45,168 nucleotides of DNA, from the NCBI GenBank assembly GCA_025923995.1, contig JAICEW010000008.1, positions 1 through 45,168 of the forward strand, read 5' to 3'. How positions within the stretch are numbered: position 1 is the stretch's first letter; each line of letters opens with the position of its first letter. Both the position numbers and the translations under genes were made by a program. Below the pieces are notes generated by a model. It did no database searches, was not told where the DNA came from, and saw nothing but the letters and a program-made list of their open reading frames with translations. Positions 1 to 45,168 of the stretch are shown one piece after another. The DNA comes from Vicinamibacteria bacterium. GTDB lineage: Bacteria; Acidobacteriota; Vicinamibacteria; Fen-336.

Positions 1-794
1 AGCAGCTCGGCCGCCACCTCCACCATGCGCGTGGTGGCCATCTTGAACACCCAGCGCCCGTCCATCACCGGGATGTGGTCGCCGCGCGCGATCTGCCCGG
101 GGTCGGTGTACGGGCGGTGCTTGAAGCCGGTGCCTGGCACGTAGAGCTTGTCGTAGTCGGCGCCGTCCGTGTGCAGGATCTGGTCGACGACGCCTCGGCC
201 GTCCTCCTGCGCCTGGATCACCATCGCCGCGCCCGCGTCGCCGAAGAGCACCGTGAGGTGGCGGAAGCGCGAGTTCCACGCGTGCTCCTCCGCCGTGGGC
301 GGCGTGTCCGAGCGGCCGTAGAGGTACTCCCACTGCGGACCGTTCCACGGCATGAACCCGCTGTGGATCTCGGCGCCGACCAGCAGCACGTTCGTCGCGA
401 GGCCGGCGCGCACGTGCGCGTCCACCAGCTGGAGGCCGTAGAGGAACCCGACGCACTGCTGGCGGATGTCGAAGCAGGGCACGGGCCGCAGGCCCAGCTT
501 GGCCTGCAACAGCGCCCCCGAGCCGGGGAAGTAGTGGTCGGGCGTCATGGTCGCGAACACGACCAGGTCGATCTCTTCGGGTGCGACGCCGGCGTGCGCG
601 AGCGCGGCGCGCGCGGCCTCGACGCCCAGGTCTGAGGTGCCCGTGCCCGGATCCACGTAGTAGCGGGTCTCGACGCCGCTGCGCTCGCGGATCCAGGCGT
701 CGCTCGTGTCCATGAGCCGGGACAACATGTCGTTGGTGACCCGGTTCGGCGGAATGAAGGACCCGCTCCCGACGACGACGGCCCGCGGCGCCAT
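1..794 (-). CDS. 3-oxoacyl-ACP synthase III family protein (FabH/KAS III-like), partial at the window edge
   Basis: Condensing enzyme of the thiolase superfamily, expected to join an acyl-CoA or acyl thioester with malonyl-ACP or a similar extender. My own translation from the ATG at 794 gives about 264 residues that run off the left edge. Visible family features are the N-terminal GSGSFIPPNRVTN stretch, the DAWIRERSGVETR segment typical of FabH, and the catalytic cysteine in DIRQQCVGFLYGL (C114). The His and Asn of the KAS III triad would lie in the missing C-terminal part. The start is supported by a purine-rich GGGGAGGG just upstream. It is read in the same direction as the anti-sigma gene upstream but is separated by 65 bases that hold their own -10-like TAGAAT. 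FabH itself, a paralogue for secondary lipids, or an OleA/HMG-CoA synthase-like enzyme cannot be told apart from this fragment. Confidence 0.88.
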   Translation of the reverse strand, partial: MAPRAVVVGSGSFIPPNRVTNDMLSRLMDTSDAWIRERSGVETRYYVDPGTGTSDLGVEAARAALAHAGVAPEEIDLVVFATMTPDHYFPGSGALLQAKLGLRPVPCFDIRQQCVGFLYGLQLVDAHVRAGLATNVLLVGAEIHSGFMPWNGPQWEYLYGRSDTPPTAEEHAWNSRFRHLTVLFGDAGAAMVIQAQEDGRGVVDQILHTDGADYDKLYVPGTGFKHRPYTDPGQIARGDHIPVMDGRWVFKMATTRMVEVAAEL

Positions 795-823
795 GCGCCC
801 TCCCCTTCGCCCCTTGGCCCTGG

Positions 824-829
824 ATTCTA
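824..829 (-). promoter_or_regulatory. -10-like hexamer for the KAS III gene
   Basis: On the minus strand this reads TAGAAT, 29 bases upstream of the ATG at 794. It predicts a leader of roughly 20 bases containing the purine-rich ribosome site. No convincing -35 hexamer was seen. The same hexamer recurs before several other genes in this window, which raises the odds that it is the housekeeping -10. Confidence 0.35.
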
Positions 830-859
830 GCGGGGTGGCCAGGCAGAGTCGCGTCCGGC

Positions 860-1729
860 TCAGCGCACTTCGAAGGGGGCCGCGTGCAGCTCCTCGTGTG
901 TCCCCGTGACTTCCTGGACCGCGAGCACGAACGCACCCGGGCCGAGGAGCTGCGCCTGGACGATGACGTCGAGGACCGGGCCGTTCGCACCGGCCGTCGC
1001 CTTGAGGCCCTCGAACGCGGCGATCTCGCGCCCGTTCACGTCCTGCAGGCTGGCGCGATAGGAGGGACGGGGCGGGACGCCCTCCAGGGGCACGCGCAGG
1101 TGGATCCACTGGCGCGTGACCGCGAAGGAATCGGCGCGGCTTGATCCCCTCTCGATCCCCGCGCGCAGGGGCCAGGTCGCGATCTCTCCCGAGCCGATGC
1201 CTTCGCCAAGGCGCCTGAGCAGCTCGCCCAGCTCCTGCGCCTGCGAGTCGACCGTCTCGCGCAGCGCGGCCTCGTTCGCCTTCGCCGCGGCCGCGTCGCG
1301 CTCGCGCATTCGCCGCTCGCCCACCGACCAGCCGGCGCCCGCCAGGCCCACCACGAGCGCCGCCGCCCAGGGCAGGGCCGCCGTCAGGCGCGAAGGGCGC
1401 GAGGGGCGCGAAGGCGCGGGTCTCGCGACCGTCGACGCGCGCCCGGCCTTGACCGCGTCACGCGCGGCCAGCAGGCTGCGCATGAACGCGACGCGCTCCT
1501 GCCGGCGGGGCGACGCCAGGAAGTACGACTCGAACCGTTCGCGGTCGGGCCTCGCCAGCTCATCCGAGAGGTAGGCGTGGATGAGGTCGTCTCCCGTCGC
1601 CCGCACCTCGTCATGGAACTCGGGCTCGCTGAGCAGCCGTTCATCGATCTCCTCGCGCTGCCCGGGCGTGAGCCCGCCCAGGAGGTACTCCTTGAGGGCC
1701 GCGTCGGGATCGGGCTCGGTCCCGGTCAC
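860..1729 (-). CDS. Membrane-anchored, zinc-less anti-sigma-type protein 1
   Basis: Probable single-pass partner and inhibitor of the sigma factor encoded just upstream. Residues 11-90 form the helical N-terminal domain common in acidobacterial and planctomycete anti-sigma proteins (YLLGGLTPGQREEIDERLL, then DDLIHAYLSDELARPDRERF). It has no cysteine, so it lacks the HxxxCxxC zinc site of classical ZAS domains. A basic, Pro/Ser-rich linker (100-115) leads to one membrane segment at about 117-137, a charged helix at 138-175, and a beta-rich C-terminal domain (about 185-289) that should face the periplasm. The GTG start at 1729 overlaps the sigma stop codon (GTGA), so translation is coupled. The same architecture and length recur in the second pair. 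The role follows from operon position and topology; no direct anti-sigma motif proves it. Confidence 0.75.
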   Translation of the reverse strand: MTGTEPDPDAALKEYLLGGLTPGQREEIDERLLSEPEFHDEVRATGDDLIHAYLSDELARPDRERFESYFLASPRRQERVAFMRSLLAARDAVKAGRASTVARPAPSRPSRPSRLTAALPWAAALVVGLAGAGWSVGERRMRERDAAAAKANEAALRETVDSQAQELGELLRRLGEGIGSGEIATWPLRAGIERGSSRADSFAVTRQWIHLRVPLEGVPPRPSYRASLQDVNGREIAAFEGLKATAGANGPVLDVIVQAQLLGPGAFVLAVQEVTGTHEELHAAPFEVR

Positions 1730-2307
1730 TCGCCGCGCTCCCGCGCCTGGAGGCACTCCTTGAGGCACGCTTCCAGGCGGACGCGCAGCCGGTACGCGCG
1801 TGTCTTGAGCGCCTCGTAGCGGATCCCCAGCCGCTCCGCCAGCAGCCGGCGACCCTCCTGGTGTGATCCGCCGACCTTCTCGTAGTACTCCAGGATGACC
1901 GCGCGCTCGTCGGAGGCCAGGGTCTCGAGACAGCGCGTGAGGCAGGAGCTGCGCGCCTCGTTGAGGCCGTCCGGATGCGCCACCCATTCGCGCGCCGCGC
2001 CGGCCGCGGCCCGCTGCTCGCGCAGCTGCGAGCGCAGCCGCTCGAGCAGCACCAGCCGGGCCACCCCGTAGCTGTAGGACAGGACTCGATCGATCGACTC
2101 CCCCTCTTCCAGCCGCCGGGCGACGCGGTCGAGGGTCTCGTCCGCCGCGGATTCAGGCCGCTGGACGCCCTTCCAGTCGAAGTAGTCGGCCAGCCTCTCC
2201 CGGAGCGAGTGGTATTCGAGGGCGGCGGCCTCCCGGTCGGGTCCCAGCCGCTCCAGGAGACGTTCGAGCGCTTTCCGTGTCAGGGACCAGCGCGCGGACG
2301 TCGTCAA
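1726..2307 (-). CDS. ECF-type RNA polymerase sigma factor 1
   Basis: Group IV sigma factor that would redirect RNA polymerase. Region 2 lies at about residues 28-95 (YHSLRERLADYFDWKG, DRVARRLEEG) and region 4 at about 128-180 (DERAVILEYYEKVGG, then a helix-turn-helix ERLGIRYEALKTRAYRLR). I chose the TTG at 2307 because the protein then aligns without a gap, residue for residue, with sigma factor 2 from its first residues (TSARWSLT against SSTRWSLT). An AGAGGG lies about 8 bases upstream. An ATG at 2412 would add 35 residues that have no counterpart in the paralogue. Two CxxxC pairs (C122/C126 in the linker, C181/C185 at the C-terminus) sit at identical positions in both sigma factors. The gene is coupled to anti-sigma 1 by a 4-base overlap. 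Confidence 0.85.
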   Translation of the reverse strand: MTTSARWSLTRKALERLLERLGPDREAAALEYHSLRERLADYFDWKGVQRPESAADETLDRVARRLEEGESIDRVLSYSYGVARLVLLERLRSQLREQRAAAGAAREWVAHPDGLNEARSSCLTRCLETLASDERAVILEYYEKVGGSHQEGRRLLAERLGIRYEALKTRAYRLRVRLEACLKECLQARERGE

Positions 2308-2529
2308 ACCCTCCACCCTCTTCGGCAAACCGTCCCAGGGTACAACGAAGGCCTCGAAACCCGTCAGGGCGGGGTCGGGGCCGGCGGGCAGCGGAATGGA
2401 TCGAACGTGCATGAAGAGCGAGCAGGGCGCCGGAGGGCGGGCGCCGACAGTGGGGCCCGGGGAGCCCCCTTTCTACAAGGATGTGACGTACGAGGCCCAG
2501 AGGTCACCGCCCGCCCGCGGGACGGCCGG

Positions 2530-3396
2530 TCAGTCGCGCCGGACGACGAACGCCGCGGCCTCGATCTCCTGCGCCTCGGCGTCGTCGCTGAGGATGAGGA
2601 CCATGTACGACGCCGGAGGGAGGAGGCTCGCCCGGACCATCATGTCCACCGTCCGTTCGTTGGTCCCCGAGGCCGTCGGCAGGCTCCGGGAGCTCTGGAT
2701 CTCATTCCCTCCGCTCGTCTGCAGGCTGAGGCGATAGGACGGGGCGCGCAGCTGGTCGGCGAGGGGGATGCGCAGCAGGACCCATTCCGAGCGGAGCTCG
2801 AACGGGTCCGTGGTGCTCCCGCGCTGCAGCCCGGGGCGCACCGTCCAGGTCGCGACCGGGCCGACGTCCTTCGACACTTGCGTGCCCGCCTGCTGCTCCT
2901 CGACGTGCCTGCTCTGCTCGGCCAGGGTGTGCTCCAGGCGGCTCACCCGATCCCGTGCCGCGTCCCGTTCGCGCTCGAGGCGCCGCCTCTCGCCGGTCGA
3001 CCAGCCTCCGGCGGCCAGCCCCACCACCAGCACGGCCGCCCAGGGAAGCCACGTGGTCCAGCGGGAGGCACGCGCCCGAGGCGGAGCGGCACCGGCGGCC
3101 CGCTCGTTCCCGACGCGACCCACCGCCGTCACCAGCGTGCGCACGAAGGCGAAGCGATCGCGATGACGGCGCGAGAGCAGGAAGTGGCTCTCGAAGCGCG
3201 CACGGTCGCCGGCGGGGAGCTGGCCCGCGAGGTAGGCATGGATGAGGTCGTCGGCGGCCGCCTGCAGCTCCGCGTGCACCGCGTCATCAGCGAGGAAGCG
3301 GTCGTCGATCTCCTCCTGGCGCTCCGCGCTCAGCGTGCCCAGGTGATAGCTCCTGAGCTCCGCCTCGCGTCCGGCGGGATCCTCTTCGCCGCTCAT
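2530..3396 (-). CDS. Membrane-anchored, zinc-less anti-sigma-type protein 2
   Basis: Paralogue of the anti-sigma-type protein at 860-1729, nearly the same length (288 residues) and the same order of parts. Residues 12-95 are the cytoplasmic helical domain (YHLGTLSAERQEEIDDRFL, DDLIHAYLAGQLPAGDRARF) with no cysteine. One membrane segment lies at about 114-134, a charged coiled-coil-like helix at 136-170, and a predicted periplasmic beta domain follows (VATWTVRPGLQRG, YRLSLQTSGGNEI). The ATG at 3396 overlaps the stop of sigma factor 2 (ATGA). The conserved TW-P-L/V-R-x-G-x-x-RGS stretch after the helix is shared with paralogue 1 and is a candidate sensor or cleavage region. Function as a sigma inhibitor is inferred from gene pairing. 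Confidence 0.75.
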   Translation of the reverse strand: MSGEEDPAGREAELRSYHLGTLSAERQEEIDDRFLADDAVHAELQAAADDLIHAYLAGQLPAGDRARFESHFLLSRRHRDRFAFVRTLVTAVGRVGNERAAGAAPPRARASRWTTWLPWAAVLVVGLAAGGWSTGERRRLERERDAARDRVSRLEHTLAEQSRHVEEQQAGTQVSKDVGPVATWTVRPGLQRGSTTDPFELRSEWVLLRIPLADQLRAPSYRLSLQTSGGNEIQSSRSLPTASGTNERTVDMMVRASLLPPASYMVLILSDDAEAQEIEAAAFVVRRD

Positions 3397-3968
3397 CGAT
3401 CGCTCTCTTCGAGACACCCGCGCAGGCACGCGTCCAGCCGGTTGCGGAGGCGGTGGGCGCGCGTCTTCAGCGTCGCGTAGCTGATGCCCAGGCGCGTCGC
3501 CAGGCGCTTGCGGCCGCTCAGGTGCACGTCGCCCGCCCCCTCGTAGTATCCGATGATGAGCTCGCGATCGGCCGCCGCCAGCTCCTGCAGGCAGCGGGTC
3601 AGGCACTCGATCCGGACCTCCTCGTCGCCTTTCGTCTGCGCGATCAGCTCCAGGGGCACGCTGGCCGAGTCCTGCTGCTCGCGCGTCTGCTGGCGCAGGC
3701 TCTCGAGCAGGACGTACCGGGCCACGCCGTGCACGTAGGCCTCCACCCGCTGGATGGCTTCGCCCTCCTCCAGCCGCCGCGCCACCCGATCGAGCGTCTC
3801 GTCGCACGCCGCGTCGGGACGGAGCACGCCCTTCCAGTCGAAGTAGTCGACGAGGCGCGCGCGCAGCGCCTCGTAGCGTTCCCCGGCCGCCTCGCGGTCC
3901 GGTCCCAGCCGCTCGAGCAGCCGCTCGAACGCGTCCTCCGTCAGGGACCATCGTGTCGAGGACGTCAT
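3393..3968 (-). CDS. ECF-type RNA polymerase sigma factor 2
   Basis: Second member of the sigma pair, 191 residues, collinear with sigma factor 1. Region 2 is around residues 28-95 (YEALRARLVDYFDWKGVLR, YVHGVARYVLLESLR). Region 4 is around 128-180 (AADRELIIGYYEGAGDV, TRLGISYATLKTRAHRLR). The ATG at 3968 opens MTSSTRWSLT and has AGGAGG some 18 bases upstream and GAGAAG closer. Cysteines C122, C126, C181 and C185 match those of sigma factor 1; C55 is extra. It lies 74 bases downstream of the CHAT protease gene, on the same strand, so one transcript may carry protease, sigma and anti-sigma. The target promoters cannot be deduced here. Confidence 0.87.
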   Translation of the reverse strand: MTSSTRWSLTEDAFERLLERLGPDREAAGERYEALRARLVDYFDWKGVLRPDAACDETLDRVARRLEEGEAIQRVEAYVHGVARYVLLESLRQQTREQQDSASVPLELIAQTKGDEEVRIECLTRCLQELAAADRELIIGYYEGAGDVHLSGRKRLATRLGISYATLKTRAHRLRNRLDACLRGCLEESDR

Positions 3969-4042
3969 GTGGCTTCTCGTGGCCTCCTGCGACCCGCAAA
4001 GCGCTCATGCTAAGTCCGGGAGCGCATCACGACCAAGCCGCC

Positions 4043-7000
4043 CTAGTTCCAGTCGCCCAGCAGCTGGAACCCGGCCCAGTAGTAGGGATGCCGCCACTGC
4101 GGCCGCGAGCGCACGTAGGCCTGCGCGTCGCGCAGGGCCGCGGCGGGGCGCACCGGCGTCGCACCGAGGAGTCCCTCGTAGAAGCGCCCCATCAGCGCAG
4201 CCGTCGCCGCGTCGTCCACGGCCCACAGGCTCGACACCACGCGTCGGGTGCCCGCGTGCAGGAACGCCTGCGGCAGCCCCACCAGACCCTCGCCGCGCAC
4301 CTCCTTGCCGAGCGCGGTGCGGCAACCCGACAGGACGACGACGTCGGCCGACAGGTCGAGGTTGAACGCGTCCAGCGCGCTCAGGAATCCGTCCTGCGCG
4401 CGGGCTTCCGAGTCGAAGAGCGAGAGCACGAGGCCCGAGAGCTCCGGGCGCCGTGTGTTCAGGAACCCGTGCGTCGCGAAATGCACGAACCGGTACTCGC
4501 CCAGTCGGGCCTCGCGCACCGTGCGCAGGCTGGCGTCGAAGTCGAGCGCCACCAGCGAGCGCTCGGCTCCGGCCAGCGAAGCGCTGCGCATGGCCTCGCG
4601 CCGCGTGAACACGAGGCGCTCCAGATGGTCGAGCCCGGCGAAGTCCCGCGCCGCGCGGGACGCGTCGTCGGCCACGCGCACGGGCTCGGCCGGCTTCGCG
4701 CCTCCCGTGACGCGCGCGTCGTCTACACGGAAGACGGGATCGGCCAGCACCGCCACGGTCTTCGAGGGCGGCGCAGGCGCCACCGCACGCAGCAGCCGCA
4801 CGGTCGACACCGACGGCAACGCCACGACCTGGTGCCGCTCGAGCAGGATCCCTCCCCGTGGGTCGGGCAGAGCCGCGAACGGCACGTAGTGGAGCATCCC
4901 GTCGGCGATCACGACCACGCGCTTGCGCAGCCGCGGCTGCGCGGGGGCCACGACCAGGCGCGACAGCTCGCGGGCGGCCGCGGTCCGAGGGGCCTTCGCG
5001 CTCGAGAGCGACCCATGGGCCGTGCGGGCCAGCTCCTCGATCCGCGCGCGGTCCGGCAGCGCGTGCATCTCGAGCGTCTCGCGGGTGACGACCCACAGCG
5101 TCGAGCGCGTGGCTCCGAGCGCGAGCGCGAGCACCACCGTCTCGTCGTCGAGCTGGGCCTGCAGGTCCCTCACGCCCAGCACGGCCGACCGGTCGAGCTC
5201 GGCGTAGCGGGGAGTGAGACGGCGGATCTCCGCATCCAGCTCGCGCAGGTCCCGCTCCAGCCGCGCCAGCCGTCCCGGATGGGGCGAGGAGGCCTCCGTC
5301 CGGCGGAACTGGGTCTCCACCTCGCGCGCGATCAGACGGCGCAGCTCGCGCTGCCGGGCGGCCAGCCGCTCGTCGATGCCCTCGCGGACGCCCTGGCGCG
5401 ACTCGGTCAGCGCGTCGCGGAGCACGCGCGTGCGGGCCCGCTCGGCGGCGTCGAACGCGTCGGCGGCCGCCTCGGTGCCGCCGCGCGCCACCGCCGCCTC
5501 GACCAGCAGGTCCACGTGGAAGTCGTCGATCTCCCGGTGCGACGCCACGAGCGCCTCGCGCCAGTCCACGCGGCGCACCTGGCTGCGCTCCGCCTCGGCG
5601 TGTCCGAGCGCGTGTTCGACCAGCCGGCGCGCCTCGTCGGGCCGTCCCTGTCGGCGCGCCACGCGCGCGAGCAGGTAGGACCCGAGCGCCTCGTACTGCT
5701 CCCAGGCCGTCAGCTGCATCTGCCGTCGGGCCTCGGCGCAGTTCGCTTCCGCGCGCGGGAGATCGCCCGCGGCTTCGTGCAGCCGGCACAGGTTGAGGAG
5801 CGCCCGGACGGTCGGAGCCTGTCCGATCCTCTGCGAGACCGCGACGGAGGCCGCAACCGCCTCGAGGGCCTGCGGGATCTCGCCCGCCTTGAAGTGCGCC
5901 AGCGCCAGATAGTCCAGCGCGACCCGCTCCTCGCGCGGTGCCTTCGCCCGCTCCGCGACCGCATGGGCCTGGCGAGCCAGCGCGATCGCCTCGTTCGCCT
6001 CCCCGCGCTCGGCCGCGATGGCGCTCAGGCGAGACAGCATGTACACCTCGCTGAGGCGGGCTTCGGCCCGGCGGGCGATCTCCAGCCCCCGCCGGGCCAC
6101 GGCGCCGGCCTCGTCCAGGTCTCCCAGCATGAACAGGCTCGTCGCCATGTTGCCCAGGCTGGTGAGGTCGTCGGACGGCTGGCCCGATGCCCGGTGCACC
6201 TGCAAGCCCTCGAGAAGCAGATCGTAGGCGTGCTGGTGCGCGCCGCGGTTGCTGACCAGCGCGGCCAGGCTCGCGAGCCCGACCACGAGGACCTCGTCGT
6301 CCCCGATCTCGCGCGCCAGCGCGATCGACTCCTCGTATCGGTCCTGGGCCAGCGCCATCTCGCTGCGGGCGGCGTGGAACACTCCCAGGTTCTGCAGGGA
6401 CTCGCTCTCGCGGAACCGGTTCCCCCACGCGCGCGCCGCGGCGAGCGCGTTCTGCTGCGCCTCGACCGCCTCGTCATACGCGCCCAGCGCGTACGCCGCC
6501 TCGGCGACGCAGGACAGCGCGTCCGTCTCCAGCATCGTGTCTCCCGCGTCCTGTGCCGACCGGAGCGCTCTCGCGCACTCGTCGGCCGACGCCGGCGGAT
6601 CGATGAAGTTGACGGCGACGCCCAACGCGACCCGGGCCCGGATCTCCGAGCGGACGTCGCCGATGCCGCGCCAGAGCGTCGCGGCCCTGCCGAAGGCGGC
6701 CACGGCGCGCATCCGGAAACCCGCGCCCGCCGACTCCCGCTCGCGCACGCCCTCGCCGAACGCGCGCTCTGCCGCGAGCCGCGCTTCCGCGTCCGCGGGC
6801 GGCCCGACGTCCACGCGCACCAGGAACCGGGACCCCGGCGGCGAACGCCGGGCCCGCACGACGATGCGATGTGTGCCCGAGGCGGGCACCACCCAGGTGA
6901 ACGCCTCGGTCGACTCGCGCACGCGGGCGTCGTCCACCCTCGCCAGCACGCGCCCGTCCGGCCCGGTGACTTCCAGCGAGGCGTCGATTCCGACCTGCGT

Positions 7001-7174
7001 CAGCTCGACCCGCGCCAGCTGGCCCGCTTCCAGCTCCGCCTCGAAGGCGCGAGCGTCGCTGCCGAGGACGCCTTCGTGGATGCTGCCCGGTCGGAGGGGC
7101 TCGGCCGCCCCGGCCGTTCCGGCGAGCAGGAACGCCGCGGCCGTGCTCAGGGTCGGGAGGGACCATCCTGACAT
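4043..7174 (-). CDS. Secreted TPR-CHAT protease-like protein 1
   Basis: Caspase-like CHAT protein of 1043 residues. Order: signal peptide (about 1-23, ending TAGAA); a beta-sandwich resembling bacterial pre-peptidase C-terminal domains (about 24-125); a long array of TPR helices (about 130-640) with repeated A-x-x-x-A-x-x-L-A motifs; a helical connector; and the CHAT domain (about 700-1043). The catalytic dyad is intact: H902 in HFATHG and C951 in LSGCRTALG. The family end motif YYWAGFQLLGDW is present. CHAT domains are clan CD cysteine peptidases, so this one is probably active and, with a signal peptide, extracytoplasmic. It starts 7 bases after a TAGAAT box, so the mRNA may be leaderless. 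It lies immediately upstream of sigma factor 2 and its anti-sigma. Substrate unknown; the anti-sigma periplasmic domains are candidates. Confidence 0.9.
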   Translation of the reverse strand: MSGWSLPTLSTAAAFLLAGTAGAAEPLRPGSIHEGVLGSDARAFEAELEAGQLARVELTQVGIDASLEVTGPDGRVLARVDDARVRESTEAFTWVVPASGTHRIVVRARRSPPGSRFLVRVDVGPPADAEARLAAERAFGEGVRERESAGAGFRMRAVAAFGRAATLWRGIGDVRSEIRARVALGVAVNFIDPPASADECARALRSAQDAGDTMLETDALSCVAEAAYALGAYDEAVEAQQNALAAARAWGNRFRESESLQNLGVFHAARSEMALAQDRYEESIALAREIGDDEVLVVGLASLAALVSNRGAHQHAYDLLLEGLQVHRASGQPSDDLTSLGNMATSLFMLGDLDEAGAVARRGLEIARRAEARLSEVYMLSRLSAIAAERGEANEAIALARQAHAVAERAKAPREERVALDYLALAHFKAGEIPQALEAVAASVAVSQRIGQAPTVRALLNLCRLHEAAGDLPRAEANCAEARRQMQLTAWEQYEALGSYLLARVARRQGRPDEARRLVEHALGHAEAERSQVRRVDWREALVASHREIDDFHVDLLVEAAVARGGTEAAADAFDAAERARTRVLRDALTESRQGVREGIDERLAARQRELRRLIAREVETQFRRTEASSPHPGRLARLERDLRELDAEIRRLTPRYAELDRSAVLGVRDLQAQLDDETVVLALALGATRSTLWVVTRETLEMHALPDRARIEELARTAHGSLSSAKAPRTAAARELSRLVVAPAQPRLRKRVVVIADGMLHYVPFAALPDPRGGILLERHQVVALPSVSTVRLLRAVAPAPPSKTVAVLADPVFRVDDARVTGGAKPAEPVRVADDASRAARDFAGLDHLERLVFTRREAMRSASLAGAERSLVALDFDASLRTVREARLGEYRFVHFATHGFLNTRRPELSGLVLSLFDSEARAQDGFLSALDAFNLDLSADVVVLSGCRTALGKEVRGEGLVGLPQAFLHAGTRRVVSSLWAVDDAATAALMGRFYEGLLGATPVRPAAALRDAQAYVRSRPQWRHPYYWAGFQLLGDWN

Positions 7175-7181
7175 GCGGGCG

Positions 7182-7187
7182 ATTCTA
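7182..7187 (-). promoter_or_regulatory. -10-like hexamer directly before the CHAT gene
   Basis: Reads TAGAAT on the minus strand, with exactly 7 bases (CGCCCGC) before the ATG at 7174. Initiation at the usual distance would begin at or next to the start codon, giving a leaderless message. No clear ribosome site exists in those 7 bases, in line with this. Confidence 0.45.
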
Positions 7188-7241
7188 GTGCGGGAGCGCT
7201 GCTCCTCTTCGCGGAAAGCCCTGCTCGGCGCGACGCCTGGT

Positions 7242-9728
7242 CTAGTTCACCTCGAACCCCGTCAGCTCGACCGGGATCGCGCAGCGCGTGCCCTCCATCC
7301 GCCGGAAGTCGTCCAGCCACCAGCCGGCGTCGGCGAGGAAGGAATCGCTGCCGAAGCGGAAACGGAAGAGGACGGTCTGGCCGGCGAACTCGCTGAGGTC
7401 CACGCGGACCTCCTCGAATGCTCCGTTGTCGCCGGACCAGGCCAGGCGACCCGCCAGCGGGTTCGAACAGCAGCTCGAGAGCTCCCCGTCGTAGCCGTTC
7501 TGCAGGAACCGGTCGGGATTGGCCGGCACCGCGGTGCCGTGGCCCGCCAGGATGTCGACCCAGGTGATGCCGTCGAGCGAGTACTCGAGCACGCCGCCGT
7601 CATGGAAGTCTCCGAACCAGATGTCGAGACCGTAGCGGTGCCAGAACTCGAGCACCGACCCCGGTGCCACCGTGACCGCTGCGCTGGTCGCGAGCTGGCG
7701 ATCGGACACGCCCGAAGGGTCAGGGACGAACGCGGAATGCGTCGGTGAGTGGCTGGCGGTGTCGACGATCGCCCAGTTGGTCCCGCCGCCGCTTCCGGAG
7801 ACCGACCAGTTCCCCAGCCCGGACTCCATGTCGTCGAGGAACGTCGGACGGAGCGGACCCGTGGGCACCGCGCTGCGCTCCACGAGGTTCGTCTCTTCGT
7901 TTCCACCGCAGGGGCCGGAGCCGCCGGCGGCCGCATCCTCGGCCCTGACCTTGTAGTACATGCGCACGGCGTAGCCGAGCCCGAGATCCTGGTAGGTGGT
8001 GGCAGTCTGGCATGCCGCGAGGACGTTGGCCGGGCCGGGCGTGAAGCCCGCGGTCGGCGAGCCGTAGACGTTGTAGCGGACCGTGGTGCCGCAGTGGGCG
8101 GTGGCCGGATTCCAGGACAGGTTGATCGTGCACAGGCCGGCCTGGCCATTGCTGGCGGAGGCGAGGCCCGCGAAGGTGGGGGCCACCGTGCACGAGCCGG
8201 TCGTGGCGGCGTCGTCGCATGTGCTCATCGCGGAGGGACACGAATCGCCGTCCAGGGCGCGCACGACGTACGAATAGGTGATGGTGCCGGACACCGTGTT
8301 GTCCTGGTAGGTCGTGCCGGCGACGCCGGTGGCGATCGACGCCAGCGGGCCGCCGGGGCAGGCACCGGTCGCGCGGAGGACCTCGTAGGAAGCGGCGCCG
8401 GGCGTGGCCGTCCAGCTCACCGTGATCTGGTTGGGAGCGGTGGCGGTCGCGGTCACTCCGGTCGGCGCCGCCGGACCGATGCAGACGCTGCCGGGCGGCA
8501 GGTTGAATCCCAGATCCGCGATCACCAGCGGAATGGCGATGCCCCGGTTGCGTGCCCCACCCGTCGAGGTGCACTCGGGAAAGCCCCCGCAGTGATGCAG
8601 CGCCACCACCCGGTGGTCCGCGTACGCGAGCACGGGCGAGCCCGAAGAGCCTTCCTGCGTGTCGGCGAAGTACCCGACCTCGGGCGGTCCACCGCTGCAG
8701 GTGGGCTCGGAGAGGCTCGTGACGAGCGCGAAGCCGCCCGGATCGGCCGGATGCGTCGACTCGACCGAAATCCGCTTGCCCCAGAGGCCCGGATGGCCGG
8801 GCAGGTACATCCGCTCGTTCAAGACGGGTCCCGAGGCGCGGAGCTGCATGAACCCGTACGTGGCCGGCAGGTTGACCCCGGTGCCGGTGCTGGTGTCGGG
8901 CAGCACCAGCGAGTAGTCGAGCGGCGCGTTCACCTGTACGAGGGTTCCCCCGCTGGCCTCGATCACTCCCGGGCAGGCGCCCGTGCCCGAGCAGTCGGTG
9001 GCGCAGGTCGCGCCTTCGGCCATGAACTCGAAGTCGCTGTTGTCCACGTAGGCCTGGTTGACGATGCAGTGCCGGTTGGTCATCACGTGGCCCGCGGTGC
9101 CGACGAGCCAACCCGTGCAGGACTCTGCGCCGTACAGCAGGAGGCGCGCCACCGCGCGGCTCTCGTCGTAGATCTGGGGCTCGCTCGCCTGGTAGCACTT
9201 GGCCTCGCGGCTGTCGTCCTTGCCGCAAATGGACTCGGGACCGCGCGGTGGCCGCGGCAGGTTCATCTTCTCCCCCAGGCCCCGTGCCCAGAACCGCTCG
9301 ATCTCGGCCACGCTGTAGCCGCGGCCGTAGGCGTCGATGGTGAAGCCGAAGCCGCGCGAGCCGGCGGCGGCGAAGAGCTCGACGATCGCCGTGTCGCCCT
9401 TCACATGGGTCGCGAAGAACCCGTCGGCGCTGCGGCCCAGTCCGTGGCGGCCCAGGCCGATGTAGGTCCGCTCCTGCCGTCCATCCGGAGAGCGCACGAC
9501 CACGCGATCGCCCGGCGCCAGGTCCATCACCGCGAAGTGCGGGGCGATGTAGGTGGCTTGCGGGTGATGGATGCGCGCGGTGAACAAGGGTGACGCGCCC
9601 GTCCCTTCGTAGGGGTGGGGCGTCGCCATCGTCTTCCGCACGTGTTCGCCGACCGTGACCTTTCCGTGCGCGGGAACCCCCGCGCCCAGCGTGATCGCCA
9701 GGAGGCAAGTCGAACGCGTGACGCTCAT
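7242..9728 (-). CDS. Secreted trypsin-like serine protease with fibronectin III-like and C-terminal jelly-roll domains
   Basis: Large exported protein, 828 residues from the ATG at 9728, which has GAGAGG upstream; an ATG 36 bases earlier would break up the signal peptide. A signal peptide (about 1-22, ending VPAHG) is followed by an N-terminal domain of unknown type, then a chymotrypsin-fold domain. It has His in MTNRHCI, Asp in LDYSLVL and Ser in QEGSSGSPVL. Many cysteines suggest disulfides and an extracytoplasmic location. Two fibronectin III-like repeats follow (APTGVTATA..TVSWTATPGAASYEVLR; then a cysteine-containing repeat). The end is a MAM/immune-inhibitor-like lectin fold (DDMESGLGNWSVSG, FWHRYGLDIWFGDFHDGG, GWWLDDF). 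No clear sorting tail is visible after CAIPVELTGFEVN. Likely role: degradation of extracellular protein. It is followed 67 bases later by the CHAT gene on the same strand. Confidence 0.85.
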   Translation of the reverse strand: MSVTRSTCLLAITLGAGVPAHGKVTVGEHVRKTMATPHPYEGTGASPLFTARIHHPQATYIAPHFAVMDLAPGDRVVVRSPDGRQERTYIGLGRHGLGRSADGFFATHVKGDTAIVELFAAAGSRGFGFTIDAYGRGYSVAEIERFWARGLGEKMNLPRPPRGPESICGKDDSREAKCYQASEPQIYDESRAVARLLLYGAESCTGWLVGTAGHVMTNRHCIVNQAYVDNSDFEFMAEGATCATDCSGTGACPGVIEASGGTLVQVNAPLDYSLVLPDTSTGTGVNLPATYGFMQLRASGPVLNERMYLPGHPGLWGKRISVESTHPADPGGFALVTSLSEPTCSGGPPEVGYFADTQEGSSGSPVLAYADHRVVALHHCGGFPECTSTGGARNRGIAIPLVIADLGFNLPPGSVCIGPAAPTGVTATATAPNQITVSWTATPGAASYEVLRATGACPGGPLASIATGVAGTTYQDNTVSGTITYSYVVRALDGDSCPSAMSTCDDAATTGSCTVAPTFAGLASASNGQAGLCTINLSWNPATAHCGTTVRYNVYGSPTAGFTPGPANVLAACQTATTYQDLGLGYAVRMYYKVRAEDAAAGGSGPCGGNEETNLVERSAVPTGPLRPTFLDDMESGLGNWSVSGSGGGTNWAIVDTASHSPTHSAFVPDPSGVSDRQLATSAAVTVAPGSVLEFWHRYGLDIWFGDFHDGGVLEYSLDGITWVDILAGHGTAVPANPDRFLQNGYDGELSSCCSNPLAGRLAWSGDNGAFEEVRVDLSEFAGQTVLFRFRFGSDSFLADAGWWLDDFRRMEGTRCAIPVELTGFEVN

Positions 9729-9784
9729 CGCGGCCTCTCGCCGCACCGCGGACGGTGCGTGCAACCGTCAGGAGACCGCGGGTC

Positions 9785-10252
9785 CTATTCCTCGTCGCAG
9801 AAGTCGTGCTCGGTCGGCCGCGTCGTGAGCACGGGGCACGGCGCGCGGCGCACGACCCGCTCCGTGGTGGAGCCGAAGATCGCCTTGTCGAGCATCCCCT
9901 TGCCGTGGGTGCCCAGCACGATCATGTCGATCTTCTCCTCCTCGGCCACGCGCACGATCTCGGCCGAGGGCTTGCCCTGCGAGACCTGGTCGCGCACCTT
10001 GACGCCCTTGCCGCGGGCCTCCTCGGCCAGCTTGCCCAGCTCGGCCCGGGCGTAGCCGGACATCTCCTGGAACACCTCGGCCATGGGCACGGGGAACAGG
10101 TCGCTGGCGTAGCCGACGGGCACCGTCTCCACGACGTGCAGCAGCAGCAGCTCCGCCTCGTACTCCCGGGCGAAGGAGATGCCGTAGGTGAGCGCGTGTC
10201 GCGCGCAGTCGGAGAAGTCGGTGGGGACGAGGATGCGCTGAAGCCGGATCAT
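9785..10252 (-). CDS. Universal stress protein, UspA family
   Basis: Single-domain Usp of 155 residues, a normal family length. The ATP-binding signature G-x2-G-x9-G-S is complete (GTHG, nine residues, GS near residues 122-136), so this should be a nucleotide-binding rather than a UspA-type non-binding member. The N-terminal strand RILVPTDFSDCARHAL has the usual acidic residue for ATP. The ATG at 10252 follows a strong AGGGGGG ribosome site. A TAGAAT box about 45 bases upstream gives a normal leader. It is divergent from citrate synthase. Role in stress survival is from the family only. Confidence 0.92.
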   Translation of the reverse strand: MIRLQRILVPTDFSDCARHALTYGISFAREYEAELLLLHVVETVPVGYASDLFPVPMAEVFQEMSGYARAELGKLAEEARGKGVKVRDQVSQGKPSAEIVRVAEEEKIDMIVLGTHGKGMLDKAIFGSTTERVVRRAPCPVLTTRPTEHDFCDEE

Positions 10253-10296
10253 GGCCCCCCCTGATCGTGGCGGACCGGGAACGGGGTCCTGACCGG

Positions 10297-10302
10297 ATTC
10301 TA
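10297..10302 (-). promoter_or_regulatory. -10-like hexamer for the universal stress protein gene
   Basis: Reads TAGAAT on the minus strand, 44 bases upstream of the ATG at 10252. It is back to back with the citrate synthase promoter, whose -35 starts only 7 bases away, so regulators binding here could affect both genes. Confidence 0.4.
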
Positions 10303-10308
10303 GTACGC

Positions 10309-10344
10309 TTGACCGGCCCTCGCCGCGACTGAATAATCGTTCAG
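10309..10344 (+). promoter_or_regulatory. Citrate synthase promoter with overlapping palindromic operator candidate
   Basis: A -35 TTGACC (10309-10314) and a -10 AATAAT (10332-10337) are separated by exactly 17 bases; each matches the consensus at five of six positions. This is the best sigma-70 promoter in the window. The palindrome CTGAATAATCGTTCAG (10329-10344, 5-bp arms) covers the -10. TGAA-N6-TTCA palindromes are typical TetR-family operators, so repression by such a factor is plausible. The start point would be near 10344, leaving a short leader with GGAGG at 10351. Confidence 0.6.
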
Positions 10345-10366
10345 CGAGCGGGAGGTGCTTCGGGCG

Positions 10367-11509
10367 ATGGCAGAGGCGGCGGCGAAGGCGGCACCGGGCG
10401 GCGGGCTGCGCAACGTGGTGGCGGGCCAGAGCGCCCTGTCGACGATCGACGGCGCCAAGGGCATCCTGTCCTACCGCGGCATCGACATCCACGCGCTGGC
10501 CGAGCACGCGACGTTCGAGGAGACGGTCTTCCTGCTGCACCGCGGCGCGCTGCCCACGCGCGCGCAGCTCGACGGGTTCCGGCGCGACCTGGCCCGGCAG
10601 CGCGCGCTGCCCGACGCGGCGCTGTCGGCCCTGCACGCGCTGCCGCGCTCGACACATCCCATGACCGCGCTGCGCACGGTGGTCTCCGCGCTGGGCGCGC
10701 TCGACCCCGACGCCGGCGACGACGGCGAAGCGGCGCGCGAGCGCAAGGCGCTGCGCCTGATCGCGCAGACGGCGACGGTGGTGGCCGCCATCGAGCGCGT
10801 GCGGAATGGCTGGGCGCCCGTCTCGCCTGACCAGTCGCTGCCCCACGGCGCCAACTTCCTCTACATGCTGCGCGGCCAGCGGCCGAGCGACAGCGAGGCG
10901 CGCATCATGGACGTGGCGCTGGTGCTGCACGCCGACCATGAGTTCAACGCGTCCACGTTCGTGGCCCGCGTCACCGCCTCCACCCTGGCCGACATACACG
11001 GCGCGGTCACGGCCGCCATCGCCGCCCTCAAGGGCCCGCTGCACGGCGGCGCCAACGAGGCGGTCATGCAGACGCTGTCGGAGATCCAGTCGATCGACCG
11101 CGTCGAGCCGTACCTCAAGGACGCGTTCGCCAGCAAGCGCAAGGTGATGGGCTTCGGCCACGCGGTCTACAAGACCGAGGATCCGCGGGCCACGCACCTG
11201 CGCCGGCTCTCGCGGACGCTGGGCGAGGAGAAGGGCGAGCGCCGCTGGTTCGACCTCTCGGAGAAGATCGAGGAGTTCGTGAAGCGCGAGAAGGGGCTCT
11301 ACGCGAACGTGGACTTCTACTCGGCCTCGCTGTACCACGTGCTGGGCCTGCCCACCGACCTCTTCACGCCCGTGTTCGCGGTGTCGCGCGTGGCCGGCTG
11401 GACCGCGCACGCGCTGGAGCAGATCGCGAACAACAAGCTGATCCGCCCCGAGAGCGAGTACATCGGCCTCAGCAACGTGCCCTACTTGCCGATCGAGCAG
11501 CGCGGCTAG
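10367..11509 (+). CDS. Citrate synthase / 2-methylcitrate synthase family protein
   Basis: Condenses an acyl-CoA (acetyl- or propionyl-CoA) with oxaloacetate at the entry of the TCA or methylcitrate cycle. 380 residues from the ATG at 10367, preceded by GGAGG 11 bases upstream; a GTG at 10355 overlaps that site and is less likely. All three catalytic residues are visible: H226 in GPLHGGAN, H265 in GFGHAVYK and D316 in NVDFYSAS, with the family signature GFGHAVYKTEDPR. The length and the N-terminal AGQSALSTIDGAKGILSYRG fit the short bacterial form shared by citrate and 2-methylcitrate synthases; sequence alone does not choose between them. No prpB or prpD neighbour is present. It converges with the radical SAM gene, 9 bases apart. 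Confidence 0.93.
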   Translation: MAEAAAKAAPGGGLRNVVAGQSALSTIDGAKGILSYRGIDIHALAEHATFEETVFLLHRGALPTRAQLDGFRRDLARQRALPDAALSALHALPRSTHPMTALRTVVSALGALDPDAGDDGEAARERKALRLIAQTATVVAAIERVRNGWAPVSPDQSLPHGANFLYMLRGQRPSDSEARIMDVALVLHADHEFNASTFVARVTASTLADIHGAVTAAIAALKGPLHGGANEAVMQTLSEIQSIDRVEPYLKDAFASKRKVMGFGHAVYKTEDPRATHLRRLSRTLGEEKGERRWFDLSEKIEEFVKREKGLYANVDFYSASLYHVLGLPTDLFTPVFAVSRVAGWTAHALEQIANNKLIRPESEYIGLSNVPYLPIEQRG

Positions 11510-11518
11510 GGCCGCTGC

Positions 11519-12868
11519 TCAGGCGCTGCGGAAAGGCCACCAGCGGCGCGCGGGCGCGGCGGGCGGCTCGACCAGCAGCTCGGCCAGCTCCGGGACCGCG
11601 GCCGCCAGGCTCTGGTTGCGCGAGGCGTCCAGCTCGCGGGTGAAGTCCGCGAACCTCTTCTGCATGCTGGCCCGGTCGGGCGCGTCCTCGATCCCTTCCA
11701 GGTAGCGCGCGATGCGCCCGGCATTGGCGCGGTTGCTCGTCCTCTGCTCGGTGTCGGCCGGCGTCTTCGCGTAGGCGTCGAGCCCCTCGGCCGCCTCCAG
11801 CCGCAGCGCGCGCGGCAGCACCTGGGGGCGCAGGTGCTGGGGGCCGGCCAGGACGTGGGGGTTGCACTCGACGTCGAGCTCGTCGGCGTAGCGGAAGAGG
11901 TCCGGCAGGTTGAAGAGGTTGTAGGCCTGGGCCACCGTCGTGAGCATGAAGGTGAGCTTCTCGTGCTGGCGGGCCAGGGCCACCACCGTGCGGATGTTGC
12001 GGTCCACGATCGCCCACTTCGCGGGGTAGCGGATGTACTCGTAGACGGGGCCGAAACCGTCGATGCTGGGCGCGACGTGGCAGAAGCGGAAGCGCAGGAA
12101 GGACTCGAGCGCTTTGGCCAGCCGCGCCTCGTTGTGGAAGAGGTTCGTGTTCAGGCTGAGCCCCATGTGCGGAGCGTAGCCGCGGCTCACGTACGCGTCG
12201 AGGAGCCGGTCGAACGAGGGGTTCATCAGCGGCTCGCCGCCGGTCACGTAGAGCGACTGCACGGTGGCGCCGGCGCGGATCAGGTCGCCGTCCATCACCA
12301 CGGGCTGCTCGAACCAGGGCCTGCCCGGCAGCCACTCGGCGCGCGGCGGGGCCTGGTGCGCCTGGCGGTCGCCGCCCTCGGTCCAGACCTCCAGCTCGCG
12401 GTCCTGCCGCGGCGCCCACTTCACGTGGACGGGGTCCTCCTCGATGCGCGAGCTGTACGACGCGTTGCACATCCGGCAGGCCAGGTTGCACTTGTTGCCG
12501 ACGCTGAGCTGCAGGTACTCGATCGGCTCGGGCTCGGCCGCGTCGCCGCCGGCTGCGAGCTTCTCGCGCACCCGCTTGGCGGAGGGCGCATGCAGCTGGT
12601 TCCAGAGCTCGCGCTGGCTCCGCTCGCCGCGCTTCTCCTGGTCCCAGCAGTAGTTGCAGACGGGGATGCGACGGCCGTCGGCCAGCGCCTTGCGCACCGA
12701 CTCCAGGTAGCGCGAGTTCCGCATCTGGTCGAGCGAGTGCGTCGCCACGTTCATCGGCGTCCGGCCCTCCCGGATGGCCTCGGTCGCGACGCAGCAGATC
12801 TTGGCCTCGCCCTCGGGCACCACCTCCAGGTGGATCCAGGGCAGTATGCAGAACGCGTCGCCGCTCAC
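11519..12868 (-). CDS. Twitch-domain radical SAM protein
   Basis: Radical S-adenosylmethionine enzyme, 449 residues. The catalytic 4Fe-4S motif CxxxCxxC is C127-NLA-C131-RM-C134, followed by a GGEP SAM-binding motif (YVTGGEPLMNP). An N-terminal block has FCILPWIHLEVVPEGEAKICC and then VCNYCWDQE (C7, C25, C26, C71, C74), the arrangement of an auxiliary-cluster twitch domain placed before the radical domain. The GTG start at 12868 has AGGAGG about 10 bases upstream. Relatives modify peptides or sugars, but no precursor peptide gene is seen beside it, so the substrate is unknown. The polar C-terminal tail ends in a Pro/Arg/Trp-rich stretch (ARRWWPFRSA). Confidence 0.88.
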   Translation of the reverse strand: MSGDAFCILPWIHLEVVPEGEAKICCVATEAIREGRTPMNVATHSLDQMRNSRYLESVRKALADGRRIPVCNYCWDQEKRGERSQRELWNQLHAPSAKRVREKLAAGGDAAEPEPIEYLQLSVGNKCNLACRMCNASYSSRIEEDPVHVKWAPRQDRELEVWTEGGDRQAHQAPPRAEWLPGRPWFEQPVVMDGDLIRAGATVQSLYVTGGEPLMNPSFDRLLDAYVSRGYAPHMGLSLNTNLFHNEARLAKALESFLRFRFCHVAPSIDGFGPVYEYIRYPAKWAIVDRNIRTVVALARQHEKLTFMLTTVAQAYNLFNLPDLFRYADELDVECNPHVLAGPQHLRPQVLPRALRLEAAEGLDAYAKTPADTEQRTSNRANAGRIARYLEGIEDAPDRASMQKRFADFTRELDASRNQSLAAAVPELAELLVEPPAAPARRWWPFRSA

Positions 12869-12889
12869 GCTCGAGGCCTCCTCTCCAGG

Positions 12890-12903
12890 ACGGGACGTCC
12901 CGT
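12890..12903. promoter_or_regulatory. Perfect 14-bp palindrome upstream of the radical SAM gene
   Basis: ACGGGACGTCCCGT is self-complementary over all 14 bases. It lies 22 bases upstream of the GTG at 12868 and about 100 bases upstream of the divergent gene at 12996. Size and position suit a dimeric repressor site. It may also be chance in such GC-rich DNA. Confidence 0.35.
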
Positions 12904-12956
12904 GAGCTTAACCCGGTCCGGCCCGCGCTGCGCCGCGCGGTTCTCGCCGAACTTCG

Positions 12957-12986
12957 TTGACCCGCCCGGCGAGCGGCCGTTATCCT
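12957..12986 (+). promoter_or_regulatory. Promoter for the zinc-ribbon/aldolase pair
   Basis: A -35 TTGACC (12957-12962) and a -10 TATCCT (12981-12986) are 18 bases apart. The predicted start falls only a few bases before the ATG at 12996, so the message would have almost no leader. Confidence 0.5.
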
Positions 12987-12995
12987 GAAACGGTC

Positions 12996-13256
12996 ATGGC
13001 CGGTGTCGCGCTCCTCATCCGCATCCTGGCCGTCCTGCTGCTGGCACGCCTGGCCTTCCGCTTCGTGGCCAACGTGATCAAGGGGCTGCGCGAGCCCGAG
13101 CCGCCGGCAGCGCCCGCCCCGCTCGTGCGGGACCGCATCTGCAACACCTTCCTGCCGCGCGACCGCGCCCTCGAGGCGGTGGTGACGGGGAGGCGCGAGC
13201 ACTTCTGCTCCGCCGCCTGCCGCGACCAGGCCCTCGCACTCGCGGCCGCGCGATGA
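12996..13256 (+). CDS. Small membrane protein with degenerate zinc-ribbon (PP0621-like)
   Basis: 86 residues: an N-terminal hydrophobic helix (about 5-25, VALLIRILAVLLLARLAF), a short proline-rich linker, then a cysteine segment ICNTFLP ... HFCSAACRD. The pattern resembles PP0621-type and MYM-like treble-clef modules, in which a C-x2-C or CG-x-Y-x-P knuckle is followed by FCSxxC. Here the first knuckle has only one cysteine (CNTF), so the metal site may be incomplete. The ATG at 12996 is chosen because the residues before it are charged and the promoter leaves no room for them. The stop overlaps the aldolase start by 4 bases (ATGA), so the two are translated together. Function unknown. Confidence 0.65.
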   Translation: MAGVALLIRILAVLLLARLAFRFVANVIKGLREPEPPAAPAPLVRDRICNTFLPRDRALEAVVTGRREHFCSAACRDQALALAAAR

Positions 13257-13906
13257 CGGACGAAGCCCGGCTGAGGGCCGACATCGCGGAGGTCGGCCGC
13301 CGCCTCTATGCGCGCGGCCTGGTGGCCGGGGCCGAGGGCAACGTGTCGGTGCGCCTGGGCGAGCGCCTGCTCATGACGCCCGCCGGCGTGTGCAAGGGAT
13401 ACCTGACGGCCGAGCAGATCGTCGCCACCGACCTCGCGGGCCGTCCCGAGAACGGCCGGCCCTCGACGGAGGCGCCCATGCACACCGCGGTCTACCGTCA
13501 GCGGTCCGACGTCTCCGCGGTGGTGCACGCCCACCCGCCCACCGCGACCGGCTGCGCGGTGGCCGGCGTGCGGCTCGACGAGCCCTACCTGGCGGAGGCG
13601 GTGGCCACGCTGGGCAGCGTCTGCATCGTGCCCTACCGCCCGCCCGGCTCGGCGGAGCTGGCGGCGTCGGTGGCGGACGCGGTGGCCGAGGCCGAGACCA
13701 TCCTGCTCGCCCACCACGGCGCGCTGACGGTGGGCACCGACGTCTTCCGGGCCTGGGAGCGCATGGAGACGCTCGAGCACGTCGCGCGCGTGCGCCTGGT
13801 CGTGCGCCTGCTGGGCGGCGGCGCTCCACCGCTGCCAGCGGACGAGGTGGAGCGCCTGATCGCGCAGGGCGTCGCGGCCGGCTACCTGCCGGACCGCTCG
13901 AACTGA
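13253..13906 (+). CDS. Class II sugar-phosphate aldolase (L-fuculose-1-phosphate aldolase type)
   Basis: Zinc-dependent aldolase of the AraD/FucA family, 217 residues, close to FucA length. It would cleave a deoxysugar 1-phosphate such as fuculose- or rhamnulose-1-phosphate to dihydroxyacetone phosphate and an aldehyde (lactaldehyde). Zinc ligands H92 and H94 lie in VVHAHPP and H155 in LLAHHGAL; the catalytic acid E73 lies in STEAPMH. The N-terminal GNVSVRL and TPAGVCKGYL motifs are also typical. It lies directly before microcompartment shell genes. In planctomycete/verrucomicrobial-type microcompartments such an aldolase feeds lactaldehyde into the compartment, so the context supports a metabolosome role. 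The exact sugar is not shown, and no aldehyde dehydrogenase or kinase is nearby. Confidence 0.88.
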   Translation: MTDEARLRADIAEVGRRLYARGLVAGAEGNVSVRLGERLLMTPAGVCKGYLTAEQIVATDLAGRPENGRPSTEAPMHTAVYRQRSDVSAVVHAHPPTATGCAVAGVRLDEPYLAEAVATLGSVCIVPYRPPGSAELAASVADAVAEAETILLAHHGALTVGTDVFRAWERMETLEHVARVRLVVRLLGGGAPPLPADEVERLIAQGVAAGYLPDRSN

Positions 13907-13919
13907 CGTCGCTGCGGCT

Positions 13920-13962
13920 TGACTTTCGGCCGGGGGCCGGTCCAGAGTCGGATCGAAAGTCA
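13920..13962. promoter_or_regulatory. 9-bp inverted repeat with -35-like element before the shell genes
   Basis: The arms TGACTTTCG (13920-13928) and CGAAAGTCA (13954-13962) are a perfect 9-bp inverted repeat around 25 bases. The left arm contains most of a TTGACT -35-like hexamer (13919-13924). The spacer carries a small second inverted repeat (CGGCC/GGCCG). The right arm ends shortly before the ribosome site AGGGAGG of the BMC-H gene. It could be an operator or an RNA hairpin controlling the shell operon separately from the aldolase. A -10 is not clear. Confidence 0.5.
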
Positions 13963-13981
13963 CGGCCGTCAGGGAGGCAAG

Positions 13982-14266
13982 ATGGGTGAAGCGCTCGGGA
14001 TGATCGAGACGCGCGGGCTGGTGGCCATGATCGAGGCCGCGGACGCCATGGTGAAGGCGGCGAAGGTCACGCTGGTCGGCTACGAGAAGATCGGCTCGGG
14101 CTACGTGACCGCCCTGGTGCGCGGCGACGTGGCCGCGGTCAAGGCCGCGACCGACGCCGGCGCGGCGGCCGCCCGGCGCGTGGGCGAGCTGGTGTCGGTG
14201 CACGTGATCCCGCGCCCCCACGGCAACCTCGAGGACGTGCTGCCCATCGGCAAGGCCTCCAAGTAG
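13982..14266 (+). CDS. Bacterial microcompartment hexameric shell protein (BMC-H)
   Basis: Single BMC domain (Pfam00936 type), 94 residues, expected to form the hexagonal tiles of a protein shell. The characteristic sequence runs from [20 protein letters not shown] through the pore-side KIGSG motif to [13 protein letters not shown]. The C-terminal extension is very short ([11 protein letters not shown]), as in typical facet proteins. The ATG at 13982 has GGAGG five to six bases upstream. It is the only BMC-H in the window; no tandem-domain BMC-T is present, so further shell genes probably lie elsewhere in the genome or are not needed. Confidence 0.95.
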
Positions 14267-14307
14267 GCCGGGCCGGCGCGGCCTGACGGCCGCGCGGACC
14301 TCTCGCA

Positions 14308-14577
14308 ATGATCCTCGGGCGCGTGGTGGGAACCGTGGTGGCGACCCGGAAGGACGAGCGCCTTCTGGGCGCGAAGCTGCTGGTCGTGCGCACCGTGGAC
14401 CCGCGCGGCAAGGACGAGGCCGGCTACACCGTGGCCATCGACACCGTCGACGCCGGCAACAACGAGCGGGTGCTGGTCGTGACCGGCTCCTCCGCGCGCA
14501 TGGCCGCAGGTCTCAAGGACTGCCCCGTGGACGCGGCCATCGTGGGCGTGGTGGACTCGGTCGAGGTGCAGGACTAG
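14308..14577 (+). CDS. Microcompartment pentameric vertex protein 1 (EutN/CcmL, BMC-P)
   Basis: 89-residue EutN/CcmL-fold protein expected to form pentamers that cap shell vertices. It begins MILGRVVGTVVATRKDERL, continues GAKLLVVRTVD and VAIDTVDAGNNERVLVVTGSSAR, and ends AAIVGVVDSVEVQD, all family hallmarks. The GSSAR segment is well kept in this copy but is changed in the other two, so this may be the standard form. No clear ribosome site precedes the ATG at 14308; a GC-rich 41-base gap follows the BMC-H stop. Its TAG stop shares one base with the next start. Confidence 0.93.
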   Translation: MILGRVVGTVVATRKDERLLGAKLLVVRTVDPRGKDEAGYTVAIDTVDAGNNERVLVVTGSSARMAAGLKDCPVDAAIVGVVDSVEVQD

Positions 14578-14852
14578 TGCACCTCGCGCGCGTCATCGGC
14601 ACCGTGGTGGCGTCGCGCAAGGACGAGGGGCTCACCGGCATGAAGCTCCTGATCGTCCAGCCGCTCACGCCCGACCGCGCGGCCGCCGGCAAGCCGCTCG
14701 TCGCCCTCGACTCGGTGGGCGCGGGCACCGGCGAGGACGTGTTCTACGTGCGCGGCCGCGAGGCGTCGTTCCCGTTCCTGCCCGCCGACGTCCCCGCCGA
14801 TGCCGCCATCGTGGGCATCGTGGACCACTGGCACGTGGAGAAGACGCGGTGA
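14577..14852 (+). CDS. Microcompartment pentameric vertex protein 2 (EutN/CcmL, BMC-P)
   Basis: 91 residues from a GTG that overlaps the previous stop by one base (TAGTG), so translation is coupled. The family pattern is clear: ARVIGTVVASRKDEGLTGMKLLIVQPL, then VALDSVGAGTGEDVFYVRGREAS and AAIVGIVDHWHVEK. The GSSAR motif of copy 1 reads RGREAS here and the C-terminus is more basic (HVEKTR). The three tandem pentamer genes differ from one another throughout, so they are old paralogues. Confidence 0.92.
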   Translation: MHLARVIGTVVASRKDEGLTGMKLLIVQPLTPDRAAAGKPLVALDSVGAGTGEDVFYVRGREASFPFLPADVPADAAIVGIVDHWHVEKTR

Positions 14853-15118
14853 CGCTCGGCCGCGTGGTCGGCAACGTCGTGTCCACGCAGAAGAACGAGA
14901 AGCTGGAGGGGGCCAAGCTGCTGCTGGTGCAGCCGCTCGACCTCTCCCTCCAGGCCAGGGGCGCGCCGGTCATGGCCGTCGACGGCGTCGATGCCGGGAT
15001 CGGCGACCTGATACTCTTGATCCAGGACGGCCGCTCGGCGCAGCTGGTGCTCGGCAAGGGAGCCGCCGCGGTGGACGCGGCAGTGATCGGCGTGGTCGAC
15101 GCGGTGGAGATGGCCTGA
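14849..15118 (+). CDS. Microcompartment pentameric vertex protein 3 (EutN/CcmL, BMC-P)
   Basis: 89 residues from a GTG that overlaps the stop of copy 2 (GTGA). It reads TLGRVVGNVVSTQKNEKLEGAKLLLVQPLD, then MAVDGVDAGIGDLILLIQDGRSA and AAVIGVVDAVEMA. Like copy 2 it has lost the GSSAR motif (QDGRSA). Three pentamer genes with one hexamer gene is the ratio seen in several planctomycete, acidobacterial and myxobacterial loci. Each may occupy vertices under different conditions or recruit different cargo; this is inference. Confidence 0.92.
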   Translation: MTLGRVVGNVVSTQKNEKLEGAKLLLVQPLDLSLQARGAPVMAVDGVDAGIGDLILLIQDGRSAQLVLGKGAAAVDAAVIGVVDAVEMA

Positions 15119-15121
15119 GAG

Positions 15122-15403
15122 ATGGACGACGCGCGCATCCGCGACCTGACGAACGAGGTGCTGGCTGCGCTCGACCGCTCGCCCGACGCGCGCGCCTCGC
15201 AGTCGCTGGAAGCGCGCGTGGCGGCACTGGAGGCGGCGGTGGCGCGGCTCGCCGCTCCGGCGGCCGCCGCGCCGTCCGCGGCTCCGCGCGGACACGTCAG
15301 CCTCACGGTCCTGGACGTGCCCTCGGCCGGGGGCGACCGCTGCGTGCTGGAGCCCGACCGTCCCTGCACCAACAGCGGCACCTGCCGCACGTTCGGCCAC
15401 TAG
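15122..15403 (+). CDS. Unrecognised 93-residue protein with encapsulation-peptide-like N-terminus and Cys-rich tail
   Basis: I do not recognise this family. Three parts are visible. Residues 1-19 (MDDARIRDLTNEVLAALDR) form an amphipathic helix of the kind that directs enzymes into microcompartments; known peptides share the pattern acidic-I-x-x-h-h-x-x-V-L. Residues 28-43 (SLEARVAALEAAVARL) form a second heptad-like helix that could oligomerise. An Ala/Pro linker then leads to a short strand and a tail with three cysteines (DRCVLEPDRPC, then SGTC) and a final Thr-Phe-Gly-His. The cysteines could bind a metal or form a redox site. The ATG at 15122 is 3 bases after the vertex gene stop, so it belongs to the shell operon. 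Cargo, scaffold or electron-transfer subunit are all possible. Confidence 0.7.
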   Translation: MDDARIRDLTNEVLAALDRSPDARASQSLEARVAALEAAVARLAAPAAAAPSAAPRGHVSLTVLDVPSAGGDRCVLEPDRPCTNSGTCRTFGH

Positions 15404-15433
15404 GGCCGGACCTCGCAACACCTGCCTCGTTCG

Positions 15434-15439
15434 TAGAAT
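15434..15439 (+). promoter_or_regulatory. -10-like hexamer directly before DNA polymerase IV
   Basis: TAGAAT followed by exactly 7 bases and the GTG start codon at 15447. This predicts transcription starting at the start codon, a leaderless mRNA, as for the CHAT gene at 7174. Confidence 0.45.
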
Positions 15440-15446
15440 CCCGTCC

Positions 15447-16658
15447 GTGACTCCCCGCTCGATCCTCCACGTCGACATGGACGCGTTCTACGCCGCGGTC
15501 GAGCAGCGCGACCGCCCGGAGCTGCGCGGCAAGCCCGTCATCGTGGGGGCCGATCCCAAGGGAGGACGGGGCCGGGGCGTGGTGGCGACCGCGTCCTACG
15601 AGGCGCGCGCGTTCGGAGTGCGCAGCGCGTTGCCCATCTCGCAGGCGTGGAAGCTGTGCCCGCAGGGCGTGTACCTGCCGCCGGACATGGAGAAGTACGC
15701 GCGCGTCTCGGATCAGGTGATGGAGATCCTCCACGGCTTCACCGACCTGGTGGAGCCGCTCTCGATCGACGAGGCGTTCCTGGACGTCACCGCCAGCCGC
15801 CGCGCGCTCGGGGACGGCGTCACCATCGCGCGCAACCTCAAGGAGCGGATCCGCCGCGAGACCTCGCTCACGGCCTCGGTCGGGCTGGCGGCGTCCAAGC
15901 TCGTGGCCAAGGTCGCTTCGGACATGCGCAAGCCGGACGGCCTGGTGGTGGTGGAGCCGGGCACCGAGGCGGACTTCCTGGCCCCGCTGCCCGTGCGCCG
16001 GCTGTGGGGCGTGGGACCCAGGACGGAGGAGTCGCTGGCGTGCCTGGGCGTGCGCACGATCGGGGACCTGGCCGCGCTGGCCGAGGACAGGCTGGACCGC
16101 AAGCTGGGCACGCACGGGCAGGACCTGCTGGACCTGGCCCGCGGGCTGGACGACCGGCCGGTGGTGGCCTCGGCGGACGAGGCCAAGAGCGTGGGACACG
16201 AGCACACCTTCTCGATCGATACCGCCAGCGCGGACGTGCTGCGCCGGACGCTGCTGGCCCTGTGCGATCAGGTGGCGCGGCGGCTGCGGAACCACGGCCT
16301 GCGCGCGCGCACCGTCACGCTCAAGTACCGGGACGAGACGTTCCGCACGCTGACCCGCGCGCGCACCACGCCCGACTCGACCAACGCCGGCGACGCACTC
16401 TTCGCGGTGGTCTGGGAGCTGTTCCAGGGCGTGCACGGCCCGCGGCGCGTGCGCCTGCTCGGGGTCTCGGCGTCGGGGTTCGGCGAGACCGGACACCAGG
16501 CCGGCCTGTTCGCCCAGGGCGTGAGGCCGGCGGACCGGTTGCGGGACCAGATCACCGAGCGGTTCGGCGAGGGCGCGCTGGTGCGCGCGAGCGTCCTCGA
16601 TCCGGGCGGTGCCGACGACCCATCGGACCGCCGCGGCTCGCGCCGGCTGCTGCGCTAG
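15447..16658 (+). CDS. dinB: DNA polymerase IV (Y family, DinB)
   Basis: Error-prone translesion polymerase, 403 residues. The palm carries D10 in HVDMDAFYAAVE and the pair D108/E109 in SIDEAFLDVT, which hold the two catalytic metals; the FY of DAFYA is the steric gate. The helix-hairpin-helix region (RRLWGVGPRTEESLACLGVRTIGDL) and the little-finger domain follow. A QAGLF near residue 355 resembles a sliding-clamp binding motif, placed before a short charged tail (DDPSDRRGSRRLLR). GTG start, with a -10 box 7 bases upstream. The gene ends in a 4-base overlap with a convergent gene. No LexA box was recognised. Confidence 0.95.
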   Translation: MTPRSILHVDMDAFYAAVEQRDRPELRGKPVIVGADPKGGRGRGVVATASYEARAFGVRSALPISQAWKLCPQGVYLPPDMEKYARVSDQVMEILHGFTDLVEPLSIDEAFLDVTASRRALGDGVTIARNLKERIRRETSLTASVGLAASKLVAKVASDMRKPDGLVVVEPGTEADFLAPLPVRRLWGVGPRTEESLACLGVRTIGDLAALAEDRLDRKLGTHGQDLLDLARGLDDRPVVASADEAKSVGHEHTFSIDTASADVLRRTLLALCDQVARRLRNHGLRARTVTLKYRDETFRTLTRARTTPDSTNAGDALFAVVWELFQGVHGPRRVRLLGVSASGFGETGHQAGLFAQGVRPADRLRDQITERFGEGALVRASVLDPGGADDPSDRRGSRRLLR

Positions 16659-16990
16659 ACGGTCGCCTGGCGGCGGTCCTTGCGCAGGAGCCGCTGCATG
16701 GCCAGCCCGATGGCGGTGGGCGAGGCGTCCAGCGAGAGGGGCGGCAGCACCCGCGTCCAGCCCTCCTGCCCCAGCTCCATGTAGAGCAACGGACCGCCGC
16801 CGCCCGCCTCCAGCAGGATGCGGCACTGCAGGCTCTCGCCGGGCTCCAGCGTGGCCGCCTGCTGCAGGATCTCCCCCTCGATGCGCAGTGCCAGCGCCAT
16901 GTCGCGGTCGCGCAGCTCGTTGACGACGAAGAAGACGTGGGCCAAGGGGAACCTCGGGTCGGAGGGGGGTTGGCGAGCCGTCCCCGGCAT
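16655..16990 (-). CDS. Hypothetical protein, 111 residues
   Basis: Not recognised. A soluble alpha/beta pattern: LAHVFFVVNELRDRDMALALRIEGEILQQ, then ESLQCRILLEAGGGGPLLYMELGQEGW and a C-terminal helix ending in basic residues. No signal peptide or membrane segment. Its stop overlaps that of DinB (tail to tail, 4 bases). It follows the TatT-like gene by 31 bases on the same strand and may be the last gene of that operon. The start at 16990 is uncertain. Confidence 0.5.
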   Translation of the reverse strand: MPGTARQPPSDPRFPLAHVFFVVNELRDRDMALALRIEGEILQQAATLEPGESLQCRILLEAGGGGPLLYMELGQEGWTRVLPPLSLDASPTAIGLAMQRLLRKDRRQATV

Positions 16991-17021
16991 CTTACTCCCG
17001 GGAGTGGACGAACGGGTCCGG

Positions 17022-17843
17022 CTACTTCATCCCGGCCAGCAGCCGCCGCGACAGGTCCGCATAGTGCGCGTCCTCGACCAGGAACTCGGGTCGCGGCGTC
17101 GCGGAGGCGCAGCGCTCCAGCAGCGCGCGCGCCTCGTCCCGGTGCGCGCGGTCGTGGTCGAGGATGGCCTCGGCCAGGAACACCTGGTTCACCGTGTTGT
17201 GCGGTCCCATGGCCAGCGCCTGCCGCAGGTAGACGACCGACTTCTCGTGCGAGACCCAGCCGGTCACGAACAGGATCTTCGGGCTGCGGTCGTGCAGCCG
17301 GCCCAGGATGCGATAGCCGCCGCCCTGCTCGAAGGCGGGATCGAGGTCCACGACCGTCTGCGCGAGGTCGCGGATGCGGCCGGCCGCGCCCTGGCGCGCG
17401 GCGGTGAGCTTGCCCTTCGCGACCGCCCACTCGCCCCAGGCCACGGCGGTCCAGAAGTGCATGTCGATGGCCTGGGGGATGCGTCGGAGCGCGTCGATGC
17501 GCGCCGCGCCCGACGCCTTGCCGACACGCGCCTCGAGACGGCGCATGCCCTCGTCGCCCACCACCTTCGCCTCCTCCAGCAGGCTCTTGCGCTCCTCGGG
17601 CGAGGCGCCGCAGAACGTGGCCCGGAAGAACAGGGCCCGGATCAGGCGGCCTCGCGCGCCCAGCGCCTCCGGCTCGGCGGCGACGGCACGCCGGTAGGCG
17701 GCGATCGACTGCTCGACGGGACCGGGCAGCGCGCGCCCCCCGTTCGCTCCCTCGGCCCGCCGCGCGTAGAGCGCATCGCCCTCCGCCACCAGGCCGCCCG
17801 TGTCGGCCGCCAGCAGCAGCGGCAGGAGGAGCGCCGCGATCAC
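17022..17843 (-). CDS. Exported TPR-like protein, possibly TatT-type TRAP component
   Basis: 273 residues from the GTG at 17843, which overlaps the stop of the PIG-L gene (GTGA). A short signal peptide (IAALLLPLLLAADTGG) is followed by helical repeats (ALYARRAEGANGG, AIAAYRRAV, ALMERV-like VVDLDPAFEQGGGYRILGRLHD, and VYLRQALAMGPHNTVNQVFLAEAILDHD). The overall order resembles TatT, a periplasmic helical-repeat protein associated with some TRAP transporters. No TRAP DctQ/DctM genes are in the window, so the resemblance may be only to TPR folds. Coupling to a secreted deacetylase suggests a shared extracytoplasmic task. Confidence 0.6.
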   Translation of the reverse strand: MIAALLLPLLLAADTGGLVAEGDALYARRAEGANGGRALPGPVEQSIAAYRRAVAAEPEALGARGRLIRALFFRATFCGASPEERKSLLEEAKVVGDEGMRRLEARVGKASGAARIDALRRIPQAIDMHFWTAVAWGEWAVAKGKLTAARQGAAGRIRDLAQTVVDLDPAFEQGGGYRILGRLHDRSPKILFVTGWVSHEKSVVYLRQALAMGPHNTVNQVFLAEAILDHDRAHRDEARALLERCASATPRPEFLVEDAHYADLSRRLLAGMK

Positions 17844-20473
17844 TGGCGCGGCCGTCCGGCCAGGTTGGCGAGCAGCCGGAAGGCGCCGGGCGTGCCGGCC
17901 GCCACCTGTCGGAACAGCACGAGGCCCACGTAGGTCCAGGTGCCGCGTCCGACGGCGGCCTCCACCAGCAGCCCCTTCTGCTCGTCGGGGTTGAGCGGGA
18001 AGGGATCGCGCGACGTGAGCAGGTCGCGGTAGCGCTCGTCCCTCGCGTCGAGCGCCTGGATGGCGCGCTCCTGCACCCAGCCCTCCCAGTCGGCGGGGCC
18101 GATGCGGTTGGGGCGGGTGAAGAACGGGTGCTCCGGGGTTCGCAGGGCGATGGGCGCGTTCTCGTCGGTGACGCGGCGCGAGCCGACCGCGGCGGGATAG
18201 GGCACGAAGGGGCTCACGACCGGCGCGCCCGAGCCTCCGCGCGGCGGAGGGCCCGCGAAGTTGAAGGCCGCGCGGTTGTACTGCACCACGACGTGTCCGC
18301 CGCCCCGCGCGAACTGCAGCAGCTGCGCCGCCTGCGCGCGCAGGTCCGAGCGCACCTCGAACGCGCGGATGCCCGTCACGATCGTGGAGAAACGCTTGAG
18401 GTCGGAGCCGAGGTCGTTCGCGTCCAGCAGCGTCACCGGGTAGCCGATCTGCTCCAGCGCCTCCGCCACGCCGTCGCCCGATCCCATGACGTAACCGATG
18501 CGCGTGCCTCCCGCGGCCTTCACGTCGACGGCGACCAGCGCGGCGGACGCCTCCAGCGCGAACGGCCGCTCCTGCACGTGCTCGTAGGAGACGAGCTGGA
18601 TCCCCTCGCCGTAGTCGCGGCCGGCCCGGCTCGCCACCGCGCGCAGCGCGGACGAGCCCGCGGCGAGACGGGAGGGAGGCGTGACGTCGAACCAGGCGTC
18701 GATCGTCTCGCCCTCGTAGCGGAACGCGAGGTCGCGCGAGGACGGGCTCACGGTCCACCCCTCGGGCGTGACCAGCCGCACCGACGCGGGGCCGCCCGAC
18801 TTCGTGTGGTCGGTCACCGTCGCCTTGAACGCGCGCGGGGCGCGCCGGCCCAGCGGCACGACCGCGATCGACGGCGACAGGCGCACCGAAAGCGCGGGCA
18901 CGACCGCGGGCAGCCTTCGCCTCGCGACGCCCGGCGAACGGGGGCCCAGGAAGCGCGCGGGCTCGGTGATGACGATCCCGTCGCCACCCCACTGCGCCCG
19001 CGCGGCCACGTCGGGCGGGCTCCAGGGCAGCGTCTCGTCCTGGGGGCGATCGACGAGCACGCGGTCGCGGTCGGGCGCCTTGCGCCAGTACGGGCGCGTC
19101 GGCGGCGCGTCCTCCGCCACCGTCACCTCGAACCCCACGCGGGCCTCCGCGCCCGAGGCCACCTGCGCGGGAGGCGCCTCGGCCGCCGCCACCCGCCAGC
19201 CCGGCGGCACGTCGAGCCCCAGCGCGCCGAGGGCGACCGGCTCGCGTCCCTCGTTGCGCAACGAGACGTCCACCGTGAACGTCTGGCCGGGGACCACCGC
19301 GTCGTCGCGCGAGAGCGCCGTGAGCCGCACGCCCCGAGCCAGCGTGAGCGCGCGCTCGACGTCGCGCTGCTCCTCGGCCAGCCGCGGAACGATCTCGTCG
19401 CGGCCGTCCTCCGGCACGTCGCCCGGCAGCTCGCGCAGGATGCCCAGCAGGACCTCGAGCCAGTGCGCGGTCCTCTCGGGAGCGCGCGGGTCGAACGCGG
19501 CCTGCGCCTTGCCGACGCCGATCTGCAGCTCCTCCAGCTTGACGCGCAGCGCCTTCGCGGCCGGCGTCGCGCGGTCGGGCAGGAAGCGCAGCAGGCCCGG
19601 CAGCGACGCGTCGACGCCGTCGAGCAGGCCGTGCGACGACGGCAGCGTGGGCTCGCTGTCGAGCAGCACGTAGCGGGCCGGCGCCGCCGCGGCCGGCCCG
19701 CGTCCCCATCCCTGGTCCTGGCTGCGATGCGCGCGCCGCGCCAGCCCGCCGAGCTCCGTCCAGGTCATGCCCAGCAGCGGATCGAAGACGGCGATCGGCA
19801 CCTGGGCCGCGTCCGCGTCGGTGGGGTTGTCGCCGCCTCCGACGCCGCTACGGTAGAGGGCGCGCGCCTGCCAGGGACGGAGGCCCTGCGCGACCTGCTC
19901 GGGGAAGCGGTCCGGATCGGCCGCGGCCCGGAAGGCCTCGCGCGTGAGCTGCGCGGCGGCCTGGTGATGCTGGCCGCCGCCGGAGGACTCGAGCGGCAGC
20001 GTCAGCACGATGTCCGGCCGGAACGAGCGCATCACGCGGACGACGTCGCCCAGCGTCTCCTCGCGTCCCCACTTGAGGAAGGACTCCTCGACGCTGAACG
20101 AGAAGCCGAACTCGTACGCGCGGCCGAAGTACTGCTCGACGCCGTCGTAGCGGTGGATCTCCGTCAGCTCCTCGGTGCGCAGGACGCCCAGCGCCGGGCC
20201 CAGCTCCGGCCCCACCGCGTTCTGTCCGCCCTCGCCGCGCGTGAGCGTCATCAGCCCCGTGCGCACACCCTCGCCGCGCGAGAGGCGCACGAGCACCGCG
20301 TTGTTCTCGTCGTCGGGGTGCGCGGTGACGTAGAGGACGCGCGCGGCGACGCCGAGCCGCCGCAGGGCCAGGCCCAGGCCGAGGCCTCCCTCGTCGTAGG
20401 GCGGGGGAGTCGGCTGGGCGCTGGCGGTCGTGACCGCCAGCAGCGTCGAGACCGCGAGGAGGCGCGCGCGCAC
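17840..20473 (-). CDS. Secreted PIG-L family deacetylase with additional domains
   Basis: 877 residues, much longer than the 230-270 of a plain PIG-L (LmbE-like) deacetylase. A signal peptide (1-19) precedes the zinc motif AHPDDE (51-56) and a second histidine motif in SGGGQHHQAAA. These are the metal site used to remove N-acetyl groups from sugars. The middle (about 420-560) has an alpha-galactosidase NEW3-like immunoglobulin fold (GLDVPPGWRVAAAEAPPAQV). The last 250 residues contain a Rossmann/glutamine-amidotransferase-like module (IGYVMGSGDGVAEALEQIG, VVVQYNRAAF). This arrangement is known in Bacteroidetes and Acidobacteria, substrate usually unknown. It lies 22 bases after a hydrolase gene and overlaps the next gene. 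Confidence 0.85.
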   Translation of the reverse strand: MRARLLAVSTLLAVTTASAQPTPPPYDEGGLGLGLALRRLGVAARVLYVTAHPDDENNAVLVRLSRGEGVRTGLMTLTRGEGGQNAVGPELGPALGVLRTEELTEIHRYDGVEQYFGRAYEFGFSFSVEESFLKWGREETLGDVVRVMRSFRPDIVLTLPLESSGGGQHHQAAAQLTREAFRAAADPDRFPEQVAQGLRPWQARALYRSGVGGGDNPTDADAAQVPIAVFDPLLGMTWTELGGLARRAHRSQDQGWGRGPAAAAPARYVLLDSEPTLPSSHGLLDGVDASLPGLLRFLPDRATPAAKALRVKLEELQIGVGKAQAAFDPRAPERTAHWLEVLLGILRELPGDVPEDGRDEIVPRLAEEQRDVERALTLARGVRLTALSRDDAVVPGQTFTVDVSLRNEGREPVALGALGLDVPPGWRVAAAEAPPAQVASGAEARVGFEVTVAEDAPPTRPYWRKAPDRDRVLVDRPQDETLPWSPPDVAARAQWGGDGIVITEPARFLGPRSPGVARRRLPAVVPALSVRLSPSIAVVPLGRRAPRAFKATVTDHTKSGGPASVRLVTPEGWTVSPSSRDLAFRYEGETIDAWFDVTPPSRLAAGSSALRAVASRAGRDYGEGIQLVSYEHVQERPFALEASAALVAVDVKAAGGTRIGYVMGSGDGVAEALEQIGYPVTLLDANDLGSDLKRFSTIVTGIRAFEVRSDLRAQAAQLLQFARGGGHVVVQYNRAAFNFAGPPPRGGSGAPVVSPFVPYPAAVGSRRVTDENAPIALRTPEHPFFTRPNRIGPADWEGWVQERAIQALDARDERYRDLLTSRDPFPLNPDEQKGLLVEAAVGRGTWTYVGLVLFRQVAAGTPGAFRLLANLAGRPRQ

Positions 20474-20495
20474 GCGCTGTCGATTCTACCGAACG

Positions 20496-21538
20496 CTACG
20501 GCCTGGGAGTTCGCGCCACGAGGAAGGACACGATGTCGGACGCCATGGCCGCGCCGCTCACGCCGTCGAACCCGTGGCCCGCGTTGTCGTAGACCATCAG
20601 GTACCGGCTGTCGGGCCAGGACACGACAGGCCGCGGCGCGGCCGACCAGGCGATGGGGAAGGCGCCGCAGCCCTGCGGCGGCGTCGGCACGCTGATCAAC
20701 GGAACCGCGGTCAGGTGCCAGGCGTTGAAGCCCCCCGCGCGCGTGGCGAGCAGGCAGGACTCGGACGTCGGGATCAGCACGTCCTCGACCCCGTGCACGA
20801 TCATGAAGGGCTCGGGCCGGCGGGCCAGGTCGGCCGCGAACGCGGCCGGCGAGCGCTGGGCGTAGGCCTGCGGGACCTGGGCCGGCGTGCCTCCGGTGGC
20901 GCGCCTGGCGATCGTGAGCAGCTCCTGGTAGGCGGCGGTGTGCGGCGAGCCGGCGTCGACCTGGGCCTGCCAGAAGGCGTAGGTCGCCGCCGCGTCGTTG
21001 GGCCCGAACACGTCGACCGCCGCGTGGACCGGCGCACCGCGCTGGAACGCGCGCGTCGTGACGCACCCGCCGTGCGAGCCGCCCCACATCACCACGCGCC
21101 GGCGATCGGCGTAGGGCTGGGCGAGCGCGATGTCGATCATGCGCAGGACGTCGTCCACCTCGCCCAGGCACAGCTCGATCGCGCCCTCCGACCCCCCTCG
21201 CCGCGATAGCTCGACTCCACGACGACGTACCCCAGCCGCGACGCCGTCTCCCGGCACACGCCGCCGTTCCACTCCTCGGCCCCCAGGCCCGCGAACCCAC
21301 CGTGGTTCACGATCATGACCGGGTGCGGGCCGGCCGATGGAGGCCGGCAGACCTGGCCGAAGATGCGGAGGCCGTTCGAGCGGTACGAGACCTTCTCGAT
21401 GATCACCGACGCGGAGTCGGTGGTGCGGGTCACCGTCTCCCACCCCAGCGGGGCCGGGTCCGGATCGGTCGGGCCGCCCGGCTCGCCGCACGCCACGAGC
21501 GCCAGCGGCAAGGCGCAGGCCAGGAGCCACGTCCTCAT
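20496..21538 (-). pseudogene. Lipoprotein alpha/beta hydrolase (prolyl-oligopeptidase-like), frameshifted
   Basis: Two overlapping frames make one hydrolase. The first frame, from the ATG at 21538, has a lipoprotein signal (LPLALVAC) and ends its homology at VVVESSYRGEGG. The second frame continues with SEGAIELCLGEVDDVLRMI and has the nucleophile serine (MWGGSHGG), the acid in HGVEDVLIP and the histidine in DNAGHGFDG. The switch happens in a run of six G (minus strand, near 21196). One extra G would restore RGEGGSEG, a normal hydrolase sequence. All catalytic parts survive, so a homopolymer sequencing or assembly error, or a very recent mutation, are both possible. A TAGTAT box lies 6 bases before the ATG. 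Confidence 0.75.
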
Positions 21539-21544
21539 CGCTCG

Positions 21545-21554
21545 ATACTACAAT
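21545..21554. promoter_or_regulatory. Overlapping divergent -10 elements
   Basis: Plus strand: TACAAT at 21549-21554, 20 bases before the ATG at 21575. Minus strand: TAGTAT at 21545-21550, 6 bases before the ATG at 21538. The two hexamers share two bases, so polymerase binding in one direction should exclude the other. Confidence 0.4.
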
Positions 21555-21574
21555 CGCGGCGAGGGCGAACCACG

Positions 21575-22480
21575 ATGGCGCGAGAGAGATCGGCCGATCC
21601 GCCCGCGGCGGTGGCGGCCCTGGCCCGGCAGGTGGAGGAGGACGGCGGACAGACGCTCGCGGTGTACCGCGAGCCGGTGGGGGACCACTGGCAGATCTTC
21701 TGCCTGCTGCCGCGCGAGAAGGTGGAGCCCACTCCCTACCAGCGCGACCTGTCGCCCACGCACGCCAAGCGGCTGCTGGAGGTGGTCAAGAAGATCGACC
21801 GCTTCGTCGATCCCATCGTGGCGGTGTCGCCGCGGCCCGGCCTCTACTGGACGCCGAACGGCCACCACCGCCTCACGGCGCTCGCGAAGCTCAAGACCGA
21901 GACGGCGCCCGCCATCCTCATCCCCGACCCGGACGTGGCCTTCCAGATCCTGGCGCTCAACACGGAGAAGGCGCACAACCTGAAGGAGAAGTCGCTGGAG
22001 GTCATCCGCATGTACCGGGGGCTGGCCGAGCAGCAGCCGCGGAAGGGCGAGGAGGACTTCACGTTCCAGTTCGAGGCGCCGCACTTCATCACGCTGGGCG
22101 TCATCTACGAGGAGAACCGCCGCTTCGCCGGCGGCGCGTTCGCGCCCATCCTGAAGCGGGTGGACAAGTTCCTGTCGGGCGCGTTCGGCAAGACGCTCCC
22201 CGTGCGCGAGGAGCGCGCGGGGCAGGTCAAGGCCGCGGACGAGGCGCTGGGGAAGGTGGTGGCCGCGCTGCGCAAGCGCGGGCTCAACCATCCCTACGTC
22301 AAGAACTACGTGCTGGCGCGCACGACGCCGCTCAACCGCCAGCGCAAGACCGTCCCCTCGTTCGACCAGGCGTTCGCCAAGCTGATCGAGAACGTGGAGG
22401 CGTTCGACATCACGGCCGTGAAGTACGACGAGATCCGCCGGGCCGCCAACTTCGCGGCGGCGGCGGCCACCAGCGAGTAG
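21575..22480 (+). CDS. ParB-like (ParB/Srx fold) protein
   Basis: 301 residues. The N-terminal half has a ParB/sulfiredoxin-like fold: a strand with LLPREKVEPTPYQRDLS, a helix AKRLLEVVKKIDRFVDPIVAVS, and the motif YWTPNGHHRLTALAKL, which corresponds to the NGxHR phosphate-binding box of ParB-type nucleotide-binding domains. The C-terminal half is helical (LNTEKAHNLKEKSLEVIRMY, PVREERAGQVKAADEALGKV). It lacks a clear centromere-binding helix-turn-helix and has no parA beside it, so it is unlikely to be the chromosomal ParB. It may be a solitary CTPase or nuclease-like regulator. It converges on the MglA-type gene, 10 bases apart. Confidence 0.75.
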   Translation: MARERSADPPAAVAALARQVEEDGGQTLAVYREPVGDHWQIFCLLPREKVEPTPYQRDLSPTHAKRLLEVVKKIDRFVDPIVAVSPRPGLYWTPNGHHRLTALAKLKTETAPAILIPDPDVAFQILALNTEKAHNLKEKSLEVIRMYRGLAEQQPRKGEEDFTFQFEAPHFITLGVIYEENRRFAGGAFAPILKRVDKFLSGAFGKTLPVREERAGQVKAADEALGKVVAALRKRGLNHPYVKNYVLARTTPLNRQRKTVPSFDQAFAKLIENVEAFDITAVKYDEIRRAANFAAAAATSE

Positions 22481-22490
22481 CCGCTCGCGC

Positions 22491-23978
22491 CTACGACGTG
22501 ACGCGCAGGTTCAGCGTCAGCCGCAGGTTGATGTGCACCTGCGCCGTGCCGTTGCGCAGGACCACCTCGAGCGGGATCGCGACGTCGGCCTGGCCCTGCG
22601 AGGCGGTCAGGTCGACCGAGACGGGAACGAGCGTGGCTTCCGCCTGGATCACTTCGACCGGCTGAGGGGGCGGGGCCGGCTTGGCGACAGGCGCGGGCGG
22701 GGCCGCCACCGGTGCGGGCCGCGGCGGCGCCGGCCGCGGCGCGGGCCGGGGCTCCTCGCGTTCCGCAAGATCCTCGAGGCTTCGTCCGGGTGACGGCATC
22801 GGGATCGAGGGCGCCGAAGGAGCGGGGAACTCGAACTCCTCCTCCTCGAGCTCGGTCGACGGCGCTCCCGAGAAGGACAGCTCCTCGAGCGCGACGTCCT
22901 CCTCCTCCAGCTCCTCCAGGCTCACCTCGGGCACGATGGGGCGGCTGATCTGGCGGCGGATCTCCTCCGCCTCGTCCTGCTGCCGGACCAGCGTGTCGCG
23001 CCCTTCGGCGCGCCCCACGGCCTGCATGGGCGGCGGCGTCTCCTCGCCCGGCAGCACCTCGAGCAGGTCGGGGTCGCGCGTGGGCGCGGCCAGGGGCACG
23101 TCCAGCTCCAGGTCGGAGACCTCGACCTCGAAGGGGGTCTCGTCCTCGACCACCAGCACCTCGTCCGCGGGCGGACGGGGCGGCGCGGCCGGCCGCGCGG
23201 GCGGTGGCGGAGGCGCGGCGGGACGGGGCGGCGGCACGGGCACGGTCGAGCGCGGGGGCGGCTGCGGCGCGGCCCTGGTCGCCGGCGGGGGAGCGGGTGG
23301 CGGTGCCGGTTGCGGCCTCGGCTGCGGCTTCGCGACGAGCGGCGGCGTGCCGGCGGCGGCGATGGGATCCGTCCCCGGCTCCACAGGCGCGCCGTACTTG
23401 CTGGCCAGCGAGCGGAACACCATCGTGGTCGCGGCCTTGAGCGTCTCCTCGACGCCGTGCCCCCGCAGCGCGACCGCTTCGCAGAAGGTCAGGCCGCGCG
23501 GGTTGATCCGCTCGTTGAGGATCTCGAGCGGGAGCGCGTTGGGGAGGTCGCGCTTGTTGTACTGGAAGACCATCGGGATCTCGTCCGGGTCGATCTCGTT
23601 GGCCTCCAGGTTCTGCCGCAGGTTCTCGAAGCTCTCGAGGTTCGCCTCCAGCACCGGCTCCTGGCTGTCGGCCACGAACACCACGCAGTCGGCGCCCTTC
23701 AGCACCATGCGCCGCGTCGCGTTGTAGAAGACCTGGCCGGGAACGGTATAGAGCTGGATGCGCGTCTTCATGCCCCGGATGGTGCCGAGCTCGATGGGCA
23801 GGAAGTCGAAGAACAGCGTGCGGTCCGTCTCCGTCGCCAGCGAGAGCATCTTGCCCTTGTTCTTGATGGGCAGCTTCTCGTGGATCCACTGCAGGTTCGT
23901 CGTCTTCCCGCAAAGCCCCGGCCCGTAATAGACGACCTTGGCGGTCAGCTCCTTGGTGGAATAGTTGAAGAGGACCAT
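22491..23978 (-). CDS. MglA-type small GTPase with long proline-rich and acidic extension
   Basis: 495 residues; canonical MglA is about 195. Residues 1-195 are the Ras-like polarity GTPase: P-loop GPGLCGKTT (19-27), switch II in YTVPGQ (78-82, where the usual Asp is replaced as in MglA), and the guanine motif NKRD (141-144). After that come a Pro/Ala-rich stretch (about 205-270), an acidic Glu-rich stretch (about 270-410), a second Pro-rich stretch and a C-terminal beta-type end (VDLTASQGQADVAIPLEVVLRNG, HINLRLTLNLRV). The tail could tether effectors. MglA cycles between GTP and GDP to set the cell pole for gliding or pili. A TACAAT box lies about 20 bases before the ATG. The DUF4388 protein and Gld-type transporter in this window fit a motility role. 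Confidence 0.9.
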   Translation of the reverse strand: MVLFNYSTKELTAKVVYYGPGLCGKTTNLQWIHEKLPIKNKGKMLSLATETDRTLFFDFLPIELGTIRGMKTRIQLYTVPGQVFYNATRRMVLKGADCVVFVADSQEPVLEANLESFENLRQNLEANEIDPDEIPMVFQYNKRDLPNALPLEILNERINPRGLTFCEAVALRGHGVEETLKAATTMVFRSLASKYGAPVEPGTDPIAAAGTPPLVAKPQPRPQPAPPPAPPPATRAAPQPPPRSTVPVPPPRPAAPPPPPARPAAPPRPPADEVLVVEDETPFEVEVSDLELDVPLAAPTRDPDLLEVLPGEETPPPMQAVGRAEGRDTLVRQQDEAEEIRRQISRPIVPEVSLEELEEEDVALEELSFSGAPSTELEEEEFEFPAPSAPSIPMPSPGRSLEDLAEREEPRPAPRPAPPRPAPVAAPPAPVAKPAPPPQPVEVIQAEATLVPVSVDLTASQGQADVAIPLEVVLRNGTAQVHINLRLTLNLRVTS

Positions 23979-23998
23979 GATCTGTGGTTACCTATCGC

Positions 23999-24004
23999 AT
24001 TGTA
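23999..24004 (-). promoter_or_regulatory. -10-like hexamer for the MglA-type gene
   Basis: TACAAT on the minus strand, 20 bases before the ATG at 23978, predicting a leader of about 14 bases. No strong ribosome site is seen in it. Confidence 0.35.
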
Positions 24005-24089
24005 ACGGCGCGGGCACCGGGCGAGCAACCGGAAACCCCTTGATTCGACTGGCCTTGGCCCTCTCAGGGTCGGATGGAGGACTCGCCGC

Positions 24090-24683
24090 ATGAACGTTGC
24101 TCTTGTCTCGATGGTCCTGGCCGTGGCCCAGGCCGCTGCGCCTGGAACCACCCCCAAGGCCGACGCCGCCGCCAAACCGGCCGCAGCCGACCCGGTCGTG
24201 GTGCTCGACACCAGCATGGGCGTCATCAAGATCGAGCTCAACCGCGCCAAGGCTCCCGTCTCCGTCGACAACTTCCTGGCCTACGTGAAGGCGAAGCACT
24301 ACGACGGCACCATCTTCCACCGCGTGATCCCGGGCTTCATGATCCAGGGTGGGGGCATGGACCCCACCATGACGGAGAAGCCGACCAACCCCCCCATCAA
24401 GAACGAGGCGAAGAACGGGCTGCGCAACGAACGGGGCTCGATCGCCATGGCGCGCACCAACGCCCCCGACAGCGCGACCTCGCAGTTCTTCATCAACGTG
24501 AAGTACAACTCGAACCTCAACTACGGCGAGGGCCCGGGGGCGGGCTATGCGGTGTTCGGCCGGGTCGTCGAGGGCATGGAGGTGGTGGACCGGATCGTGT
24601 CGGTGCGCACGACCCGCAAGGGTCCGCACAGCGACGTCCCGGCGACGCCGGTCGTCATCAAGACCGCGCGGCTCGCGCAATGA
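24090..24683 (+). CDS. Exported cyclophilin-type peptidyl-prolyl cis-trans isomerase
   Basis: 197 residues. A signal peptide (about 1-17) and an Ala/Lys/Pro linker precede a cyclophilin domain beginning [20 protein letters not shown]. Key motifs are [13 protein letters not shown] (with the catalytic Arg), [19 protein letters not shown] (Gln/Phe of the active site) and [15 protein letters not shown]. The protein should help fold exported proteins. The ATG at 24090 has GGAGG 9 bases upstream. Its stop overlaps the start of a cytochrome c gene (ATGA), so it may assist that protein; the link is inferred from coupling only. Confidence 0.93.
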
Positions 24684-25114
24684 AGGCCCACACAGCCGTC
24701 CTGCTCCTGACGCTGGGGCTGGGGCCCGCGCCGGCTTCTCCCGACGACAACTGGGCGGCGCCCGAGGCGGAAAAGGTGCGCGTCAACCCGGTCCCGCACA
24801 GCGAAAAGGACGTGAGCCGCGGGCGCTCGCTCTACCGCCAGCACTGCGAGCTGTGCCACGGACGTGAGGGCCGCGGGGACGGCCCGTCCGCCAAGCTCCA
24901 CGCGCGCAACGCCCGGCCTCCGCAGGACCTCACACGTCCCGAGATCCAGGCCAACATGACCGATGGCGAGATCTTCTGGAAGATCGGGGTCGGGTTCCGG
25001 GAGAACAAGAAGATCGTGATGCCCGCGTTCGTGGACGAGATCCCGTCGCCGGAGGACCGGTGGCGCGTCGTGCACTTCGTGCGCTCGCTCGAGAAGAGGG
25101 AGGCCTCGCGGTGA
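24680..25114 (+). CDS. Exported monohaem cytochrome c, copy 1
   Basis: 144 residues with a signal peptide (about 1-19). Haem binding motif C56-EL-C59-H60 with the downstream class I features [11 protein letters not shown] and TDGEIFWKI. The probable axial methionine is M114 in KIVMPAF. A helix [12 protein letters not shown] ends the domain, as in small c-type cytochromes that accept or donate electrons in the periplasm. The start overlaps the isomerase stop and the end overlaps the next cytochrome (GTGA). Confidence 0.92.
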
Positions 25115-25554
25115 GGCTGCCGCCGCGGGCGGCCCTGGCCCTGGGCGCGGCCGCGCTGGCCGCGCCCGCCGGGGCGCACGCCAAGAAGTGGGTGGCGCCG
25201 GCGGCCGCGGTCGCCCGCGCCAACCCCGTGCCGGGCAACGCCGAGACCGTGGAGCGCGGCCGCGCGCTCTACGTCGAGCACTGCGAGCCCTGCCACGGGC
25301 CCCGGGGCAAGGGCGACGGGCCCGAGGCCAAGCCCGGCCACGACGCGCCGCACGACCTCAGCGATCCCGCCCTGCAGAAGCGGATGACCGACGGCGAGAT
25401 CCTGTGGAAGGTCACCGAGGGCCGCACCGACGGCGGCCACGTGCTCATGCCCGGCTTCGCGGAGGACATCGCGTCCGAGGACGACCGCTGGAAGGTCGTG
25501 CACTTCGTGCGCACGCTCAACGGCTCGGCTCCCGCCCAGCCGCACGCGCACTAG
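25111..25554 (+). CDS. Exported monohaem cytochrome c, copy 2
   Basis: 147 residues, clearly a paralogue of the preceding gene: C58-EP-C61-H62, GPRGKGDGPEA, TDGEILWKVTEG, M113 in HVLMPGF, and DDRWKVVHFVRTL. The start is a GTG overlapping the previous stop. The tail SAPAQPHAH ends in histidines. Two copies may form a pair that passes electrons, or bind different partners; no oxidase or reductase gene is adjacent. The stop is followed at once by two large palindromes. Confidence 0.92.
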   Translation: MRLPPRAALALGAAALAAPAGAHAKKWVAPAAAVARANPVPGNAETVERGRALYVEHCEPCHGPRGKGDGPEAKPGHDAPHDLSDPALQKRMTDGEILWKVTEGRTDGGHVLMPGFAEDIASEDDRWKVVHFVRTLNGSAPAQPHAH

Positions 25555-25558
25555 CGTG

Positions 25559-25586
25559 ACTCAACCGGCCGCGCGGCCGGTTGAGT
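25559..25586. terminator. Perfect 28-bp palindrome, member 1 of a tandem pair
   Basis: A fully self-complementary 28-base sequence begins ACTCAACCGG and ends CCGGTTGAGT, centred between 25572 and 25573, starting 5 bases after the cytochrome stop codon. As RNA it forms a 12- to 14-bp GC-rich hairpin. No T-run follows, so classical intrinsic termination is uncertain. It lies between convergent operons, where a bidirectional terminator would be useful. Confidence 0.6.
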
Positions 25587-25592
25587 GGCTAG

Positions 25593-25622
25593 GACTCAAC
25601 ACGTTCCGGAACGTGTTGAGTC
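25593..25622. terminator. Perfect 30-bp palindrome, member 2 of a tandem pair
   Basis: A fully self-complementary 30-base sequence, GACTCAACACG at one end and CGTGTTGAGTC at the other, centred between 25607 and 25608, 35 bases from the first centre. The outer ACTCAAC/GTTGAGT arms are the same as in the first palindrome while the inner bases differ. Alternative pairing between the two units is therefore possible. It could be a bidirectional terminator, a protein-binding site or part of a repeat family. Confidence 0.6.
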
Positions 25623-25888
25623 GTCGACGCGCAAGGTCGCGGTTCTCCTCATCGCGCGGGTTCGAACCATGCGCAGGCGGATGGCGGCGAGGCTGGGCAT
25701 GGGGTGAGCGCAGCGCCGCGAGCAGCACGACAGGATCGCGGAACCCCCACGGCTGGACTTCGAAGAGGCACCGCGGACGCTGGGACAACCGCGGAACTGA
25801 AAGACTTCATCGAGCGGCGGCGGAGCGAACCCCATGACCCCTCGCCGCCGACGATGCGAGCGATTCGAAACCGCGCGCGGACCGCTCG
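25623..25888. other. 266-base stretch with no recognisable gene
   Basis: Lies between the palindromes and the end of the DUF4340 gene. Open frames exist on both strands (for example about 75 codons on the minus strand from 25788) but none has a recognisable motif, a ribosome site or a sensible composition. A GGTTCGAACC at 25659-25668 resembles a tRNA T-loop but no cloverleaf can be built around it. Base composition looks less extreme than in the flanking genes. It may be a decayed gene, an untranslated RNA or plain spacer. Confidence 0.35.
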
Positions 25889-27244
25889 CTAGAGCTCGCT
25901 GAAGCTCTTGACCAGCGCGGCCGCCTTGTCGGCGTCGAGCTTGAGCACGGCCGTGTCGTCCGCGCGCTTGCCGTACCAGGCGCCGTCCTTCTGGCCCAGC
26001 TCGAACCAGGCCATCGGCTTCTGCGCGTCCTCGTGCTTGAGCGACACGCGCAGGGCCGGCGCGTCCAGGCCGTATGCGGTCGCGGGCCCGGGCGCGTCCA
26101 CGAACTCCCGCACCTCCAGCGCCCCGACCGCGAACAACGCGTCCTGGACCTTGTTGGTGTCGACCGCGGCCGCGTCCGGTGCCGTGCGCTTCCACTTGTA
26201 GACGTCGACGCCTTCCTTGTCCTTCTCGGACGAGCGCAGGTAGGAGCGCTTGGCGCCGCCCGCCTCCGCCTCGATCGACGTCACCTCGTAGGTCGCGACC
26301 TCCAGCAGCCGCTTGGCGCGCAGCTCGCCCAGCCCCTTGGCCAGGTCGTCCACCACCGCGCCCGGGATCACCACCACCTGCCTGCTGCCGGCCTCGCGCG
26401 CGTGGAACGTCCTCTCGCCGGCGCTCGATCCGATCTCGAGCGTCCGCGCCGAGCCGTCCTTCAGGCCGACCCGAACCGTGCGCGCCGGCTTGTCCAGGCC
26501 GTAGGGCTTGAGGTCGTCCGCGGCCTCGGCCGCGACCGACTCCATGCGCAGGCTCGCCAGCGCGCCGACGAGGCCGTCGACCGACCAGCGGCCGGCGCGC
26601 GTCGCCAGCGGACGCAGGATCTTCCACTCGGACCCCTCCGCCACCAGCGAGTAGGCGCCCTCGGGGCCCGTCACGTCCAGCGCCGCCGCCGCGTCCTGCT
26701 TGAAGTGCAGCACGTCCCGGTCGCGCAGGTCGAACGGCTTCTTGGCCAGCGCGCCCTCCTGGTACGCGGCGACCGTGAAGACGCGCGGCGAGGCGCCCGT
26801 CTTCGCGTACACCGACCCGCCGTCCGGCGTCTTGTCGCCCAGCAGGAGCGTGAGCGGCGCGGGCGCGCCCTCGACGGTCGCGGTCACGGTCGTCTTCGGC
26901 TGGGCCAGGCCGTACTGGGCCAGGTCGGTGACGTTGTCGCCCACCACCTCGTCGATCTCGAGGCCGGCCAGGCTGGTGAGGACCGACTCCACCTCACGCG
27001 TGTCCGCGGGCACGGGGCCGGGCTCGGCCAGGCGCCAGGCCGCCCCCTCCTTCACCAGGCGGACGTGGTCGCCGCCGCGCAGGTCCAGCTCCTTGACCTG
27101 GCCGGACTCGATCGTGAAGACCTTCTCCTTGGGCTTCTCGTCGGGCTTGATCTCCTTCTTGCTCTCGACGAAGTAGAGGTACGCGCCGAGCCCGAGGGCC
27201 ACGGCCAGGACCACCAGCGTCCGGATGAGGGGGCCGCGTTCCAA
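25889..27244 (-). CDS. DUF4340 protein of a Gld-type ABC system
   Basis: 451 residues from a TTG at 27244 that lies 4 bases after the GldG-like stop. An N-terminal membrane anchor (about 8-25, LVVLAVALGLGAYLYFVES) is followed by repeated units of the DUF4340 type: KVFTIESGQVKELDLRGGDHVRLVKEGAAWRLAEPGPVPAD, then VESVLTSLAGLEIDEVV, repeated twice more with TWGLDxPA-like YGLDKPARTVRV and YGLDAPALRVSL. DUF4340 genes usually close operons with GldF/GldG-type genes. Location is the outer face of the inner membrane. Its biochemical role is not known. Confidence 0.85.
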   Translation of the reverse strand: MERGPLIRTLVVLAVALGLGAYLYFVESKKEIKPDEKPKEKVFTIESGQVKELDLRGGDHVRLVKEGAAWRLAEPGPVPADTREVESVLTSLAGLEIDEVVGDNVTDLAQYGLAQPKTTVTATVEGAPAPLTLLLGDKTPDGGSVYAKTGASPRVFTVAAYQEGALAKKPFDLRDRDVLHFKQDAAAALDVTGPEGAYSLVAEGSEWKILRPLATRAGRWSVDGLVGALASLRMESVAAEAADDLKPYGLDKPARTVRVGLKDGSARTLEIGSSAGERTFHAREAGSRQVVVIPGAVVDDLAKGLGELRAKRLLEVATYEVTSIEAEAGGAKRSYLRSSEKDKEGVDVYKWKRTAPDAAAVDTNKVQDALFAVGALEVREFVDAPGPATAYGLDAPALRVSLKHEDAQKPMAWFELGQKDGAWYGKRADDTAVLKLDADKAAALVKSFSEL

Positions 27245-27248
27245 GGCG

Positions 27249-28835
27249 TCAGCTCCGCCGCATCCACCAGACGACGATGCCCAGGGCCACGAACAGGATC
27301 GGCCACACCAGCAGCGCGACGCCGAACACCACCACCTGCTGCCGCCCGGTCAGGAACAGCGCCTGGTTCTCCGGATCCTTGGGGCGGATGGTGATGAGAT
27401 CCGGATCCTCCGCCAGCCACGCGACCGAGTTGAGGGTGAGGTCGCGGTTGCCCTGGATGGCGAAGAACGTGTTGCTCGCGAAGTCGGCGTCGCCGAACGC
27501 GATCACGCGCCCCTCCTTGCGCGGCGGGGGCTCGGGCGAGGGCGAGGCGGACGGCGACGGCTCCGGGGTCGGCGACGGCGCGGGCGCGCTGACGGTCGCG
27601 ACCGCCCCCAGCGACACCGGACCGGGCGTGTCCTTGCCCTCGTCGTACTCGGGCGCCGTGCCCGTGAAGTCCGTCTCGCCCCAGGCGGCGCGCGCCGTCT
27701 CGACCAGCGTCTGCGCGAACACGCCCGACGACGCGCCGGTGCCCGGCTTCAGGCTCCGCGCCGTGTGGAACGCGGTGGCCAGGCCTTGCAGGTCCTTCGT
27801 GATCTCGTGCGAGGGATAGCGCACGCCGAGCGGCGTCTCGGGACCGGTCTGCGCGAGCGTGCCCGGAGAGACGTCCACCACCACGTCGCTTCCCGCCTCC
27901 AGGTTCCACTCCTTGAGCAGCGACCCCAGCTCCGGCGTCTTGCTCTTGAACTCGGGCTCCGCCATGACCAGCAGCCGCCCGCCCGCCTTCACGTGGTCGC
28001 GCAGCGCGGCCGCGACCGGCGGCGACAGGTCGGTGCTCGGCCCCGCCACCACCACCACGGTGCAGTCCGCGGGCACCTGGCCCTCGCGCAGCAGCGTGAC
28101 CGTCCTCGTCTGGTACTGGCTCTTCTCCAGCGCCGACTTCACGGAGGAGTAGCCGGACGCTCCCGAGTCCTCGAGCCCGCGCTCGCCCTCGCCGTCCACG
28201 AAGCAGACCGTCTTCTGCGCGTCGCGCGTCACCTTGATGAGGGCGTTGGTGATGTCCTGCTCGGAGTCGTTGCTGATCTTCTCCCTGCGCGTGCCGCGCT
28301 CCACCACCAGGGTGGGGACCATCGACACCTCGTACTCGCGGGCCAGGGCGGGGCTCTGCACGGGGTTCACGAACTCGACCTTGATGCGCGGCGACGCGTC
28401 CTGGTAGTCCTTCATGCGGTCGCGGCCCGCGCCCAGCTCGGCGGCCGACTGGAAGTAGAGGATCTTGACGTCGTCCTTCAGGCTGGCCAGCGACTTCTTC
28501 GTGGCGTCGGAGAGGCTGAAGCGCTTGTTCTTCGTGAGGTCCCAGCGCTTGGCGTGGCGGGCCACGTACCAGTTCACGCCGACCAGGATGCCGAACACGG
28601 CCGCCACCAGCACCAGGCTGAACGCGCCGTAGGCCATCTGGCGCCGGCCCAGCGCGTTCGCGATGTCCTCCCACTTGAGCAGCAGGTGCAGCAGCACCAT
28701 GCCCGCGCCCACGGTGACGTAGACGGCGGTGCCGCCGGGCAGCGGCTGCTTGAAGAAGCCCCAGGCCCACGATCCCGCGGCCAGCAGGAGGCCCAGCGGC
28801 GCCAGGCCGTGCACGAGCTTGTTGAGGACGCTCAT
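27249..28835 (-). CDS. GldG-like ABC-type transport substrate/auxiliary membrane protein
   Basis: 528 residues. Two or three membrane helices near the N-terminus (about 9-110) precede a large periplasmic region of the GldG/ABC_transp_aux type (WDLTKNKRFSLSDATKKSLASL, TVCFVDGEGERGLEDSG, LLREGQVPADCTVVVVAGP, LVMAEPEFKS). A Pro/Ser-rich linker and one C-terminal helix (VVVFGVALLVWPILFVALGIVVWW) end the protein. The ATG at 28835 overlaps the permease stop (ATGA). In Flavobacterium, GldA/F/G are needed for gliding, and related operons are widespread in non-gliding phyla too. The transported substrate is unknown. Confidence 0.88.
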   Translation of the reverse strand: MSVLNKLVHGLAPLGLLLAAGSWAWGFFKQPLPGGTAVYVTVGAGMVLLHLLLKWEDIANALGRRQMAYGAFSLVLVAAVFGILVGVNWYVARHAKRWDLTKNKRFSLSDATKKSLASLKDDVKILYFQSAAELGAGRDRMKDYQDASPRIKVEFVNPVQSPALAREYEVSMVPTLVVERGTRREKISNDSEQDITNALIKVTRDAQKTVCFVDGEGERGLEDSGASGYSSVKSALEKSQYQTRTVTLLREGQVPADCTVVVVAGPSTDLSPPVAAALRDHVKAGGRLLVMAEPEFKSKTPELGSLLKEWNLEAGSDVVVDVSPGTLAQTGPETPLGVRYPSHEITKDLQGLATAFHTARSLKPGTGASSGVFAQTLVETARAAWGETDFTGTAPEYDEGKDTPGPVSLGAVATVSAPAPSPTPEPSPSASPSPEPPPRKEGRVIAFGDADFASNTFFAIQGNRDLTLNSVAWLAEDPDLITIRPKDPENQALFLTGRQQVVVFGVALLVWPILFVALGIVVWWMRRS

Positions 28836-29617
28836 GCCCGCCACCGCTGGCTCTCCACCGACTGGTGGGCGAGCACCAGCCCGAACGTGATGACGCTCAG
28901 GTAGAACACCACGTCCTTCAGGTCGATCACGCCCTTCAGCAGGTCCTCCAGGTGGTTGGTGAGGCCGAAGTAGGTCACGAACTTCATGAACGGGCCCGCC
29001 ATCGGGTTGTCGAACCAGCCCAGCACCAGCATCACCAGCGACAGGCTGAAGGCCATCACCGCCGCGATGATCTGGTTGCGCGTCAGCGTCGAGACGAACA
29101 GCCCCAGCGCGATCAGCGCCGACCCCAGCAGCAGCACGGCCAGCAGGCCGGTGAGCACCGGCCGCCACTCGGGCGGCGTGTCCGCGTACGCCCACACCAC
29201 CAGCAGGTTCGCGAAGCAGATCACGACCATGCCCGCGTAGAAGCCGACCGCGGCCAGGAACTTGCCGAGCACGATCTGCAGGTCGGTGAGCGGCGCCGTG
29301 GCCAGCAGCTCGATGGTGCCCTGGCGCTTCTCCTCGGCGAACAGGCGCATGGTGAGCATGGGCGTCATGAACAGCGCCACCACGGCCATGTTGTTGAAGA
29401 CGGGGGCGAACAGCATCTCGTTGAGCGACATCTTCATGCCGAACTCGGACTGCGCGGCCGTCGCCCGCGACCGCTCCAGGTAGGCCCAGAAGTAGGCGCT
29501 GAAGAAGATGCCGCCCAGGACGCTCCAGGCCACGAGCAGGACGTAGGCGATGGGGCTCGCGAAGTAGTGGTGCCACTCCTTGCGGACGAGGGCCCAGACG
29601 TTGCGCAGGGCGGTCAT
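28832..29617 (-). CDS. ABC transporter permease (GldF-like, ABC-2 family)
   Basis: 261 residues, six predicted membrane helices of the ABC-2 permease type. The N-terminal VRKEWHHYFASPIAYVLLVAWSVLGG and the cytoplasmic FAEEKRQGTIELLATAPLTDLQIVLGKFLA (coupling region) are typical of GldF/NosY-like permeases. Helices in 140-250 include GLLAVLLLGSALIALGLFVSTL. The start overlaps the ATPase stop (ATGA), and its stop overlaps the GldG-like start, so all four proteins are translationally linked. Confidence 0.9.
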   Translation of the reverse strand: MTALRNVWALVRKEWHHYFASPIAYVLLVAWSVLGGIFFSAYFWAYLERSRATAAQSEFGMKMSLNEMLFAPVFNNMAVVALFMTPMLTMRLFAEEKRQGTIELLATAPLTDLQIVLGKFLAAVGFYAGMVVICFANLLVVWAYADTPPEWRPVLTGLLAVLLLGSALIALGLFVSTLTRNQIIAAVMAFSLSLVMLVLGWFDNPMAGPFMKFVTYFGLTNHLEDLLKGVIDLKDVVFYLSVITFGLVLAHQSVESQRWRA

Positions 29618-30612
29618 GCCGTCACCTCCGCTTCCGGCGGCGCGTCGGGCGGCGGCGGCGGCGCGCTCTCGCCCGCCGCGGCGTCCGCCGTGGTGAGACG
29701 CAGGAAGATCTCCTCCAGGCTCATGCCCACCTGGCGCAGGCCCAGCAGCCCCAGCCCCCGCTCGACGAGCGCGCGCGCGATCTCCGCGCGCACGTCGCGT
29801 CCGGGCTCCGGCGTCACCTCGAAGGCGCAGGCGTCCGCCTCGGCCGCGTGCGGCGCGATCTGCGCCACGCCGGTGACCGCCCGCAGCGCCTCCTCGGCCA
29901 TGCGCGCGTCCCCGCGCACGTCCACCTGGAGCGCCGCCGAGCCGCGCAGCCGGCGCGTGAGGTTGTCGGGCGTGTCCTCCGCCACCACGCGGCCCTGGTT
30001 GATGATGACCACGCGTCCGCAGGTGACCGCCACCTCGGGCAGGATGTGGGTCGAGAGCACGACCGTGTGGTCGCCCCCGAGGCCCTTGATCAGCTCGCGC
30101 GTCTCGATGATCTGCTTGGGGTCGAGGCCCGCGGTCGGCTCGTCCAGGATCAGCACCTCGGGGTTGTTGAGTATGGCCTGGGCCAGCCCCACGCGCTGCC
30201 GGTAGCCCTTGGACAGCCGGCCGATCATCTTCTTGCGCACGTCGGCGACGCGGCACTTCTCGGCCGCCTCCTCGACGCGGGCCGCGCGGCGGTCCTTGGG
30301 CACGCCCTTGATGCGCGCGCAGAACTCGAGGAACTCGCCCACCTGCATGTCCGGATACAGGGGCGGCGTCTCCGGCGTGTAGCCGACGCGCTTCTTCACC
30401 TCGATCGGCTGCTTGAACACGTCGAAGCCGGCGACGGTGGCGGTGCCCTCGGTGGCCGGCAGGTAGCCGGTGAGGATCCGCATGGTGGTGGTCTTGCCGG
30501 CGCCGTTCGGACCCAGGAATCCCAGGATCTCGCCCTTCTCCACCCGGAAGGAGACGCCGTTCACGGCGGTGGTGCGGCCGTACCGCTTGGTCAAGTTCTG
30601 TACGTCGATCAT
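29614..30612 (-). CDS. ABC transporter ATP-binding protein (GldA-like)
   Basis: 332 residues. Walker A GPNGAGKTT, a Q-loop region, signature LSKGYRQR, Walker B LILDEP with the following TAGLDPKQ, and H-loop in LSTHILPEV are all present, so it should hydrolyse ATP. A C-terminal domain of about 100 residues (LQVDVRGDARMAEEAL, VGMSLEEIFLRLTT) and a Pro/Ala tail follow. It is the first gene of the four-gene operon. The upstream intergenic region (30613-30832) is shared with the divergent lipoprotein gene. Confidence 0.94.
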   Translation of the reverse strand: MIDVQNLTKRYGRTTAVNGVSFRVEKGEILGFLGPNGAGKTTTMRILTGYLPATEGTATVAGFDVFKQPIEVKKRVGYTPETPPLYPDMQVGEFLEFCARIKGVPKDRRAARVEEAAEKCRVADVRKKMIGRLSKGYRQRVGLAQAILNNPEVLILDEPTAGLDPKQIIETRELIKGLGGDHTVVLSTHILPEVAVTCGRVVIINQGRVVAEDTPDNLTRRLRGSAALQVDVRGDARMAEEALRAVTGVAQIAPHAAEADACAFEVTPEPGRDVRAEIARALVERGLGLLGLRQVGMSLEEIFLRLTTADAAAGESAPPPPPDAPPEAEVTA

Positions 30613-30782
30613 GGCTCCTCGACAGGAACGATGGGTGCTTGTGGGGCGGCGGGCTCGCCGCCTCGATGACGACGCCCCTCTCCCCGAAGAGGCCCCGCGG
30701 GACGGCGCCGCCTTCCGGGTGAGCCATCATAGCCAGCGCGTTTTTCCCGTGTCAACGCGCGGCGTGGCGCCCGGTGAGCCGG

Positions 30783-30790
30783 GTATAGAA
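30783..30790 (+). promoter_or_regulatory. -10-like element for the lipoprotein/FHA-protease operon
   Basis: GTATAGAAT contains TAGAAT at 30785-30790, 42 bases before the TTG start at 30833. A strong GAGGAGG lies at 30818-30824. No good -35 was found; the long AT-poor spacer upstream may hold activator sites. Confidence 0.4.
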
Positions 30791-30832
30791 TCGAACGGTG
30801 GGTCGCCTCGGCGGCCCGAGGAGGCGCTCTCC

Positions 30833-31345
30833 TTGCTCCCATCCCGCCCGGCCATGCTCTTCTCGTCTGTCGCGGGCGCAACGCTGTGCCTCGCGCTCGC
30901 GGGCTGCGCCGCTCCCGATCCACGGGCCGAGATGGACATGCAGAACGTCCAGACGTACTGGGCCATCGACTCGCCGAGCGGAAGCACGCAGTACCTGGCG
31001 CCGGTCGTGCGCTTCGAGCTGCGCAACAAGGGGACGAAGAGTCGGATGGTGCAGGCGATGGCCACGCTGCGCCGGCAGGGCGAGGACGTGGCCTGGAGCT
31101 CGGCCTTCACGAAGATCCTGGAGCCGCACGGCGAGCTGGCCCCGGGCCAGACCGCGCCCGTGCAGCTCAAGCCGGAGGGCGAGGGGCGCTACACCTCCAC
31201 CGGCGCGCCCGAGGGCATGTTCCAGCACCCGCAATGGAAGGACGTCTCGGCCGAGGTGTTCCTGCGCGTCGACAACTCGACCTGGACCAAGGTCGGCACC
31301 TACCCGATCGAGCGTCACATCGGATCGAAGGGGCTCGCCCCCTAG
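30833..31345 (+). CDS. Exported lipoprotein of unknown function (170 aa)
   Basis: The TTG at 30833 is chosen because GAGGAGG stands 8 bases before it and because it gives a full lipoprotein signal (MLPSRPAMLF ... LALAGC, Cys about residue 25). An ATG at 30854 would shorten the signal and lacks a ribosome site. The mature part has a beta-sandwich look: VRFELRNKGTKSRMVQAMATLRRQGEDVAWSS, LAPGQTAPVQLKPEG, FLRVDNSTWTKVGTYPIERH. It resembles small YcfL-like or immunoglobulin-type lipoproteins but I cannot name the family. The stop shares one base with the GTG start of the next gene. Confidence 0.75.
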   Translation: MLPSRPAMLFSSVAGATLCLALAGCAAPDPRAEMDMQNVQTYWAIDSPSGSTQYLAPVVRFELRNKGTKSRMVQAMATLRRQGEDVAWSSAFTKILEPHGELAPGQTAPVQLKPEGEGRYTSTGAPEGMFQHPQWKDVSAEVFLRVDNSTWTKVGTYPIERHIGSKGLAP

Positions 31346-32937
31346 TGCCCCGCGCCGAGGCCGAACCGGACGCCGCGGCGGGCGTCTCCTTCGTCCACCT
31401 CTCGGGTCCCCGGCGCGGAGACGTCGACAGCGTGCGTGAGCTGCCCGCGACCATCGGATCGGCGGCGGAGGCCGCCGTCGCCGTGCCCGGCGCCGAGCCC
31501 TGCCACGCGCTGGTGCTGCGCCGGGGCGGCCACGTGCTGCTGGTGGACCACGAGTCCGCGCGCGGCACCTTCCTGGCCGGCGAGCAGGTGCGCGAGGCGG
31601 TGCTGCGCGACGGCGACGTGGTGGAGCTGGGCATGGGCGGGCCGCAGGTGCGCCTGCGCCTGGCGGGCGCCGGGCTGGGCGGGGAAGTCGTGGTGCCGGC
31701 CGCGCCCGGCCGCATGTCGCACACCATGGCGCTGCGCGTGGTGCAGCGCACCAGCAACGCGTTCCGCCGCCTGCTGGGGGCGATCGTGGCGCTGGCGCTC
31801 GTGCTCTTCGCCTGGAGCTTCCACCAGTCGCGCCGCCTGCAGGCCGAGCTGGCGAGCCTGCGCGAGGCCATGGCCAAGGGGGAGATCGAGCGCCGCACCT
31901 TCGCCGACCGCGTGGACGCCGAGCGCCAGCGCGCCGTCGCCGAGCGCGCGCAGCTGCAGCACCAGATCGAGGAGTACCAGAAGCAGGAGTCGTCGCTGCG
32001 CGGACAGCTGGCCGACGCGGCCGGAGGCGAGGTCGACTCGCTGCGCGACGAGCTGCACGAGACGCGCACGCGCATCCAGACGCTGGAGAGCGAGCGCGCG
32101 GCGGGCGAGACCATCATCCGCCAGTACGGCGGCGGCGTGGCGCTGCTGCAGGGCTCGTACGCGTTCTACGACGGCTCCAACCAGCCCCTGCGCGTCGCGC
32201 TGGACGAGAACGGCAAGACCGCGCGCAACGACGACGGCTCGCCCGTGCTGGAGGTGGACGCGGACGGCCCCGTCCACTCGGTCGAGTTCTACGGCACCGG
32301 CTTCCTGGTGGACCGGCGAGGCCGCATGCTCACCAACCGGCACCTGGCCGAGCCCTGGTGGAACGACGACGACGCCCAGGCGCTCGAGAAGCGCGGCTTC
32401 AAGGCGCGCATGCTCTACTCGCGCGCGTTCTTCCCTGGCCATCACGGCCCCTTCAACGTGCACATGGACCGCCACGCCGACGACGTGGACCTGGCCGTGC
32501 TGAAGGTGGAGCTGAGGGGCAAGCGCGTCCCCGTCCTGCCGCTCGAGCGCTCGAAGGAGGGCACCATCGCGGGGCAGCCCGTGGTCGTTGTCGGTTATCC
32601 TGCCGGCCTGGAGGCGCTCCTGGCCAAGACCGACACCCAGGTGGTGAAGTCCATCCTCGAGAAGCACGGCACCAGCGCCGAGAAGGTCACCGACGCGCTG
32701 GGCGAGCGCAACCTCATCCGGCCGTCCACCACGCAGGGCCACATCGGGGACGTGACCGGCACCGACATCGTCTTCGACGCGCCGACCACGCAGGGCGGCA
32801 GCGGCGGGCCCGTCTTCAACAAGCGGGGCCAGGTGGTGGCGGTCGAGTACGCCGTGCTGCAGAAGTTCGGGGGCAACTCCTTCGGAGTGCCCATCAGCTA
32901 CGCGCTCAAGCTGCTCGAGTCGCCCCCCGCTCGATGA
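31345..32937 (+). CDS. FHA domain - membrane - coiled coil - trypsin-like protease fusion
   Basis: 530 residues. Order: an FHA-type fold (about 15-115; the segment VLRRGGHVLLVDHESARGTFLAGEQV and DGDVVELGMGG correspond to FHA strands), a membrane helix (about 145-162, LGAIVALALVLFAWSF), a coiled coil (about 165-250, ELASLREAMAKGEIERRTF and EIRTRIQTLESERA-like heptads), and a chymotrypsin-fold protease domain. Catalytic His is in TNRHLAEP, Asp in DDVDLAVL and Ser in TQGGSGGPV. The protease part should be periplasmic and the phosphothreonine-binding FHA cytoplasmic. This suggests a signal-controlled protease. The GTG at 31345 overlaps the lipoprotein stop; the stop overlaps the GT39 start (ATGA). 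Confidence 0.82.
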   Translation: MPRAEAEPDAAAGVSFVHLSGPRRGDVDSVRELPATIGSAAEAAVAVPGAEPCHALVLRRGGHVLLVDHESARGTFLAGEQVREAVLRDGDVVELGMGGPQVRLRLAGAGLGGEVVVPAAPGRMSHTMALRVVQRTSNAFRRLLGAIVALALVLFAWSFHQSRRLQAELASLREAMAKGEIERRTFADRVDAERQRAVAERAQLQHQIEEYQKQESSLRGQLADAAGGEVDSLRDELHETRTRIQTLESERAAGETIIRQYGGGVALLQGSYAFYDGSNQPLRVALDENGKTARNDDGSPVLEVDADGPVHSVEFYGTGFLVDRRGRMLTNRHLAEPWWNDDDAQALEKRGFKARMLYSRAFFPGHHGPFNVHMDRHADDVDLAVLKVELRGKRVPVLPLERSKEGTIAGQPVVVVGYPAGLEALLAKTDTQVVKSILEKHGTSAEKVTDALGERNLIRPSTTQGHIGDVTGTDIVFDAPTTQGGSGGPVFNKRGQVVAVEYAVLQKFGGNSFGVPISYALKLLESPPAR

Positions 32938-34358
32938 CGTTGCCCGGCCCCGGGTGGCGTCGCGACCTGCTGCTCGCCCTGCTGATGGCGGCCCTGGCCG
33001 TGGCCGTGCGCCTGCCCCGCCTGGGCTTCCCCCCCGAGGAGATCTTCGACGAGGTCTACCACGCCAAGACGGCGCTCCAGTACCTGAACGGGCAGCCGCC
33101 CACCGAGTGGGTGCACCCGCCCACCGCGAAGCTGCTGATCGCGGTCGGCGTCTGGATGTTCGGCTACACGTCCTGGGCCTGGCGGCTGGCGCCGGCCCTG
33201 GCCGGCATCGCGCTGGCGCCCGTCTTCTTCCTGCTCGCGCGTCGCGTGCTCACCACCGAGCGGGCGGCGGTCCTGGCCACCCTCCTCCTGCTCTGCGACG
33301 GGGTCTACCTGGTGCAGAGCCGCGTGGCCATGACCAACATCTTCGCGGTGCTGTTCCAGGTCGCGAGCGCGCTCTTCGTCGTGCGCGCGGGACGCCGGGA
33401 AGGCGTGCCGGTGTGGGACATGCTGGCGGCGGGCGTCTGCCTCGGCCTCGCGCTCTCGACGCGCTGGACCAGCCTCTGGGCCACGGCCTTCCTGGGCCTC
33501 ACGTTCCTCGCGATGCGCGGCAAGCGCCTGCTGCGCTGGCAGGAGATGGCGCTCCTCCCGGTCATGTTCGCGCTGCTGCCGGCCGCCATCTATACGCTCA
33601 GCTACGTGCCCTGGATGACGCAGAACCCGTCCAACACGCTGCGCCACATGGTCAGCATGCAGGGCTCCATCTACCACTACCACGCGACGCTCAACGCGAC
33701 GCACCCCTACTTCAGCAAGTGGTACACCTGGCCGTGGCTGGTCCGGCCGACCTGGTACTACTTCACGACGGTCGACGGCTTCGTGAGGGGGATCGTCGCC
33801 ATCGGCAACCCGGCGCTGTGGTGGGCGTCGGTCCCCGTCTCCCTGTGGGCCCTGTTCTCCTCGGTACGCGCGCATCGTCCCGCCCTGGGCCTGGCCGGCG
33901 TCGCGTGCGCGGCCCTGGGCGGCGCCGCCTTCCTGGGGGGAGGCGCAGGGGAGGCGCTGGGCGTGCTGCTGCTCCTGGCCAGCGTGACCTTCGTCGTGTC
34001 CGCGCGCTTGTGGGCGCGCGACACGGTGCTGCTCTTCACGGGCGCCGGGTTCTTCGCCCTCTACCTGCCGTGGGGCCTCTCGCCGCGCACGCTCAACTAC
34101 AGCCACTACCTCTTCGAGGCGATTCCCTACGCGTGCCTGACGCTCGGCATCCTGCTGGACCGGCTCTGGCAGCGTGGGGACCAGGCGGCGCCGCGCGCGA
34201 TCGCGGGCGAGCTGACGGTCGTGGCCTACATCTCGTTGGTGGTCTCGCTGTTCCTGCTCTTCTTCCCGTTCCTCACCGCCATCGCGGTGCCCGCCGACTG
34301 GTTCCATCGCGGCTTCGGGGGCCTGCGTCCGTGGACCTGGTTCTCCTCCTGGATCTGA
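32934..34358 (+). CDS. GT39-family dolichyl/polyprenyl-phosphate mannosyltransferase (PMT-like)
   Basis: 474 residues with about ten membrane helices. The first loop has the acidic pair in EEIFDEVYHAKTAL (the DE motif of GT-C enzymes). Later loops carry NPSNTLRHMVSMQGSIYHYHATLN and HPYFSKWYTWPWLVRPTWYY, typical for protein O-mannosyltransferases. The C-terminal four helices resemble the PMT 4TM domain. Bacterial PMTs add mannose from polyprenyl-phosphomannose to exported proteins during secretion. The ATG overlaps the upstream protease stop, so glycosylation of that protein or its neighbours is conceivable. Short GC hairpin (GCGGG/CCCGC) just after the stop may end transcription. Confidence 0.85.
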   Translation: MTLPGPGWRRDLLLALLMAALAVAVRLPRLGFPPEEIFDEVYHAKTALQYLNGQPPTEWVHPPTAKLLIAVGVWMFGYTSWAWRLAPALAGIALAPVFFLLARRVLTTERAAVLATLLLLCDGVYLVQSRVAMTNIFAVLFQVASALFVVRAGRREGVPVWDMLAAGVCLGLALSTRWTSLWATAFLGLTFLAMRGKRLLRWQEMALLPVMFALLPAAIYTLSYVPWMTQNPSNTLRHMVSMQGSIYHYHATLNATHPYFSKWYTWPWLVRPTWYYFTTVDGFVRGIVAIGNPALWWASVPVSLWALFSSVRAHRPALGLAGVACAALGGAAFLGGGAGEALGVLLLLASVTFVVSARLWARDTVLLFTGAGFFALYLPWGLSPRTLNYSHYLFEAIPYACLTLGILLDRLWQRGDQAAPRAIAGELTVVAYISLVVSLFLLFFPFLTAIAVPADWFHRGFGGLRPWTWFSSWI

Positions 34359-34382
34359 GCGGGCTCGCCCGCCGCCGGGTGC

Positions 34383-34388
34383 TAGACT
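34383..34388 (+). promoter_or_regulatory. -10-like hexamer for the selenoprotein gene
   Basis: TAGACT ends 12 bases before the ATG at 34401, giving a leader of about 5 bases. Low information but it matches the TAGAAT pattern seen elsewhere in the window. Confidence 0.35.
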
Positions 34389-34400
34389 CGAATCATCGCC

Positions 34401-35060
34401 ATGGCGCTCCTCGGCGACGAGGTCACGGCGCAGCTCAAGACGGTGTTCGAGCAGCTGAAGAACCCCGTCCGCCTGGCCGTCTTCTCGCAGGCGATGGCCG
34501 ACCCGGAGTCGGAGCAGGTGCGTCGGCTGATGGAGGAGCTCGCCTCCGCTCACGACCTGCTCACCACCGAGCCGGTGAACTTCGTGCTCGACCGCGAGCG
34601 CGTGGAGGCGCTCGGGATCGTGCGCACGCCCGCGGTCGCGGTCCTGGGAGCCGAGAAGGACTACGGGGTCCGCTTCTACGGCCTGCCGTCGGGATACGAG
34701 TTCGGCACCCTGGTGGACGCGATCGTGGACGTCTCCTCGGGCGACAGCGCCCTGTCCGAGCCCACGCGGCAGGCGCTGGGCGCCCTGGACAAGCCGGTCC
34801 ACGTCCAGGTCTTCTCCACGCCGACCTGACCGCACTGCCCCCGGGCCGTGCGCCTGGCCTACCGCTTCGCGATCGAGAGCGACCGGGTGACCGCGGACGG
34901 GATCGAGGTCACGGGCTATCCGGACCTGGCCCGCAGGTACCGCGTCTCGGCCGTGCCCAAGACCGTGGTGGGCGAGACGGTCGAGTTCGTGGGCGCGGGA
35001 CCCGAGGAGATGCTGCTCCGCCACGTCCTGCAGGCCGCCGCGCCCGCCGCCACCTCCTGA
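34401..35060 (+). CDS. Selenocysteine-containing thioredoxin-fold disulfide oxidoreductase (UxxC)
   Basis: The reading frame from the ATG at 34401 meets TGA at 34827-34829 and then stays open and homologous up to 35060. Read as selenocysteine, the product has 219 residues with U143-P-H-C146 following VHVQVFSTPT and continuing PRAVRLAYRFAIESD. This is the strand-CxxC-helix junction of PDO/glutaredoxin-like proteins; the TGA is exactly the first redox cysteine. Two tandem thioredoxin folds are present. The first (about 20-115) has no cysteine but keeps a cis-Pro (RTP77A); the second has U143/C146 and cis-Pro P186 (SAVPKT). A hairpin suited to a bacterial SECIS starts 12 bases after the TGA. The usual annotation would give two hypothetical fragments. 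Expected role: reduction of disulfides or peroxiredoxins. A single point mutation in a Cys codon is the alternative. Confidence 0.85.
34841..34857 (+). promoter_or_regulatory. Candidate bacterial SECIS hairpin of the UPHC gene
   Basis: CCGGGC-CGTGC-GCCTGG: six pairs (one G-T) with a five-base loop containing G and T. The stem starts 12 bases after the TGA and the loop G is 19 bases after it, in the range described for bacterial SECIS elements. A competing fold (CGCAC/GTGCG at 34831-34852) also exists. Read from the sequence by eye; not folded by program. Confidence 0.55.
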
Positions 35061-35094
35061 CCGGCCGCGCGCGCGTGCCACCGGGGCGCCGCCC

Positions 35095-36213
35095 GTGACC
35101 GACGAGCCGCCGCGGCGTCCCAGAGCCAACCGCGAGCTCTACATCGACGTGTTCCGCGGGCTGATGGCGCTGGTCATGGTCCAGGGCCACGTCTTCGATA
35201 CGCTGCTGGAGCCGGCCGCGCGCGCGCAGCCGTGGTACCTGTTCCAGCAGCTGTTCCACGGCTCCACCGCGCCGGGGTTCCTGTTCGCCTCGGGCTTCGT
35301 GGCCGGCCTGCCGCGTGCGCCCCTGTCGTGGCGCGCGATGCGCCGGCGCGCGCGCCGCCTGCTCTTCGTCCTGGGCGTCGGGTACGCGCTGCGCCTGCCC
35401 TACCTCTCGCTGTGGAAGATCCTGAACGAGGGCACGCCCGCCGAGAAGGCGGCCGCGGTCGCCTGCGACGCGCTGCACGCGATCGCCGTCAGCCAGCTCG
35501 GAGTGCTGCTCCTGCAGCGGGTGTTCGGCCGCCGCTGGGTCTGGGCCGCGGCCCTCACGGCGGCGGTCGTGGTCGCCGTCAGCCCGCTGGCCTGGCGTCC
35601 CGCGGTCGCGGCCGCGCTGCCGCTGCCCTGGGCCGCGTACGTGAGCCCCCTGCGCGCGCCCTCCCAGTTCCCGCTCTTCCCCTTTGCCGCGTTCGTGCTG
35701 GCGGGCACGGTGGCGGGCGCGCAGCTGGGTCGCCAGGAGGCCGAGGTGCGCCACCGCCGCGCGCTCGGGTGGGGCGCGGCGCTGGCGGCGCTGGGCCTGC
35801 TGCTCGCGTGGCCGCTCGCGGGCCTCGTCGACTTCTGGGGGCCCTCGCCCGCCTACGTGCTGCTGCGCCTGGGCGGCCTGCTGCTGCTGCTGCGCGTGGT
35901 GGAGCAGGCCACGGTGCACGCGCCGCGCCTGGTGCGGCCGCTGGCCCTGCTCGGACACGAGACGCTGCTCGTCTACGTCCTCCACCTGCTGCTGCTCTTC
36001 GGCGGCGTGCTGGGCTCCGGGCCGCTGCTGCCCTGGGCCGGGCGGCTGGGCTTCGGCGGGGCCGCGACCGTGCTGGCGCTGCTGCTGCCGGTGCTGCTGC
36101 TGGCCGCGTCCTGCTGGCGGTGGTTCAAGACGCGCGCGCCCCACGAGGCGACGCTGGTGCTCGCGTTCCTGGGCACGGTGCTGGTGTTCGAGCTGCTCAC
36201 GCGTCCCTGGTGA
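35095..36213 (+). CDS. DUF1624-like membrane acyltransferase (heparan-alpha-glucosaminide N-acetyltransferase type)
   Basis: 372 residues from a GTG at 35095, about ten membrane helices. The N-terminal RELYIDVFRGLMALVMVQGHVFDTLL contains the D-x-F/L-RG-x-x-x-x-M-V-x-x-H pattern seen in DUF1624 and related acyltransferases; the histidine (about residue 27) is the likely catalytic centre. Further helices carry STAPGFLFASGFVAGLP and LGHETLLVYVLHLLLLFGGV, as in the family. It probably acetylates a cell-surface sugar using a cytoplasmic acyl donor. It lies 34 bases after the selenoprotein gene with no clear promoter, so may be its operon partner. Confidence 0.78.
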   Translation: MTDEPPRRPRANRELYIDVFRGLMALVMVQGHVFDTLLEPAARAQPWYLFQQLFHGSTAPGFLFASGFVAGLPRAPLSWRAMRRRARRLLFVLGVGYALRLPYLSLWKILNEGTPAEKAAAVACDALHAIAVSQLGVLLLQRVFGRRWVWAAALTAAVVVAVSPLAWRPAVAAALPLPWAAYVSPLRAPSQFPLFPFAAFVLAGTVAGAQLGRQEAEVRHRRALGWGAALAALGLLLAWPLAGLVDFWGPSPAYVLLRLGGLLLLLRVVEQATVHAPRLVRPLALLGHETLLVYVLHLLLLFGGVLGSGPLLPWAGRLGFGGAATVLALLLPVLLLAASCWRWFKTRAPHEATLVLAFLGTVLVFELLTRPW

Positions 36214-36217
36214 CGGC

Positions 36218-36223
36218 TACAAT
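36218..36223 (+). promoter_or_regulatory. -10-like hexamer for the small lipoprotein gene
   Basis: TACAAT, ending 22 bases before the ATG at 36246 and followed by a strong AAGAGGAG ribosome site. An in-frame ATG at 36222 lies inside this box and cannot be the start if transcription begins here. Confidence 0.4.
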
Positions 36224-36245
36224 GGCGCATCCCAAGAGGAGCCGC

Positions 36246-36788
36246 ATGATGGCAACACGCGACGTCCTGACGATGGCGGCGGCATGCGTCGTTCTGGCCG
36301 GGGGCTGTCGCAAGAGCGCGGCGCCGGAGCCGTCCCCTGCCCCTGCCGCCGCGGAGGAGGCTCCGGCTGCAGGAGCGGCGGCCCCGCAGGCGCCCGCCGA
36401 GCCGACGCCCGTCCCGGGTCCCTCGATCGCGGTCCGGCTGAACGCGGGCGGGGTCGGAAACGAAGGGCCGTCCGACCAGAACGCGTTCGTCCCGGGCGAC
36501 ACGGTGACGGCGTCGCTGGACGCCAGCGCGCTGCCGGCGGGGTCCATCGTCAAGGCCAGCTGGTTCGACGGGAGCGGCACCGCTCGCGGCGAGGAGCACA
36601 AGACGCCGTCGTCGGGCGAACGCTGGCTGACCTTCACCGCTCCGGGCGTCGACCAGTGGCCGGAGGGCGCCTACCGCGTGGACGTGCGCGTCAGCACGGG
36701 CGGCTTCGGCAGCGCGACCTTCCAGATCGGCCAGGGAGTGGCGGCGCCCGAAGGGCCGGCCGCCAGGCCCACCCTCCAGCCCGGCTAG
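36246..36788 (+). CDS. Exported lipoprotein, unknown function (180 aa)
   Basis: AAGAGGAG (36234-36241) places the start at 36246 (or the ATG at 36249). Lipoprotein signal with lipobox VLAGGC (Cys about residue 21), a Pro/Ala-rich spacer (about 25-58) and a small beta-sandwich domain (IAVRLNAGGVGNEG, DTVTASLDASALPAGSIVKASWFDG, YRVDVRVSTGGFGSATFQIG). The domain looks like a modulator or Ig-like module; a specific family is not recognised. It converges with the DUF4388 gene, stop to stop without a gap. Confidence 0.8.
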   Translation: MMATRDVLTMAAACVVLAGGCRKSAAPEPSPAPAAAEEAPAAGAAAPQAPAEPTPVPGPSIAVRLNAGGVGNEGPSDQNAFVPGDTVTASLDASALPAGSIVKASWFDGSGTARGEEHKTPSSGERWLTFTAPGVDQWPEGAYRVDVRVSTGGFGSATFQIGQGVAAPEGPAARPTLQPG

Positions 36789-38450
36789 TCAGCGGAACAG
36801 CTTCTTGAGGCTGGTGAGGGCCGAGTCCTTGGGGGACATGGCCTCGAGCTCGGTCCGCGCCTGCTTGTGGCGCGGGTTGAGCCGCACCGCCGTCTGCATC
36901 TCCGTGATCGCGCGCGAGCGGACGCGCATGGCCTTGTAGTAGAGGCCGAACTGGTAGTGCACGTCGGCGTTGTGCGGGTCGAGCCGCACCGCCTCCAGGA
37001 ACTCGCGCTCGGCCTGCTTGGCGGTGACCGGGTAGAACGCCATCGCGATCGCCAGCTTGATGCGGAAGTTCGGGTTGTTGGGCACCAGGTCGACCAGGCG
37101 CATGTACGTCTTCACCGCGTTCGCGTAGTCCGAGACGGTCATGCGCACCTCGCCCTCCATCAGCAGGTGCTCGACCGCCATGTTGCTGGGCCCCGTGTCG
37201 GACGAGCTCCCGGGCGGGGGCGACGACGGGCGCTCGGCCGGCGCCTCGGCCATGGTCGGCGCGGGTGGCGGCGCTACGGCCGGCAGCTCCGGGAGCGGCA
37301 GCTCCGGGGGCGTCTCGGGCGACGAAGGCGGAGCCGGCCGCGCGGCGACGGGCGGAGGCGAGGCCGGGCGGGGCGGCGCGGCCGCCGGCGCGGGAGCCGC
37401 CTGGCGCGCGAGCCGCAGCATCGACGACGCACGGCCCAGCACCACCTCGATGTCGGTCTTGAGCTGCTCGTCGTCGCCCGCCGCCTCCAGCAGCGAGTGG
37501 TAGTGCTCCATCTTCTCTTCGAGCGCCTTGCCCAGCTCGTCGCGCGGCGCCGTGCGGGACACGCGCAGCCACGCCTCACGGTCCAGGCGGGCGGAGCGCT
37601 CCAGCTCCTGCTGCACCTCCATGCGGATGGCCTCGAGCGCGGTCGGATCCGGACGCTTGGCCAGGGCGGAGAGCAGGAAGGTGCTGGTCTCCATCTGCAT
37701 CACGGGCTGGGACTCGGCCTGCGCCTCCTGCAGCACCCCCGAAGCCAGCAGCGCGTACGTGCTGCGCAGGCGCGAGAGCGAGAGGCCGCCCGGCGCCCAG
37801 GCCAGGCGCCGCAGCGTCACGCGGCCCTTGGCCTGCTCCATGATCTCCAGCTCCTCCGCCGAGCACTTCTTGATGCCGAAGCGGAAGGGAGGCACCGGTG
37901 CCAGGCTGGCGTAGCGGTCCAGCTCGCCCAGGCCGACCATGATCAGCTCGCGGCTCTTCATGCTCTTGATGCCCACGTAGAGCAGCCGGTGCACGGAGAG
38001 GCTCACCATGTACTCGAGCGGGATCGCGCAGGGCCTCTCCTCGAACGAGGCCGCGCCGTCGGTGAACTCGAAGAGCGAGAGCACGATGCGCTTGACCTGC
38101 CGGGCCACCGAGCGGCCCAGCTCGTCCTTGTCCATGACCCCGGCCCGCACCAGCGCCTCGCCGAACCGGCGGCGCTTCTCGCCTTCCTTCATGAAGGACA
38201 CGGCGCGGCTGAACTCGTCGTCCGTGATCCGGCCCAGCGCCACCAGCGCCTCGCCCAGGCGGTCCTTCTTCATGTTGCTGGCCGCGAACACGACGCGGCC
38301 GTGGTCGAAGAAGATCGTCTTGACGATCTTGCGGGAGCGGACCTGCAGGTCGCCGCTGCGCCGCTCGCGTGAGAGGCGCATGAACACCTCGGCCACCGGC
38401 GTGACCGCGAGATCGACCAGCATCGGGAAGGTTTCCATACCATGACCCAT
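36789..38450 (-). CDS. DUF4388 (PATAN-type) protein with C-terminal TPR
   Basis: About 553 residues from the ATG at 38450 (an ATG at 38438 is an alternative). The first ~130 residues are a DUF4388 domain: VFMRLSRERRSGDLQVRSRK, IFFDHGRVVFAASNMKKDRLGEALV, and FEFTDGAASFEER. A helical middle (about 200-380) and a Pro/Ala-rich linker lead to TPR units (NFRIKLAIAMAFYPVTAKQAEREFLEAV, HNADVHYQFGLYYKAMRVRSRAI). DUF4388/PATAN proteins are linked to MglA-type polarity and to two-component output. It is probably soluble, with no membrane segment seen. It is transcribed towards the lipoprotein gene, 8 bases after the glycosyltransferase gene stop. Confidence 0.82.
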   Translation of the reverse strand: MGHGMETFPMLVDLAVTPVAEVFMRLSRERRSGDLQVRSRKIVKTIFFDHGRVVFAASNMKKDRLGEALVALGRITDDEFSRAVSFMKEGEKRRRFGEALVRAGVMDKDELGRSVARQVKRIVLSLFEFTDGAASFEERPCAIPLEYMVSLSVHRLLYVGIKSMKSRELIMVGLGELDRYASLAPVPPFRFGIKKCSAEELEIMEQAKGRVTLRRLAWAPGGLSLSRLRSTYALLASGVLQEAQAESQPVMQMETSTFLLSALAKRPDPTALEAIRMEVQQELERSARLDREAWLRVSRTAPRDELGKALEEKMEHYHSLLEAAGDDEQLKTDIEVVLGRASSMLRLARQAAPAPAAAPPRPASPPPVAARPAPPSSPETPPELPLPELPAVAPPPAPTMAEAPAERPSSPPPGSSSDTGPSNMAVEHLLMEGEVRMTVSDYANAVKTYMRLVDLVPNNPNFRIKLAIAMAFYPVTAKQAEREFLEAVRLDPHNADVHYQFGLYYKAMRVRSRAITEMQTAVRLNPRHKQARTELEAMSPKDSALTSLKKLFR

Positions 38451-38458
38451 GGGAGCGC

Positions 38459-40312
38459 TCAACCCGCGGGCCGCACGGCGGCCGCGGGAGGGCTCGTTGG
38501 TAGACCGAACAGCCTCAGCTCGGCGACGCCCCACCGCCGCGGGCCGCGCCGGGTGAGCGCGAGCCGCACGACGCGGGCACGAACCGGGGGACTCATCAGG
38601 AAGACCTGGCTGGGCTCCTGCATCCGCGCGCGCTGGTCCTCGGCGCGGCCGGGCAGCGAGGGCGCCTCGCGGAAGTCGAAACCGTCGGTGGACACCAGGA
38701 CGCGCAGCTCACGCGCCGCGAACTTCGGGTCGTCGCCCAGGAGCAGCTCGATCCGCCCGAGGGTGAACTCCTGTCCCAGGTCGGCGGCGATCCAGTCGCC
38801 GACCTGCTGCGGACCCGCCGTGCGCCAGGAGGGATGGGCGCGCCCGTCGACGAGCGCGCCCAGCCCTTCGCTGCCCTCCGAGCTCGCGAGCACCGTGGCC
38901 GCGAGCGGGATCGGCTCGTAGGCCGGCTTGAGCGCGCGCGGCACGGCGTAGACCGCGATGGGAGGGCCCTGCACGCGGGTCTCGGGATCGGCGCGGAAGG
39001 CGAGCGAGAGGCCGTCGAGCGCCCCCGGCTCCGCCTGCGGTCCGGCCACGACGTAGTCGGACTCGATGGCCTGCGCCCGCCGGTCGGCGCCGATCCGCTC
39101 GACCTCCAGGACCTCGTAGCGCGCGCCGTCCAGGCCGAAGAGCGGCACGTCGCTCAGGACGCGCGAGCCGGCCGGCACCTGCGTCTGCATGAAGTCGAGC
39201 GCGCGGTCGCGCGTGCCAGGGGCCGCCACCTGCTGCAGCCAGGGGATCGTCTGCACCAGCGGGAACGCCGCGCAGGCGGCGGCGGCCAGCGCCGCGCCGC
39301 GCACGCGGTGCGCGAGTGCCGCTCCCCCCACCCCCGCCAGCGCGAAGGCCGAGGCGAGAGCCGGCAGCAGGAACCGGTCGCGGCGGAAGTCCGACGTCGA
39401 GAGGACGAGGATCGCGGTCAGCGGGAGCAGCAGCAGGGGCCACATCTCGCGCGGCCGCGTGAGGAGCGCCACCACTCCCACCACCGACAGGGCCGTGCCC
39501 GGCCAGCCCAGCGCCCGCACCCACACGGCCAGGTACTCGAGCGCCATCACGTGGTACGCGACCGGACCGTCCGCCCGCTGGACGTAGTGGTAGTCGAACT
39601 GCACCGTCGCCCCGGCCAGGAAGTCCGAAAAACGCCAGAAGACGACCGGCGTGAAGAGCGCGAGCACGGCCAGGGCCACGAGCCCAGACCGCGCCATCGA
39701 CGCCAAGCGCGGGCCCGGCGCCAGCAGCCGCGCCACGAAGTAGGAGGGCATCAGGAACACGGCCGAGAACTTGATCGCGCCGGCGAGGCCCAGCGCCACT
39801 CCCGTCAGCAGGTCGGGCCCGAGGGTCTCGCCCAGGCGACGGAAGGAGAGCAGGGCCAGGAAGCTCGCCGCCTGCAGCAGCACGTCGGGGCGGAAGACGT
39901 GCGCGGTCTCCACCGCCACCGGCGACACCGCCAGCGCGAGGGCGGACACCAGCCCTCCCGCGACTCCCGCCAGGTCGCGCCCCAGCGCGTACGCGAGCAG
40001 GCAGCACAAGGCACCCGTGGCCGCGACCAGCAGGCGGGCCCCGTAGTACGACGCGGCCTCGGGCTGCGGCTGGCCGACCAGGGCCATGACCGGCGCCAGC
40101 GCGAAGAAGGAGAAGCCGGGGTACTCGTAGAAGCCGTGGTCCAGGCTCCGCTCGTGCGCCATGCGGTGCGCGTTCTCGACGAAGACCCGCTCGTCGATGT
40201 GCGGCGGGTGCCGCAGGCCGGCGTCCAGGCCCCACAGGCGCAGGCCGAGCGCCAGCAGGACGATACCGAGGAGCGCGAGCCGGGCGGCGGGCGACGAGGG
40301 GGCCCGGGACAT
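38459..40312 (-). CDS. GT39-type membrane glycosyltransferase with C-terminal discoidin (F5/8 type C) domain
   Basis: 617 residues from the ATG at 40312. About ten helices; the first loop contains HIDERVFVENAHRM with the D-E pair expected in GT-C enzymes, and VETAHVFRPDVLLQ is typical of the PMT_2/ArnT-like group. The last 150 residues (from about 465) form a discoidin-like beta sandwich: TVLASSEGSEGLGALVDGRAHPSWRT, GDWIAADLGQEFTLGRIELLLGD, LRVLVSTDGFDFREA, RVVRLALTRRGPRRWGVAELRLFG. The exported carbohydrate-binding domain may hold the glycan acceptor. It follows the membrane protein gene at 40330 by 17 bases. Confidence 0.82.
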   Translation of the reverse strand: MSRAPSSPAARLALLGIVLLALGLRLWGLDAGLRHPPHIDERVFVENAHRMAHERSLDHGFYEYPGFSFFALAPVMALVGQPQPEAASYYGARLLVAATGALCCLLAYALGRDLAGVAGGLVSALALAVSPVAVETAHVFRPDVLLQAASFLALLSFRRLGETLGPDLLTGVALGLAGAIKFSAVFLMPSYFVARLLAPGPRLASMARSGLVALAVLALFTPVVFWRFSDFLAGATVQFDYHYVQRADGPVAYHVMALEYLAVWVRALGWPGTALSVVGVVALLTRPREMWPLLLLPLTAILVLSTSDFRRDRFLLPALASAFALAGVGGAALAHRVRGAALAAAACAAFPLVQTIPWLQQVAAPGTRDRALDFMQTQVPAGSRVLSDVPLFGLDGARYEVLEVERIGADRRAQAIESDYVVAGPQAEPGALDGLSLAFRADPETRVQGPPIAVYAVPRALKPAYEPIPLAATVLASSEGSEGLGALVDGRAHPSWRTAGPQQVGDWIAADLGQEFTLGRIELLLGDDPKFAARELRVLVSTDGFDFREAPSLPGRAEDQRARMQEPSQVFLMSPPVRARVVRLALTRRGPRRWGVAELRLFGLPTSPPAAAVRPAG

Positions 40313-40329
40313 GCGGGGAGGATATACCG

Positions 40330-41850
40330 TCACGGCAGGGGCCGAAGGACCAGGCCCCGAAGTTGCGGGGGCGGACCGCCCGTATCTCGCTCGAGGATCA
40401 AGAGGTTGTCCCCGCGGAGGAGCGCGTCGGCCGGCAGGCGGACGGTGACCGCATCGCCGACGCGCTCCGCCGTGAGCTCCCGGTCGAGCCAGACGCGGAG
40501 CGGACGCGCGTCGGCGGCGAAGAAGAGCGTGGCCTCGAGCGCCCGCGGCGGTCGCGCCGGTACCACCACGGCGGCGCGCGTCCCTGTCATCGCCGCGGCC
40601 CCAGCGCCTGGCTCCCACCCCTCGCGGAGGTACCAGCGCAGGCGCGGCTCGCCGCTGTCGTCCGCCGTCGCGCGCAGCGCCTCCTGCTCGACCGCCTCGC
40701 CTCGCGCGAGCCGATCGGCCGCCATCAACGTGCCGCGGCACGTGGCGAGCACGCGCGCCGCGTCGCCGTCCGCGCGCAGGTCGACGCGCCGGTAGCGGTC
40801 GAGCAGCACGAAAGGCGACAGCGCGATCGCGACCGCGGCGGCCAGCGCACCGATCCGTGCGGGCTTCGGCGTCTCGCCGGGCGGTGCCGCCTCGCGCACG
40901 TGCGGGACCACGCGATCGAGCGCCAGCATCACGAACGGCAGCAGCGCCGGCAGGACGTACACGTGCAGGCGCGGCAGGTCCGGCGCGGAGAAGTCGGACG
41001 GGTTCAGGAACGGCGCCGCGAACGCAACGAGAGCGACGTAGAGGAAGGCGAAGCGCCAGCCGCTCGGTCGCACGGCACCGATCGCGGCCACGACGGCGAC
41101 GCCCGCGAGCAGCGCCAGCGAGCCGGTCTGCGTCAAAGCCCACAAGCGCAGCCGATCCGCGAGGTCCGGGAACCCGCCCGCTGGGCTCGAGAGGTACGGC
41201 GTCCACCACAGGCGCAGGATCAGCGTGAACGCCAGCGAAGGCGCGAGCACCGCGACCATTTCGCTGGCGGCGCGCTTCCATCCGCGCTCGAGCCGCGCCA
41301 GGAAGACGGCGGGGAGCAGGACGATGAAGAACTCCTTCGAGGCCGTGCCCAGCACGCCCACGAGCGCCAGGACCGGCCAGGACGCGCGCGCCGCGAGCGC
41401 CAGCAGGAACAGCGTCTCGATGAGCAGCGTCACCGGCTCGACCAGCAGCCGGTACCGAACGATGCGCGCGACCGGATCGGACGCGAGCAGCGCGGCGGCC
41501 GCGACGGCGCTCGGCACCGTGCCATTCCCGAGACGGCGGAGCATCGCGTACGCCGCGAGCCCCGTCAGGAGCAGTGCCGCGGTGTTGACGTGCCCGAATC
41601 CCCGCGCGGCGTTCCAGGGGGAGACGTGAACGAGCCACGGCGCGAGCAGCCGGTAGCCCCACGGCGCGATCGTGAAGACGCGCGGCTCCTCGGCCATGGC
41701 CGCGTAGACGTGCCCGTCGAACGCGGGCAGGTTGAAGCGGTCGTAGAACACGTCGCGGTTCTGCCACGCGCGGAAGGCCAGGACGGCGACGCAGAGCAGC
41801 GCCGCCACGGCGACGCCCAGCGCCCGGCTGCGGTCCGGCGACGGCGCCAC
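40330..41850 (-). CDS. Polytopic membrane protein, glycosyltransferase-like
   Basis: 506 residues from a GTG at 41850 that overlaps the peroxiredoxin stop by one base. About ten helices in the first 370 residues, with a periplasmic loop near the N-terminus (RAWQNRDVFYDRFNLPAFDGHVY) and a soluble C-terminal domain (about 380-506; beta-rich, RLPADALLRGDNLLILERDTG). Overall layout matches GT-C/DUF2029-type transferases but the catalytic acidic motif is less clear than in its neighbour. No name is justified. It probably works with the GT39-type enzyme downstream in cell-surface glycan assembly. Confidence 0.68.
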   Translation of the reverse strand: MAPSPDRSRALGVAVAALLCVAVLAFRAWQNRDVFYDRFNLPAFDGHVYAAMAEEPRVFTIAPWGYRLLAPWLVHVSPWNAARGFGHVNTAALLLTGLAAYAMLRRLGNGTVPSAVAAAALLASDPVARIVRYRLLVEPVTLLIETLFLLALAARASWPVLALVGVLGTASKEFFIVLLPAVFLARLERGWKRAASEMVAVLAPSLAFTLILRLWWTPYLSSPAGGFPDLADRLRLWALTQTGSLALLAGVAVVAAIGAVRPSGWRFAFLYVALVAFAAPFLNPSDFSAPDLPRLHVYVLPALLPFVMLALDRVVPHVREAAPPGETPKPARIGALAAAVAIALSPFVLLDRYRRVDLRADGDAARVLATCRGTLMAADRLARGEAVEQEALRATADDSGEPRLRWYLREGWEPGAGAAAMTGTRAAVVVPARPPRALEATLFFAADARPLRVWLDRELTAERVGDAVTVRLPADALLRGDNLLILERDTGGPPPQLRGLVLRPLP

Positions 41851-42296
41851 TACGACGCGGCCACGCGCAGCGCCTCGGCCGAGGCCTCGGTCAGGTGCTT
41901 CTCGACGTCGCGCTCGGAGTGGAGCGCCATCCTTATTGTTCGGTCGCTCCCGACCACGAAGGTGGCCCGCTGCGCCAGCCCGACGATGGGCCAGCGCACG
42001 CCGTAGGCGCGCAGGATCGCGCCCTTGGGGTCCGCGACCAGCGGATACGTGAGGTCCAGCTCCTCGGCGAACCTCCGGCTTCGCTCCTCGTTGTCGGCGG
42101 ACACGCCGACGATCTCGACACCGCCCGCCCGCAGTCGCTCGTGCTCCCGGCAGAACCCGCCGGCCTCCCGCGTTCAGCCGGGAGTGAAGGCCCGCGGGAA
42201 GAAGAAGACGACGACCGCGTTCGTCTTCAGCAGGTCGTAGAGCGTGCGCTTGGGGTCGACGCGGAAGTCCGGGGCGGTCTCGCCGACCTTGAGCAT
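41850..42296 (-). CDS. Selenocysteine peroxiredoxin (PrxQ/BCP family, TPGU)
   Basis: From the ATG at 42296 the frame gives MLKVGETAPDFRVD and FFFPRAFTPG, meets TGA at 42174-42176, and continues TREAGGFCREHERL to a normal end (148 residues). The peroxiredoxin signature P-x3-T-x2-C is complete except that the peroxidatic cysteine is the TGA: P34, T38, U41. The conserved Arg lies in QRATFVV (R110). BCP-type resolving Cys at +5 is Gly here; a Cys at +8 (C49) could replace it. Selenocysteine peroxiredoxins with this motif are known in other bacteria. A hairpin with a GGGTTCT loop lies 11-27 bases after the TGA. It should reduce hydrogen peroxide and organic peroxides. It starts an operon with two membrane glycosyltransferase-like genes. 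An initiation at the in-frame ATG at 42104 would yield a nonfunctional fragment. Confidence 0.88.
42147..42163 (-). promoter_or_regulatory. Candidate bacterial SECIS hairpin of the TPGU peroxiredoxin
   Basis: On the minus strand CCGGC-GGGTTCT-GCCGG: five perfect pairs and a seven-base loop, starting 11 bases after the TGA. The loop closely resembles the AGGTCT loop of the E. coli fdhF SECIS, with a GGT in the same place, and the apical G is 16-18 bases after the TGA, within the known bacterial range. Confidence 0.68.
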
Positions 42297-42349
42297 CGGA
42301 GGGACACGTTAACCCCGGGTTCGGCGAATCGGCAAGCGATGCCGTCGCC

Positions 42350-42355
42350 TATACT
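42350..42355 (+). promoter_or_regulatory. -10-like hexamer before the second CHAT gene
   Basis: TATACT, ending 10 bases before the ATG at 42366, so the leader would be about 4 bases or absent. No -35 was identified. Confidence 0.4.
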
Positions 42356-42365
42356 GCCGTGCTCG

Positions 42366-45168
42366 ATGATGCGGCCCACCGTGATGGCCTTGAGCCTCGC
42401 CATCCCTCTCCTGGTCGCGTCCCCTGTGGAGCCCCAGGCGGCGCGCGCCGGCGTCGTGGTGGAGTCCGTCGGGATCGGCACCTTCGCCGAAACCGCGGGC
42501 CTCCGCGCCGGCGACGTGCTCGTCTCCTGGAGCCTGCCGAATCGCGAGGGCCAGGGGGGACCGCTGACCTCGCCCTTCGACCTCAGCCACGTGGAGATCG
42601 AGGTGGCCCCGCGCGGCCCGGTCGTGCTCGTGGGCGAGCGTGCAGGCCAGCCGCTGGAGATCCGCGTCGAAGGCGGCGAGTGGCTGGTCCGGTCGCGCCC
42701 CGTCCTCGGCGAAGGGGAGGGCACAGCCCATCGGCGCGCCGAGTCATTGGCCCGCGGCGGGCGGGTCGACGACGCCCTCGCCGTCTGGCGCGACCTGGCG
42801 GAAGCGGCGGCCGCTCGTGGCGAATGGGCGCTCGCCTGCTGGGTGATGATCCGGATGGTCGAACAGGGTCCGCCGGGACCGGCAGAGGTTTCGGAGATGG
42901 AGGCCCGGGCCGCCGATCTCTGCGCCTCGGGTGGCGCCGCGGAGAGCGTCGCTCCCGCGCATCAGGCGTTGGCTCGGGCCTGGCAGGCGCGCTACCGCTA
43001 TGCCGAGGCCGAGGCCGTCTGGCGAGAGTCCCTTCGGCTCTGGGAGGGCATGGCTCCCCGCAGCCTGGGCGCGGCCTCGGCCTGGCACGGCCTGGGCGCG
43101 ATGGTCTTCGAGCGGGGCCTGCCGAACGAGGCCGAGCCGCATCTCCGTTCCGCGCTGGCCCTCCGCGAGGAGCTCGCACCGGACAGCCTGGAAGTCGCCG
43201 CGACCCTGGCGACCCTGGGGATGGTGGGTCGCTGGCAGACGCGCCAGGACTGGGTCGCCCAAATCACGCGAGCCGCCGAGCTGAGGAAGCGGCTGGCGCC
43301 CGGCTCGCTTCCCGCGGCGGAAAGTCTCCTGCACCTCGCCTTGGCGCAGAGCGCGCAGGGGGACTACCCGAAGTTCCACACCCTCGCCCAGGAAGCGCTG
43401 TCCAGCGCATCCCGCATCGAGCCGGACGGGCCGCTTGTCGGCGCCATCCAGATCGAGATGGGCAACGCCGCCTTCTCTCGGGGCGACCTCTTGATCGCGG
43501 AAGAGCACTACCGGCGTACGCTCGCCATCGCGGAGAAGCTCGCGCCGCAGGGACGTCTGATCGCGCGGGCTCTCAACAACCTCGGCCTCATCGCCGGGTC
43601 CCGCGGGGACCTGGAAGCGGCGGCCGCGTCCTATCGGCGCGCCCTGGCCCTGTTCCGCCTCCACTGGGCCAACGCGCTCGTCACTGCGGGCGTGCTGGCG
43701 AACTATGGTGACATCCTGGCCGAGCAGGGCCGCTTCGCGGATGCGGAGCGCGTCTACGACGAGGCCCTGGCGGTGGGAGAGAGGGCGTCGCCGGGCTCGA
43801 ACACCTTCCTTTTCGTCCTGCTCAACGCGGCGGAGTTGAGCCAGCGGCGAGGCGACCAGGCGCGGTTCGAAGCGTATGCGACGCGCATCGTCGAGCTCAC
43901 CGAGCCCGTGGGCAGGATCGGCAATGCCGGCCCCGCCTATGGCGTTCGTGCGGAGCTCGCGATGAGCCGTGGGCAGCTGGCCGAAGCCGAGCAGTGGATC
44001 CGGGAGGAGATCGCGCTAACCAGTCGGTTCTACCGCGCGGGCGCCCTCAATGCCGTCGCCTACCGTCGCCTGGCGAGGCTCCACAAGATGCGGGGGGACG
44101 GAGCGGAGGCCGCGGAGGCCTACCGGCGGGCCGTGGACGCGCTCGAGTCGACGCGGGGCCGGCTGGGCGGAAGCGGCAGCGCTCGCGTGGGCTTCGGCGT
44201 CCGACATGCGCAGCTCTACCACGAAGCGATCGAGGCGCTGCTTTCGGTCGGGCGGCCGGCCGAAGCCTTCCACTGCCTGGAGCGCTCACGGGCTCGAGCC
44301 CTGCTGGACATGATGTCCGTGCGGGATCTGGCGCTCGACTCGGAGCTGCCGCCGGAGCTACGGCAGAGAAAGCGCTCCCTGGACGCGGAATACGAGGGCA
44401 CGCAGCGGGAGTTGCTGGACGCCCAGGTGGAGAAGCGGCAGGACGAGCTCGCGGACCGTCTCAAGCTGCTGGATCGGCAGCGCAAGGACGTGGCGAAGGA
44501 GGCGCGACGCATCTCACCCCGCCTGGCCATGATCGCCGATCCCCAGCCGCTCGACGTCGAGCAGGCGCGCGCGACGCTGGACTCCGAAACGGCCTTTCTC
44601 GCGTACTCCGTGGGGCCACAGCGAACCGTGCTCTTCGTGCTCGCCCCCCGCCGTGCGGGGGAGCCGGCGAAGGACGTCGAGGCCATCGTGATCGCGCTCG
44701 GCGAGGCGGAGCTGCGGCAGAGGATCGCGGCCTGGCGGCGCATGGTGGAGAGGACGGCTCCTCCCCCGGCGTTCTTCGCCGAGGGCCGTGCCCTGTACGA
44801 CCTGTTGATCGGGCCCGCCGAGCCGCTGGTCGCGCGGGCCAGGAGGCTGGTGGTCTCTCCCGACGGCCCCCTGCACCACCTGCCCTTCGCCGCCCTGCGA
44901 CGAAGCGGGGCCTACCTCGCGGAATGGAAGCCGCTGTCGCTCGTGCCCTCGGTCAGCGTGCTCGAGCAGCTCGTCGTGTCCCGCCCTCCCTCGCCGGCCG
45001 CGCCCAGCCTCGTGGCCTTTGGCGACCCCGAGGCGCCGGGCCTGCCCTCCCTGGCGGGAAGTCGCCGCGAGGTGGCCGCCCTCCGGGACGCGTTCCCGCG
45101 TGCCCAGGTCTTCCTGGGTGCCGCCGCCTCGAAGCCGCAGATGGAGGCCGTGGCGGGACGTTTCCGCT
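42366..45168 (+). CDS. Secreted PDZ/TPR/CHAT-type protein 2, partial at the window edge
   Basis: My own translation from the ATG at 42366 stays open to the right edge (about 934 residues). A signal peptide (MMRPTVMALSLAIPLLVASP) precedes a PDZ-like module (AGVVVESVGIGTFAETAGLRAGDVLVSW). A long series of TPR helices follows (about 120-640), then a charged coiled coil (RQRKRSLDAEYEGTQREL) and the N-terminal half of a CHAT domain (LVVSPDGPLHHLPFAAL, LSLVPSVSVLEQL, LVAFGDPEAPGLPSLAGS). The catalytic HFATHG and SGC motifs would lie just past the window end. It is a distant relative of the CHAT protein at 4043-7174 with a PDZ-like rather than pre-peptidase-like N-terminal part. Confidence 0.85.
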   Translation, partial: MMRPTVMALSLAIPLLVASPVEPQAARAGVVVESVGIGTFAETAGLRAGDVLVSWSLPNREGQGGPLTSPFDLSHVEIEVAPRGPVVLVGERAGQPLEIRVEGGEWLVRSRPVLGEGEGTAHRRAESLARGGRVDDALAVWRDLAEAAAARGEWALACWVMIRMVEQGPPGPAEVSEMEARAADLCASGGAAESVAPAHQALARAWQARYRYAEAEAVWRESLRLWEGMAPRSLGAASAWHGLGAMVFERGLPNEAEPHLRSALALREELAPDSLEVAATLATLGMVGRWQTRQDWVAQITRAAELRKRLAPGSLPAAESLLHLALAQSAQGDYPKFHTLAQEALSSASRIEPDGPLVGAIQIEMGNAAFSRGDLLIAEEHYRRTLAIAEKLAPQGRLIARALNNLGLIAGSRGDLEAAAASYRRALALFRLHWANALVTAGVLANYGDILAEQGRFADAERVYDEALAVGERASPGSNTFLFVLLNAAELSQRRGDQARFEAYATRIVELTEPVGRIGNAGPAYGVRAELAMSRGQLAEAEQWIREEIALTSRFYRAGALNAVAYRRLARLHKMRGDGAEAAEAYRRAVDALESTRGRLGGSGSARVGFGVRHAQLYHEAIEALLSVGRPAEAFHCLERSRARALLDMMSVRDLALDSELPPELRQRKRSLDAEYEGTQRELLDAQVEKRQDELADRLKLLDRQRKDVAKEARRISPRLAMIADPQPLDVEQARATLDSETAFLAYSVGPQRTVLFVLAPRRAGEPAKDVEAIVIALGEAELRQRIAAWRRMVERTAPPPAFFAEGRALYDLLIGPAEPLVARARRLVVSPDGPLHHLPFAALRRSGAYLAEWKPLSLVPSVSVLEQLVVSRPPSPAAPSLVAFGDPEAPGLPSLAGSRREVAALRDAFPRAQVFLGAAASKPQMEAVAGRFR

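Follow-up and report, generated by a model that had tools for sequence, protein, structure and literature searches.

A conserved small protein with an encapsulation-peptide-like helix and a cysteine tail is encoded beside microcompartment vertex genes in Acidobacteriota

Introduction

The ACI type of bacterial microcompartment (BMC) comprises a class II aldolase, a BMC-H shell protein, a triplet of BMC-P proteins, a satellite aldehyde dehydrogenase and a number of proteins whose function is unknown (Sutter et al. 2021, PMC8217296). Such compartments are frequent among Acidobacteriota, and a function for them has so far only been proposed. In better described compartments some proteins carry cysteine-rich appendages, such as the tetracysteine C-terminal extension of PduK (PMC6325248), and cargo enzymes are brought to the shell by short terminal encapsulation peptides (EPs).

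Here we describe a protein encoded in a stretch of 45,168 nucleotides of Vicinamibacteria DNA, the whole of which is referred to as the window. Its 93 residues place it in a conserved, previously unnamed family that lies beside BMC shell genes across Acidobacteriota. A conserved BMC-linked protein with a putative targeting helix and an invariant cysteine head would offer an easy handle on ACI assembly or metal handling.

An ACI-type operon and its final gene

The window operon matches the ACI microcompartment type, with departures. The ACI core is present, all on the forward strand: a class II aldolase gene (13253-13906), a BMC-H gene (13982-14266, with its ATG at 13982) and three BMC-P (EutN/CcmL) genes (14308-14577, 14577-14852 and 14849-15118). 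The satellite aldehyde dehydrogenase is present in the same genome on contig C61 (locus L124, 9360-11267), where a BMC-H gene precedes one for an acylating acetaldehyde dehydrogenase-like protein that scores 613.6 bits against TIGR02518, just under the cut-off. The departures concern the aldolase and a second enzyme. The C-terminal EP of the ACI aldolase is missing in the window, where the protein ends at 13906, and a terminal helix is present in the relatives whose aldolase C-terminus can be read; the 75 bases ahead of the BMC-H start are too few to encode the missing peptide. The hydroxyacid dehydrogenase of ACI-type loci is also missing from the window operon, and in about 50 relatives a 2-hydroxyacid-dehydrogenase-like gene lies downstream, adjoining the small open reading frame (ORF) described below.

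Two further observations concern the surroundings of the shell genes. Upstream of the aldolase lies a gene for a small cysteine-containing protein (12957-13256, forward strand) with a C-x(n)-HFCS-x2-C pattern and sub-threshold matches to zf-FCS/DUF7576, and a similar protein with the same cysteine pattern (DPVCG...HFFCSERC) occupies the corresponding position in about 42 related loci. A lone tandem-BMC gene (BMC-T, PduT-like; locus L125, 9740-10306, contig C67 of the same genome) lies beside a transketolase-like gene.

The final gene of the operon is a small ORF (15122-15403, forward strand) which, as the initial annotation had noted, starts 3 bases after the third BMC-P gene, that gene ending at 15118. 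The 93-residue product, MDDARIRDLTNEVLAALDRS...DRCVLEPDRPCTNSGTCRTFGH, consists of an EP-like helix, a linker, a coil, a second linker, an H-x-S block and a cysteine tail; the next ORF starts at 15447 and is DNA polymerase IV-like, judging its sequence by eye. The small ORF is a real gene, above chance, because the same operon position recurs, because the tail pattern is found once per positive genome, and because its GC content by codon position (0.78/0.61/0.92) is similar to that of the neighbouring genes. In an AlphaFold2 model helices span residues 3-18 and 29-44, with mean pLDDT values of about 92 for the first ten residues and about 87 for residues 31-40, and the remainder is helix-poor. 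A Foldseek search with this model returned zero matches.

A family linked to vertex genes

The family has been missed by the annotation libraries that we searched: no model in Pfam or NCBIfam covers the 93-residue protein, in line with the initial annotation, to which no described family of this build was known, and 66 family members were also run against Pfam. The candidate DUF7311 (Pfam) was set aside, its match having an E-value of 0.0046, below the cut-off, in only one of the 66 members, and being put down to composition. Homologues were first detected within the window's own class, and were then found in 66 of 396 genomes sampled across Acidobacteriota. A scan of named genomes yielded 61 loci, nearly all labelled Acidobacteria or Vicinamibacterales, and the few labelled otherwise probably carry wrong names (Acidimicrobiia, Cyanobacteria MAGs). 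A mixed alignment of homologues has no stretch conserved enough for scanning, and a narrower four-cysteine alignment was usable. Plasmid sequences searched for the family gave no match, and neither did a collection of genome contigs when scanned with a single protein as query.

The initial annotation had named homologues outside BMC loci with a different function as evidence that would speak against its reading, and the homologues prove to be linked to BMC loci. With BMC-P presence scored by PF03319 in the same 396 genomes, BMC-P is present in 65 of the 66 family-positive genomes. The lone exception (G273), which is also the single family-positive genome among the 232 that lack BMC-P, is a contig-edge fragment, the match lying at base 104. 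Within the window's class the family occurs in 41 of the 44 genomes with BMC-P. The small gene lies directly 3' of BMC-P in 136 of 142 fetched loci, some of which overlap one another, and in 58 of 59 named loci; the six exceptions among the 142 are four contig-edge copies and two relocations in one genus. We note that of these relocated homologues (L132, 3890-4231, and L138) the L132 copy follows a pdxJ-like gene. Genome G026 has an otherwise similar operon (locus L148, around 5600): aldolase, BMC-H and the BMC-P triplet are all there, but the small gene is absent and a hydroxyacid-dehydrogenase-like gene lies directly after BMC-P, suggesting that the protein is not always needed.

Alignment of 66 sequences resolves the protein into three conserved blocks with variable Ala/Pro linkers between them, the first being the N-terminal helix, the second an H-x-S-H/L motif (HVSL in the window protein, residues 58-61, 15293-15304) and the third the cysteine tail. 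The second, heptad helix that had been noticed between the first two blocks, with the suggestion that it could oligomerise, is indeed predicted in the window copy (residues 29-44, 15206-15253, LEARVAALEAAVARLA), but it is conserved in the window's bacterial family only and is lacking in most homologues, including most of the class. In six close homologues, for which synonymous change is high and GC-biased, pN/pS is about 1.06 and 0.79 in the linkers and lower, at 0.44-0.63, in the blocks (helix, coil, H-x-S and tail).

How the short form arose is a question raised by longer homologues from other classes. Between helix and tail these have a domain with remote likeness to the N-terminal part of TIGR02536 (eut_hyp), an ethanolamine-utilization family, so that the short form may have come about by reduction of a larger BMC protein. 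In its strongest form this explanation would have the protein as a shrunken TIGR02536 relative that kept helix and tail, lost the middle domain and has little function left. Homologue L142, from another class, matches the model over positions 5-158 (E 7e-10) and has a similar cysteine tail, as does L130 with a weak match (E 0.0026); yet the 38.9 bits of L142 are far from the curated cut-off of 152.6 bits, and the short form is kept class-wide with its blocks under purifying selection. We regard this degenerate origin as very improbable. The window protein, which is without the domain, gave no match to TIGR02536, and the AlphaFold model of L142, with a pLDDT of 48.7, is of too low quality for a comparison. 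As a separate observation, other ORFs in several genomes of the phylum, many of them 524-630 residues long and presumably aldehyde dehydrogenases, match TIGR02536 in its C-terminal part (about 150-206); TIGR02536 may be split between two proteins, its N-terminal part on the long cysteine-tailed homologue and its C-terminal part on these other ORFs.

The N-terminal helix

The EP-like helix (residues 1-18, 15122-15175) presents hydrophobic residues at I6, L9, V13, L14 and L17, and the family consensus of this block, about MTDDELRALVRDAIARH, has a register in common with the EP of E. coli EutC, MDQKQIEEIVRSVMASM. This is the pattern that had been proposed to target cargo, and a register test is passed by 70 of 98 family members; among control N-termini 30 of 1205 pass it, and among shuffled sequences 0.35%. 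The effect size is to be read with care since the test was designed post hoc with the sequences already seen. An arginine at position 11 is kept in 62 of the 70 register-passing members, the window copy having asparagine there; R11 matters in the EP of PduP (PMC12339742).

The helix is likewise similar to the EP that the aldolase of the same operon carries in relatives, with an ungapped score of 18.1 compared with 7.2 for shuffled sequences and 2.7 for other N-termini, and a profile built from the aldolase EPs left the window helix undetected (-1.2 bits). Because the hydrophobic moment of residues 3-20 (mean z 0.10) is not above that of shuffled sequences, support for an EP rests on the conserved register. 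The predicted helix at 3-18 together with the register test gives the terminal amphipathic helix of about 18 residues, with its hydrophobic face, that is expected of an EP, and the family has the flexible, poorly conserved linker that should follow it. An unconserved N-terminus, the second observation that had been named as adverse, is not what we find, the conservation being in a known EP register, and assignment of the helix as a putative encapsulation peptide is supported at the level of sequence.

The C-terminal cysteine tail

The tail (residues 74-93, 15341-15400, CVLEPDRPCTNSGTCRTFGH) contains C74, C82, C88 and a terminal H93, as first described, and fits the block 3 consensus C-x2-E-x4-C-x2-[C/S/H]-x2-C-x3-G-[H/Y/F]; C74, E77, C82, C88 and G92 are invariant in the 66 sequences. 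A DNA pattern for the tail has exactly one match in 23 of 40 genomes, and the reversed control pattern has none. Most homologues have four cysteines with the spacing C-x7-C-x2-C-x2-C, compared with three in the window copy. The third cysteine is kept in 82 of 98 members, the other 16 having Ser, Thr, Gly or His instead; the window's bacterial family has serine at this position and no obvious fourth cysteine. In two homologues the third cysteine is replaced by histidine, and two others that lack it gain an upstream cysteine, replacements that suggest a ligand site. Strict compensation of the lost cysteine by the terminal histidine was considered and rejected, as the copies without the third cysteine end in His (11), Tyr (3) or Phe (2).

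The best matches of the tail in the PDB are four medium-chain dehydrogenases (MDR), each aligned through the same CxxCxxC stretch with weak E-values (0.016-0.36). This stretch, which is the structural-zinc lobe of these enzymes, is the one database resemblance of the tail. The CxxCxxC part fits most homologues, but the full lobe, EPxxxCxxCxxC with a fourth cysteine in dehydrogenase spacing, is not reproduced: the window protein has serine at the middle cysteine and the fourth cysteine is out of register. With such weak E-values and a fourth ligand at a different place, the tail shows likeness to the MDR zinc lobe and not membership of it. This likeness, with its weak scores, makes a redox carrier less probable than a structural metal knuckle.

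The redox alternative deserves consideration nonetheless. By analogy with PduS/PduT or GrpU, the tail could hold an iron-sulfur cluster in the lumen and shuttle electrons from the NADH of the aldehyde dehydrogenase; the C-x7-C-x2-C-x2-C spacing fits a [4Fe-4S] site, for which three invariant cysteines would be enough, and accessory iron-sulfur proteins are known in BMCs (PMC6325248). The replacement of the third cysteine in those 16 of 98 members, the closest sequence likeness being to a zinc lobe, and the finding of no redox partner gene in the core operon all speak against it, and we think it decidedly unlikely. A little less unlikely is an adaptor without metal, in which an enzyme or the BMC-P vertex would recognise the tail as a linear motif, the cysteines lying at the interface or in disulfides. 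The motif is short, C-terminal and locked in position, the linkers are flexible and BMC-P is the constant neighbour, as such an adaptor would require. Three invariant cysteines and the apparent Cys/His replacement of a lost fourth nevertheless resemble metal ligation, and disulfides are unlikely with a reducing cytosol, an argument that covers the cytosol and leaves the lumen apart.

A proposed role

The reading we favour, which we hold tentatively at somewhat short of an even chance, is that the protein is a non-enzymatic, luminal, EP-anchored metal-knuckle adaptor or accessory of the ACI (aldolase) microcompartment. It is the most likely of the readings because a zinc-lobe-like tail and an EP-like helix are combined with no catalytic domain, and a targeting helix in front of a metal-type cysteine tail probably makes a small helper within the organelle. 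The amphipathic N-terminal helix would act as an EP, bringing the protein to the lumen and to the shell and/or co-condensing cargo, and would be followed by the flexible Ala/Pro linker and, in the window's bacterial family, by an oligomerising coiled coil. The C-terminal 20 residues would fold about a metal, zinc being the most likely, which the three invariant cysteines would hold together with a variable fourth ligand that is mostly cysteine and in some copies histidine or an upstream cysteine. This knuckle would be the working head of the protein and would most likely dock either an enzyme partner or a component of the shell, and the protein would serve as an adaptor or assembly factor.

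The initial interpretation as a whole is partly supported, and its idea of a metal centre, redox centre or scaffold has, on sequence grounds, been narrowed towards the adaptor just described. It is possible, if rather unlikely, that these proteins are BMC components of a new class, conserved throughout the phylum: mini-proteins anchored by an EP, with a zinc-type cysteine knuckle serving as a metal-dependent adaptor for the docking of cargo or of vertex proteins in ACI metabolosomes. If the favoured reading is true, this would be, to our knowledge, the first described EP-bearing metal-knuckle helper.

Comparison with known microcompartment proteins

The EPs of EutC and PduP resemble the family helix in being terminal, about 18 residues long, of the same hydrophobic register and followed by a poorly conserved linker, but they sit on enzymes, and the helix of the small protein is not attached to one. 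CcmN has a beta-helix domain, and we know of no cysteine tail on it; its EP is C-terminal, whereas the EP-like helix described here is N-terminal. The likeness to CcmN is one of arrangement, since it bridges core and shell of beta-carboxysomes through its EP (PMC12339742). PduK, PduT and GrpU have cysteine-based metal sites comparable with the predicted site in the tail, but these are BMC-domain shell proteins, and the small protein is without the BMC domain (PF00936).

Follow-up and report, generated by a model that had tools for sequence, protein, structure and literature searches.

The gene at 34401-35060 on the + strand of the window (the whole stretch of 45,168 nucleotides that was analysed) is, with a probability of about 0.94, a functional selenoprotein gene of the protein disulfide oxidoreductase (PDO) family (TIGR02187), whose UGA at 34827 is translated as selenocysteine (Sec) with the help of SelB and a downstream hairpin. 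Judged from its sequence, it would be a case of selenocysteine used in a general thiol redox protein of a soil acidobacterial group. Standard annotation would cut the gene short, and the active site would be lost. Close relatives offer clean Sec/Cys switches, with one of the Cys forms lying in a genome that retains SelB, and these are useful for asking why Sec is kept or lost. The features of the gene are the following.

34401-35060, + strand: PDO-type selenoprotein gene, 219 amino acids with Sec143, matching TIGR02187 and 1j08
34401-34775, + strand (approximate limits): N-terminal thioredoxin-like domain without CxxC, replaced by QAMADPESEQ
34797-35036, + strand: C-terminal catalytic thioredoxin-like domain, with Pfam Thioredoxin_3 on residues 134-210 and the cis-Pro motif SAVPKT
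34827-34829, + strand: TGA decoded as Sec (residue 143), the U of U-P-H-C in the active site, aligned to the catalytic Cys
34836-34838, + strand: TGC, Cys146, second active-site residue of UPHC
34841-34857, + strand: SECIS-like hairpin CCGGGC(CGUGC)GCCUGG, with a six-pair stem kept in TGA members

Translation from the ATG at 34401 with TGA read as U yields 219 residues, the sole internal TGA being codon 143, and ends at the terminal TGA stop at 35058-35060. The read-through product shows TPT-U-PHC-P, with SAVPKT farther along, and the C/U-x-x-C active site of the C-terminal domain is present as U-P-H-C at residues 143-146. Standard ORF finding returns an ORF at 34401-34829 with a product of 142 residues. 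An earlier note on this DNA had described a frame broken only once, by this TGA, and truncated to 142 residues by ordinary gene calling, and both statements are borne out.

The protein was compared by phmmer with solved structures, where it matches 1j08, a Pyrococcus-type PDO, over residues 4-212 (E 7.6e-42) and 1a8l, named "protein disulfide oxidoreductase", over nearly its full length (E 2.1e-41). The fold follows from this match to PDOs of solved structure. It also matches the NCBIfam model TIGR02187 (PDO_seleno_TRX) at 234.3 bits over model positions 2-209 of 209, the curated cut-off being 185 bits; U was passed as C in the family and structure searches, and this one letter lifts the scores slightly. 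In the phmmer alignment, the TGA sits opposite the first Cys of TPTCPYCP in Pyrococcus-type proteins (CPYC in both 1j08 and 1a8l), where a Cys had been expected in homologues, and the homology extends to residue 212, in agreement with the claim that the downstream half is intact. An Rfam scan of the gene region gave no relevant family, and no viral homologue of the PDO protein was found.

The selenoprotein family is already described in other bacteria, and the present gene adds one member to it. A 2006 list (PMC1794560) has its Sec form, from Carboxydothermus and Symbiobacterium, under the name "homolog of AhpF, amino-terminal domain", the family is also named "homolog of AhpF N-terminal domain (Grx-like domain protein)" (PMC1794560; PMC13188914), and a 2026 review (PMC13188914) counts TIGR02187, with UxxC, among the high-confidence predictions. 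Thus, the selenoprotein is "hidden", as the earlier note had called it, for naive gene calling but not as a novelty; TIGR02187 and the earlier listings agree with its remark that thioredoxin- and glutaredoxin-like selenoproteins are a known class.

Genes for Sec synthesis are present in the organism's own genome assembly (6.8 Mb, 592 contigs, 96.8% completeness). A tRNA-Sec was found at 69.7 bits, over the Rfam cut-off, with the anticodon TCA according to ARAGORN, and profile matches reached 540 bits for SelA and 345 bits for SelD. The selD gene itself carries an in-frame TGA, in the motif CAG-U-AGK, at what we take to be the catalytic Cys/Sec position of SelD, and a GCUCAG(GUC)CUGAGC hairpin lies about 33 nt beyond this TGA. 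With its TGA and GUC-loop hairpin, selD (L032, at G000:C83:18214-19137) is a second selenoprotein gene of the genome. No formate dehydrogenase alpha over the cut-off was found in this genome, and therefore no supporting selenoprotein comes from that side. The tRNA-Sec gene directly adjoins (L001:1-973) an ORF that, by reading, resembles a tyrosine-recombinase integrase, and may be an integration site.

Searches of this assembly with the SelB family model, the SelB of a close relative and the SelB winged-helix domain did not find selB. The weak matches of these searches were rejected after the sequences were read, as they are LepA, TypA, IF2, proteins of the EF-G and EF-G-like types, a FeoB-like GTPase and a piece of EF-Tu. 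Relatives from the organism's own family have selB beside rnr, whereas in the own genome rnr is followed by a different small ORF and pgi in place of selB. The rnr gene (L098, G000:C10:39283-43227) apparently shifts frame near 41385 relative to the protein of a relative. The three empty searches and the rearranged rnr-selB neighbourhood would fit a recent loss of SelB, after which the UGA of a former selenoprotein would act as a stop and only the 142-residue N-terminal domain would be made. Such a loss is nevertheless very improbable, as tRNA-Sec, selA and the Sec-type selD are intact, the stretch downstream of the TGA is conserved, and a full EF-Tu is likewise missing from the assembly. Indeed, EF-Tu, which is essential to every bacterium, is represented there only by an end fragment of 89 amino acids. 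Because EF-Tu is likewise fragmentary and the assembly is split into 592 contigs, the missing selB is weak evidence, best read as an assembly gap. Of the components that the earlier note had proposed to look for (selA, selB, selD and tRNA-Sec), only selB was thus not found in the fragmented assembly, and a genome without selenocysteine machinery, which the note had set against its own reading, is not the case.

The conservation of the TGA was followed in 60 genomes (the own genome and relatives), 34 of which have the PDO protein. The alignment with homologues that had been suggested as a check places TGA at this codon, matching the catalytic Cys, in 29/33 relatives' homologues, and TGC or TGT in 4/33. 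SelB over the cut-off is found in 29/29 TGA genomes versus 1/4 Cys genomes (G008), with a Fisher p of 7e-4 that is, like the other p-values here, a guide only, the compared sequences being related and not independent. The Cys homologue of G008 (L042) is a TGC form inside the Sec clade, with a decayed hairpin in a genome that keeps SelB, and is likely a recent Sec-to-Cys change. The 396 genomes covered from this phylum contain 73 full-score homologues, scoring over the TIGR02187 cut-off, and 31 of the 73, as counted from the table, contain one internal stop, which is TGA in all of them and never TAA or TAG. In a collection of named records, TGA recurs at this position in entries from Myxococcota, Chloroflexota and acidobacteria, and Cys in those from Poribacteria, archaea and other groups. 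Without exception, the non-TGA homologues examined carry a codon for Cys here. The closest named record, an Acidobacteria bacterium (isolate AA29), is 73% identical and has TGA too.

This conservation in practice refutes the reading of the TGA as a mutation or sequencing artefact in a Cys-type PDO gene. A single in-frame stop, a fragmented assembly and a selB not found in it could speak for a pseudogene or an error, but 29 relatives and members of other phyla share the TGA at this codon, and full-score family members are without TAA or TAG. Compared with the relative L038, replacement codons amount to 13/72 after the TGA and 41/142 before it, and against the nearest relatives their share is mostly lower after the TGA than before. 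As the part after the TGA is at least as constrained as the part before it, a pseudogene is disfavoured, and this reading is hardly credible. That the 142-residue product is functional and the downstream part a separate gene agrees with the ORF 34401-34829 output by standard callers but has a negligible probability, since homologues are single two-domain proteins and the TGA falls exactly in the active-site motif, where the non-TGA homologues examined have a Cys codon.

Decoding of the UGA as Sec would also call on the hairpin, which begins 11 nt downstream of the TGA and has a loop that begins 17 nt after it, with G at loop position 2. Taken alone, the window hairpin is no better than chance in single-sequence folding (MFE z = 0.74 and -0.17), and comparison with synonymous-codon shuffles gives p = 0.16. 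Every TGA member from this acidobacterial family and order has the six-pair stem, and the hairpin is lost in L042, the family's Cys form. Relatives mostly carry, at the corresponding site, a GGUC-containing loop on stems of 5-8 bp. A loop G at the right distance on a stem of 5 bp or more occurs in 26/28 distinct TGA members versus 4/13 Cys members, the mean z against synonymous-codon shuffles is 1.87 versus 0.12, and the MFE z differs between both groups with a Mann-Whitney p of 3e-4. In some stems, pairing is kept despite two-sided changes, as in CCAGGGC/GUCCUGG versus CGAGGGC/GUCCUCG. Clearly, the SECIS-like hairpin is convincing across the family and not for the window sequence by itself, where it gains weight only because it is conserved across the family. 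The stem-loop with apical G at the right distance, as described in the earlier note, is therefore present and family-conserved, but not significant alone.

In the mechanism that we propose, Sec-tRNA-Sec would be brought by SelB to the UGA at 34827, SelB recognising the hairpin that begins 11 nt, and reaches its apical loop 17 nt, beyond this codon. The product would be a protein of 219 residues with two thioredoxin folds. In the second fold, Sec143 and Cys146 would form the redox pair, Sec attacking and Cys resolving the selenylsulfide. The first fold, having lost its CxxC, is probably structural, or may serve for docking of a reductase or substrate.

The N-terminal domain reads QAMADPESEQ and has no Cys where most homologues have CxxC, which confirms the inactive first domain announced by the earlier note. 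The second CxxC that archaeal-type PDOs have in the N-terminal domain is thus missing, and the protein is a one-site variant. This feature is less usual and is common to the present acidobacterial family and order. The N-site is lost in 14/37 TGA (Sec) rows versus 2/40 Cys rows (p 5e-4 by row count). On the tree, however, there are only about 3 losses, two of them inside a mainly-Sec clade, and independent pairs gave no support for tying the loss of the N-terminal CxxC to Sec. Such a link, strong by rows, was therefore dropped. In a second TGA lineage (L053-L055 and L057, family f5), the N-terminal CxxC was lost independently, leaving a GGSESG-like sequence. It is doubtful that C-terminal Sec and N-site loss go together in a one-site subfamily in which a two-site disulfide shuttle became a single selenylsulfide enzyme.

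The gene is flanked by two others.

32358-34358, + strand: PMT-type glycosyltransferase, adjoining the PDO gene in several family members
35095-36213, + strand: HGSNAT/acyltransferase-3-type membrane protein, which follows the PDO gene in most members of the family

The same two kinds of gene, for a PMT-type glycosyltransferase and for an HGSNAT-type acyltransferase, flank the PDO gene in several family members, an arrangement that does not point to a redox partner. Farther upstream in the window, 30886-32937 encodes a protein that combines an FHA domain with a trypsin-like protease domain.

Among known systems, TIGR02187 (PDO_seleno_TRX) shares with the present protein the two-domain architecture and UxxC in the C-terminal domain, with a score over the curated cut-off. 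The Sec site shows no substantive difference from this family, whereas the N-terminal CxxC has been lost in the present lineage. The Pyrococcus PDO (1a8l, 1j08) is similar in its full-length homology, the motif TPT-[C/U]-P-x-C-P and the cis-Pro, but has CxxC in both domains; the present protein has no such motif in the first domain and Sec-x-x-C in the second. The N-terminal domain of AhpF (1hyu, 4o5q) also consists of two fused thioredoxin folds, although its phmmer E is only about 1e-6. Its single active redox centre lies in the second of these folds, a one-site layout similar to that of the present protein. Unlike AhpF, the present protein is stand-alone, with Sec and without the flavin reductase part.
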